64,000 bases of DNA from Monodelphis domestica. Lineage: Eukaryota > Chordata > Mammalia > Didelphimorphia > Didelphidae. The stretch is taken from assembly GCF_027887165.1 (NCBI RefSeq), contig NC_077235.1, positions 52,167,895-52,231,894 on the forward strand. The letters run 5' to 3'. Under the pieces are notes generated by a model, which saw only the letters and a list, made by a program, of their open reading frames with translations, made no database searches and was not told where the DNA came from. This document shows, piece after piece, positions 1-64,000 of the stretch. Made by a program: the position numbers and the translations under genes. Position 1 is the stretch's first letter. Each line of letters opens with the position of its first letter.

Positions 1-918
1 TCCATCCTTTCAGGGTGTTGCTGGGCTCAGTCACAGGCTGTCATGAGAGTGTGCTCTCTCTTGCACCTCTGGCAGAAGTTCAGCTCTCGTCTCCTGCAGT
101 CCTAGGGCAGTGAAAGAAAGCCCCAGAGAACTGGAGACAGATTGGAGTTGGTCAGGCTACTAGAAGAGCAGCTCCCAGTGAAAGCCCACTAAGCTTGCAT
201 CTGAAAACCGAAATCTAGATATCAGCAAGCAGCTGCCCCATGTAACGGGGCACAGGCTATGGACGTTTTTGTGGGAAGGGAGAGGCAAGAATGGCTGAGG
301 CTCAGAATATGGGGACAGGGGATGGCAGCTCAAGAAAAAAGCCTGAGCATCATGAGGGCTCTTGAGTACCTGTTAGAACAAAGCGAAAAGGAGGAGGCAT
401 TTGACCAACCTCACTCTTGCTACAGCACATTTGTTTGTACCCAGACTGAAACTAGTGCGTGAAAGCTGTTGGTTAAACTTGGTGATGTTGCTGTTTAAAT
501 GTTGTTCTTCAAAGTTACTCCCTGATAAAAGCTGTTAGAAAAGTGGTTGGAGCTGGGAACACACTGTGAAAGCTCCAGTGGTTGCTAAGGGGATTTCAGA
601 GGATGGAAATTCAAGTTCCAGCTAGGGAAGGACCAAATCTGTCTGGGAGGGAAAAGAGGCAATCTCTCCTCTTTCTGAAGGCAAGAGTTAGTCAGGGAAG
701 ATGGGGAAGAGGACTCTATTTGGATGGAAGTATAGTGAGGATCACTATCCCAGAAGTGAAGATAGGAACATAGGAGGAGGAAAATAATCTGGGACATGTT
801 TATCTGTGCTGTGGTGAATGCGAAGGTATGGGTTGAAATGCCAGGTAGCTTTGATCTGTATGTCTCCCAGGGCTGTGGAAGGCAGTCTGTTTCAGGGGAG
901 AAAGGGGTAGGGGCAGAG
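1..918. other. No recognisable gene or repeat
   Basis: Mixed unique sequence with short chance open frames only. Confidence 0.4.
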
Positions 919-929
919 AGTTGGCTTTT

Positions 930-2941
930 TTTGCCACTTTTTAAAAATTTATTTATTTTTCAGTATTTTTCCATGGTAACATGATTCGTGTTCTTTCCCT
1001 CCCCTCTTCCCTTCCCCCTCCTGGAGTTGATAAGCAATTCTACTGGGTTATAAATGTGTTATCATTCAATACCTATTTCCATGTTATTCATTCTTGTATT
1101 AGAGTCATCTTTTAAAACCAAAACCCCATATCCTATACCCATATAAACAAGTGGTAAATCATATATTTTTCTTCTGTGTTTCTATTCCCACAGTTCTTGC
1201 TTTGGATGTAGATAGTGATCTTTCTCATATGTCCCTCAGAATTGTCCTGGGTCATTGAATTGCTGCTAGTAGAGAAGCCCATTACATGCGATTGTACCAC
1301 AGTATATCAGTCTCTGTGCATAATGTTCTCCTGGTTCTGCTCCTCTCACTCTGCAGCAATTCCTGGAGGTTGTTCCAGTCCCCATGGAATCCCTCCAGTT
1401 CATCATTCCTTTCAGAACAATAGTATTCCATCACCAACAGATACCACACTTTGTTCAGCCATTCCCCAATAGAGGGACATCCCTTTGTTTTCTAGTTTTT
1501 GCCACCACAAAGAACACAGCTATAAATATATTTGTATAAATATTTTTTAGCCCTTTGGGGTACAAACCTAGTGGTGGTATTGCTGGATCAAAGGGCAGGC
1601 AGTCTTTTAAAGCCCTTTGCCAGTTTGCTTTTTATTTATTTTTTATTTTTTAACATTATTTTACTTGGTCATTTCCAAACATTATTCATTGAAAACAAAG
1701 ATCATTTTCTTTTCCTCCCCCCCCCCCACCACCTCTCCCACAGCCGACATGCAATTCCACTGGGTATCACATGTGTTCTTGATTCGAACCCATTTCCATG
1801 TTGTTGGTATTTGCATTAGAGTGTTCATTTAGAGTCTCTCCTCAGTCATATCCCTTCCACCCCTGTAGTCAAGCAGTTGCTTTTCATCGGTGTTTCTACT
1901 CCCACAGTTTGTCCTCTGCTTGTGGATAGTGTTTTTTAGATCCCTGCAAGTTGTTCTGGGACATTGCATTGACCCTAATGGAGAAGTCCATTACCTTCGA
2001 TTGTACCACAGTGTATCCGTCTCTGTGTACAATGTTTTCCTGGTTCTGCTCCTCTCGCTCTGCATCACTTCCTGGAGGTTGTTCCAGTTCACATGGAATC
2101 CCTCCAGTTCATCATTCCTTTGAGCACAATAGTATTCCATCACCAACAGATACCACAATTTGTTCAGCCATTCCCCAATTGAAGGGCATCCCCTCATTTT
2201 CCAATTTTTGGCCACCACAAAGAGCACAGCTATGAATATTTTTGTACATGTCTTTTTCCTTATTATCTCTTTGGGGTACAAACTCAGCAGTGCTATGACT
2301 GGGTCAAAGGGCAGACAGTCTTTTAGCGCCCTTTGGGCATAGTTCCAAATTGCCCTCCAGAATGGTTGGATCAATTCACAGCCCCACCAGCAATAAATTA
2401 ATTGCCCGACTTTGCCACATCCCCTCCAGCATTCATTACTTTTCTTTGCTGTCATGTTAGCCAATCTGCTAGGTGTGAAGTTGTTTTGATTTGCATCTCT
2501 CTGATTATCAGAGATTTAGGGCACTTTTTCATGTGCTTATTAATAATTTTGATTTCTTTGACTGAAAATTGCCTATCCATTTCCCTTGCCCATTTATCAG
2601 TTGGAGAATGGCTTGATTTTTTGTACAATTGATTTAGCTCTTTATAAATTTGAGTAATTAAACCTTTGTCAGAGGTTTTTATGAAGATTTTTCCCAATTT
2701 GTTGTTTTCCTTCTGATTTTAGTTACATTGGTTTTGTTTGTACAAAAACTTCTTAATTTGATGGGAGTCAAAATTATTGATTTTACATTTTGTGACTCTT
2801 TCTATGTCTTGCTTGGTTTTAAAACTTTCCTCTTCCCAAAGGTCTGACATGTATACTATTCTGTGTTTGCCTAATTTACTTATAGTTTCCTTCTTTATGT
2901 TCAAGTACTTCCCTTTCTACCCCCCTCCCTTCTTATTAGAA
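930..2941 (-). mobile_element. Compound L1 insertion (two L1 3' ends in tandem, same orientation)
   Basis: The 3' end of one L1 begins at 930 and a second L1 3' end begins near 1626. Minus-strand translation of 2464-1991 gives the ORF2 C terminus (ECWRGCGKVG, CWWGCELIQPFW, YPKEI, MEYYCAQRNDELE). A perfect 11-bp direct repeat AGTTGGCTTTT flanks the block at 919-929 and 2942-2952, a probable target-site duplication. The 5' junction of the inner copy is not resolved. Confidence 0.85.
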
Positions 2942-3029
2942 AGTTGGCTTTTATAGTTTTACAAGTTTTCCGGGAAACTCTTGCATTAAAATACATTCTT
3001 GGAATTTGGGCAGAAATGTTGAGAGACCT

Positions 3030-3290
3030 CTTGATGGACTGGCTGGAGCATTGAATTTAGAATCAGGAAAACCTGTTTGAATCCACCCACCCCCCAACAC
3101 ACACACACAATCTTTGGCAAGTCATTTAAATTCTCTCGACCTCCATTTCCTCATCTGAAAAATGGGAATAAGAGTAGCACCTGCCTCATACGATTGTTAG
3201 ATAAGTAAAGCTTTTTGCATACCTTAAAATCTTATATAAATGTTAGGCATTATTATTATTAATACCTGATGTGGGCCTTAGTTTCCTTCT
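3030..3290 (+). repeat. MIR/CORE-SINE relic
   Basis: Contains the series 'gcaagtcattt', 'cctcatctgaaaaatggg' and a 'cctcatacgattgtta' end typical of MIR. A short CA/C run interrupts it at about 3085-3110. Confidence 0.65.
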
Positions 3291-3524
3291 CTGTAAAATG
3301 AAAAGGTAGCCCCTTAAGGTTCATTCCAGGCCTAAGTCTAAGATCCCATGATCTTCTTCTATTACCACATATTTGTGTAGAGGTGACTCTGGGATCTTTT
3401 TTTAATATCATTTTTTCTTAATTACAAAGAAAAACAATTTTCTCAGTTCCAAATTCTCTCTCTAAGATAGTAAGCAATTTGATCTAGGCTATTCTTGTGC
3501 CATTATGCAAAACATATTTTCAGG

Positions 3525-3566
3525 GCAGGTAGGTGGTTCAGTGGATAGAGAGCCAAGCCTGATTGC
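3525..3566 (+). repeat. Fragment of a tRNA-derived marsupial SINE head
   Basis: 'ggcaggtaggtggttcagtg' followed by 'gatagagagccaagcct' matches the start of MAR1/SINE1-type elements. The rest is missing where L1 sequence begins. Confidence 0.5.
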
Positions 3567-3569
3567 CTT

Positions 3570-5830
3570 TCAGAATGGGTTGGTGAGTTCACAACTCCAC
3601 CAACAGTGTGTTAATGTCCCAATTTTCCCACGCACCCCCCCCGTTTATCATTTTCCTTTTCCATCATAATCAATCTGGTAGATGTGAGGTGGTACCTCAG
3701 AGTTGTTTTGATTTTCATTTCTCTAATAAATGTTGAATTAAAACATTTTCCTATATAGCTTTCCTTTCTTCTGAAAATTGTCTTTTCATATCCTTTGACT
3801 ATTTAACAATTGGGGAATGACTCGTAGTCTTATACATTTGACTCATTTATCTATATCTTTGAGAAATGAGGCCTTTATCAGAGAGAACTTGCTGTAAAAA
3901 TTTCCCCTAGCTTTCTGCTTTCCTTCTAATCTTGATGCATTGGCCTTATTTGTACAAAACTTTTGAAATTTACCATAATTATAATTGTTCATTTTATATC
4001 TTGTAAAGTTCTCTGTCTAGTTTGTTCATAAATTCTTTCCTCATCCATAGAACTGAGAGGTAAACTATTCTGTGCTTCCCTAATTTGCTTATGTCATCCT
4101 TTATGTCTTTAACTTGGTATATACTATGTGAAGTTTTGGCCCATACCTAGTTTCTGCCATACTGCTTTCCAGGTTTCAGTTAAGTCAAATACCCACATTA
4201 ATTTTCCTACTAATATTGACCTTTTGTTCTTCTAGATGAATATTGTTATTCTTTTTCTAGCTCTATGAAATAATTTTTGTTAGTTCAATTGGTATGGCAC
4301 TACGTAAATTAATTTAGGTAGAATTATCATTTTTCTTCTATTGGTTCAGCCTACCCATGAACAGTTGCCATGTTTATAATTGCTAAGATCTGACTTTATT
4401 TGTGTGAAAAGCATTTTTGTAATTGAGTTTATATAGTTTCTGGGTTTATCTTGGCAGATAGACAACTAGAAATTTTATATTGTCTATGGTAATTTAAATA
4501 AAATTTCTCATCCTATTGCTGCTAGACTTTGTTGGTAATATATCAAAGTGCTGATGATTTTTGTGGGTTTATTTTATATACTGCAGCTTGACTGAAGTTA
4601 TTAGTTATTTCCATTAGTTTCTTAGTTGATCCCCTAGCATTCTTCAAGTATATCCTCATATTATGTACAAGGAGTGATAGTTTTGTTTTCTCATTGCCTA
4701 TTCTAATTCCTTTAATTTCTTCTTTAATTGCTACAGCTAGCATTTCTGGTACAATATTGAATCATAGTGGTGATAATGGGCATCCTTGCTTCACCTCTCT
4801 TCTTATTGGACAGCTTTCTCTATTATCCTCCTTATAGATACTGCCTACTTATTATTTTAAGGAAAGCTCTCTTATTCCTATGTTTTCTAGTGTTTTTAAT
4901 AAGAATGGGTGTTGTATTTTGTCAAAAGTTTTTTCTACATCTCTTGATATAATATAATTTCTGTTGGTTTTATTATCAATATGGTCAGTTATGCTGATAG
5001 TTCTTAATATTGAACCAGCCCTGCACTTCTGGTATAAATTCCACTTGGTTACCTTGTATGATCTCGATGATATATTGTTCTAATATCCTTGCTAGTATTT
5101 TATTTAAAAAAATGTTCTATCTATGAGTATCAACATTCATCAGGGAAATTGTTCTATAGTTTTTTTTTCTGTTTGTGCTCTTCCTGGCTTAGGGATCAGC
5201 ACCATATTTGTTTCATAAAAGGAATTCGGCAGGTCTCCTTCTTCACCTATTTTCCCAAATAGTTTATATGAGATTGAATCAATTGTTCTTGAAATGTTTA
5301 GTCAAATTCACTTGTGAATTCATCTGGTCCTGGGGATTTTTTCTTACAGAGTTCATCAAGGGTGTGTTCAATTTCCTTTTCTGAGATGGGATTATTTAAG
5401 TATTCTATTTCCTCTTGTTAATCTGGGCAATTTATATTTTTGTAAATATTCATCCATTTTTCTTAGGTTGTCAGATTTTATAAAGTTGGGCAAAATAACT
5501 CCTATTAATTGGTTTAATTTCTTCTTCATTGGTGTTAAATTCCCCTTTTTCGTTTTTATAGTGATAATTTGGTTTTCTTCTTTTGAAAGTCTACTTGACC
5601 AATGGTCTGTTTTATTTTTTATTTTTCATAAAACCAGATCCTGCTTTTACTTATGGTTTTCTTACTTTCACTTTTATTAATTTCTCCATTGACTTTCAGA
5701 ATTTCCAATTCAGTGTTTAATTGGGGATTTAAAATTTATTCTTTTTCTAGTTTTTTTTAATTGCATGCCCAACTAATTTATCTGATCTTTCTCTTTTCTA
5801 TTGACACTGAGTCTGTTTTCACCTCTGAGG
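3570..5830 (-). mobile_element. Old L1 ORF2 fragment including reverse transcriptase
   Basis: Minus-strand translation of 4743-4543 gives AVAIKEEIKGIRIGNEKTKL, SLLVHNMRIYLKN and STKKLMEITNNFSQAAVYKI, the L1 reverse-transcriptase region. The YxDD-type motif is degraded (VHNM where FADD is usual). Many stops; much older than the other L1 copies. Confidence 0.85.
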
Positions 5831-7060
5831 AAAAACATTAGCAGGAGCCACAGCAACCACAAACCTTGCCACACCATCAAGGATATGCCTGAGATAGGGC
5901 ACAGAGAATTAGAGAACAATGGAACTCAACACAGGATTAGAAGCAAGACACTTGGGGGGGGGTTACTGCTTTTGGTTTGAGGGAGAGCATAGTGTAGTGG
6001 AAAGAATATTGGATTTGGTGTTTAGTAGACTTGGTTGGGCTCTCAGTTCTGACACTACTACATAAACCTGGAGAAACACTTAACCTCTCTGATTCTACGT
6101 TTCTTTATCTGTCAAATGGCTATAATAATGCTTCCTTCCCTAACAGGGGCATTGTCAGGAAAGCCCTCTGTCAACCTTGGAGTACTACAGACATCAGTCA
6201 TCATGATTAGCAGGAACAGCAGCAGCAATGTATAGAGGTCTCATAGGACTGTTTTCTCTTTCCTTTGGGTCTGCTACATGGTAGAAAAGAGCAACTCTTA
6301 GAGAGAAAGCTACTCAACAATGAATTCTGTGAGAACAGGAGCTATCTTATTCTTCGTATGCTCTACTCAATTCCTTATAAAATGCAGGTGCTTAATATTT
6401 TTCAGTTAATAGAATGGATGATGGCCACCTAAGGAAAGTAGGAGGATTTATCTGCGGAACGAAGAGTTCCATGTCCACCCTAGGAAAGTTGTGACTCCAT
6501 ATTAAAAAATTGGAGTGAGTCATTGAAAGAGCATTATAACTTCCATTAGTATTAGAAAGTTGAGGGGATAGACTAAGTTGTGGTCCATTTCAGGTAAGGA
6601 AAGAATAAAGTATGCTCTCAAAGAGTTTTCTTATTTGCATGTTATTATGTTTACTTGTTTTAATAGTTTGATTTGAGGATAGAAAAATCTCCTACTCTGA
6701 TACTCAACTGTCTTGTTTATTAAGCAGAAGGTGGGGCAGGTCCTTTGAAGTTGAAATGGCTCTAGGTGTGGTCCAGTGAAAGGCTATATGGCTGTCATTT
6801 ATGGACAAGTCCTCAAAGTCTATCCTCTAAGTCATAGGTCCATGGGATCATAGGTTTAGTGCTGGAAGGGATCCTCACAGGTCATGGGTCTCCAAGGAGT
6901 AATAAGCTTAGAGCCAGAAGGACCTGATTTGGAATTTGAACATGACCACGTATGGCCTATGTGGTTATTTCATCTCTCTGGGCTTCAGTTTTCTCATGTG
7001 TGAAATGATGATATTGGACTAGGTGAGTGACCTCTATTGATATAAACATTTAGAGACAAA
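5830..7060. repeat. Intergenic; MIR relics
   Basis: MIR-like units on the plus strand at about 5975-6205 and 6890-7050 (ordered motifs such as 'cttaacctctctgattctac' and 'gggcttcagttttctcatgt'). The remainder is unassigned. Confidence 0.5.
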
Positions 7061-7064
7061 AATT

Positions 7065-7255
7065 TCCTCTGATTACTGCTTTTGTTGCATCCCATAGGTT
7101 GTAGTATATTATCTCTTTAACAAAATTATTTATTGTTTTGATAATTTGTTCTTTAACCCACTCATTCTTTAAGATTAGATTATTTAGTCTCTAATTAATC
7201 CCATGGCCCCTTATTAAATATAATTTTGTGTATGAGAAGGATGCATTTAACTATG
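7065..7255 (-). mobile_element. L1 ORF2 internal fragment
   Basis: The 'gttgcatcccataggttgt' region and following A/T-rich text resemble the reverse complement of an internal L1 ORF2 segment. It may belong to the old L1 at 3570-5830. Confidence 0.5.
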
Positions 7256-7259
7256 GCAA

Positions 7260-8150
7260 GTCTTTTTAATTTCTTTTTTTTAATTTAGAATGTTTTTTCA
7301 TGGTTACATGATTCATGATCCCCTCACCCCCGCTCTTTCTTCCCCACCTCCCAAATCTGACAAGCAATTCCACTGGGTTATATGTGTAGCATTGCTGCTA
7401 GTAGAAAAGTCCATTACATTCTATTGAGCCATAATGTATCAGTCTCAGTGTATAATGTTCTCCTGGTTCTGCTCCTTTCACTCTGCATCCATTCCTGGAG
7501 GTCTTTCCAGTTCACGTGGAATTCCTCCACTTTATTATTCCTTTGAGCACAATAGTATTCCATCACCAACAGATACCACAATGTGTTCAGCCATTCCCCA
7601 ATCAATTGGCACCCCCTCATTTTCCAATTTTTTGCTACCACAAAGAGCTCAGCTATAAATATTTTTTGTACAAGTTTTTTTTCCTTATTATCTCTTTGGG
7701 GTACAAACCCAGCAGTGGTATGGCTGGGTCAAAGGGTAGGCATTCTTTTAAAGTCCTTTGAGCATAGTTCCAAATTGCCATCCAGAATGGTTGGACCAAT
7801 TCACAATTCCACCAGCAGTGTATTAGTGTCCCAATTTTGCCACCTCCCCTCCAACATTTATCACTTTACTTTGCTGCCATATTGGCCAGTCTGCTAGGTG
7901 TAAGGTGCTACCTCAGAGTTGTTTTAATTTGCACTTCTTTAATCAGGAAGGATTTAGAACACTTTTTCATGTGCTTGTTGATGATTTTGATTTGTCTATT
8001 GGGGAATGGCTTGATTTTTTGTAAATTTGACTTAGTTCCTTATATATTTGGGAAATTAAACCTTTGTCAGAGAGTTTTGTTATAAAAATGTCCTCCCAGT
8101 TTGTTGCTTTCCTTTTAATTTTGGTTGCATTGGTTTTGTTTGTAATGGTC
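7260..8150 (-). mobile_element. Truncated L1 3' end
   Basis: Same subfamily as the copy at 930. The minus strand of 7641-7414 encodes VAKNWKMRGCQLIGEWLN and YLLVMEYYCAQRNNKVEEF, the ORF2 C terminus. An imperfect direct repeat (near 7253 and 8143) may be the target-site duplication. Confidence 0.8.
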
Positions 8151-8685
8151 AGTTTTTCTAATGGTACAATATACCACTGACAAAGGTATATTCTTTTCTA
8201 TTCCTGTTCACTTCTCTCCGTATATATCATGTATAACTTATCCAAGATTTTTATTCATCTTTTTTACTTCTTTCTTATTTTTCATTAGATTTACCAGTGT
8301 TCTTTTCAATATATCCCAATGTTTCCACTTTGTAAGAGGACCACCCCCACCCAGTAAGCGCAATGGATATATGTCCAGTAGTAGCCTGCTACCTTTCCTG
8401 GCCACTTATATGTAGGGAAAATGGTCAATAGTGGGTCAATATAATCTATCCTGAACCCCTGGAAGCTCTGCCTAGTGACCTGGCATCAAATGGAAATGCA
8501 GGCCTCTCCACTCTTGCCTGATGTCCTCTAGTTCTTCTAGAGAACTCTAATTTCATAGGTAGGACCTCTGTTCCCCTCCCCACAAAGCACCAATGACAGT
8601 TCAATGTTTCCTGCCCCTCCAATGAACTACTGTATACTTTGAAAATCAAAGCCAATGACAACATTTTGATGCTTAAACCACACTG
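8150..8685. other. A/T-rich, possibly older L1, then unique sequence
   Basis: 8150-8420 may continue the older L1 interrupted by the copy at 7260; weakly supported. 8420-8685 has no recognisable element. Confidence 0.3.
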
Positions 8686-10052
8686 TTTATTACAACACAC
8701 CACAGAAAAAGTTTATAGTTAAAGTTCTATCCCCCCAGCATCCTCTATCCATCAGTATCATGCATTTTCAAGTGCTTTCAAACAATAAAGACTATACTGC
8801 TCATGTGATATAACATAGTGGCTCATAGCCATCCATAGTGTTTAACTGTCGGATGAAATGCTCAATCCTACAAACCAGCTCATAGCCAGCGAATTCTGAA
8901 ACCCTGCATAGTGAAGACACAATAACGGTAGAGGTGAGCACTGCATATGTAATATACCTACGTAAGCCTATCTAGGATATCTGCAAACAACTCATTCTAC
9001 ACGCGAAAGTATCTTCAACTGTTTTTTCTGGTACCCTCTGCAGTTGTTAACCATTCTCCGGTGTATGAGTAAGAGTGTCTGAGTGAGGTTTTCTGGTGAT
9101 GAGACCTGAGCAGACTGCACCATGATGGAAAGGGCCGTCTGGGGCGGCTAGTGGTCTGACTGTATTGTAGAAGAGTCCGGAGGAGGCTATGAGCTAATAT
9201 GTTTATCTCTTTCAGTTTCTCAGCTTTCCAGATTCCAGTTCCACATGGGGCTTGGGAAGGCCCCTACTAACTTCTCTGCGGGGAATAGCTGGAGTTGGGG
9301 ATAGCATACATAAGTAGCATGCATCCACAAGAGAAAAGCAGCTGGGGTTTGGGCAGTTTCCTTAAAAGGAGTTTTTACATCAAAAGATACATCAATAGGG
9401 AAAGAGTTGTGCTTGGGTAACAGGTCTGCTAAAAGTAAAGTGAGGGGCAAGGTGTCTGGGACACCTGGTTCTTCCATATTGGGTTTGGAATCGGGAGAAT
9501 TGGGCTCATAAGAATGAGGGCTGGAAGAGACAGCAAAGATCACTGGTCAACCACCTTGTTTTATGGAGGAAGACTAAGTGATCATTAAAGTCCCTTTCTA
9601 CCTTCACATCCTATGTATAGTCTCCTCAAGATTTGGTCCCTCTCCCCTGAGGTTCTCAAGTAGAGAACAGCACCAAAGAAGGTGGGAATGTTTCTGGGTC
9701 ATCGGCTTGTGTGAAACTTGTCAGAACAGATGAAGACCCGGGCCATCCCCCCTGGTGAGGACAGAAACATTTTGGAAATACTGGTCCAGAGGGGTCTCCA
9801 GGTATGAGATCTCATGGGAACCTCTCCTCTTCCCCACAGAAGCCTAGATCAGTTATGACTGGTGGCCTCTGTGGCTTCAGCCTTCACATTTCTCACCCAT
9901 GTAGATCTCTCATGCTTCCATAGAGGTTGGTACCTGTCAGATCCTGCCCAGCACATTGTAAGGGAGTTAAGGGGAAGGAGGGAGCTTAAATTGCAGAGGG
10001 AGCAATAGATGTGTGTCCATTTAGGACGGGGTCTGTTTAGGACTGAATCTGT
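8666..10052 (-). other. Probable 3' UTR of ARHGAP36
   Basis: About 1.4 kb of non-repetitive sequence lies between the stop codon and the first canonical AATAAA on the minus strand (8691-8686). A 107-codon open frame at 9543-9220 shows no recognisable domain, and I treat it as chance. The exact 3' end is inferred. Confidence 0.45.
8686..8691 (-). terminator. Candidate AATAAA polyadenylation signal
   Basis: This is the first canonical hexamer downstream of the stop codon on the minus strand, followed by T/G-rich sequence. Assigning it to this gene is inference. Confidence 0.45.
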
Positions 10053-10306
10053 TTAGGCCTGGAACCAGCTGCAGCCGGGGCGGGGCTCGGAGTCGGTGTC
10101 ATCGGAGGCGGGGGACTTGGCCCGCTTCTCAGAGGATTTTGCGGGGGCCTTGCCCTTGCCCTTGCCCTTGCCTTTGCCCTTGCCCTTGCCTTTGCCCTTG
10201 CCTTCAGCTTCATCCAATTTGGCCTCAGCCTGCTCTTCAATAAAATCTTCCAGAGAACGTGCCATCTGGCGCTGGCTATGGGACATGAACAGCCTCATAC
10301 AGGCTC
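10053..10306 (-). CDS. ARHGAP36: Coding exon 12 (residues 598-681), GK repeats and stop
   Basis: Acceptor ATTTTTCAG at 10307. It encodes [20 protein letters not shown], an acidic helix-like [16 protein letters not shown], nine GK dipeptides (about residues 633-650), and a tail ending [12 protein letters not shown] then TAA. The GK block comes from a GGCAAG hexanucleotide repeat with a few third-base changes, so its length may vary between individuals. Confidence 0.78.
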
Positions 10307-12381
10307 CTGAAAAATATGAACAATGATTAACAATTATTGTATAATCCTTTCTATTTTCCTTAAGAACCAGAGCCCAGGGCTGGAATGGAGCTGTGTATCA
10401 GGACTGGCAGTGGCTGGCAGGGACCTCTGGGGTGGGGCAAGTCGTGAGGGCCCCTGCCCAATGCATCCCCTGAAACATACTGCTAAACTGTGGACTCACC
10501 ACGGCTAGAGGAGGCAGTGTCAGAGGCCCGAGATCCATGGCCAGACTTGAAAGGACGCAGACAAAAGATTGTTTTGGAGGTCTTCTCGGCTTCCTTTTCA
10601 GCAACACCAGGGAGCCTCAGAAAAGAGAAGGGTGGGAAAAGAGTGGGACCCTGGGCTGCTGCTGCTGATGATGCCACTGCTGCCTTGCTGGTACTTGCCT
10701 TGCTAGTACTTGCCACAGGCTCCTCAATTTCTTTGGGTGCGCCACCTTGGGCACCACCTTGGGCACCGCCTTGGGCACCACCTTGGGCACCACTTTCCAC
10801 AGCCCTGAAATTGGAAAGGGCAAGTTATTCCAAGGTCTTTGATCTATTTTTTTCATTATCTGTATTCAAGTAGAAGAATAATAGATTTATTTGGGGGGAA
10901 GAAGGAAAAGTAGATTTAGACAGAATCACTTTCTTTGGGGAACCAGGAAGAGCCACAAATTCTCTATTTTGGGGTTATTTAGATATATTCTCCTACTGGA
11001 TTTTAAAATGGAAATTATATCCCCTCCCCTCCATATAAACACTGCTTTGCATTTTTTTAAAAATCAGCATAAACATTTACTCAGTGGATCAATGAATGAA
11101 GGAGAGTGTCACTGAATACAGTTTGGTGTAATCCCTCTTCTTTTTTTCCCTGCCTCTCCTCACTTCCCCTTGTTGGAATTGGCTTAAGCAAACCAAAGAG
11201 TCCAGCCCAGCCTAAGATGATCAACCTTTCTCCTGAGCCACTCACGAGGTAGCAATGGAGGATGTGGCAGATTCAAGGGCAGAGCCGGAGATCGATGCAG
11301 ATGCAGAGACACATTCAGAGGCAGAAGTGGATTCGCTATCAGAAGCTGATGTCTCAGGTACTGCCAAGGGCAGGGGTGCCTTGAATTTTTGGCGCAGAAG
11401 ATATTCAATGACCTCAGGGTCGGTGTGCCACAGGCTGAGGAGAACCTCGCTCTGCACATCAGGGGGCACCTAGGAGAGGAATTGGCACCTCAATGGACCA
11501 CCCAAAGTCAAGAAAGGTTGTCTTAGAAGTAGTGGGTTCTGCCTCACTGAAATTCCTCTAGGTCCCCTACTGACCATCTTTTCCACCCAGGACTGTCTCC
11601 AGGCCTCCTCTGCTTTTATGGTTAGAGAATCCTTGAAATTCTTTTACTTGGTGTTCCAAGACAGTGGAATACCAAATACTATCAATAGTCATTACCATGG
11701 TGGGCAGGGAAGATCATAGTTGACAAGGGCTAATAATCACTAGAGCCATTTTAGAGAGTTTGGGGCCTAGAAAGTCTTCCTACCCTCCTATGCTGAATAG
11801 GAATGGAGTATTTGGGCTTCTTCTCCTACCATGTAAAGGGCCTGGAAATTCTCAATCAGTGTCTGGAGCACAGTGATCATGGCTGTGCTTTCCTCCATCC
11901 CCAGAACTTTAGTGTCCTTCTCGTGCATTTTCTCCTTCTGCAGGAGGTTGGGTCCAAAAATCATAGCCAAATTGGAGGTGGTCATCCTGTTGCCAGAAAT
12001 CTAGAGAGGAAAATGAACAATGAGCAGGAAACATGAGAAGTGAAGTGAGGAAGAAGAGTGACATGTCCAACATTCTGGTCACTGCTTTGGTAGCTATCCT
12101 CTGATCCAATCAGATCAGTCTCCTCTTCATTCCTCACACGTGCCACCCTGTTGATTTAGAGTCAAAAGATCTTGGTATTAATTGAGCCTCTTTGCACTTA
12201 CTGGCTGGGTGAAGTTCTCCCACCATCCTGCCTAAAGTATCCGTCTACCTGCCTAAATCTCGCCCATCCTCTAGAGTACTTGTTCAAGGCCTGCCTCTTT
12301 CCTAAAGTCTTCCCTGAGACAGTTATGGTACAGTATAAGACATGTCCACATCCATTCCCACCCCAACTCACTCCCTTTCTG

Positions 12382-12450
<69 letters not shown>

Positions 12451-15400
12451 TCCTCGGCACACCTATGCTCAGGGACAGCATCACCTCGCCCAGCCCTCTG
12501 CCTTGCCCTTTTACCATCTGGCCCTTAGGTCCAATGGTGTCTTCAGAATGCTTGGACACTTTATCCAGGAACTGCAGGATACGGTACAGAGTATCACAGT
12601 TGCATGGGGGCAGAAGGAAAATCAGCAGCTGCAAAACAGCCTTTCTCTCAGTGTTAGGCAGGCCTGGGGAGAAAGAGACTGAGCATGAGACTGAGCCATC
12701 TTTGGCCATTAGGAAATGTGGCTTGGCAGCTGCCTGAGACCTAAGCAAAGTCCATTATGCCTACACGGAAAGATTCTGGAGGGGGCCCACCATGGACTCC
12801 TTTCCTCTGTCCTACAAGAGTGGCTGTCCCCTCTCTATGGATCAAGCAAGTCCTTCCCAAGTGTGAACCCCCTGCTTTGCCATTCATCCCATGTGGATTC
12901 TATCTCAAAGCTCTTTGACCCTGGGGAGCTCAAGGGTGGGGAGATGTTAAGAACTGACTCACTGGCAGCTCGAAGAAAAACTTGGTAGAACTCCCGGGGC
13001 ACCAGGGGCTCACTCAGATCCCGCAAAAACTCCTTAAGCAGTGCTGCCACATCATGAACGCTCTGGGTCTCATCCAGCAGAACCTCCACGCCTTGGTCAA
13101 ACTCTTCACGAAGCTGAAAGGAAGAAGAGGGGGAAGACTAAGGCACCTGCCCTGATGCTTTTCCCTCCCCCTCTACCGTGGTTCCCTCCTTTCAGTCTTC
13201 TGGGTAGGCAGAGCAGTTTGAGGGGCTCTGGGAAGGCCTCCCTGCGGCAAAGCGCCTTTCCAGACAGCCTGCTAGAGACCTACAGTGAAAAAAGAAACAC
13301 TCAAGTGCAGCCAGGAGAGCTGGGATAGACTTGGCCCACATTTGATCTTGGGTAAGTCCCTTCCCTTCTCTGGCTCAGAATTTCCTCATCTATAAAATGG
13401 GGCCAACAATCTTTACAATGCTGATCGCAGAAGGTGGCTGTGAACAAGGTGATTTACAAAGCTTCAAGTGCTCCAACTAATGCCAAATTCAGAAATCCTT
13501 TTAGCTCGAGGCAGCCTGGTATAGTAGGAAAATCTCAGGCCTGTTAGGAGACTTGAGGGTTCTAGTCTTGGCTCCCCCACTTACGAGCTATGTGACCTAG
13601 GCCTCTCTTAGAATCAGTGTGTTCATCTGCAAAACTGGGATAGTAAATGGGTGAGTGTGGCAGAACTGAAACTCTGGTCATGTATTTCATGTTCTAGGTA
13701 ACCCTTTTTTTGTCTTTGCATCTCCAGTGCCTGGTATATAATACATAACTGCTGTGCTGCGGAACTGTGGGGGACACAAAGATTCCTAACACATGATCTC
13801 TGCCCTCAGAGAGCTTCTAGTTTAGAAAAGGAGACGAGACGAGATGAGACAAGGACCCGAGCAGTGACTGGAAGAGGCAGATGTGATAAGAAATAGGAAC
13901 AAAGCAGGCACATTTCATTAGAGGTGTTCAGAGGTGCTCCAGCAAGGGGACTTGTTCAATTAAGCTCAAAGAACTCATCAGACACATAAGGTGCATCCAT
14001 ACAGCATGAAGCCCACACTTTCTCTTCACCTCCATTTCCTGGGTGCCCCTCTGCCCCCTCCATCCCTTCCCTCATGGGCCCCATGGCATTGTTCCCTCCC
14101 AATTCCCACTGGGCCCATTCTCTATCTCATCTCCCCCCACAAAAAAAACTGGGAAGGGCCATTTCTCCCTCATACTACCAGGATCCCTCTGTGAGTAATT
14201 TCTCCCATCAGATTAGAAGCTCTCACCTAAGAAGCTCTTACTTAGATTTAGATCTGGAGGGGACCTTAAAGGTCACTGAATCCAACCTCAACAATGAGGC
14301 CCAGTGAATTGAAGTCCCACAGCTAATGTCAGAGGCAGGATTTGAAGCCAGGTCTTCCTGACTCCATATCCAGCACCATATCCACTATTCTATGCGGTCT
14401 CTCTCAGAATGGCAGAAATAAATAATAAGAGAAAGGACTATGTTTAACACTTCCCTTTATCTCCTGCTGCCCAGACCTCAAAGCATAGGACAGAACTCCA
14501 TTGTCTCACCAAGTGATGGAGAACATAAGTAGAAAAATTGATTTCCTCATTCCTGTTCAGTGAAAATCTTTCTTCCAAAAACATGGAGAACAGGCTCCAT
14601 TACCTAGCATTTGTCCCAATAATTCTAACTACCCCCTCCTGGTCCTTTCTCCTGACATTTTCCAAGTTCATTCACTTGTATTCTCTGGTTTCTAATGCTG
14701 TTTTGTTATTTTTTCTCTTTGCCTCTCCCTGTTGCTTCAGGACATGGAAGTCAGTTCACCAAGAAGAGCATCTTAGGGGAAAGAGCCAACTGGGTAGGTC
14801 CCCAGGGGGAGCACATCTTGACTGTTCCTGGGGGACCCCCGGACTGGTCCCTAGACCCCACCCTCATATTTTTCAGGTTTTGTCTCGGTATCTCCAGAAA
14901 TTGGTCATGTAAATGTCTCTACCTCCTTCACTCTCTTCTTAGAGCTTCCAACGCGGAAAATCCCCAGGGTCTTCAGGCCTGAAAGAATAATTAGACAAGA
15001 CATGGAACAAAACTAGCCCTGAGTGCCAGCCTACTCCCCGCCTTCTGCTACCTACTGTCCACTACCAAGACAAGGGTTCCTTCTCTCATCCATGGGTTAT
15101 TTTGATGCAAATTATGACTAGAGCCCAGTAGAGTGACACTGAAATTCTTCACTTGTATCTCCATATCTCTCTAACAGTGAGTAAGATGGAGGTAGAAAAT
15201 TCTCTGACTCTGGCAGGCTTAAAGTAAAGACTAGATAACCACTTGATGAGTGTGTTGTGGACAGTATGGGATTCTTGTTCATGTTAGGCTCGGACTAATT
15301 GGCCTCTGAGGACTTCCCAACTCTATAAGGGTAGGAACTGTTGCCTCTCATCAAACTGAGCTATCCTAAATTCTTCTTCCCCAGATTTTCTCCCCTTTTC

Positions 15401-18400
15401 TTTTTGTGCTAATGCTGCTTGGATGCAGGGTGATCATTAGCTAAAGATGGTATGACTAGACATTGCTGAAGCCATTCTACTGTCTATTTTCCCCACCCTA
15501 CTTCAAACCCCCTCCTTCCCTCTCTCCCTCACATCCTTACCATGCTCCTCGATGTGCTCACAGCACTTGTCCACAATAACGGGGACCTGTCGGAAAATAG
15601 GGTTGAGCCCCAACTTCTCCTCATTGCCCATGAGCTTTACACCCTCCCGATTGGCAGGGAAGGATAGCTGCAGGGCCTCCAATAGGCGGGAGTTGCCTTG
15701 ATCCAAATCGAAAATGCAGTCAACAGACAAGCCCCCCTGCAGAAAAATGGGGAGACTCTAGGGAGGGATTGGACAGTGAGGACTCTAAGTCTGTTCTCCT
15801 CCCCACCCTGTCCCTACTGGGACTCTTGTGGAAACTGCCAAGACAACCAAGAAGCATGAAATGTGTAACAGGAAAGCCATGCACAATTAGAGAAAAATTC
15901 CACCTCACACACATCAGACTGCCAAAGAGAACAAGAGGACAATGACAAATGTTGAAAGGGCTATGGGAAAACAACTAGTGCATAATTGGTGGAGCTGTGA
16001 ATTGGTCCAGCCATTCTGGAAAGCAATTTAGAACTATGCACAGAAAGTCACCAAATTGTGCATAGCCTTTGATCCAGATATTCCACTACTAGGTCAATGA
16101 CCACAGGAGATCAAAGAAAGAGGAAAAAGACCTATACAAACAAAAATATTAATTGTAGCTCTTTTTGGAGTAGCTAAAAATTGGTAACTGAAGGGATGTC
16201 CTGTTGGGGAATGGCTAAACAATTGTGATGTATTAATGCAATGGAATATTATTGTGCCATAAAACTGGTGAAATGAACAATTTCAGAGGAAGTTGAGAAG
16301 ACTTTTATGAATTGATGCAAAGCAAAGTGAGCCGAACTAGGAGAACAATCTATACAATGATAACATCACAGATAAAAGCAACTTTGAAAGACTAGAACTC
16401 CAACCAACACAATGATGAACCACGAGTCCAAAGGAATGAACATGAAACATGCCACTCACCTCCTGACAAGAGAGGTGATGAACTTAAAATGCAGAAAGAG
16501 ATATATATTTTCAGACATGGCCAATGTGGGGATTTGGTTTCCCAGACTCGTTATTGAGGGCTTTTTTTGGGGTTATTTTTTAATTTGCTCAAAGGGAGGG
16601 CAGGGGATAATAAGGGAACAAATTAATTTTTAAATGCTTATTTGAAAAAAAATAATTTTTTAAACTGGAAAAAGCATGCAAGTTCAAGATTACTTCCTGG
16701 CCATACTCACTTAGATAAATTAACCACCTTCCTTAAGCCATCCAAGACTGCTCACTGTAGGACAAGTGTCCAAGGACTCAGGTTACTGCTGCTCCCACCA
16801 AGAAAGGGCCAGAGAGACCAGTTTGGGCCCCTCTTCATTAACCTTGTGAGGGTAGTACCCTTTCTGAAATAACTGTTATCAAGGCTCCCAATTTGATATG
16901 GTTTTTAAGGCACATATGATCCTTCCACACACTACACTAGGTTTAGAACTTACCCTTCTCTGGAGCTTTGGGGGATGCTCCGCAAAGATGGGAGTCAGAG
17001 GCTCCCGGTGGTACTCCATCAGGGCTCCAAGCAGGGAGTGTTCTCCTTGCATGCACTGGCGATGCTTCTCAGTGAGGAAGCGAAGCACAGAAGCCTCCAC
17101 ATCCAGGCCTTCTCTCCGAGGAACCTTCATGGCTTCCCTCTGCTGTTTGTTGGCCAAGTCGTTGGCAATGACTTGGGAAAGGGGGATCCCAAAGGTCTGA
17201 GAATTATCTGGAGAAACTAAATTGGGTCAAAACAGGAAGGTGCAGGGCGATAATACATCAATTTTGGATAAGGGGTGTTGCTCAACATGGGAATTTGCAG
17301 AGTAGTCTAGAACTTAAGACTTGGCAGTTACCCCTCAAAGGGTTATTGATTCACAGATCCAGGGTCAAGGAAATTTAGAGATCATCGAAGCAGTATGACC
17401 CTCTTATTTTACAGAGGAGGAAACTGGGGCCAAGAAAGAGCCAGTGACTATGAGATTCAAATCCTTGTCTCTTGGCTCCCAGTACAGATCTGGAACCCAC
17501 AAACTGATCCAACCACTTGTGAAACTATTTCTCCTTTTAGCTTGTATCACCTCTGGAGAGAATTAGTACTCTAAAGTTGGCCTTTGTCTTGTCCTAAATT
17601 TTCCTTTTCACATTTCTAGGAGTCTCCCTCCCATGTAGCATCTACAACTTGGTAAACAAATTGATTTGCTCATCATGATCACCTTCCTGCTCTTAGACAT
17701 CAAGCCTCTTCTTTTTAGGCCAGGCTCATATACATATAGCTCGATCCCCTTTAGTTACTTTAGTTGTCCTTGTCTGAAACTTCTCTAGTGCCATTAGAGT
17801 TTGTTTGATGAGTGTCAACTAGACATCTACCCTGGAATTTAGGGGATTCTTCAAGGAACAGCTGACAGCAGCTCTTAAATTAAGGGGCGGTTGGATGGCA
17901 CAGTGGATAGAGTTCTGGGCTTGAATCAGAAAGACTCATCTTTGTGAGTTCAATTCTGGCCTCAGACATGCACTAGCTGTGTGACCCTGGGCAAGTCATT
18001 TAACCAGGTTTGCCTCAGTTCCTCATCTATAGAATGAATTGGAGAAGGAAATGGCAAACCACTCCAGAATCTTTGCCAAGAAAACCCCATGAGGGGTCAC
18101 TTAAGAGTGAGCCTTGGCTGAAATGAGTGCTCAACAAAATGTCTATATTGGCCAACTTTTCTATTAGGGTAAATTTTACTAGGTGGCAAACTGTAAACAA
18201 AGCCAAAGCCTAAGTGGCATTCAGTTCTTCTGTGGCCCATTACATTTCTTTAGTTACAGTGGCAAAGTGGTAGAAAGGGGACAGAGAGGGTGCTAAGAAT
18301 CACAGCATTTTAGATAATTTATTGCCCTAACTGAAGGTGCTCTAAATTCGAGCTCCTTGGTTAATCCCCAACAAATCTGAAAGCACTGAAGGAACTGAAC

Positions 18401-21400
18401 TATAGCAATATTGGACATTCTCACTCTAAATGAAACCAAAAGCTATAAGGAAAGAAATGAAAGTAGTTTCAACATGCTTCTAAAGACAAGAAGAAACATC
18501 TTTTCAAAGGGGAGCTGGCCACCTTATCTTGCAGTGCTTACGCTCAAAAACAAAAAGGCCATTAGTGAGAAATGTCTCAAAAAGTGAAAATGACTCTCTC
18601 ATAAGATTTGAAAGCACTTGTTGTGGATCTAGGGGCTATTTCTCAGACCACTGACTTGCTAGAGTAAAGAGCAAAATCAATGCCAAATGAGAAAAAAAGG
18701 GTAAAGATGAAAAGTGAGTATGGTGGCCAACCAAAACAGTTCCTACCTGATCTCATTAGCTATTGGTGTCTAATAAATGGAGAAAGGAGAAAGGAACAGA
18801 CATCAGCATGGACCATCACCATTTTCTATGGCAGTTGAACCAAAGTAAAGCAATCACCGCAATGAAGAGACCAAAACCACAAAAGATTTGAAAAAAAAGG
18901 AAAGAAAACAAAACAAATGGGAAAAATTATGGATGTTAATACTATATGAAAAGGGTGAATGAGAAGGTATTAATAATTACCAATTCATAAACCAACTTTC
19001 TTATCTCAGTAGAATCTATAGGAGACTAATCTAAAGGGCACCCTTCATGAAAATATGAGAAAGGAAAAGGCAGGCTTGTAAATAGTAATATTTTACAATA
19101 GACAATATCCTGACTGTTACATACTTGACATAAAGGTTCAAATACAAGATCTCACTGTAATTATTGCTCATTGATTATTAAAAAAAACCATTTGATTGGG
19201 TAGAGCAAAATGCAGTCTTAAAAGTTGTCTTGCAAAAGAGTGCTTCCCAGGCAAATATGGTAATCCCATGCAGGATTTCTTGATAGATAAACCTGAGATG
19301 ACTCCTTTGGAACAGTATTCTGATTATTAAAATCAACTGGGACATACAACAGAGAGATGTCTGGATCACCAAAGCTGTTTGCTCATTACAGAGGATGTCC
19401 AGAGTAGATGCTAAATAGAAGAGATAACCCCTCATCTATACAGGTAAGGTCCTATCTTCTATCCACTATCTCTCTCTATGAGCTATCTTCTGTTCTTTCT
19501 ATCCCCTTTCTTCTATTTGCTATCTCTCTACCCCATCTTCTTTTGATCCTCTATAAGGGATAAAGAAAAGTAGCCAAGAGAGTTACCCCTAACAATCTAG
19601 CTACACACGTTATATAGACTTTGGATGCAAGCTGGAACTCAATGATGAATTTGTACTTGAAGATAAATTCATTCACTTGTTTGTCCATAATGATAAGTTC
19701 AGTCACCCCTGCAGAGTACTTTTTATCTTTTGCCTTCTTTCTGTCTTAGAATCAATACTGTATATTAGTTTCAAGACAGAAGTGTGGAAAGGGCCAGGCA
19801 ATGGGGGGAGGGGGTTAAGTTTCTAGGCCTATCTCTCTCTTCTAACCTCTATTATCACTCTTTCTCTCTACCCACTATCTTCTATGTTCTTCCTATCTCC
19901 TTTCTTCTATTCCCTATCTAATCAATTTTAGAATTTATGAAAGGGGAGTAAAATACGGATGATCTGAAATACTACCTTAGATTTTGGGGGCCTGATTTGA
20001 AAGAATTCAAAGAGGAACACAGACTAAAATTCAAGAGGGAAAGAATGGGAAGACCAACAAAATGAAATGTAGACAATCCAAAGTATATCAGTTTTAATGA
20101 GAAGGGAAAGGTGAGGTTGTCCATAAAGAGAAATTGTTAAAGCATGATGTGATCCTATAAAAATAGATTCTTAAACAAACATTTGTTAAAATCTCTCACA
20201 CTCTTCATATGTGAAAAAGATGGCAGCCAAGACCAGGAGAACAGATTTGCTGCATTCCAGCTTTAAGTTCAGTTCTGAGGACAGCATGTAACCAACTAAG
20301 CATGTCCAGAGGAAGGTTATAAGGATGATGAAAGGACAGGAGGCCATACCACCTATGGATCAATTGAAGGAACTGGGGGTGTTTACTAGGAGAAGAGAAC
20401 ACTTGGAGTGAGGGATGGGACATGGCTGTTATCTCCAAGCACCTGAAGGACTCATATAGAAGAAGGGCAGGTTTGGTGTGTTTGGCTAAGAGCAATAAGT
20501 GGAAGTTTCAGAGAGGAAAATTTAGGCTAGATATAATCATTAATAATTAAGAAGTGAACAGATCAAGGAGATGATTGGCTCCACTCTATGGAGTCCTTCA
20601 AGCAGAGGCTGGATGTCTACTTATCAGGGATGATCTGGAGTGTGGAAATGGTGTCCCCCATGTAGTTTTGGAAAGGGTTCTCTTTATTTGATTTAGGAAT
20701 ACAGGATTCTGTGACTTGCCCTAGAGGAGTGATGGCAGAAGAGCAGCCATTGTCAAGTCCTGAGTTCTATAGACCTCTATCTCCCCCACCCTGGCCAATC
20801 TATTCCATAAGAATTCATTATATACCTCTTGGGTACAAGGCAATGTTCGAGGCACTGGGGGAACGAAGGCCCCCACTCACCCCTTATCCTATGAAATTTT
20901 CACATCAGAATCCCAACTCCACCCCACTCCCAAGTTCCTCCCTCCCCATGCTTAATTAACATCATGCGATATTACCCACTCCTCTTATCTTCCCACAACA
21001 TGGCAACCCAGAACAGGAAATGACTGGAGGTCCTACCTTTTTTTTCACGAGTTAGAACATCCAACCTTTTGCGAAAGAATTTGACCTTCTTGCTTGCTGA
21101 AGTTTCAGAAAGAAAGGGGAACAAATCAAAAATATGGGTTCAGCACCATCCTTTTCTCTCTAGAGCCCTAATTAAGAATCTTGGCATCTGGGCAAATTTA
21201 GCTGAAGTGAGGATAAGGAGGAGACAGACATTCCTAGAAGGCCCCCACCTCGAAAGTCCAGCAGGAAGTCTACTCTGGCAGGCAGGGCATTATCATGGCA
21301 ATCAGATGGGCCGGTGGGCCCTGGGAATGACTTGGTTTTCTTCCATTGATCTTTATTAGTTCAACACTATGACCATGGTCAACATTTGGTCCCTATTAGT

Positions 21401-24400
21401 GACTGGCAAGAATTCCGATTTCAATTCAGTTCTAGACCCCACCCCCAACAAAACCTGCCACACAGCTAAGCAATTAATTTCTTGCCAAACCTCTCTCTCC
21501 TCCTGACTCTTTCAATTCTCCCATTTGTGTCTGGTAAAGAGCTGAAGATACAAACATGGAACTGGGCATGTTTGGCCTGAAGAAAAGAAGACTTAAGGGA
21601 AGAAATGCTAGCCATCTTCAAGCATTTGAAGGCCTATCATGGGGAAGATGGATTAAGATTTGTTTTGCTTGGCCCAGGAGGGCAGAACTAGGAGCACTGG
21701 GGTTGGGGGGAAAGGTGCATAGAGACAGAAACTGATGAGAGGGAAAAATACTTCCTAACAATGAATGAGAGGAAAGCTGGCCAAAAGGGCCTCTTCAGAC
21801 AGAAGTTGGATGATCACTTCTTGGGGATGGGCTAGAAGGGCCCCTGGATGGAGCTGGCCTAGATTAGATGCCTCGAGGTCCCTTTCCACTCAGAGATTCG
21901 CTAAAGTTCTTTGCATCTCCCCTGGATAGGGGAGGAGGCTAAGCTCCCAGATTTCACCTCTTCATTCCTCATTCCCTTCTCTCTCATTATCACAGTCTCT
22001 TTCTCTCTCCCTCTCTCTAGAGTGGGTGTCCACAAAGGGAAGACCATATGCCCCATGGCTCTGCAAAAAAGCCAGTCTGGCAGTAGTTCCAGAAGTCTCA
22101 GCCAGACTTGGGCAGGATTCCGGGGAAGCCGCAGAGGCCAGGGAAGCCTGGAACAGCCCCAGGAAGCCTCCTCAGATTTATTTATTGGCTTTTAATTCTA
22201 CATTTGCCTCCCAGGACCAAAAGCTTCAACGGGTTTCTGCTGAGTAGAAAGTCTCCCTCTGTTTAATATTTACTCTCCAGCAAGGTTCTCCACAGAACCT
22301 TATGTCAGCTAGGGGAGGAAAATAGCAGGGGGGAGGCAGGGAAAACCATCCAGCCTTCAGCCTCTCTGCTGGCCCTCATGTTTTCTCCCTGTCACCATTT
22401 ATCTTTCACTCAGCATATCCTTTTCCTAATTCCTCAATAACCCCGGCCATGGAAATGTGAAGCGTCACCTAGGCCTGGGTATGGGAGAAGGCAGAACAGA
22501 TACAGCTCTAGACATGTCCTAAGAATATGTTCTATTAGAGAAGAAAATGGATCTGCCCTCTTTCTTTGCAGAGGTGGGGGACTATGGGCATGTGCTGCCA
22601 GGCTCAGTTGATTCGTATTGCTCAGTTGCCTCTTTCTCCTAGCTGCTTTATTCTTGTGTGGAGGGGTCTGTTTCTAAATGAAGGTGATATCAAAACAAAA
22701 GATAAGCAAAAATGGAAAAAGACAAACAATTCCAGAGTACTTTCTTCTCCCTAGCATTGGAGGGCTCGGTCTGGAGCCAGGGGCAAAGGATGCAGGCGAG
22801 GGCAAAGGGGGCAAGCACTCACTCTGGGGCTGTGTGCTATGCGCCTGGACTCATAATTGTTCATTAAAAAGAACAGGAGAGGCCCCAGACTTCCCAAGTT
22901 GAATCCTGCCATGCTGGCTCCTAGCCCTCTGCTCAGGGCCTTTATCTGACGGATTTGAATCTTATACAGAGAAAAATCAGAGACTCGGGTGAGAAACTGT
23001 CGGAGAATGCGTGTGTGCTCTACCTCCCAGCCACACTATGGGTGCCCTCTGTGGCAGAGGTTCTTAACCTTTTTTTGGCCTAAGCTAGCTCTTCTGGCAA
23101 GCTCGTCAAGCCAGTGGACCCCTTGGCAGAAATAGGGGTGCCTTTTCAAATTCCTCTCCGAAGGACTCACTAGTGAAAATAAAGATGTCCATTTTCCCCA
23201 CCCAAGTCCCCAGACCCTCTGAATCCATTACAGATCCAGAGTAAGAACCCCTGCGGCATCCCGGACAGGCGGTCATCAATCAATCAACAAGCACTAATTG
23301 TGTACTTGCTAGGTGTTGGAGCTACAAAGGCAGAAATGAGTCCCCACTTCAAAGCAGCCAGAATATGCATATTCCACATGTAGGAAATATGGGCGAGGGA
23401 TGTTTTTGGAAGGGGAAAGACAGTAGCAGTGGCTTCAGAAAAAACCTCATGTAGGAGGTAGTATTTGAGCTGAGCCTTGAAGGAAATTAGGGACTCTTAC
23501 GAGATGAGGGTGAGGAGGGAGGGAGGGCATCCCTGGCTTGGGGAACAAGAGCCAGTACAGATTACAAAGGCATGAAGACTGGAGATGAAACATGAGGAGC
23601 AGCAAGGCAGGCTATGTATAAAGGGGGCTGGGAAAGTGGGCTAGAGCCAAGCAGTAAAGAGCTTCAAATGAACACTTGTGAAGATGAGGAGCTCTTTACC
23701 TCACGTGGCAGCCTGTTTCACTGTGGAATGGCTCCCACTAATAGTGAACAGCCTCCCTGACAAGTAGATTATGAACTCCATGAAGGCAAGAGCTCGCCTT
23801 CGCTAAACTCTCTCTGTCGCCCACACTTAAAGCCTCGAATAGAACGGAAGCTTCCTGAGGGGAGGGACTGATTCCCGCCACCTGCCATTTTTGTCTTTGT
23901 ATCCCCTGGGACTCTTCAGAAAGGCTTGTTGATGGATTGATTGATGGTAGGTACTTGGTCACTGCTTTTTGAGTGAAACCAGCTACATTTTGTATCTCTC
24001 CCAGGCAAATGACTGTTTTTGAGAACCACAAATGTGTCCCCTTCGTGGGACTTCTCATTTTAGAACTAAAGCAGCTGTTTATGACCCTATAGTCAAACCT
24101 CTTCATTTTCTAGATGAAGAAACTGAGGCTTCAGAGTAGTCATGTGACCCGTCCAAGGTCACGCAACTAATATGTGATGGTGCTGGCTGCCCCTCACAAC
24201 TCCTGACTACAAACTCATTGTGTCACTATAGCACAAGTCAGAAGAGCCAGATTCAAGGTCCAGCTCCATCTGACCATGTGACCCAGCTAAGTCGCGTAAC
24301 AAGCTAACACTGCCAAGCCTTGTTTTCTTCACCTATAAAATGAGTGTGATCATCTCCGGCCTATATACCTTCAGAGGGCTGGGATGAGGAAATGCTTCGT

Positions 24401-27400
24401 AACTCTAAAGTTCTGCAGGAATGTAAGTCTCCAAAAATTTGGACAAGGCTTCGGAAGCCATTAGTGTTCTGTCATGAGAAGAGCAATGGGTTTGGAGACC
24501 TGGATGACAATCTCAGCTTTGCTATTTCTTTTCTTTTTTTAACCCTTGCCTTCTGTCTTAGAGTCAATACTGTGTATTGGTTCCAAGGCAGAAGAGCCGT
24601 AAGGGCTAGGCAAGGGGGGTTAAGTGACTTGCCCAGGGTCACACAGCTAGGAAGTATCTGAGTCCAGATTTGAATTCAGGACCTCCTGTCTCCAGGCCTG
24701 GCTATCAATCCACTGAGCTACCTTCCCTTTGCTTAACCTCTCTAGGCCTCAGTTTCTTCATCTGTCGAATGAAAAGGTTGGACCCCTATGGACTCTAACG
24801 CCCCTTCTAGCTCTAATGATTCTTCTTCCAAGCCTAACCATTCCACTGCTTCTTCCTTATCAAAAGATCACCTCATTTTAGACATCATCTAGTGGACCAC
24901 TCCTCTCCTCCCCTCCTTAATATGGCAGATTGGAAAACTGACACCTAGAAAGCTGCTGGGGTTTAACCAAGGTTACACTGCTAAGTAGAGACTGAGTTGT
25001 GGTGTGAACCCCAAAACCTTGATTCTTGGTGAAATTCTTTTTTCTCAAACATACAGAAAAAACTCATGAAATGGGGAATAGAAAAAGAACAAACAGCTAG
25101 CAGGAATATAGAGAGCAAAGAACTGTCTGCCTCCCTCCCCAGCTACCACACCCCCAACAATCCCACCCTCCCCAAATAAAGATGACCCCACACCCAGGCT
25201 TCAAGAGCCATCTGCCTCAGGATCGTGGGAGGGAGGGCTGTTGAAAGGGATGATGGGCAGAACTAGAAAACCAAATGATTGTGTCCTAGTATAAAGCAGA
25301 TCTAATAAACATCCCTTCAAGATAATGAGAGCAGCAACAAGCTACCCAAACACTAATGTCATTCTGGGTGGGAAATTAGAGAGACGTAAATAACCAAGCC
25401 TTCTATGAGCGGTTTCTCAGAATTACATGAAAGTCAACCACTTTCTGTGTTATCTGTTGCCTGGGACCCCTAGTCACGTGGCTCTGGATATTGTTTACTG
25501 ACTATTAGCCATTATTTAGACCTTACCTCGGGACTGAGTGTCCCCAAGGGCTGGATTTTCAGGAGAAACGTTCTTCCCCTTTGGGAGCTTGGACTACTCA
25601 GCTGCCACTGTGGGCAGTATTGCCTGGGCAAACCTTTGAGATGGTTTGTTGGGAGAGGGGGGACTATGCTCTTAGCCCTGGCATGTCTCTTTGAATTCTT
25701 TATCCAAATGACAAGAAAAACAATTCCCATTTCTAAGGTGACTTGGGCTTTAGGGAGGTGGACAGGAGAAGCCTTAACAGCCCACATTTATAGAAGGGGA
25801 AACTGAGGCCCCACCGAGGGTCACATGGCTAGTAAGCAGCAGAGCCAAGGCTCCTGGCTTCAAACCCAGCATTCTTTCATCTCCATACCATTGCCTGTCT
25901 CAAGGGGGTGTGGGGTAGAGAGGGGGCGAATCTGTTAGCGGATGGTCACTTTTCAGATATGGACTGAGCAAAGATTCAGAATTTTGGCTGCCATCACCAT
26001 CCCTCTTCCCACCCGCCATGGGCTTCGGGGCTTCCCCCTCTCTTTACTCTGGTCATTTTTAAACCAGTCAGTCAGTATAAAAGGTTTCAGAGCAATCTCC
26101 ATCCCTCTGACTTGGGGGTAGGGTTGAGGGGGTGGGAGAGATGATCATGGCTACCCGCAGAGAGTTCCTTACCTCAGAAAGGGCCCGAAGCGGCCTTGAT
26201 CACATAATTGGACAGTGTTATTACCGTCTGACAATGACATGCATTATTTAATGCCTCTGCCCACAGCAACTGGAACTGATGAAGACTGTATTTACAGCTT
26301 TCTACCTGCCCAGTTCAGTGAAATCCAGATCCCTGACCGCTCTACAGCATCCAGCAAAGTGGTGCCTGTGGCATGTCTGGCCAATGCATGCCAGCTGTAC
26401 CGTAGGGTAAGCCAACTCCAACCGAGGCACACAGTACAGAGATGAGAGAAACTGATTCAGTTGTTAACTGGCCTCTCCGTGCAGGTCTTTTTGTGTATTG
26501 ATATTGCCGTTCTCTGAGCTCTGCCTGACTGCTAGTCTCAAACATAAGGGGTTCTGGCAGGGGGCTTGTTCACATGGGTGGGGGGGGGGGTTCTTAAGTC
26601 ATTAAAGAAGGCTCAGAATTGACCTTTCTTGCTGAACACAAAATACTTTCTGAAACAAGAGGGCTGATTCTTGAACCTCCCCTCCATTCCCATCTTCCAC
26701 CTCAATGTGACACTTGCTTCAAATCCTTCTAAAATCCAATTGAAATGACTAAAGCAGAGCGATGGGAATCCGTACTCCACTGTGATGAATTAAATGAGCA
26801 TTGCTCACACTGCTGTAACTGAATGGAGATGTTGGGAGGGATTTTCAGCAATTCCCTAGCCCTGGCGCTGGTCTCTGTCACCATGTGATCACAGCAAATT
26901 GGGAGTCAAAATAGAACTGAGGGATCACTTTGGTGAATGCAGCACCCTGATTTGACAGAGTACAAAGCTGCCATCCAAGGCAAAGAAGGCACCCCAGCAC
27001 CGGGAATTAAAAGCCTTGGAATTCAGAGATCTAGATTCCAAGTCAGGTGCTTCTCCCAGTCTACCTCTTGCCTTAGCCAGCAAGTCCAATGAGGTAAAGA
27101 TACGGGAAAGTTTCGAGTATGAAGTGACCCAAGGCTGGTTTTTTGGGGGCTTGTTAGGGATCTGGATTTGTGTTTTTATCAATAATTGCTGGAATTCCCT
27201 CAGCATAGAAAATCGGAACTGATTATAAAGTCTTAGCTAACTGCTGGGGGGCATTGAAAGATTGAACCAGTTACCCACTGTTCAAAAGCAAAGAAGCGTC
27301 CCCAGCAGATTGAGGCCAGCCTTCTATCCTCTACCAACATTCATTTTGGTTCCCTCACTTTATGAATGGGGCAGAGCAGGAGACAAGGATGTGGCAGGGC

Positions 27401-30400
27401 TGGGATGGAAATCCAGCAGCCCTTGCCTGACTCCCCTCCTGAGCTGGCCAGGCTGCCATTCCAAATTTGGTAAGAATCTTTCCAGTTGCCCAGGGCAGAC
27501 CAAGGGATACTGGGGGGACAGGTATGCTGATGTCCTTTTGGTCTTACCTTTGGGCATCTTGATAGGCCAAGATGGAATCTTCTCCTGCAGGCAGAAAAAA
27601 GCTATCTCCCGGAGCCTGTCACGCTCCATCTCGGAGAGATTCTGAATGAATACGGCCTGCATCCCTATGCCTCCTCCGAGTCCAGGGACGCCACCAAGAG
27701 TAGTCACTAAAGGAAGCACAAACAGAGAAACAAGTTGGCAATTTCCCCTTTCTGGACTTGCCTGTCTCCAAGGCATCTCCTCTTGTTCCAGGTTGAAGGA
27801 GCCCAATAGAATCATCTTACTGTCACAGGCCCAAAAAATGGGGGTGGGGGTGCGGCTCCGGGCAGCTAGAGAGGGAACTGAAGACAGTTGTTTGGAAGCA
27901 AAAGCCAAAGCCCTTCACCCTATCTTCCCTCCAGTCACAGCCTTCCAGGTCAGGATCTATGAGCAGAGACAGCCCCTAGCAAACCTGGGAAGATTATAAT
28001 CAACATCATTCCTCTCTTGGACACAGATACTCCTTCCCCCAGCTGTTTAGGGTTCTCTAATGCGACACTCTACCTAGCCCAGTTAGAATTAAATTATTCA
28101 ATATTTCCAAAGTGCTTTGTGTACCCCATGAGAGAAGGGATGTAAGTATTACTACCCTCCTATCCCAGAGGAGGAAACTGAGGCTCATAGGTTTAAATGA
28201 CTTGTCTAGGATCGTGTAGCTTTGAGGTATTACAGTGGGCTCTTGAATCCAGATATTCGGGCATCGAATCAGGTCTTGTATATCATGCTCTATTGCTTCC
28301 AACCTCCATTCCTTGAGGACTCCAAGAGAAGTCTACAGAGGAGTGCCTTGTAAGGCAGGTGCCACTGTTATTCCCATTTTATAGATGAAGAAACTGAGGC
28401 TGAGAAAGTTATTTTCCTAGGATCACACCAAAAGGAAATGTCTGAGGCAAGACTTGAACTCAAGACCCCAAACCAGTTGTGGAGCTCTCTGCATCTCCTT
28501 TTATTCCTACATCTTTCAATTCTTCCTGCCCCCTCCAGCCTGTTGTGCCTTTCCCTCTCCTTTTTGTCTTGAAAAGACTAGTGTGAGAGTCATTAATTCA
28601 TTAAACAACAAGGAGGGCTGATAGTGGTGTTATTTTCCAAAGGCCACAGTCATCACACACTTAGAGGACCTGAGACAATTGGATTAACACATTAACTCAG
28701 ATCAATTTATCAGATTAACTAGTCTTCACCCAGTGGCCCTGAGGAGTTGAAATAATGAATAGAGAAAATTCTAACAGGCAATTTTGTAAGGAACTATGAA
28801 GCTGCCCTTCCTGACACCATCATCCCAGGTGAGTTGGTCTCACAAACACATAAGACCCTTATCTTTCTTGAGGTATGGCAACTTTGGATGATGTACAAGC
28901 TTGTATTTCCTAACTTTCAATGAAGGTTGGAGGGAGGGAGGGGGTGAGGTGGGGGAAAAATTTAGTAAGGGCTTTTGCTTGGGAAATGATGGCCCCGGGT
29001 AATCCCCAAAGCAGCCAAATGTGAAATAAATATTGGTAAAGGCCCAGGTTAAAGGGGATGCAGTCTTAGTAAATCCAACATGGCCACATGTCAGCCATCT
29101 CAGGGAGAACCAACTAAATTTAGAACAGAAAAAACTATTCTGGGATAAAGGATCCCAGAAGCCCCATGAGGATTGAGGCCATTCACATCTATATTTTCTA
29201 TCCCCATTGCACTAAGCACAAGACTCTGCACACAGTAGGTGCTTCCTAAATGTTTATTATGTTGTCATGTAAACGTGGCCTATCCCACAGATTGGAGACA
29301 CACAGCAGGCACTTAGTAAATGTTTGAGTTGAATTATCTCCACTTTGAACCTTCCCCTAGTTTAAAACATAAGGGCTCTGGCCCCTGCAAGGGCTTAATA
29401 AAGGTTTCATCAATATTGTATCTTCTCCAATTTGGAGCACAGGATCTGTATGTAGTAGAAGTATAATAAATGCCTGTAGAGTTTAATAAAAATAGCTCTT
29501 CATTTTGTATCTCCCCTCATCCCTAAGAAGGGACTTATGCATAGAGCAGACAACCAGTCAATGTTAGTTAGGTGAGTATTGCACACAAAAGATGCTCAAT
29601 GGTTGTTTAATTGATTTATCTCTACCTTCCATTTTCCCCCCATCCCTGAGAACAGATATCAGGACACAGTAAGAACTCAAAAAATTGTTAATTGGCTAGG
29701 TAGTGCACATGGTGAGCATTTGATAAATTCTTATTTAATTGAATTAGTTTAACTTTATATCTCCTATTCAGCTCTGTATACAGCAAGCAATTAATAATTG
29801 CTGTGTATACAGTAGACATGTAATCAATGATTATTGAAGTGATCTTAATTTCTCATCATCCCCAGCTCTGAACACAGGTACTGCATACACTAAGCACTGA
29901 ATAAATTCTAGTTGAGATGGCTTTGCACACAGTAGGTGCTTAATAAATGGTGGTTGAATTGGAAAAACTCAATTTTGAACCTTCCCCAGCCTACAGAGAT
30001 GCTCCAGATAGATTGGTTAAATAGAAGTCTGTATACAGAAGGCCCTTAATAAATGGTTGGGAATGAAGTCATCTCGATTTCTATTCTCTCTAAACCCTGA
30101 GCATAGGTCTATGAATACAGCAAGCACTTAATAAATGTTAGTTGGATAAACTGCACAGAAGAGTTTAATGCAGAATTACGGAACTGACACCTTATTTTTC
30201 GCTTCTCCTCCAACTACAGCTATAGGTCAGGTGTTTGATACATGTTGATTGAACATACAGTACTTAATAGGCAGGGCTACCACAACATGAGATTGTCTCG
30301 ACTCAGCCCAGAACACATCAGCTAGCTGCTTAAAGAATGTTAGTTGCACAGGCTTTTCATACAGTAGGCAGTTAGTAACTTACTTTTGAAATCAATGATC

Positions 30401-33400
30401 TCAACTCTTCGTTTTCCCCATATTGAACACAAGATTTTGCATAAAGTAAGTTTTGAATAAATGTGAGTTGGTTAGCCTCTAGTGAGAATACAAACTTAAC
30501 AAGTGCTTCTTGAATTGTCTATCTCAAATTTGCTTTGTCCACAAGGTGCTGAACACAATAAGCAATTAGTATTACCTGGGGAGGTTTGGTATACATTCAG
30601 AATAATGCATGGTAATTGAATTTATTTCTCTCACCAAAAAATTATGTAAAAAGTAGGTATTCAATAAATGCAGCTTAATCTTGCTTCACCAATAGCAAGC
30701 ACTTATTTGGTCTATATTGAATTGAATATATCGACTTTGCAAATCTTCAGCCTGAACACATGGTTGTATATACAGTAAGCACTTAATACATGTCAGTTGC
30801 CCAGATTTTGCAGAGTACTGCTTGACAGGTCACAAATCATTTACAAATTAAATTCTGTCAACTTCCCATCTTCCTAACCCTGAACATGAGGCTAAGCATA
30901 CAGTAAGTACTTACTAAATATCATCTGAAAACAGTAGGTGTTTAATGAATGATTGTTAAATTGATTTGTTTCAACTATAATATCCCATGGGGTTTTGCAC
31001 ACAGAGGTGCTTACTACATGCTGTTTAAACCTGATCTGTATACAGTAGGCACTTAATAAAATCTTTATTCAATTTAATTATCTCAATTTTTCAAAGATCC
31101 CCAGCTCTGAGCATATGGCTCTGCATACAATAGGCATTTAATAAACACCACCAGTTAGCTAGGCTTTGCACACATTAGGTGCTTAAAATAGGGCTTGAAT
31201 TGGATTATTTGTTTTTGCATCTACCCGAGACCAGCACACAGGGCTCTGTATACATTAAGTGCTTAATAAAGATTCAATATGGTATATGGCCTTTAAATTG
31301 ATTTGTGTCAATTCTGCATCTCACATGAAGCTTAGTACACAGTTTAATAAATTTTGGTTGAACAGGCTCTGTATACCATAGGCCCTTAATAAAGAATTCT
31401 TTAATTGAACTGTCTCTACTATGCATCTTCCCTAATCTTGAGTAAAGAGCTCTGGACATAATCATCATTTAATAAATGCCTCTTACCTAGGCTCTGCATA
31501 TAGTAGATGCTTAATAAATAGCTGTTGAATTTTCCATTTTTCCTGGGCCTGGAATTCAAGTTTCTTTTTTTTAAACATAGTAGATAACTTAATGTATGTT
31601 AAGTAAACAAGTTCTGTATACAGTAGGCACTCAATAAGTAATTTTAATTGAATTGCCACAACTCTGTATCTCCCACCTAAAATGAACATGGAACTTTATA
31701 TACAGCAAGCACATAATAAATTACTTACACTTGGAAAACAGCAGGTGCTTAATAAATAGTTGGGCCATCACAACTTTGAACCTCCTTCCTGCAGGGTTCT
31801 GAACACAGTAGATGCTCAGTGTATATTACTTGGTCTGCTTAATGAGTGGCTTTAAAATGAATTCCCTGACTTTTAAATCTCCTTCTATCCAGAACATAAA
31901 GTTCACAGTAGGTGCTTAATATATGTTAAATTCTGTGCATGGCAAGCACTTAATTAATGTATTTATTTACTTGAATTTTCTCAAACTTCTCTCTTTACTA
32001 ACCCTGAGTGCAGGCCTTCACACAGAGTAAGTACTTATTAGGCTCTGCATACAGTAGGTGCTTAATAAAGTGACTGGATTACCTCAACTTTGCATTTTCC
32101 CCTATCCCAGAACACTAGATTCTGCACAGATTAAGTACCTAATAACTATTAGGCAAGCTCTTTACATAGTCAGTGTTTAATAAATAATTCCTTACTTGAT
32201 TTATCTCAATTTTACCATCTCCCCCAAACTCTAACTCGGGCTTCTGCACACAGTAAGCACTTAATAAAAGTTCATTAACCATGTTCTATACACAATAGAT
32301 GTTTAATAGTTGTTGAATTGACTTACCTCAACTCTGCATCTCCCAGAGCTCAGGGTGCTGTATGCAGGAGGCACTACATAAAGGTTAGTTGGACAAGCTT
32401 TGAACACAGTAGGTGCTTAATAACTGGTTGTTGAATTATTGACTTTAACTTTATAACTCAGATTTGATATTTATCACCTGTGTGCCCCTGGGTATGTGAT
32501 TTCCCTTCTTTGGGCCTCAGTTTCCCTATCTATAGAATGAGGGGGTTGGAGCAGATGGCCTTTGATCCCCAAACCTTTGAAACTCTGCTTATCTCCCACC
32601 CCAAGAACAGGAGGACACAGTGCATAGTAAGCACTTGACAAAGGCTAACTAGGCAGACTTTGCATACAGTAGGAACATAGCAAATGGTCAGGAAATTGAA
32701 GTGTCAAGGAACAGCATTATCTCCACTTTGCCTCTGCCCCAGCCCCAAAGGACTTGGCACATAGTAGGCGCTCAATAAATGTTAGTGGGGCAGGCTCTGC
32801 ACACAGTGGGCATTTAACCCCAACTGGCCAGGGGCTCTGCTGCTAGGGGGTGGGCAAGAGGAGGGGGGGTGGGATGCACCTACTAGGCCCCAATGGTTTG
32901 CAGAGGCCTGTCCTGGAGGGAAAGGGAGCCCCCTCCATGTCTCCCTCCCTCCCTCCCTCCTCCTGCCACCCACCCTTGGGAAACCACTTAGTATGCAGAG
33001 GCTATTGCCAGTCCTGCTGTCTGAACTAGCGGTGGTAGATAGCTAGTGGAGAAAGTTCTGGAAGGCAGCTCTGGCCTTCCTGGCCCCGCCTTCCTCCTCT
33101 CTCCTCTCCCCCCTCCCTTTCCCAAGCCTGTCTCATCCACTGTCCAGGAAAAGGAAAAGGCCGCCTGCTGCTCTGCCACACAGGCACCCAGACTCCTGGG
33201 GGCTTGTTTTTCATCTAGAGGGGAGGCTGGGGTAAGGTGGGGCACAGACTGGGTGCCCACCAGAGTAGCCCTGGGGGTCAGGCCCTTGGGTCCATCAGTC
33301 CCTCTGGCCCCCTCTCTGCCCCCAGACCCCCTCAATGCCCTGAGAGCCTGGCAGGTGCTGGGGCCTGGTGGGGGGCATTTCTATACCAAATGAGAACCTG

Positions 33401-34724
33401 CGGGGGGGGGGGGACCCAAGGCAGAATTTCACTCCTCTCCGGTGGCTGGAGCCTAAAGGTGCCCTCAGGATCACACATGAGGGCATGTATCTGTATGTGT
33501 GAGTGTGTATGCTAGGAAAAAAGCAGGGCCTCAGGGGAAGGAGAGTGTCCTCCCTCAAGGGGGCAGCAAGCAGAGAGGGGGGAGATAGGAGCTGGCAAAG
33601 CATTTCCAGTCAGCCACTCCATCTGGATTCTATAGGGCACACTCCTTCATTTGACAGATTGGGAAACTGAGGCCCAGAGGATACCCTCTCTAGTAATTTT
33701 CAGAGGTGGATCTAATCCTTGCTAGGCTTCTGGGGTTACAGGAGCTCAGTTTCCCCAGCGAGTGGAATTTGGGAAGGTGAGCCCCCCTCCCTCCTGCTCT
33801 AATGGAGTCACCTCCAAGCAGTATCATTGCACAAACTCAGCCACATGGGGCAGCCCAGAGACCTACTAGCCAGCTGCCAAAATGGATCTCTGAAAACCTG
33901 CCACTCGGGCCCCTCCCTAAGCCCCCAGCCTCTCTGGCCAGCCTCTAGCTCCCTCTATGTTCTCCCTGCCTCCTGTTAGTCCTGTGGCATTAACAAGCAG
34001 GTTAGGAGGGGCATGTGTCCAGAACCCACACATTGGCTGAGCTCTCCTCGCTGGCCAAAGGGCCAGGGCCAATATGGCAGCTGCCCCTCAGACCACCTCC
34101 CCTGGCTACTTCCTTACAGCATTTCACCCCCACCCTCAGCTGCCTACAGTAAGCACAGCACCTCCTTGAGCAGAAGAGCTCCCAGCTTCCTTCAGTATCA
34201 AGCAGGTGCCAAGATGGCATCTGAAGGAGTCAGGGATTCCCTTGACAAGCCCCCTCCCCAGAATTTCCTCTGGCACCTGCCTCTTTCCATCGGATGTGGT
34301 TCCCTGGGCTCTTACTGATGGGCATCTTTCACTTAATTGCCTCCTCCCAGAGGCAGGCAGCTTCAGAAAATGGCCTGCTGTGTGCGTGCAGCCACAGTGG
34401 GCAGAGGTGGGCAAACCAGAAGGGCCAGAGAGATCTAGGCTGCCCCCCCCCATTGCTCCTGGTTTTCCCATGAGCAAACTGCCTCAGTGATTTCCCAAGC
34501 TAGCTCTCATTCGAACTTCCCTCCATCAGGGTGGGGCTCTTGCACTAGCCCTAGCTTCCTGAAATCCCCAAATGAATCAAGATGGCACTGAGGCACATGT
34601 AGCCCCGGGGAGAAATGGTCCATGTCATACTTTGAACATGCAACGAGTGCTACTCACCCAGGGTTAGTATGACATGGGCTGGGAGCTCGCTGTCAAACAG
34701 GGAGAATTTGCTGCAGCTAGACAT
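10053..34724 (-). CDS. ARHGAP36: RhoGAP protein, probable ARHGAP36 orthologue (12 coding exons, 681 aa)
   Basis: The spliced gene joins 34724-34658, 27706-27548, 21096-21037, 17207-16954, 15736-15541, 14978-14923, 13113-12963, 12663-12515, 12000-11830, 11469-11246, 10804-10500 and 10306-10053. All introns are GT-AG and phases match, for 2046 nt in total. Layout: short hydrophobic-leaning N terminus; [10 protein letters not shown] motif (residues 45-54); basic [10 protein letters not shown] (78-87); [12 protein letters not shown] (101-112); RRGGL (179-183); RhoGAP domain about 225-420; low-complexity tail 450-681. RhoGAP domains speed GTP hydrolysis on Rho/Rac/Cdc42 in the cytosol, and the catalytic residues are present (Arg254, Lys291, Arg295, Asn374). 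Human ARHGAP36 (547 aa, X-linked) antagonises PKA and activates Hedgehog signalling. The identity rests on LGGVPG spaced exactly as LGGAPG in the human protein. ARHGAP6 or ARHGAP40 remain possible because the GAP core resembles ARHGAP6. The family call is near certain; the paralogue call is less so. Confidence 0.85.
10500..10804 (-). CDS. ARHGAP36: Coding exon 11 (residues 496-597), GAQG repeats
   Basis: Acceptor CAATTTCAG and donor CCGTG|GTGAGT, phase 2 to 1. It encodes four tandem GAQG units (residues 501-516), followed by GAPKEIEE, paired ASTSK units, an Ala/Ser run and a less repetitive part with [16 protein letters not shown] know no counterpart in the human C terminus. The exon is supported by flanking splice sites and a phase fit to both neighbours. 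Confidence 0.75.
10886..10891 (-). terminator. Candidate intronic AATAAA in intron 10
   Basis: A canonical hexamer on the gene's strand about 355 nt past the exon 10 donor. With read-through of that donor (immediate TGA) it could define a shorter transcript with an alternative 3' end. Confidence 0.3.
11246..11469 (-). CDS. ARHGAP36: Coding exon 10 (residues 422-495), post-GAP helix and Ser/Ala-rich tail
   Basis: Acceptor TCTCCTAG. It opens with [20 protein letters not shown] and IEYLLRQK, which matches the segment just after the GAP domain in ARHGAP6. It continues as a Ser/Ala/Glu-rich low-complexity stretch ([11 protein letters not shown], then [10 protein letters not shown]). The donor CTC|GTGAGT is unusual because read-through gives an immediate TGA (TCG TGA). 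Confidence 0.85.
11830..12000 (-). CDS. ARHGAP36: Coding exon 9 (residues 365-421), end of RhoGAP core
   Basis: Exactly 57 codons, phase 0 to 0, acceptor TTCCTCTCTAG and donor TACATG|GTAGGA. It encodes [20 protein letters not shown], then an exposed charged loop, then [21 protein letters not shown]. Asn374 in [10 protein letters not shown] is the conserved catalytic-pocket Asn. The GPNLL motif, degraded to GSALL in human ARHGAP36, is intact. Confidence 0.95.
12383..12448. repeat. (CA)33 microsatellite in intron 8
   Basis: Uninterrupted CA on the plus strand, hence UG in the gene's transcript, starting about 67 nt past the exon 8 donor. Confidence 0.97.
12515..12663 (-). CDS. ARHGAP36: Coding exon 8 (residues 315-364), RhoGAP core
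   Basis: Acceptor TTTCTCCCCAG and donor CAGATG|GTAAAA, phase 1 to 0. It encodes [20 protein letters not shown], then [19 protein letters not shown], then the [11 protein letters not shown] segment. The [16 protein letters not shown] block is characteristic of ARHGAP6-like proteins. The donor is weaker than its neighbours (A at +4 to +6), and a long TG run follows it in the intron. Confidence 0.95.
12963..13113 (-). CDS. ARHGAP36: Coding exon 7 (residues 265-314), RhoGAP core
   Basis: Acceptor TTCCTTTCAG and donor GCTGCCA|GTGAGT, phase 0 to 1. It encodes [20 protein letters not shown], then [20 protein letters not shown], then [10 protein letters not shown]. Lys291 and Arg295 of LLKEFLRDL match the conserved Lys/Arg pair of RhoGAP domains that contacts the GTPase and supports the arginine finger. 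Confidence 0.95.
13300..13720 (+). repeat. Two MIR-like relics in intron 6
   Basis: About 13320-13480 ('gggtaagtcccttcccttct', 'cctcatctataaaatgggg') and 13505-13650 ('cagcctggtatagtagga', 'gctatgtgacctaggc'). Confidence 0.6.
14231..14410 (-). repeat. MIR-like relic in intron 6
   Basis: 'caatgaggcccagtgaattg', 'cacagctaatgtcagaggca' and 'ggatttgaagccaggtctt' are the reversed order of MIR landmarks. Confidence 0.6.
14923..14978 (-). CDS. ARHGAP36: Coding exon 6 (residues 246-264), arginine-finger exon
   Basis: A 56-nt exon, with acceptor TTCTTTCAG and donor AAGGAG|GTAGAG. It encodes [18 protein letters not shown]. Arg254 in GIFRVG is the arginine finger that stabilises the GTP-hydrolysis transition state. 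Human ARHGAP36 reads GIFTLE here. Confidence 0.93.
15541..15736 (-). CDS. ARHGAP36: Coding exon 5 (residues 181-245), start of RhoGAP domain
   Basis: Acceptor TTTTTCTGCAG and donor GAGCATG|GTAAGG, phase 0 to 1. It encodes [20 protein letters not shown], then a short insert [16 protein letters not shown], then [20 protein letters not shown], the first helix of the GAP domain. The insert aligns with the SFP...LLGSKRK segment of human ARHGAP36 better than with ARHGAP6. Confidence 0.93.
15870..16655 (+). mobile_element. Truncated L1 3' end in intron 4, antisense to the gene
   Basis: Landmarks of the L1 ORF2 C terminus and 3' UTR: 'ggtggagctgtgaattggtc', 'ccattctggaaagcaattt', 'caatggaatattattgtgcc', then an A-rich end at about 16645. 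It is an older subfamily than the copies at 930 and 7260. Confidence 0.8.
16954..17207 (-). CDS. ARHGAP36: Coding exon 4 (residues 96-180)
   Basis: Starts after CTCCAG and ends CAGAGAAGG|GTAAGT in phase 0. It encodes [16 protein letters not shown], then a less conserved stretch ([19 protein letters not shown]...) ending KLQRR. The [11 protein letters not shown] block is diagnostic for the ARHGAP6/36/40 group. The segment that is Arg-rich in human ARHGAP36 is not Arg-rich here. Confidence 0.9.
17345..17480 (-). repeat. MIR-like relic in intron 3
   Basis: 'cttattttacagaggaggaa' and 'actggggccaagaaagagc' with 'gagattcaaatccttgtctc' in reversed MIR order. Confidence 0.5.
17882..18150 (+). mobile_element. 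MAR1-like SINE with BovB/RTE-type 3' tail
   Basis: The head 'gatggcacagtggatagag' carries tRNA-like promoter sequence; the body has 'gtgtgaccctgggcaagtc'. The tail 'ggaaatggcaaaccactcc' followed by 'tttgccaagaaaacccca' and 'gaggggtcac' is the shared BovB/RTE 3' end. Known marsupial SINEs are mobilised by RTE LINEs through such tails. Confidence 0.8.
18300..20110 (+). mobile_element. Degraded RTE (BovB-like) LINE fragment
   Basis: Plus-strand reading around 19165-19235 gives a broken [16 protein letters not shown] block, the RTE reverse-transcriptase signature. Upstream text at about 18970-19030 recalls the RPISLLSHLYKIF block, and 19060-19090 the E-QAGF block. The limits are approximate; the 3' part (19440-20110) is only weakly assigned. 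It lies in intron 3, antisense to the gene. Confidence 0.6.
19718..19815 (-). mobile_element. Truncated SINE1-type element
   Basis: 'ttgccttctttctgtcttag' and 'aatcaatactgtatattag' match the A-tail-proximal half of the marsupial SINE seen whole at 24533 and 49682. Confidence 0.65.
20185..20712 (+). mobile_element. CR1/L3-type LINE 3' fragment
   Basis: Ordered CR1/L3 landmarks: 'gtccagaggaaggttataag', 'gatcaattgaaggaactggg', 'ccttcaagcagaggctggat', ending 'gattctgtgac'. In intron 3. Confidence 0.75.
21037..21096 (-). CDS. ARHGAP36: Coding exon 3 (residues 76-95), basic linker
   Basis: A 60-nt exon, phase 1 to phase 1, with acceptor AACTTCAG and donor AAAAG|GTAGGA. It encodes [20 protein letters not shown], which resembles the basic RKKLDSL linker of ARHGAP6 just before the [11 protein letters not shown] motif. 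It was found by looking for this linker between exons 2 and 4, and the reading frame closes exactly. Confidence 0.85.
21560..21905 (+). mobile_element. CR1/L3-type LINE 3' fragment
   Basis: 'ggcctgaagaaaagaagac', 'cttcaagcatttgaaggcct', 'gatgatcacttcttgggg' and 'ctagattagatgcctcgagg' match the same 3' end as the copy at 20185. Confidence 0.75.
21906..24080. other. Intron 2, unassigned sequence
   Basis: Mostly unique, with a probable ancient repeat near 23280-23480. No exon fits the gene's phase here. Confidence 0.35.
24085..24420. repeat. Adjacent MIR-like relics
   Basis: 24085-24230 reads as MIR on the minus strand ('tagatgaagaaactgaggct'); 24240-24420 reads on the plus strand ('catgtgacccagctaagtcg'). 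Confidence 0.55.
24533..24727 (-). mobile_element. SINE1-type tRNA-derived SINE inserted in a MIR
   Basis: The T-rich tail is on the left, then 'cccttgccttctgtcttaga', 'ggttccaaggcagaagagcc', 'cttgcccagggtcacacagc' and a tRNA-like head. It is flanked by the two halves of a plus-strand MIR (about 24440-24532 and 24728-24830). Confidence 0.85.
25790..25900 (-). repeat. MIR-like relic in intron 2
   Basis: 'gaaggggaaactgaggcccc' and 'ggtcacatggctagtaagca' in reversed MIR order. Confidence 0.6.
26180..26420. other. Unique, exon-like segment in intron 2
   Basis: A stretch with splice-like borders on both strands. Plus: an acceptor-like CCCACAG before 26267 and a donor-like TAGG|GTAAGC near 26405, open between them. 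Minus: a donor-like CTGAG|GTAAGG near 26173. It does not fit the ARHGAP36 phases. It could be a conserved non-coding element, an exon of another transcript, or chance. Confidence 0.25.
27548..27706 (-). CDS. ARHGAP36: Coding exon 2 (residues 23-75)
   Basis: The acceptor TTCCTTTAG precedes 27706 and the donor is AAAG|GTAAGA. The exon encodes [14 protein letters not shown], then [18 protein letters not shown], ending KMPK. The spacing from LGG to the SEM/SEL motif is 24 residues, the same as in human ARHGAP36 (LGGAPG...LSEL), as I recall that sequence. The NLSEMER segment is a family-wide motif upstream of the GAP domain. Confidence 0.85.
28120..28515 (-). repeat. Two MIR-like relics in intron 1
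   Basis: 28155-28310 ('gaggaggaaactgaggctca') and 28350-28500 ('atagatgaagaaactgaggc', 'gacttgaactcaagacccc'). Confidence 0.6.
29195..32818 (+). repeat. Degenerate tandem array of L2/MIR-tail-like units (about 3.6 kb)
   Basis: Some thirty diverged repetitions of a composite unit of about 105-125 bp read on the plus strand. Each has an 'acagtaggtgcttaataaa'-type core, often twice (half-units of about 40 and 75-85 bp), joined by 'gttagttgg..aggcttt' and 'ttgaattg..tctcaact..catctccc' linkers. The core resembles the 3' end of L2 LINEs. A MIR-like segment interrupts the array at about 32460-32600. It fills much of intron 1, antisense to the gene. Confidence 0.85.
32819..34600. other. GC-rich unique intron 1 sequence
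   Basis: C/T- and G-rich stretches (for example CCCT-type repeats at 32940-32960 and a G-run at 33402-33412). A MIR-like fragment lies near 33640-33730. Open frames here are composition-driven. Confidence 0.4.
34658..34724 (-). CDS. ARHGAP36: Coding exon 1 (residues 1-22 plus 1 nt)
   Basis: It encodes [20 protein letters not shown] and two further residues, and ends CTGG|GTGAGT in phase 1, which joins exon 2 as G|TG (Val23). An in-frame TGA lies 24 nt upstream of the ATG, so this is the first possible Met in the frame. A good acceptor (pyrimidine run then CACAG) lies at 34768, so the exon probably runs 34767-34658 with a 5' UTR exon further upstream. Residues 16-28 are mildly hydrophobic, which loosely recalls the hydrophobic N terminus of one human isoform. 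Confidence 0.7.
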
Positions 34725-35110
34725 CACCACTCTCTGGCTTGCTCCTCACAGATCACTGTTGTGAAGTCTGTGGCCATGAAAGAGAGGGAAATTAAGTGGC
34801 CCCCTAGGGACCGGCGGACACCCCACTCTGGGCTCTGAGCCCCTGAATGAATCATAGGGTCCTGGGAGCAGGGCACAATGGAAAGGGACACGTGGTGTCC
34901 CCCTGGGAGGGGGGACAGGCCAAAGGACCCTCCAGGAAGTGGCTCGGGCTCTAACTGAAGTCTCACTTGCTGCGCTTGGAGCCTCTCAGATTCCTCTGGG
35001 GAGTGCCAGAAACCTGCCATTGCCCTGACTCAACTGCAAAGGAAGGAGGACCCTTCCTCAGCTACAGGTTGCAAATGTGACTGAGTCATCTCCGTCTCCT
35101 CCCACGCTGG
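34725..35110 (-). promoter_or_regulatory. Unique sequence upstream of coding exon 1
   Basis: Repeat-free, moderately GC-rich. It holds a splice-acceptor-like site at 34768, an E-box CACGTG near 34890 and an AP-1-like TGAGTCA near 35080. It may be a proximal promoter or the end of the first intron. The sequence alone does not decide this. Confidence 0.3.
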
Positions 35111-35534
35111 CACTCGCTGCTGCTCATCCCCCCTCCCCTTCCCTCCCATGCTTCTAGATCTGACTGCAGAAATTTCTCGAATCCCCCCTCCCCTTCTGGA
35201 TCCCAAAGCCCCCAGAGCATCTTGCCTGGTCCTGAGCAGTCAGATGGCCCAAACCAGCTTCTTTAAGTGCTGGCTCGCCTGCCACCCAAATCTCAGCTAG
35301 GCTATGGGCAGGACCCCATGTGCCTGACACTGGATTTACCAGCCCCAAAGCCATTTGGCCTGTCTCCCTGCCTTGGCTCACATTTCCCATCTAAGCACTT
35401 CCTCACTCAAAGAAATCCTTAGAGGGGGTCCAGAGGCCACCCCCTTCCTACAGCAGCCTTCTCTGATCTCTATTTTCCCTTCACTCCCTTTCAGAATGGA
35501 GCTCTCTCTCATCTCAGGCAGCTGATAGAGTGAA

Positions 35535-35810
35535 AAGGACACCAGGGCTAAAGCCAAAGGACCTGGGTTCAAATTCTGCTTCTGAGGATTGCAACACTGA
35601 GCTAGTCTTGGGGCTCAGTTTCTCCCTGTGCAAAAAGGGGGAGTTGGACTAAATGGCCTGAGGTCCCTCCAAGCTTTAGCTTTGTGATCCTAAATAATTT
35701 CAGTTCACTGGGCCTCAGTTTCCTTTTCTGTAAAATGAGGGTGTGGTACTAGATGGCCTCTGAGGCCCTTGCAGCTCAAACATAATCTGTGGTTCCAGAA
35801 GCTTCTCTAG
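35535..35810 (+). repeat. Two consecutive MIR-like relics
   Basis: 'aaaggacctgggttcaaatt', 'gggctcagtttctccctgtg', then again 'tgggcctcagtttccttttc' with 'ctgtaaaatgagggtgtgg'. Confidence 0.65.
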
Positions 35811-37880
35811 ATCCTAGTGAGTATCAATGCTCTTTGGGCCTCTAGCTTTAGAAACTCTGGGACGAGGGGCAATGTCTTATTGGCACTAATAATGCTTTGC
35901 ATACCAGAACTGCTTAATCAGTGTCTGTGTGGCTGAACTGAAATCTAGTACACAGTAGTTGCTTAATTGATTCCCAAAGCCCCACCCCTCTTCCCAATAC
36001 CACCTTTCCCAAGGGCCCACTCCTGGAGTGGGTGCAGGGGCCCCTTGGAGCCGAAGACAGAATCCACAATAAACTCTGAGTGAAGCCCCCCACCCACCCC
36101 ACCCCACCCCCATCGCCATGCCATGGCAAGCTGCAAAGAGGAGACACTGAGAAGCAATTTGCCCCCCCCCCCATGGCTTTAAGATTCTGAGCCCAAAAGG
36201 GAAGCAGAGAAGGTAAGAAATTGGCAGGATCTCGGATTATAGCCCCCTCCCCTCCCTGAAGCCTCTCCAGGACAGGGCTCTCATTTTCTGCCAATGGCTG
36301 ATTCTCTTCCAAATAAATGCATATATAATGGAAAAAACACACCGTGCGCACACACAAGACACTGTACACCACCTCTGACTGCAAAAGCAAGGAACTACTT
36401 TTCTAGCTGGGTAGGACTAAACCACTGAAGAAATAAGCCAAGGACCCCTAAAAGGGGGGGCCTCACCTCCAGAATTGGGGATCCCAATCTGGAGATTATC
36501 ATGGTCTAATAGACCTCAACAGCAGCAAAACGCAGTCAGGGAGAAAAGCACTATCTCTAGCGTCATAGACCACTTAAGTCCCAGCGCTGCCACTTCCTAA
36601 GCTCCATGTTACCAGGCAAATCACTACATCCTTCTGCACGTCTAATTCATGGAAAAATCCTGAATCTTCTCAAGGACTTTATTTATTAGAAGGATCCACC
36701 GATACGTCACAGAATCATCAAATGCTCTAGAAACCTCACCCCGGCCTCATTTGTCCATATTTCAGCTCCACATACATTTTCAATGGCTCTTAATATATTG
36801 AATATCTCCCAAGAAAAGGGGGGGGGGGCGAGAAAAGAGGAAAAACAGAGGAAATTGAGCTTATTTTAACACTGAAAAGCACAACCTGTATTTTAAAACA
36901 TGACGACGTTCATATTTTCAAATATCACCATCATTTTTTACACTGCAGGGGATACTCGGGCTCAATAGAACATACACATCAATCTGTCTTACAGATGGGG
37001 AAATTGAGGCCCAGAAAGATAATCCAATTTCTACCAAGTCACCTAGGCAAGGAGGGGCTGAAACCCAGTTTTCTAATTCCTAGGAAATTGGGGCCCATTC
37101 TTCAATATGAATATTCACCGTTGTGCCACGTTCAGGACTCTCCAAGTGTGAATCACCCTTATTGCTAATGTCACACTTAGTGCCAGGAGGCAGAGACCCA
37201 CGTCCTGATTCTGAACCCCATTTCCCCCTCTGTAAAATGAAAGGAGGGGGGCTCTAAAAGGCTATTTCTCTTGCTGGCTCTGTCCTCCTAGCTCAGCCAT
37301 CCTCTGAAATGCTGGGTTCCAAATTCTCAGATTGGGCTGCCACCTCTGCCCCTCACACTGTGGGCCATCCTGGGCAAGTCCTTCATCCTCTCCAGGGCTG
37401 AGTTAGCTCTGAAAAAATGAGGGGATTGAACTAGGGGCCCTGGGAAATTCTTTCTACTTAGAAATCTGGCTATCCCACAGAAAGGGGCTGGCCCCTCAGC
37501 AAACCTGCAGAGGAGGCGACTTGGGCCTCAGGAGCCCAATCCACACCTCTTCCAACCCCCTGCCCCCTCCTCCTATACTGCGTCACACTGCAGCTGGGCG
37601 TAGCTTCTAAACATGGGTAAACTAGTCCCAGCTTGGAGGGGGGGGGGAAGGAGCTAGGGGTGAAGGAGGGTGTGGCTCTTCCTTGAAGGATTTGCACCAT
37701 AGTGAATCCAAGATGAAAAAAGCCTTCAAAAGCCAAAGTAATGAATTTCTGCTACACTACCTGCGTCACAGGGTTGGGGGGGGGGGGGGGATTTGGGGGT
37801 GTTAATTGTGATAGATTGATACCGGGAGACAGGATTTTTGCTCAGGGCCCCTTCGAATCATACCAAACTCCATGTTTCTG
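35811..37880. other. Upstream region with scattered MIR relics and G-runs
   Basis: MIR-like pieces at about 36970-37090 (minus) and 37330-37470 (plus), and poly-G runs near 36821 and 37775. A donor-like GGAG|GTGAGG on the minus strand near 36467 could belong to a 5' non-coding exon, without further support. Confidence 0.4.
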
Positions 37881-37881
37881 G

Positions 37882-37883
<2 letters not shown>

Positions 37884-37924
<41 letters not shown>
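37884..37924. repeat. (GT)n microsatellite
   Basis: Uninterrupted GT on the plus strand. Confidence 0.97.
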
Positions 37925-37925
<1 letters not shown>

Positions 37926-37980
37926 CCCCACTTTATCCCCCTGGTTTGTGCCTGCATATATAGAATGGATGGGAGGGTGG

Positions 37981-38740
37981 GATATAATAGAAAACTAGCT
38001 TCAAATCTTGGCTCTGCCTCTTATTAACTGTGCACGCCCCTGCCACATCTTGGTGCCTCAGTTTCCCCATTTATAAAATGAGAGGGTGGGACCAGATGAT
38101 CTCCAAGTCAGATATTTTTTAGGGAGGGGAGGGGGAGAAAACTGGCTTTTAAATCTGGCTCTGACTCATTCGCTATGTGACAAAGAATAAATCTCTTCCT
38201 GGTTTCTGCCTCAGTTTCCTCATTTATAAAATGAGGGGGTGGGATAAAATGAGCTCTAAGCTTTGAAAATCAGGTATTCTCAGGCAGAAAGCATTGCTTA
38301 AATGCCTACTATGAGCCAGGCACTGAGCTAAACTCAAGTATTGAGTGGAGAGCAGTTTCAGGGGAGGGAGTAGACAGAAAACTGGCTTTTAAATCTGTCT
38401 CTGGCTCTTCTTAGCTGCGTCACTATAATCAGATTCCCTTTTCCATCAGAGGGCCTCAGTTTCCTCATTTATAAAATGAGGGGGGACGAACCAGATGATC
38501 TCTAAGATCTGAAAATCATTTTCTTGGTGGGGGGGGGATGACAAAATTGAATTTTAATGCTGCTTCTACTGTGAGACTGGGAGCAAAAATCCCTTCCTCA
38601 TCTCTGTGCCTCAGTTTCTTCATCTATAAAATAGGGAGGTGGGACTAGATGATCTTAGCCAGTCCTTTCACCTCTAAAAGCCTCAGTTTCCCCTTATGTA
38701 AAATAGACCAGTGATTTCTATTCCTAGCTACCCCACAGGG
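37981..38740 (+). repeat. Local tandem set of MIR-like units
   Basis: At least four successive units share 'aaaactggcttttaaatctg' or a close variant, 'cctcagtttcctcatttata' and 'aaatgaggg..g.gggac.agatgatctc'. They start near 37990, 38138, 38378 and 38550. Shared non-MIR linker text (G-rich 'gggagggg' plus 'gaaaactggctttt') points to duplication in place, not independent insertions. Confidence 0.7.
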
Positions 38741-40599
38741 CTGCTTTAGGATGAAAGACAGTAACATACATGAAAGCAATTTACAAAGCAAAAGAAACCA
38801 TACCAAGGTTATATTTTTTTTCATTTTCATTTTTTTCATTTTATTAGCACCAGCAAATATACCTAATGTGGGTCTTTTCTTCCCCTTCCCCCTCCTTTTT
38901 TCCAGAGGCTCAATCCACTTCCTCAGCATATCAGGAAGGGACAAGAAGACATCTTCTCTGTCCCCCCCCCCAATCCCCAGGGTGCATGGTTCTCAGGTTT
39001 TGAAGAGAGCTCTGTCCAGCTAGAAATAAACCCCAAAGGACAGCTGGATGTTAACTCCTGCCCCTTGAATCCCAATAGTCACCCTCTACCTCCCACTATA
39101 CTGATCCCCCAGGGAACCCCTGAAAAACAAGCACCCCAGACCATCTTCATCAACCACTCCTCTCCAGCACCAAGACAAGCTCCTGGCTCCCAATGACCCC
39201 ACCCCTTTACCCCTCCCATCATTCTTGCGCCCACGCCAATATTTCATATAGTGCCTTTCCACTGCCATCTCCCCCCTCCCTCATTTCCCTCCCCCTCACC
39301 GATTTGTCTAGCATCAAATCACAGAATCTAGTGCTACAAAGGATTTTAGTGACCATTTAGTCCAATCCTCATTATTTTAAGGCTAAGAAAAAAAGGGGGC
39401 ACTTGCCCTAGAGAACATGGTCAGTCTGTGACAGAGCTAAGAAAGAACCCCAGCACTCTGACTGCCCTAGGTCTTAACCCTCTGGTCTTCTGGAGCCCCT
39501 ACAGTGCCTGGCACACAGTGGGGGCTGCCAAGACCCTTTGTGCTCCATTGATTCTATTACATAAAAGAAATCTTAAGACATCTTAGCCTAGGCAACAGGT
39601 GCTCCTCATTCCTCCAACAGCCCTCTCCAGTGCACAGCACTGGAGGAGCCCAGGTCTGAACATAGGGATTCTTACATCCCTGCCAAGGTCTCCTTCACTC
39701 CCCCCCCCACCTCTGCCCCCCCCCTGCTTATTTTTAACTGTATCTGCTCCAAAGTTAAACATTGGAAGCAAATTTGTCTCTCTCCTCACCCAGTTTTGCC
39801 CCCAGAACCTGCCAAAGTTCTAAATTTGTCATTTGGAGCCCTGGGTTCACATCTTTGCTCTGCCATTTACTGTGCAACCTGGAGCAAGTCTCCCACACCC
39901 AATACCTCAGTTTTCTCCCCATAAAAGGACAAAAAGCATCTAGACGTTCTGTAAAGTGGTTTTTCCATCCAGAGCCTATGAAACCAGTCCCCCTTAACCT
40001 TAGCCCATTAGCCTCTCCCCTGGAAATTCTCAGACATACCCCCACACCCACCTGAGGCTAGATCCTATGGAAATCCATAGCTCCAAGCCTTCTGTGTCCC
40101 AAAAGGCCACAGGAGAGCTTAATTTCCCCACCCCATCCCACCAAGATGCCCCCCTCCCGCAGGGGGGGGGGGTAATAAAAGAGAAAATTCATTACCTTCG
40201 GGTGGAAGACCCGACACCAGAACCTTGTCAAACGTTAAGGAATTTAAAAGAAAATAATTGTAAGAAATTTAAAAGAAAAGAAATTAAAACAAAAAATCTT
40301 CCAGGTTTTCTCCTGGCGCCCTCTGAGCTGCCCCCAGCCTCTGCTCTTGCCCTGAGACAAGCGGCTTCAATTTGGAGCAAAGGGAGAAAAAGCATGCAAT
40401 GCCAATACCTGGCGGCAGTGGAGAAAGGCGGGAAGCAACAGGGGAAGGGGTGGGAGGCAGCAGGGGAGCAGAGAGGCAGCGAGAGGGGGAAAGGGGGAGA
40501 AATTAGAAGGGGAGAAGGCTAGGGAGCAGGGGAGGGCAGAGGTGGCTGTTAGGGGGCTTGGTGGAGTGAAGTAGGTGGCAGGATACCGAAGGGGAGCTA
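38741..40599. other. Unassigned sequence with MIR fragments
   Basis: MIR-like relics at about 39330-39530 (minus) and 39820-39990 (plus). A purine-rich stretch at 40430-40560 leads into the CpG island. Confidence 0.4.
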
Positions 40600-41700
40600 G
40601 GGCAGCAGGTGAGGTGCGCCGGAGGGCGCTGGGGGGCAGAGAAGCTCTGGCTGGCTCAGGAGAGGCTTGACCGTCGTCCGGAGCGAAGCTCGAGCAAGTG
40701 AGACCGGAGAGCTGCGCGCCAGAGAAGCAAGATTCCTGGAGGTGTGGGCGGGGCTTAGGGTTCTTGCTGATTGGTCGAGAGCTCCTCTGGCTCCGCCCAG
40801 CCCCTCTGCAGGGGGGCGAGGGGCGGGGCCCCTCCGGCTAAGGCTCTCCAGCCATCTCACCCCCTCCTTCACCCCCTTGCTCCCTCCCTCCCCTTTCCCC
40901 TACTGCAGCTCCTGCTTTGCCAATGCCCCTCGCTCTAGAGGGGGAGGGTCTTGGCGGGGAGGAGGGGGTGCAGAAAAAGCCTCGATGGCTGGCGGCGCAG
41001 CGAGGCTGAAGGAGCCAAGAGCCTGCCTATGGTTCCAGCGCGGTTTGTACCTCTCCCGCCACCTCTCTCAAGCCCCTATGGCTGCTTGTGCCGCCTCCGG
41101 TTTTTCCCAGAGAGGCTCGTTTGGCCGTTGTCCAAGCCTCTAGTGCCGTTCCCACCACCCGGCGCGGGCGAGTCCCCAGAAAGGCCAACTTTGCACACCC
41201 CCCCAACGCACTTGCCGGTACCAGCAGCTTTAGGTGCGCGGCGGCGGGAACGGCAAAAAGAGGCAAGAAGGGTGGCGACACGAGCCTCTCCAGGAAAACG
41301 GCAGAGGTGAGGGTAGGAGCATCTAAAGGGGATGCAGCCTTGGGAGAGGTGGCAGCGGCCGCAACAGCAGCGCCGACAGTGGTATGAGCCCCTCCGGGAC
41401 CCCAGGCGGATCGGGCTGGCTGTGGCAGGAGCGGACACCTGCCGCCGCCGCTGCCAACGATCGCGCTACTCAACAGGTCCCCTCCAGGGTCCAGAAGTTG
41501 CCCAAGCTGCCCCTTTCCCGGTGCCCCTAACTGGAGTAGCGACCAGGGGGGTCCCCTCCCAGTGCCCCTTACCCTCCAGAGGCCCTTCACAGGACTCTGC
41601 GGCGAAAGGAGCGCTGGCTGGAAGGCTTCCCAATCCCGGAGCGGAGCGGCTACTTCGCAGCTATGCCCAGAAGCAACGCGCTCTCAGCTCTCAGCATCTC
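40600..41700. promoter_or_regulatory. CpG island, candidate distal promoter
   Basis: CpG dinucleotides are dense here and scarce elsewhere in the window. Around 40745-40830 there are GC boxes in both orientations (GTGGGCGGGGC, GGCTCCGCCC, GGGGCGGGGC) and an inverted CCAAT box (GATTGG). Splice-donor-like sites exist on both strands (plus CAG|GTGAGG at 40608; minus GAAG|GTAATG near 40192 and GGAGG|GTAAGG near 41570). Because coding exon 1 has a good acceptor upstream, a 5' non-coding exon of the minus-strand gene could start here. A plus-strand or bidirectional transcript is equally possible. Several long open frames in the island are GC-driven and match no family I know. Confidence 0.65.
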
Positions 41701-42013
41701 AGTTTTCCCCCCTGTACAAGGAGGGGATTGGAGCAGACGATCTTCCCCCACCCCCGCCGCCCAGGGAGGAGGGAGGGGGGACAGCCCAACTTCTCTAGTC
41801 CCGAATCCCAACCCAGCTGCGTTCTGAGATCCTGCGGTATGGATCCACACCGCGCTAGCTTAAAAGGGGACAAACTTCAATTTTTCCAGGAAATGCAGTT
41901 GTCTGGCATAGCTCATTCGGTGGGGATGAGCCACTGTTTCGTGTATGGATGCATGCGTCCAGGTTTGCACACACATGCATGCCCAAATATTCTTAGCCTT
42001 GAAGGAGGGGGCT

Positions 42014-42036
42014 CCCCCCCCCCCCCCCCCCCCCCC
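42014..42036. repeat. C23 homopolymer
   Basis: Uninterrupted C run just beyond the CpG island. The length may be affected by assembly. Confidence 0.9.
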
Positions 42037-42039
42037 GCC

Positions 42040-45000
42040 CTCAAGCCAGCATGACAAAGGGATTTGGCTCCTCATCCAAGGTTTTCTGAATTTGGTTTTG
42101 GTTTGTAGTGCACTAAGTTTCTTTGGATAGACTTCTCTACCAAATGAGCCCCTAACGCGGGGAAGATCGGGCCAGCTAGGGGCGAGGGTGCCCTCGGGAC
42201 TGCCCATGAAGAGGCACTGCCCTGAGCATCAGAGGATCGGGCCAAGATGGCCAAATTGGCTGCTTGCTACCTGTAGGAATTTGGGGATGGACATTGTGAA
42301 ATCTCCTCTGCGCTTATTTTCTCTCCTACCTAATGCTAGCTGAGATCCTGAAGGGCCCTTCCAGCTCAAAACCCGGGACTGCAGGGACTCTCGGGCCACT
42401 TTGCCCTTCTCCCCGTGAACGAGCTAATCGAGCCCTTCCAGCACTACCTTCGGCGGTGATACCCTACCCCCCACCCCCTTACCGCTCTTTCACTTCCATT
42501 GACAACTGGGGGGTTTAGATCTTCCCTGCCCACCCCCACCCCCGCTACAGAATAAATGCCCCCTCCCAAGGAAAAAAAAAAGAGAAAGAGGAGGAGAAGC
42601 AATTCAGGCAAACTAGCTAGCAGCACCTTAACGGAAGCTTGGCATTACAGGCAATGCTCCACACCCACGGGCCCATCCTCCTGGCCCCCCCAACCTCTGC
42701 AGAGGAGGGACGCTGGTGCATTTTGGCCAAGCTTCCCTTTTAGGACCCAGATTGGTCCTCGGGGCCATTTTTCACCCCTTTTCTTTCTTTCTTTTGTTTT
42801 CTTTTAATTTTTAGTTTTCTTTTTCTTCCTTTCTTTTCTCTCTCAGCTTGTTTTTCCACCTCCAGCCCTCCCTCTACCCAGAGAGCCATCCCTTGGAAGA
42901 CAACATTTTCTCTAGGAGAAAGAAAAATGGCAGGCCAGCAAAACTGACAACAACATTAACCAAGTCTGAAATGACAGGCGATCCTGCGCCTCCATAGTCC
43001 CCCACCAGTGCAAAGAAGGGGAGGGAGGTGAATTTGCTCCAGTTCTCCCTATAGCTAGCTTAGTCCCAATGGCCATTTCCCTCCCTTTTTGCTTTTCACA
43101 TTTCTATTGCTCTATTTTCTTTCTTTCTTTTTTTCTTCCTTTTTTCACATCATCTTCATTTCCAAAGAGATCTCTCCTCCTACCCAGTATCTATTGTAAG
43201 GAAAAATCCCAAAAGCAAACTACCTGACACATATTTGAGCCTGCTATGACAGGCAGTGCTTCTTACCTGCAGTCCCCCACCCCAGCCAAGAAGGAGGAAG
43301 TGGATTTCTCAGTCCCCCGTGGGGTCAAGCTATCTGACTTGCACTGGCCATTGCCCTGCTTTTTCTTCCTTTCATTTGGATAGCTCTCTTTGCTTTCTTA
43401 TATAGTTTCATTTCCAAACATCTCTTCCCTCCCTACCAAATGAGCCATCCATTGTAAGAAAAAAAAATTACAAAGAATGTAAAAAAGCTGTTCAGGAGAG
43501 CTGGCTGGCACAGCAACTGACTTGGGCAGTATATGCAGCATTCGATGCCCATAGCCCTCCACTCTCCCAGCCACCATGGACCTCTGCAAGGAAACTGTGT
43601 AGATTCCTCATATCTGAGTTGTAGCCCCAGAGAGAGGTATAATGCTGATATGACACAGAGGAGGAACTTTGGTCCCTGAGGGGCCTTTCAGAATTCCACC
43701 CGCTTATTGCATGCAGGGGTGCCCTGTGGGTGTGTTCCCTAAGATACCTAGAACTACAGCTGACCCCCAAACCACCTCATGCAGGGCCAATGAGTTAGGT
43801 CAAAGGATCTGAGTTCAAGTTCCAGCTCCATTCCATACTACTTGTGTGATTGTAAGCTCCTTGAGGGCAGAGGCTATCTTTCAGACTTTTTTGGTATCCC
43901 CAAAGCTTAGCATAATGCTTTGAACATAGTAATAAGTGTTTACTTCTGACTATTGAGATTAGTTCCCTCCCCACTGCCTGGCAGCTCTGAGGCCTTCCCT
44001 ATTTGGAAGTGCTCAAACAGAGACAAGATCACTGCTCTGTGATCCTGGAGAGAAAATCCTTGTTCCTATATGAGACTAACTAGCTACCAGGTACTCCCAT
44101 CTTTTCTACTGCTGTGATTTTGTGAGTCTGATGGCCAAGCTACCTCAGAGAAATGTGGAAAACAGGGAGGCTGATGGGAGCAAATTCAGAACAATATCTA
44201 ACATCGAGTTACCATGAAAAAGAAACGGAGAGACCATGTTGTGATGTGAACTCTCCCACTAATGAACCCTCTGACTCTGGGTAAACAAATTTACCACCAT
44301 GGGCCCTGGTTCCCAGCCACCTCTGGAAACTCTACCGTCTGCCGCAGAGGGCAATAAAAGGTCTTGGTGAGCTACACGAAGCTGAAGACCTCTGGAGGAA
44401 CTGTAAAGGAAAGAATTGGGGCAGGGTAAAAGCCACCCCCCAAAAGCTGAGAAGAAGCACAGTACCTCCCTCCTTCTTCCCAAAGAGGTGGGGGCCTGTG
44501 GGGGTACAACATTACATCTTTGCTATGCTGGTAAGTTCTGCTGGACTGCTTTATTTTTCTCTTATTCTTTATTATACCGGGCTCAGTGACAGGTAGGGAA
44601 AGGAGGAAAGATATTCTCATAAATGAATGGAACATACAGACAAAAAGTTATCACCACAAACAGTTTCCAAAGAATAAAGAAAGAAAATGGCCCTTGGGAC
44701 AAAGCTAGACCCTAGTGAAGATGTGAGAAAATACATCTTTCCCTTCTTTGCAGAGGTGGAGGGCTGTGGGTTTGGAACATGGCATATACCATCGAGTCAT
44801 TTTGCCGAATTTCTTTTTTCCTCTTCATTTTTATTTTATGTTACAGGGGGGCTTCACTGGAAGTAAGGGGATAAGGCATATTTGGAAAGATATCAAACAA
44901 CAAGGGGTGTTTCCTCCGATGGAGGCATGATGGGGCAAAGGACAGCCAAGTCAAGTGCTATGAGAAATTTACTAGAGGCCTATCATTTTCAATTTCAACT

Positions 45001-45230
45001 AGGAGGAGGTAGAGAGAAGCAATCAGGGAATACCTCAGAGAAGTGGTGACCCCCTTTTCCTGAGGCAAACCAAGGTGGCCAGATGTCAACCTCGAAGACA
45101 AAAATAAACAATTCTGATGGTGAGAAAAGAAGAGAGCTTTCAAAGGTGACCAAAGTGTGTGGTCTTGGCCCCAGAGGGAAAAAAGAAGGAATGAACCTAT
45201 CTCCTTTCCTTGTAAAGATGGAAGACTGTG
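42040..45230. other. Flank of CpG island, no gene recognised
   Basis: T/C-rich stretches (42780-42850, 43110-43150) and unassigned sequence. A donor-like CTGCAG|GTAAGA on the minus strand near 43266 is the only notable splice-like site. Confidence 0.35.
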
Positions 45231-45239
45231 GAAGCAGAA

Positions 45240-46455
45240 TGGTATGTGAGTGTATCTATCATCAAGCATGTAGGATGCATCGATCAGTTTTGTGTAACCA
45301 AATGGATGAGGTGGGAACTTTCCAAAAATGGGAGACAGATAGGGTTGGTAAACTACAGGACAATAGGCTTGATGTCTATACTTGGTAAAAAACAATATTA
45401 TTCAAGGGGTGGTTTGTGAGCATTTATAAAGGGAAGGAGCAATCATGAAGAGCCAACATGGCTTCATCGAGAACAGGTCATATTAGATAGCACCTGCTCT
45501 ATAGCTCTTTCTGGGAACAATGTAGATACTGTTAGCCTAGATTTCAGAAGAGCATTTTCAAACTTTCCAAGGCTATCCCCATGCAGAACGCAGAGAGAAC
45601 GGACCTAGATGATAATATAATGTACTTAGGAAGACTTGGAAGTATTTGAGTGATGATGGTGAGAAGTCTCTAATGGGGGCCCCAGGGATCTGGCCTTGAC
45701 CCCGTTCTAATCAATAGTTTTCTCTTGAGCTGGATGAAGCTCTTTCAAAGATATTCCTGCCAGTTTTGAACAACATGAAGTTGGAGGCATAAGCTAACAT
45801 GCTGGATGAGAGAGCTGGGCTTGAAAAAAATCTCAACAGGCTAGACCAATGGACTGAATCAAAGATGATGAAACCGAGTACAGATGAATGGGAAGTTTTC
45901 CATTCAGATTCTAAACTAGCTTAACTGCCTGGACGCAGGTTGGGGAAGCTGGAGCTAGGTAAGAGGGTTTTCATGGACTGATAGCTCAAAATGAGTTGCA
46001 GACGGTAGTCCCCCCAAAAGGTAAACTGAGGCATCATTAAGAGCAGTAAAGGATTGATAAAGAAGTTAGTTCCAATGTCCTCTGCCATGCCAGAGACATG
46101 TCTGAAGTCTTGTGATCTGTTCTGAGAAGTGCAAAGTAGGAGCACTTTTAGATGGGAGGGAACAGGAGAGGCTCAGGGAAAGGAAATGAAGTTCTTCTCT
46201 TGGAGAAGCGAAGAGTAAGTGCTGTTTGCCTCCCAGTGGGTGAGCACAGCAGCACAGAACTAGGAGCTTGAAGAGGGAGAAGTTCTAGCCCAATGCAAGG
46301 AAAGGCCCCTCAATAATCTGAGCAGTCCTAGACTGGGCTGCCTCTGGAGGTGAGATCACCTGCCAGTGACGTAGAAGATTCCTCCTCAGGCAGAAATTGA
46401 ACTCAGTAGTCTCTGGGTTCCCTTCCAACCCCCCAAGAATCTCTGAATCTATGGA
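45240..46455 (+). mobile_element. CR1/L3-type LINE, long degraded fragment
   Basis: Order matches CR1/L3 ORF2: 'ggcttcatcgagaacaggtc', 'ggatctggccttgacccc', 'gcataagctaacatgctgga', 'ctcaacaggctagaccaatg', then the 3' part ('agactgggctgcctctggag', 'ccttccaaccccccaagaa'). Many frame breaks. Confidence 0.75.
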
Positions 46456-46769
46456 AACCCTCTTTATATTTATTACATACTCATGGGGGAGAAAGAATTA
46501 CCCTCCCATGGACTGGTTTGCCTGGAATTTTTGCTGGCCAGTGAATCTCTTGGGATCTGATTCATGGGCTTATGCATAACTCTACCTGCCTGGGATCTGG
46601 AAACATTGTTTGCTTTTAACATTTTTCACTTGAAAGCAAATGAGCCTTTTTTGTTGAGTCATCCACTATCAGAATCTCCTCTGGCTCTCAGCAGCCATCT
46701 GGTCCAGCCTAGATCTGAATAAGAATCTTCTCAACAGCATCTCTGACAAGCAGGCATCTGGGCTCAACA

Positions 46770-46965
46770 TGAAGTGTGGGGCACTGCAAAGAGTGCTGGA
46801 ATCAGGGTCAAAGAATCCGAGTTTGAATCTTGACTCAGCCACTTACAGTAACATGTGTGGCCTTTGGCAAATCTCTTCTCAGGCATCATTTTGCTCATCT
46901 GTACAACAAGGAGGGTTGCACTGGGTGGCCAGGAGAGGTCTTCCAATTCCAGACCTAGGAACAAT
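46770..46965 (+). repeat. MIR-like relic
   Basis: 'gagtttgaatcttgactcag', 'cagccacttacagtaacatg' and 'catctgtacaacaaggagg' in MIR order. Confidence 0.6.
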
Positions 46966-47018
46966 GATGAGCAACTTACAATCTCCCCGAGCAGTGAAGA
47001 ATCCTCTTAGGTGCTCTG

Positions 47019-47055
47019 AAAAGAAAGAAAGAAAGAAAGAAAAAAAAAGAAAGAA
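47019..47055. repeat. (GAAA)n tract
   Basis: GAAA repeats broken by one longer A-run. Confidence 0.9.
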
Positions 47056-47439
47056 GGGGGGATCTTCCCACTGAGGAAGTATAAGAAAGGGAAACAAGAG
47101 GGAAGGAGGGAAAAGGAGTTAAGTGTTCTGAATTTCCAGCTTCCCAGATTGCCAGGGCTGAGGAGGAAATGAGGCTGGATTGGGAGGGCGGGTCCCCAGG
47201 GGACCGAAAGGACAGGGCTAAGGAAATCATAATGGCAGACCTCCAAATCCAGCAGACGCACAACTGAAAGGCTCTACAAGATATCAAAAAGGTTGTTGGC
47301 CAACATTATGGACTGATCAGCATTTACTGGGTCCCCCAAGTCCATAACAGGAATAGTAGGAAAGTCGGCAGATCCTATTCATTTAAAAGCCCCAAGACTG
47401 ATTCCTTTCATCCTAACAGACTACATTCACCCTTATTAA

Positions 47440-47720
47440 AGTCGGTCTTCTTTGATTCAGCAATTGCTCTGACCTGTGATTTGGAAGTGATATAGTGACT
47501 GGAGAGATGTCTAGAGGGAAGGGCGACAGGGATCTAGTCTTGGTCCCGTGAAGCTGCTTAGAGGGTGTTCTTGCCAGGTTTTCAGCTGAAAGAAGGCATG
47601 GGGATAACTAGCCTGCTGAGTGAAAGAGTCGGGATATACAAAGCAAGTCTTGGCCTACCCTCAGGAAATTTGGAGGGGCTCCACTCAGTTGGGCTGGCCA
47701 TTGAGGGATGATGAAGGTTC
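47440..47720 (+). mobile_element. Weak CR1/L3-like fragment
   Basis: 'gacagggatctagtcttggt' and 'ataactagcctgctgagtg' echo the better preserved copy at 45650-45830. Confidence 0.45.
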
Positions 47721-47739
47721 CAGTCTCAGCAACTCCCAA

Positions 47740-48220
47740 AGATAGTCTCTTACTCACAGTAATGACTAGCATTTTGGTTACACCTGGAAGGTGTCAGCAC
47801 TGTGCTAAGCACTTTACAGATATCCTGGCATTTGAGCCTCCCAACACCTCTGGGTTATTGTTAAGTAATACTCACTCTGGGCCAGGCACTGTGCTAAGTG
47901 CTTGGCCATCATTAACTTGTTTTATCCTCACAACAATCCCGTTAGTTGTTATTATTGAGCTTCGCAAAACTTAGAGTTATCTAAATGCTAGCTCTTAAGG
48001 TAGCTAGTCGGTGCACTGGATAGAGCTCGAAGCCTACAGTCAGGAAGACCTGACATGCAATCCAGCCTCAGAAACTTAACTAGATGTGTTACCTTGGGCA
48101 AGTTGCTTAAGCACATCCTGCCTCAGTTTTCTCATCTGGAAATCGGAATAATAATGGCACCTACCTCCCAGGGTTGTTGTGAGGACCAAATGAAATAATA
48201 ATCATAATGTGCTTAGCTCT
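47740..48220 (+). repeat. MIR/MAR1-like relics
   Basis: 47790-47960 holds 'ggtgtcagcactgtgctaag' type text twice; 48000-48210 is SINE-like ('gtgcactggatagagctcga', 'ccttgggcaagttgcttaag', 'ctcccagggttgttgtgagg'). Confidence 0.6.
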
Positions 48221-48855
48221 TAGCTCAGTGTGTGACTCCTCCCCTGCCTCTGGTACCTAGAACGGGGGTCTGTGACTCTTGCCTGCCTCCTTTCCACTTC
48301 CTATGCTCAGCCATTGCCCATCTTTCAGGCAAAACTGGCCTGTGTGAAGGTGGCATTCTACCTTGTAGCACTGAAAAATTGCAAAAACTTTCCCTTTCTC
48401 CTATTCTACTAGCATGTCCCCACTTTGGAGATTCCTGCCATTAAAGAAAGCTACTTCTCGGGGGAAAGCTATCGAAGGCTCCCATGAAAACGCTGGGGTG
48501 TATTACTCTGGTCACCCGCAAAGGTGGGGCCTGGGGAATAGCATCCATATATCTTCATCCTACAGCTTCTCCCTTTAAGTGCCTAAGGCCAGCATCCACA
48601 GCCTCCGTAACACCTCCATCCAAATCTGCTCTCAGAAAAGGATTAAAGAAACCTATATTCAATAGAAGGCCTAAAGACTGATAACAGCCTACTTGGCTAC
48701 CCATCAGAGACGAGCTGGATTTTCACCAGGGATAAAGGCAAAAGCTAAAGGGCCTGAAATTTTAAAAGAGACCTTAGAGGACCTCAAATCAAAACTTTCT
48801 CTTAGTTCAGACACCTCCCCCTCAATTCCCATCCTCCTTCGATGGTTCTTATTTT

Positions 48856-49032
48856 TTAACCCTTACCTTCTGTCTTAGAACCAATTCACAGTATTGATTC
48901 TAAGGTAGAAGAGTAGTAAGGGGCTGGGGTAAGTGCCCAGGGTCACACAACTAGGAGGTGTCTGAGGCCAGATTGGAACCCAGGACCTCTTGTCTCTAGG
49001 CCTGGCTCTACATCCACTGAGCCACCCTGCTG
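48856..49032 (-). mobile_element. SINE1-type tRNA-derived SINE
   Basis: 'aacccttaccttctgtctta', 'cccagggtcacacaactagg' and 'ctggctctacatccactgag' run from tail to head. Confidence 0.85.
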
Positions 49033-49084
49033 TGATTCTGATGGACAATTGGACAATTATCCAGAGTAACAGAATTGCACAACT

Positions 49085-49335
49085 CAACTGGAAGATGTCT
49101 CAGAGGGCATCTAGCGCAAGAAGTCCCCAAACAGAGCTCTAAAGCATCTGGGACAAGGGTTTATGCAGCCTCCTCTTGGAGACTTCCACCGATGGGGAGA
49201 TCATTAGCAATACACAGCACTTTGGGGGCCGTGCTAAATGGTAGGAGTCTTTTCCCAACATTAAGTTGAAATTGGCCTTGAAGAAGCTTCTCCTGGTTTT
49301 GACCTCTGGGTCAAGGAGGACAAGGCTAATTCTCC
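49085..49335 (-). mobile_element. CR1/L3-type LINE 3' fragment
   Basis: The reversed CR1/L3 3' end: 'ttcccaacattaagttgaaa' and 'gaagcttctcctggttttga'. Confidence 0.65.
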
Positions 49336-49681
49336 TGGATACCTGATGTCCATTCCCTGTCAGAACCCTGCCCATTGGGCTGCCCTTAGGATCATGGTGA
49401 AAACATTCCTGAACAGGGGAAAGGAAGGCCTTAGAAAGAACCCAAACAGCTTAAAATCAGGCCTGGCTGAGCCTAACATTCCCACAATTCTCTCAGAAAT
49501 GATTGCAAAGGCCTTCTACTGGATGTCAGGCTAAGGTTCCTAACAATTCCGAACTAGAATTCCCTGGTAGTGAGTGTCCTCTCACCTGACACTCTTCCAA
49601 AGGATACTGGATGATGGCTGGCCAGGGATTCTTTAAAGGACATTGCCCTTTGGTACTGTTTGGACTAGATCAAAGGCTCTC

Positions 49682-49867
49682 TTTTTTAAACCCTTACCTT
49701 CTGCCTTAGTATCAGTTCTAAGACGGAAGAATGGCAAGAGCTGGGCAATCTGGGTTAAGTGACTTGCCCAGAGTCAAACAGCCATGAAATGTTTGAGGCC
49801 ACATTTGAACCCAGGTCCTCCTAACTGCTCCTGGCACTCTCTCCTCTGCTACCTAGCTGCCCCTCAA
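49682..49867 (-). mobile_element. SINE1-type SINE with 13-bp target-site duplication
   Basis: The element is complete from T-rich tail to head and is flanked by perfect repeats ATCAAAGGCTCTC at 49669-49681 and 49868-49880. Confidence 0.92.
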
Positions 49868-49880
49868 ATCAAAGGCTCTC

Positions 49881-51680
49881 ATCCTTTGGGTCCTAGCTCC
49901 CTTTAGCAGTATGCTGAAGCCTGGGGCCCCTTTCTCAGAGTAATGTTTTCAAATGCATAAAATAAAAAGCATGGAATTCCAAAAGAAACCAATTGTATTT
50001 TTCAAAAGTTCCGAAATATTTGAAAAACAAATTCCTGGTCCTTAAGTTAAGAGCCCCCGGCAGGCATAGATGAGGTGTCTGCATCCGGAGTGACAACAGA
50101 GCCCCCCAAATCTCTTCCTGTGCAGTGTGGGAGATTTCTCATTTCATGCTGTCACACTACCTGACACTTGACTACAGAGAGAATCAGCTGCAGATCTACT
50201 CCTCTTTTACAAATGCAAATACCTCTGAGAGGCAGGTAGAGGGGGCTTGTGGGGGATCACCCAGGAACCGAATTGCCATATTTATAAAGATTTCCATGTG
50301 AAAATGTCTTCCTGCTTCCAGACCCCCTCTCCAGCTCCAAATGAAATCCTGGGACACACCACATTAACTGCCTGATCCAGGGCTCAGAGCAGAGGATGGG
50401 GAGCCTGGAGAAGCAAGTATGAGCCCATCATTTTACAGAGGAGGAAACTGAGGCCCTGGGCAGAGGATGAGAAGAACTTGGCCAGCCTTAAAGCCATTGC
50501 TTGATGTCTGCAGCTTAAGATTGCATCAGCTTTCCCAGTGCTGCCCCAGCACTGTTTGCTCACAGAAAGCTTACTGATTCCAGCAGCAGCCTCTTAGGCA
50601 TCAGCCAGTGGAGAGGGGCTGATTAGAGCTAGTGTGGAGCAGGAGGAGAGGGAGGGATGGCCCCAATGCCAGAACCTTCCTGGTGCTTTTGTATTCTCTT
50701 ATGCAAGTCTGAGGGGAGGGGACAGGCAGAAGTGGAAAATGGGGCCATAATTGGGAGGGGGCTGAGGACAGCATGGGGGGTTGGGGTATCTGGCAGAAGG
50801 GCACGCTGAAAGGCAGGAGAGAGCAGAGACGCCAGCACCTCATTTTTGCTCCTGCCCTCCCTTCCGAGCTGCATAAATGAACGCCATCAAGCCTGAGAGG
50901 GTCAGCTCCTGTCAGGCAGTACCAATCTCCAAGGAGGAGGAGTGGCAGGGGGATGACATTTTTTGGTCATGTTAATTCACGAAGGCCAGTTACTAAGGCA
51001 CAAGGGGCTGTAATCTGTGTTGGTGGAGGGCACACCCACACTGGAGAGACCACAGTTCTTTCCAACTATGTGAAGTATTAGATAAACATTATTATTCCTC
51101 CCAATAATAAGAGGCTGCCTTGGGAGAACAAAACTCCTGACCCACTGTCAGTGGGACTTGTAATTCCAGTGACACCTCCAGGACTAGAGATGGCTTGGTA
51201 CTGAGCCAGCCATCGTTTCTCACTCCTTCCTTTGGAATCAAGGATATTTGTCTCAAGTGGACAGTTTTAAGGGCCAGTCTGGGGTCAGGGTCAGAGCTCA
51301 GTCTGGCGCCAGGGTTAGGGCTCAGTCTGGGGCCCTGCTTAGGGGATCACTGTCATCGTTCTTGGTGCAGGCCCTGCAGGGTCAGCACCTGGCCCCCACA
51401 ACAGTGGGAATAAGCCATGTCCATCAAAAGCAGCCACTCAGCAATGGAGAAGACGAATGCTCCAGTCAAAGAAGTCCTTTCACCACTGGTCCACTGGTTA
51501 TGGACTCCATTATCTAAATCCTGATTTGTTATTTGCCTGGGTTACACTACTGAGCTTTGGGATGCTTTGGGCAGTGGGATTACCTACTGTAGTTTCATTA
51601 CTTGCTTAGCCTATTTCTTCCCATATATGTACATGTATGTATGTATGTTTCTTAACTCATTTCTTGATATATAAATACAA
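49881..51680. other. No gene or well-defined repeat recognised
   Basis: Unique sequence. 51280-51345 carries a short imperfect tandem repeat of a 'ggtcagggctcagtctgggg'-like unit. Confidence 0.35.
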
Positions 51681-51684
51681 ATGA

Positions 51685-51689
51685 ATATA

Positions 51690-51744
<55 letters not shown>
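51685..51744. repeat. (AT)n tract
   Basis: Nearly pure AT with one GTGT interruption near its start. Confidence 0.95.
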
Positions 51745-51746
<2 letters not shown>

Positions 51747-54480
51747 TCCCTACTTCGACACTGTGTGGATGAGTTTTTTTGCCCCACCCAGAGTGTCAGC
51801 TATAAACCCCCAGCTCTGAACAGAGTTGATCTGTTTTGGTCTCTGGGAGAATGGAGTTTCCTTGTGAAGCCCTCTGGGTCTATCCATATTGTTATCAAAG
51901 ATAAACGGTGGTTCTACCCTGACCTAAGGGTCTTGGGAGGGGTACAAACAGAAGGCTTACTAGCACTCTGTGACAAGAATTCTATGGCCAATGTCAAGAG
52001 GTCCCTTTGAAGCTAACAGGTCCTTGTGAAGAAATACTTCTTCCCCTAAATTATTGTGAATTGTACTGTAGCCCCACCTAGTTTCTATATTTGAAAAGGT
52101 TATTGGATTCAAAAGTGACCAATGAAATGAGTCTTTAATTGTCAAGTGACTTACATGAAATTAATGACTTCTGTGACATTCAATGCAAGTTGGTAACCAG
52201 ATACAAAGGAAGGTTTAGAGAAGAAAGGGAGCTGTTGAAAGAGACTGGGAATCAGAAAACATGATGATTTGATCAAAGGTGGAGGATGCTCAGTGAGTAT
52301 GCAGAAATGAATAAATGAATTGATTGGAAGGAGATGAATTCAAGGTCTTGAGAGAAAGAACTTGGGCTTGGCCATGAGAGTAAACTGAGGAAAGGGACAC
52401 CTGCCGCAGACATAGAGCTTCCAGATTAGAATTCTGGAGGAATTGGTATGTATCAGTTTGAATCTGAAACAGGGATTACAATTCAAGTCTAGGCAGAAAA
52501 GATGACAGGATCCTGTAGTAATGATGAACCTTTTAGATACCAAGTGCCCAAACTGCAACCCACATGTGAGCCTCCTTCCTCCCCACCTTACCCCAGACAG
52601 GGGAGGGAGGAAGAACTCCCATTGGACTGCCAGCCAGAGGGGTGGGGGAAGTGAGAAATGTCCTCAGGCATGCGTGGAGAGGGGTAAGGGAGCAGCCTCC
52701 TCCAGCACATGCTGGCACATGTGCCATAAGTTCATCAACATAGCCCTAGGGTTTGAGGGGAAAAAATGAGTGAATGAAGCCAATCATCCTTTTGATGAAA
52801 TGAAGCCTTATTACTCTGTTAAAACTAACCAGGCTAGATTAAGAAAGAATACCTATTATATCTAGTTTACACATTGGTAGCCCCTCACCCTAGAGTTAAC
52901 TTGGTCATTAGTGATCTGTCTAAGCTAGGAGGAGTTCCAGAGAAGGAAGATCTGCTGCTAGACACAAAACAGTGTGATAATCTGTTCAGTCAATGGCTGA
53001 GGTCACCAACTCTTCTACCCACTCAGGTCTTCTAAATCAAAAGAAGTCACTTTTTTACCATTTTGTGGGTCAGGTAGATTCCTATTAAAGGGAATGATCA
53101 ACTGTTCCTAGGTTGCTCTTTACAACACCAGGATGAGATCAGTTGGCTTTAGAATATGGGGCACACATTCCAGTTTTCTAAGGAAAACGTTTACTCATTT
53201 GTTGGAAGAACTTGGGGTGGTTTTGATAAGGCACAAATTAATGTGAGCAAAGCTCAGGCACTAACCTAGCTGTTGTTGGCTGAACCGTCTGGCAGCCTGT
53301 AAATGTAAATGTAACAGTGATCAACACAGGTCACTCCTGAGCGCTGGGCCCCTAATATACCAGGTTGTTGTTGTTTTTCTCCTAGACTCTGCAGCTGTTC
53401 ATTCTTGAAGGGGGGGAAGAGGCAAAGGAGAACAGGCCTCCCAGGTCAGTATCATATGCTGTCTGACGACAATATTCAATGCATGAATTTCAACTATGAA
53501 GTATAGCTTGGGGTTGAGAGGGGTCAGTGTACCTGGGGACTGGGCTTCTGATGCCTGAGTATTTAAAAGGTTTGTTGAAAAAAAGGGTGCTACCTGGGAA
53601 AAACAACTATTTGCCCAATAAATTACATAAGGAGTACTGGGGGATGAAAGGTTAATAATCCTGGAACATCTGAAGAATCATTGGATGCCTTTAACTATTT
53701 AGGTAACCTGAGGAGATGGTTTAACTCATGATGTATATTTATGTATTTTTGAGGCAGTGCAGTAACCAGAATACTTTGGGTCATACCAGAATTTACCAGT
53801 ATCAGCAGGTCTAGAGGTCTTAGCAGTGCCCATGAAATGAAGGATGAATCAGTAGTCAGGCTAGATGTGTGTGGAGGGTAGAGGAAGAGACTTATGGAGT
53901 CCATAAGACAATGCACAACATCTGAGCAAATGGCAGCCTAGCTTAATAGAACATTTCAGTCCAAGGTAGGATTCCTTTAAGAATCTTCATATGAGTTGTA
54001 CTATTTAGGGCTCCCTCCACCTTTTGCTCTTATCCCTGCCCTACGGGCGCTAACAAAGATGAGATGTCAATCTGAGGTAGCCCAGATTTATTGAAGGCCC
54101 ATCTTAATTTCCTGTGCAAGAGAATTTTAAGAGGTTAATCCAAGAATTCTGCCTAGAATTTGCTAGCTTCACCAATAGTTAGGATCAAGTTCTCCCAGAG
54201 TGTTCCCAGAGGCACTGGCCAGATGTAGGCTGTATAAAGTGGGATTTCAAGAGGTGCTGTGGGGGTGGCAAATCAAGATATAGCCTAAATCTGTAATGAC
54301 ATATCATTATAGGAGACCTCAGACAATATCATTCACAAAAGGCTAAATTACTGAAGGGGTGTTGGAGGTAGAAAAGCATAAGTACAGATTTGAAATGCCA
54401 GAGAAAATTCTTTTAATGACAGAATTCCAAAATCACCTATGTGGAAGACATCTCTCAAACCCATACATGAATAGACCCCT
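51745..54480. other. Intergenic, unassigned
   Basis: No coding segment or well-defined repeat recognised. Confidence 0.3.
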
Positions 54481-54489
54481 CCACACACA

Positions 54490-55190
54490 TTTAGGTAGTC
54501 ACCCAGTCTTTGCTTGAAGACATCGACTATCTCCTAAGGTAGTGAAGGACCTGCTTTCCTCTTCAAAATCCTCTGAAGCTCTTATGGCAGTTCAGATACC
54601 TTTTGTTCATTGGATGTGTTCCCTTCCACCCAATGCTCTTGTCCCCTGGGGTCCTGCAATGCAAGTCTCATCCTTCTTCCACGTAACAGCTTTCCCAATA
54701 TTTGAAGACAATTATCTTGTGTGCCCCCCTCCAGACTTCTCTGCTCCAGGCTAAATATCTCCAGTTACTTGAACTGTTCTCTTATGTTCACCCCCTTCTG
54801 GCTGCTCTCTACCTTGTTAATTACCATCCTAAAATGTCAGCCAGATCCAAACATCATCCTCTGGATAGGGTCCGACTGAAGCAGAGGACAAGGGCATTAT
54901 CACCTCCCTCATTCTGGATGCTATGATTCTATCCATGTAGCCCAAGATAATTTTAGCTCTTTTTTGGTCACCAAGCTACATCACTGACTCTTCCTGACTT
55001 TTGAGTTAATGTTCTTCTTTAATGTGAACAAGATTATAAATTACTTTTCTCCCCTCATCTCCAGCAGATACATTCTAGCCACCCAGAGTTCATCTAACAG
55101 ATTGGGGATCTGCAGAATGAGGTACTGGCTGTTCTAAGTGACCATGCTGAGGGCAGTCAATGCTCCATCTGAGTTTTATGTACAAACAGG
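54490..55190 (-). mobile_element. CR1/L3-type LINE fragment
   Basis: Reversed CR1/L3 order: 'ctccaggctaaatatctcca', 'tctggctgctctctacctt' and 'attatcacctccctcattct'. Confidence 0.7.
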
Positions 55191-55348
55191 GGAGCCAGAT
55201 GTTTGATGAACCTCTACTTCAAGAGTCTAAAGATCCTAGCTCTAGAGCTAGAAAGAGACTTTCCATTTTAAAGGTGAGTAAACTGAGGTTCAGGGAGGAA
55301 AAGTGACAACCAAGATTACACTGCTAGTTATCATCGGAAGGCAGATTT

Positions 55349-57355
55349 TTTTAAATTTTATTTTAAAAATATTTTTCCATGGTTACATGATTCATGTTCT
55401 CTCCCTCCTTTCTTCCCTCCCCGCCTGCCAGAGTTGACAAGCAATTCTACTGGGTTATATATATATTATCACTCAAAACCCATTTCCTTATTATTCATTT
55501 TTGTAATAGAGTGATCCTTTAAAACTCAAACCCCAAATCATACACACATATAAACAAGTGATAAATCATATGTTTTCTTCTGTTTCTACTCCCATAGTTC
55601 TTTCTCTAGCTGTGGATAGTGTTCTTTCTCATAAGTCCCTCAGGATTGTCCTGGATCATTGCATTGCAATTAGTAGCAAAGTCAATTATATTTGATCATT
55701 CTGTAATGTTTCAGGTACTGTGTACTCCTGGTTCTGCTTATTTCACTCCACATCAGTTCATGTAGGCCTATCCAGTTCTCATAGAAATCCATCAATTCAT
55801 CATTCCCTATAGCACCATAGTATTCAATCACCATCATAAACCACAATTTGTTCAGCCATTCCCCAATTGAGGGACATCCCATCATTTTCCATTTTTTTGC
55901 TACCACAAAAAGTGTAACTACAAATATTTTATACAAATAGGTCCTTTCTCATTTTTTTAAAACATTATTTTATTTGGTCATTTTCATACATTGTTCATTG
56001 GAAACAGATCATTTTCTTTTCCTTCCCCCCCACCCCTTCCCTAGCTGATGCGCGATTCGTCTGGGTATCACATGTGTCCTTGCTCTGAACCCATTTCCTT
56101 GTTGTTGGTATTTGCATTAGGGCGCTCATTTAGCTTTTCTCCTTGATCATGTCCCCTCAACCTCTGTAGTCAAGCAGTTGCTTTTCCTCCGTGTTTTTAC
56201 TCCCTCAGTTAGTCCTCTGCTTGAGGATAGTTGTTTTTTTCTCTTGTAGATCGCTGCAGGTTGTTCAGGGACATTATAAAGCCATTACTGGAGAAGTCCA
56301 TTACGTTCTCTTGTACCACAGTGTATCTGTCTCTGTGTACAATGTTCTCTTGGTTCTGCTCTCTCACTCTGCATCAACTCCTGGAGATTATTCCAGTTCC
56401 CATGGAATTCCTCCAGTTTATTATTCCTTTGAGCACAATAATATTCCATCACCAACATATACCACAATTTGTTCAGCCATTCCCCAATTGAAGGGCATCC
56501 CCTCATTTTCCAATTTTTGGCTACCACAAAGAGCGCAGCTATGAATATTCTTGCACAAGTCTTTTTCCTTATTATCTCTTTGGGGTACAAACCCAGCAGT
56601 GCTATGGCTGGATCAAAGGGCAGACAGTCTTTTAGCGCCCTTTGGGCATAGTTCCAAATTGCCCTCCAGAATGGTTGGATCAATTCACAACTCCACCAGC
56701 AATGCATTAATGTCCCTACTTTGCCACATCCCCTCCAGCATTCATTACTTTCCTTTGCTGTCATGTTGAACAATCTGCTAGGTGTGAGGTGATACCTCAA
56801 AGTTGTTTTGATTTGCATCTCTCTGATTATAAGAGATCTAGAACACTTTTTCATGTGCTTATTAATAGTCTTGAATTCTTTAACTGAAAATTGCCTATTC
56901 ATGTCCCTTGCCCATTTTTCAATTGGGGGATGGCTTGATTTTTTGTACAATATAGCTCTTTGTAAATTTGAGTAATTAGACCTTTGTCAGAGGTTTTTGT
57001 TATGAAGATTGTTTCCCAATTTGTTGCTTTCCTTCTAATTTTAGTTACATTGGTTTTGTTTGTACAAAAACTTTTTAATTTGATGTAGTCAAAATTATTT
57101 ATTTTGCATTTTGTGACTCTTTCTAAGTCTTGCTTGGTTTTAAAATCTTTCCCTTCCCAAAGTTCTGACATGTATACTATTCTGTGTTCACCTAATTTGT
57201 TTATAGTTTCCTTCTTTATATTCAAGTCATTCGTCCATTCTGAGTTTTCCTTTCTCATTTTAAAAATCTCTTTGGGATACAAACTTAGTAGTGGTATTGC
57301 TAGATCAAAGGACATGCATTCTTTTAAAGCCCTTTAGGCATAATTCCAAATTGCA
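55349..57355 (-). mobile_element. Outer L1, interrupted by a second L1
   Basis: Perfect 12-bp duplications GAAGGCAGATTT at 55337-55348 and 57356-57367 bound this element. Its body is split at 55955/57248 by the inner copy and resumes with 'ctctttgggatacaaactta'. The host site is itself a minus-strand MIR-like relic (about 55270-55336 and 57368-57420). Confidence 0.92.
55956..57247 (-). mobile_element. Inner L1 nested in the outer L1
   Basis: Perfect 14-bp duplications TCCTTTCTCATTTT lie at 55942-55955 and 57248-57261. Minus-strand reading 56950-56285 gives a long open ORF2 C terminus (ECWRGCGKVGTLMHCWWSCE, AIALLGLYPKEIIRKKT, MEYYCAQRNNKLEEFHG), so this copy is relatively young. It is 5'-truncated, about 1.3 kb. 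Confidence 0.92.
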
Positions 57356-57420
57356 GAAGGCAGATTTGAACAGAGAACTTCTGATTCCAGAGACAGTGCT
57401 CTTTCTACTGTGCCATGTTG

Positions 57421-59540
57421 GTGTTTATCTAGGAAATCATCCCAGAAGGACATAATCTCTAATTTCAAGAGTTTACCTAGAGAGGTAGATTTATTAACGA
57501 GTTCTTAATTATAACAACAATAAATCCCATTCCCATTGCACTTTAAGAGTACAAAGCATTTTTCTCACAACTTATGAGTTACAGAATGCAAGTATCTCCA
57601 TTTTGCAGAAAAAGAAACTCAGGCCCCAAAAGAGGAAGTCATTTGTCTATGTTCATTCAGCTAGTAAGTGTCAGGGCAGGGTTTCAAATCTGTCTCCTGA
57701 CCCCAGATCAAGACCTCTTTCTGCTCCACAACGCACTTCAATTCCTACCAATTAAGGCTGTGTAAGAGTATCTTGAGTAGTAATGAGTTCTCCACTATCA
57801 AAGATCTTTGAGATGAGACCAGATGACCACTTATTGGGAGTGGTGAATCCTATTCAGGTAAAAGTTGAATTAGATGCCCTCTGAGGTACCTTCTAAATCT
57901 AAGATACTATGAATCATATGGCATAGGGGGTGTGGATACACCCGTAGAAGTAGGTCTAAAGAAAATTCACAAAGTCAGCAGGGAGTCTGCATATCTGGAA
58001 CTAAAACCAGCTTGGCACAATTGAGATACTTGAGTTCAAGGACAGACCCTAAATACTATTTATAGACCATGAAATCTGGAGCTAATAAGGCCCTTAAAGG
58101 TTATCTCCTCCAACTTTCTCATTTTAGCAGAAAAACCAAGGTCCAAAGCAGGTAAGTAACGCAGAACTCCAGAAATTTCCTCCCTTGACAGGATTCTCAA
58201 ATCTGTCCTTAGCCAGTTTCTCTGGTCTACCAGAAATATTTTCAGCTGCTTTTCCTGAGCCTTGGGGCCATGCCCAGTGGTTGTCCTGAAGCCTAAGAAT
58301 TAATTATCTGCTGTGTCAGTCCCTGGAAGCCAAAAGACCCATAGAAGAATCACTATACCTTGCTTTAAAAAATTTAAGTGAGCCAGCCAAATGAATTCTA
58401 ATTCCTGTTATTAGGTTTTCGGCTTTGGCCCAAACCCTGAGCCCAAGAGATTTAGGGCCCTTGTAAACTGAGTTGTTCAACAATTATGTGGATGAAGCAA
58501 CTTGGGACCAATAAGACAGATCTTTTCAGGACACAGATATTTGCCTGTGGAGCCCTAGTCAGTGTAAAAGACATGGTCCTCCTATTTGATGCAGAGAATA
58601 CATCTGATAGAGTTGTGAGATAGTAAGCAGTAGGTGCTTAATGTTTGCAGAATTGAGAGACTGAAAGGTCTTATGGATAGCCACCCTGCCCCCCCTCCCC
58701 CCCAGTCCCTAGGTGCCAACTCTAAGACAAACAAGAAAGTGCCTTTAACATAAGAAGTGCTGCCTTGTCAAAGGAAAAACCTGCTCCCAAGGAGCTCTCC
58801 ATGGTCCTAGTCTGTCTCCTGAAGCTCTTTCTAATCAAGGGGCTGGAACTGGTTGTTTCATTCCCATCTCTCTTGTTCTCTCTCCCCACTCGCCTCTGTC
58901 TCTTCAACTACTTTAGACTAGCAAAGAGCTTTTCTCTATTTATGCCTCAGTTTCTTTTTTTGTAAAATGAAGGAGTTGTCCTAGATGGTCTCTGAGGTCC
59001 CTTCAAATGCTGAAACCTATATTCCTGCCTTATCTGATCACAGCTACCTCCTGTTCCAGACTGATATCTCCAGAAATCTGCATGCCCTGATCTGTGTCTA
59101 GCCTGACCTTATCTATCGCCTTTCTCTACAATCGGCCTCAGCTATGGCCCCTGACCAACCTACTTCTCCAGGTTGGTTTCTGAAAACTTTCCAAGACCTG
59201 CCTATAAGATATAGGAAGCTTGAGAGCTATCAATTCACATCATCAAGTGGCTAGAAAAGAACACATTGCCAATCCAGAACCTTGGTTTCCCTGACAGATT
59301 GCTTAAAGGTGGCACTAAGTGTCAAAAAGTACAGAAAGACTATTTTGGATATCATACTCACAAAGCACCAAGAATTCAACTTCGGTTCAGAATGGGCTAA
59401 TGTAGAACATAGGGCCTCCTGTTCACTCTCCCGTGCAGGTACTATTGCCTCCTGAAGGACAGCTCTAACACTAGAATTGATATCTGCCATGTTGTAGTAA
59501 AGACAACATTGCCAAGGAAGGCCAATAAGAAACTGAAATG
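57421..59540. other. Intergenic with MIR fragments
   Basis: MIR-like pieces at about 57540-57750 and 58080-58170 (both minus); otherwise unassigned. Confidence 0.4.
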
Positions 59541-59554
59541 GATCTAGAAGAGTG

Positions 59555-60180
59555 TGACTACTATAATAAGAGAGACCAAGTCATATGAGGATCAGCTGAA
59601 GGCCCTGGGGCTGTTCAGCCTGGAAAGGAGAAGACTTGGAAGGGACATGAGGGCCATTTCCAGATTGTCAAATGTCTATCACATGGAAAAGGGATTCAAC
59701 TTATTCTGCTTAGCCCCAGAAAGCAAAACAAGCAGCAATGGGTAGAAGGTGCCAAGATTTGGGTTTGCTGCAAAGACAAGCTTCCTATTAATGAAAGTTG
59801 TCCCAAAAGGAAGGGGCAAGTTTGGGGACTCAATGGAATCTCCCTTGGTAGAGGTCTCCTAGCAGCAGCTAAATGACCATTTCTCAGGGATGTTGTGGAA
59901 CAGAGGTGTCCAACTCATGGCCTGGACTGCACCAAACCCTCTGCCAGAATTAGATTAAAATGGAACTGGGAAATGTCTAACAAAATAAATCAAAATATAA
60001 TACAATCTAGGTGATGCAAGTTTGTGAATTTCTAAGGCAATATGTGACCCACAGGTATTGGTTTATGTTTGAGATTGACACTATTGTGCTAGAAGAAATC
60101 CCCATTCATGTATTTTTTAGATTAGAGAGCCTGTGAGGTACCATCCAAAACAGAGATCCTGGGATTCTGAAAGAAAGTCT
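59555..60180 (+). mobile_element. CR1/L3-type LINE 3' fragment
   Basis: 'catatgaggatcagctgaag', 'ctgttcagcctggaaaggag', 'ttctgcttagccccagaaag' in order. An unrelated segment interrupts the 3' part at about 59895-60095. Confidence 0.75.
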
Positions 60181-60307
60181 AATGAAGGTTCAGCATTAGC
60201 CTCTGAATTCAACAATTCAATCAATAAGCATTTATTTGGTATTTAATAGGAAAGAAGCGAACACTGCTAAGCAAAAACAGTACCTACTCTCAAGGAGCTT
60301 ACATTCT

Positions 60308-60542
60308 TTTTTTTGTTTTGTTTTTAAAACCTTAACTTCTGTCATAGAATTGATACTAAGTAGTGGTTCCAAGGAAGAACAGTAAGAGCTAGGGTTAAGG
60401 GTTAAGTGACTTGTACGGCGTCACATAGTTAAGAAGTGTTGAAAGCCAAATTTAAACTCAGAACCACACTCCTAACTCCCTAATCCTCCCCCCCAGTCTC
60501 TAGGCCTGGTGCTCTATCTACTGTGCTCCCTAGATGCCCCAT
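60308..60542 (-). mobile_element. SINE1-type SINE with 14-bp target-site duplication
   Basis: Perfect flanking repeats GGAGCTTACATTCT at 60294-60307 and 60543-60556. The body is more diverged than the copy at 49682. Confidence 0.9.
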
Positions 60543-60929
60543 GGAGCTTACATTCTAATGCAACTTGACAACCACTTATTAAGGCACTAAGCTAGGTGTG
60601 GAAAATTAGAAGACAAATGGGAAATCATCCTCATACTCAAGCAGCTTCCATTCGCCTGAAGAGTCAGCTCTCTCCACTCAATGTCCCACTCTTCGCTTAG
60701 CACAATATCTGGCACATAGTAGGTGCTTGATAAATATTGAACGATTACTCTCCCAAATGAGTTTACCAAAGCATCTCAAGCATCTACTCCTGATTCAGGG
60801 GCTAGCTCAGAGACCTCAAAGCTTACCCTGGTACCTTCTGTCACATTTCCTGAGCTGCCAACAGAGCCATATCTAAGAAGTGACACTCTAAAATCAGACA
60901 TAAAAAGAAAACTCTGCTTTCTCTAGCAC

Positions 60930-62000
60930 CTGAAAGTTTCCCAAGGGCTTTGCTCACAACATTTGTATGAGGTTGGTAGTAGAAGCATTATTAAATCCAT
61001 TTTATAAATGAGGAAACAAGGCCTAGAAAAAGGAAATGCCTTGCCCTAAAATACTTATAATAAATGTTGGAATACCATTTAAACTCAGGGCTCTCCTAAG
61101 TGCACATGAAATGTTTTGGGGGTTCTGTGTTGAGCCATGATGTCCTTAGTGCTTGCCTCTCATGATGATAACCTAAGTGCCTGTTAGCAAGGGAATGGAT
61201 TCAGTACCATCGGGGGAGTCACACTTTCCACTAGATCTAGCCATCAAGAGATAAATACCTCTGCACTCATGGGGAGTGACATATTAATGCAGGAAACCTA
61301 AGGCATGATTTGGAAGAAAGTAAGGACTGTATAAATACAGTTGGGACTATAAAGGGACCTGTAACGATGAATGGAAAAGAATAGGCTATGGTTTTTCTGG
61401 TCTCCCTTTCCCATGTGTTACTGGTGACTTTAGGTCAGAGGCTTAGGGAGAGCCAGTAGAAAGAGAGCTGACTCCTAGACATAGACCCTGTGTTTCATTC
61501 TCTGCTCTGCTACTCATAGGCTGTGTGATTTTGACTAAATCACTTCTCTTAGTTTCAGTACTCAACTATAAAACAGAAAAAAATAATACTTTTGATATAA
61601 GAGACAACATTGCATAGTGGTTAGAGATCCAGGGTGGGTAACTCCAGTCAAGTCTCTACACCAATTAGCAGCTCCAGACAATTCTCTAAGATTCTAAATT
61701 TCAAACAAGCCCAAGTTGTTTCAATGGTGGGAAGGGAGAGAGGGGGAGGAAACAAGCATTTCTATAGCACCTACTATGCTTAAGGCACTGTGTTAAGCAC
61801 TTTACAACTATTATCTCATTTGATCCTCATGACAACCCAGCAGAGAATTACTATTATCCCCATTTTATAGATGAGGAAAGTGAGTGTCACACAGCTAATA
61901 AGCATCTGAGGTTGAATTTAAACTCAGGTCTTCTTGATTTGAGGCTCAGCACTCTGGCTACTAAGCCACCTAAAGGGAGTTTCCTCATTGGGAGTTCCTC
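60930..62000. repeat. Series of MIR-like relics
   Basis: About 60935-61110 (minus), 61455-61580 (plus) and 61755-61975 (minus: 'ctatcccaattttatag'-type landmarks, 'gtgtcacacagctaataagc'). Confidence 0.55.
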
Positions 62001-62109
62001 ATGCTGATGGAACAATAAATCTAGCACCCCACCCTCATCCTTATGCCTGAACAAAACAATTGTGCTTCCTCCCTTACTTTGCAATACCAATGTATCATGA
62101 CTAGCAGCT

Positions 62110-62785
62110 TGATAACATGCTAATAGCCAAATGAGGATCAGGTTAAAGAACTGAGGAGGTTTCTCCTGGAGAAGCCAAGAGTTGGAAATGATGTGGGGCA
62201 AGGTGGAGAATGAGAGCTGTCCACCCTTATTCGGAGAAACGTTATATGGAGGAGAGACTGAACTTGATCTGCTGGGCCCCAGAGGGCAGAACCAGCTACA
62301 ACCAAGGGAATTTGCAGGGATGCTGATTTCAGCTTGATATAAAGAAAATGTGAAGACTCAGAAGTAGGACTGGATGAAAACTCACCCAAGAAGGATAGCA
62401 GAGAGAGCTTGGCATTGATTTCACAAGGGTATTAGAATAGCTTCATCAACGAATGCTTGGAGATGGATGCTGTGAGACCCTTGTACAAATCACTTAACCT
62501 CTCTAGGCCTCACTTTCCTTCTCTGTAAAACAAGAGGGTTGTACCAGATGGCCTCTGAAGTCCCTTTCAGCCCTATATGTATGAGCATGAGTCTTCTAAG
62601 TACTGGAATTGCAAGGCAGGGAAAAGCTTCCCCCAAATTAGAGTTGTTCAAGTGCGACAGGCTGCCTCTTGGAGTACTGAGTTCTCTTATCACCACAGAA
62701 CATTGCAGAAGGTCTCTCTGACCAGGCAGGGGTTGACCTAGATGGCCCACAAGGTCCCTCCCAGCCCAGAGATTCTGTGCCCTGT
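62110..62785 (+). mobile_element. CR1/L3-type LINE 3' fragment with a MIR piece
   Basis: 'aaatgaggatcaggttaaag', 'cttgatctgctgggcccca' and 'ccacaaggtccctcccagcc' mark the CR1/L3 3' end. A MIR tail sits at about 62470-62590. Confidence 0.65.
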
Positions 62786-63299
62786 GGTGATGAGAAGGCA
62801 AACTGCATTCTGTCCCAATCCTTGTGTTCCTGAGCTCCATGCTCTGGGGATTAAACTCACATCTTATCGGCCCTTGGCCTGTTAGGCTGGCTGGTGCAGA
62901 CAGTCCTTTATCTTCTCAGTGATTGAACCTGGCTGGCATAGTAACTGCCACCAACCCTACAAATTGCTGTGAAGCAGATAACGCCATACCTCTCCCTTGT
63001 AAAGAGTGTTCAGGATCTAGGAGATCCATCTTCACTAACAAATAGTCCAGTGAGAATAACAGCAACAAAAAGTCCCCTGTGTTCTTTGGCATTAATAACA
63101 GCATGGAGTTTGAGCTACACATTTGTTCAGAATTCCCTTCTAAGTCTCCTGTGAAGTCAGATCCTTCCTCTCAACTTTTTCCATTTCAGACACTTGCTTC
63201 ACCATCCTCCCTGTCACCCAGGCTCAGAAAACAAGGGTCCCCTTTCCCCTCCTCCTCCCTTTCCTTCCCATTTTTAATCAATCACTGAATCCTAGAGAT

Positions 63300-63725
63300 T
63301 CTCCCTCTTCTCATATGCCCCCTTTCATTCCCACTGCTACAAGCCCTTGTTTAGTCCCCTCTCCCCAAACTCCTCTTGCCTAGACAAGAGTGATAACCTC
63401 CTAACTGGTCTCTCCATCTGCAGTTGCTCCCCACACCAATCCATCTTAACAGACTGTCAGCATAATGTTTCCTAATGCATAACTCTGAGCACGTCAGTCC
63501 CTTGCTCAAAATCTTTCAATGCTTCGGCATCACCTATCAAATAAAGTTCATACTCTTTAGAATGGCATTTAAGGTCCTCCACAAGCTGGTTCCCATTGGT
63601 CTCTTGTCCCACTGCTCCCTCCTTTACATACCCTTTGATCCAGACAAATTACTCTTCCCATCCTTTCTCACTAAAATCTACCCCACTTCCTTCAAGAAAC
63701 CTTCCTTGATGCCCTCTAGGCTAGA
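63300..63725 (+). mobile_element. L2 LINE fragment
   Basis: L2 ORF2-end landmarks in order: 'gtcagtcccttgctcaaaat', 'aatggcatttaaggtcctcc', 'acaagctggttcccattgg', 'cttcaagaaaccttccttga'. Confidence 0.75.
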
Positions 63726-64000
63726 TATAACTTGGTGGGGATACTATGATGGGGGCTCTTTCCCAAGTTTCTAATGGCCTTTTCAACTTGAAAATTCTGG
63801 AATTATGGGATTTAGTCCTGTCATTGCTTCGGTCTCAGGGTGATAGTGGTTTTTTTCTTGGCAAGCCTTCCTCTGGAGTTTGACAGCACAGATTTCGATT
63901 TCGTTCTGCACAATGACTCTATTAGTCAGTTTTGCATAACTCTTTTCAGGGAATGTACTTCCTGCCTGCTTTTGCAAGTGTGTCTGGTGGGGATGTATCT

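Follow-up and report, generated by a model that had tools for sequence, protein, structure and literature searches.

LINE2 retroelements belong to the CR1/L2 clade, and their dispersed copies are single. The locus described here, in a stretch of 64,000 nucleotides of Monodelphis domestica DNA (NC_077235.1; hereafter the window), holds many copies of what resembles a LINE2 tail in a row, and it raises the question of how such a row could have arisen, how quickly it grew and whether it now does anything. Our reading, to which we give a probability of roughly 0.8, is that it is a TE-derived tandem repeat: a single LINE2 end that would have dimerised, multiplied in a burst, frozen, and then decayed with no indicated function.

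Some thirty decayed units lie head to tail and fill 3.6 kb of the + strand with a consensus period of 124 bp (Table 1), as seen by wraparound alignment, a table of units, nhmmer and relaxed TRF. A tandem array at 29195..32818 had been claimed in the initial annotation and is confirmed at nearly the same coordinates; a regular period, the lack of which had been named as grounds for rejecting it, is found by wraparound alignment, the unit table and relaxed TRF alike. The array's wraparound score is 825, whereas ten dinucleotide shuffles score 13-16 and its reverse complement 18; of 16 further segments of 3.75 kb, 15 score 12-22, and the one that reaches 198 overlaps the array. These controls were scored with the array-derived consensus and without refitting, which favours the array, but relaxed TRF, which fits its own consensus, agrees with the wraparound result. 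The 124-bp consensus was first drawn by eye and was left unchanged by a wraparound round with linear gaps; affine gaps changed three of its bases, and 3474 aligned bases were then 74.7% identical to it, a figure that takes in two rows left out of the set of 30 units used below: a fragment of 16 bases at 29172-29187 and, at 32443-32576, the unit that carries a SINE-like insert.

Standard settings pass the array by. Default TRF gave no row for it, and default scoring with the score floor brought down to 30 gave no array row of period 30 or more, whereas two of three further settings detect it. The loosest reports 29476-32423 with period 112, 26.1 copies, 45% matches and a score of 570, the highest among its printed rows of period at least 30, and also gives many weak rows elsewhere; a second loose setting returns the array in pieces with periods of 114-124. 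An nhmmer model built from the units gave 31 matches above the inclusion threshold, 30 of them inside the array and all of these on the + strand, partly by construction; the only one outside lies at 60702-60739.

Table 1. Features of the window discussed in the text.
Feature	Position	Strand	Basis
Tandem array, 30 units of the 124-bp dimer, final unit incomplete	29188..32817	+	Wraparound alignment, unit table, nhmmer, relaxed TRF
Proposed parent insertion, a LINE2-like 3' end at the array's left margin	29159..29258	+	Alignment to provisional LINE2 3' consensus
Typical unit in good preservation, half A followed by half B	29843..29966	+	82% identity to unit consensus; best nhmmer match, 8.3e-27
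Second well-preserved unit	32326..32442	+	81% identity; nhmmer 1.4e-26
SINE-like insert within a unit	32460..32585	+	Limits by eye; unit alignment falls to 58% identity; nhmmer relatives in the window
Last unit, incomplete	32720..32817	+	80% identity; stops at unit column 101 of 124
Three RhoGAP frames	11788-13137	-	Pfam, one under gathering score

Twenty-seven of the 30 units measure 96-128 bp and the other three 143-160 bp, the shorter ones being without parts of one half or the other. Each unit is made up of two halves, as had been proposed, a half A of 72 columns and a half B of 52; the two align over 42 columns (score 61), and both contain a tail like CAGTAGGTGCTTAATAAATG. The A tail (called at 12 or more matches of 21) is recognised in 28 units and the B tail in 27, and the portion of A upstream of its tail in 27 (at least 17 matches of 33), so that the earlier figure of some thirty is right for units but not for tails, of which there are about 55. 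Tail matches are spaced mostly at about 42 and 82, or at sums of these. Such a layout bears on the idea that many 5'-truncated LINE2/MIR insertions landed independently side by side, perhaps through an element favouring its own tail as a target. The array tails do resemble LINE2/MIR-like ends elsewhere in the window, but all 30 above-threshold matches in the array lie on one strand, the truncation points fall into two fixed classes with half-units alternating, and halves A and B are distinct at two diagnostic positions; instead of copies each with a truncation and flanks of its own, there is a single orientation and a fixed half-unit phase, and we regard independent insertion as highly improbable.

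The consensus halves differ at four diagnostic positions in all. At position 30, T is found in 21 of 27 A halves and G in none, as against G in 12 and T in two of 26 B halves; at position 32, 18 of 25 A halves have A and two have T, while T is present in 22 of 25 B halves and A in none. The other two positions are less clear, with the A base in 17 and 18 of 28 A halves (11 and 9 have the B base) and the B base in 19 of 25 and 14 of 28 B halves (5 and 11 have the A base), and this considerable overlap at two of the four positions counts against the order of events that we favour. Nevertheless, because the halves keep partly distinct diagnostic bases, the internal duplication of 42 bp most likely predates amplification. 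The SINE-like insert is younger than the array, since it interrupts a unit; nhmmer gives 20 matches related to it in other parts of the window, all passing the inclusion threshold, and a search for a target-site duplication around its limits, which were set by eye, gave a best local match of 16 columns (score 16). Four matches related to this insert are clustered at 37989-38660, where loose TRF settings also give rows of period 153 and about two copies.

If the array is one structure, what was its parent? The left edge aligns to a LINE2 3'-end consensus with a local score of 62 (200 shuffles: mean 18.5, maximum 32) and 75.5% identity over 94 columns (K2P 0.30); the A half aligns to it over 57 columns with a score of 54, and 200 shuffles run for the joined consensus reached at most 36. 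The LINE2 consensus was a provisional one and the sole element sequence aligned. Of the two parents named in the initial annotation, LINE2 or MIR, LINE2 is the better one by this provisional consensus because the left edge continues into the LINE2 body, further 5' than the repeated units do, and growth from a single insertion fits a left edge running into a body that the units lack. The parent was likely one LINE2 copy, as judged against the provisional LINE2 consensus. The array differs from that consensus at several shared places, and the variants that array and left edge have in common and that the consensus lacks may reflect a LINE2 subfamily difference. The wider claim of an origin in an ancient retroelement 3' end that later diverged is supported by the match of the unit to the provisional LINE2 end, together with the body at the left edge, and by the distance of the units from their own consensus. 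A scan of 28800-33300 with Rfam (evalue mode, limit 1) matched no LINE2-derived microRNA family; its five weak rows, far below gathering scores, all start at or beyond 32845, outside the array.

The units themselves record how the array grew. On average the 30 units differ from the consensus by 0.247 (K2P 0.309, ts/tv 1.39), and pairs of units differ by 0.379 whether they are neighbours or taken from all pairs (permutation P 0.45), with no signal of neighbour similarity at lags 1-10 among the 30. Thus neither the closer likeness of neighbours nor the higher-order units of a homogenised satellite are seen. Pairwise distances are not more widely spread than after column shuffling (sd 0.0446 against a mean of 0.0466; P 0.7 of 200). 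Most shuffles lack a pair of units as close as the closest one here, at 0.215 (P 0.09), which counts against a pure burst; the mean pairwise distance also falls short of the 0.413 expected of a simple star, perhaps through parallel mutation or a partly shared history. When single-unit duplication without gaps was simulated, growth over 5% of the history reproduced the observed contrast in 12 of 60 runs, which makes the bound rough, growth over 10% did so in one of 60 and growth over 20% in none of 60; under single-unit duplication, growth would thus be confined to roughly the first 10% of the history.

Beyond the single-unit process simulated, multi-unit exchange or conversion could both erase neighbour similarity and allow longer growth. 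The array might accordingly have grown slowly, or blocks of several units might have been exchanged or converted over a long period, keeping the units alike until a later freeze: block shuffling would likewise remove neighbour similarity, and a published survey favours gradual growth of TE-derived repeats (PMC3389668). Against this, gradual growth by single units beyond about 10% of the history is disfavoured by the simulations, and the units (K2P 0.31) are about as diverged as the left edge and six other LINE2-like places in the window (0.19-0.33 from the provisional consensus, the six being a choice among the top-scoring tiles that is biased toward high identity), so that little earlier time is left; we consider such slow growth or late freezing unlikely. 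At least one of the six places, near 61.7 kb, resembles a MIR end. At usual substitution rates, a K2P of 0.31 would correspond to something like a hundred million years.

The history that we favour would begin with the insertion of one LINE2 3' end on the + strand, its left edge still visible against the provisional consensus. Tandem duplication of 42 bp within its tail would then have given the 124-bp dimer, an order suggested by the diagnostic bases, and a short burst of amplification in place would have raised the dimer to some 30 copies, with unequal exchange or slippage during replication as the probable mechanism. Turnover would then have stopped, leaving the units to drift independently to 25% divergence, to lose pieces by deletion and, in one case, to gain the SINE-like insert, and what remains would be a fossil tandem repeat with no function indicated.

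Of ten stretches submitted to Pfam, three match the RhoGAP domain, one under its gathering score; they are frames on the - strand at 11.8-13.1 kb. Eight distinct PDB sequences were matched by one exon stretch, and the named ones are Rho GTPase-activating protein 7 and Rac GTPase-activating protein 1. The naming of this predicted gene goes no further than the RhoGAP domain; a closer paralogue may lie in the ARHGAP6/28/36/40 group. The array sits between an exon-like frame with a GTAAG donor at about 27.55-27.71 kb, which has no Pfam match, and a CpG-rich stretch at 40.5-42.5 kb (CpG o/e 0.40-0.71, against 0.16 for the window), and it therefore probably occupies a 5' intron, where its tails run antisense to the gene; that this is intron 1, as had been stated, is likely. 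Beyond the RhoGAP frames, an open - strand frame at 10053-10397, with no Pfam match, encodes a (GK)n run that stems from a hexanucleotide repeat of CCTTGC (TRF 10148-10202). Other open frames on this strand, at 1282-2515, 7414-7865 and 56285-57333, resemble decayed parts of LINE1 ORF2.

It is tempting to see in the tails a field of antisense poly(A)-like hexamers, as the initial annotation did, and AATAAA is indeed enriched on the + strand, with 22 copies to four on the - strand (means of 3.3 and 3.9 and maxima of 10 and 11 in 500 mononucleotide shuffles; at most 11 in other 3.63-kb stretches, both strands considered). ATTAAA, however, is commoner on the gene-sense strand (13 copies on -, one on +), and the two hexamers combined come to 23 on + and 17 on -. 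Nor does each unit carry TTAATAAA, as had been claimed: the array has 16 copies on the + strand, and the motif survives whole in 15 of the 60 aligned tails. The poly(A) reading of the array is thus a weak one. A broader proposal is that the array has been retained for regulation, as a set of polyadenylation or binding sites, for instance, that would put a stop to antisense transcription. Besides the strand bias of AATAAA, it can draw on the TTAATAAA core, where conservation is somewhat higher than in the remaining A/T columns (0.852 against 0.793), at an uncorrected P of 0.016 and in an alignment anchored on these very cores, and on a preprint that reports a truncated IL18R1 isoform arising from a LINE2 insertion (PMC13232192). 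Intact cores nevertheless number 7 and 8 of 30, no excess over the 7.4 and 8.9 predicted from column identities; A/T sites are generally better kept (0.80-0.81 against 0.67 for G/C), and ATTAAA is enriched on the opposite strand. We see no good case for function in the sequence, and a kept regulatory element appears very improbable.

If the burst reading is true, the array offers some 30 parallel and apparently neutral mutation histories that started from one ancestor at one locus. Furthermore, a large old array can be missed by default tandem-repeat settings, which bears on the questions of which elements form repeats and how fast these grow. It is a tentative thought, and one that we lean against, that TE tails in mammals commonly undergo bursts of tandem growth followed by freezes of some hundred million years, which standard finders and identity-filtered censuses miss, the reported bias of TE-derived tandem repeats toward young elements being partly an effect of detection. 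Among the matches listed, and by title only, no title on tandem or ancient repeats, LINE2/MIR or poly(A) names a LINE2-tail array, although we make no claim that such an array is absent from the literature.

The array has the tail motif and, at its left edge, the body of a LINE2 3' end, but its tail is dimerised and tandem. Classical satellite arrays have head-to-tail units of about 120 bp, and the opossum array is like them in unit size and orientation; it differs in being small, probably intronic and without neighbour similarity at lags 1-10. LINE-1 repeat arrays, described as a 170-kb LINE-1 cluster in a mammal, species-specific in its place (PMC5848613), are likewise clustered LINE sequence, whereas the opossum array is built of a short tandem unit of the tail. 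The closest known kind is that of the human TE-derived minisatellites and satellites, which, according to the survey, make up 23% of minisatellites and satellites, come mostly from Alu, ERV and L1, and, where derived from Alu, have a mean of 2.3-2.4 units, with 17 in one AluJo case (PMC3389668). Both consist of head-to-tail units, established here by wraparound alignment, the unit table and TRF, and, on our reading of the opossum array, arise by local tandem duplication of part of a TE at a single locus. That survey required at least 95% identity among units, a census threshold and not a biological definition; the opossum units, about 30 in number and from a LINE2 end, are 75% identical to their consensus and differ pairwise by 0.379 on average. 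The survey argues for gradual expansion while conceding that old arrays may be missed, whereas the opossum pattern fits one burst, and it allows the last unit of the slippage class to be no more than 10% short, whereas the last opossum unit has 101 of 124 columns. The opossum array thus appears to be a rare-looking case of a known kind, the TE-derived tandem repeat, far more diverged than the arrays of that survey.
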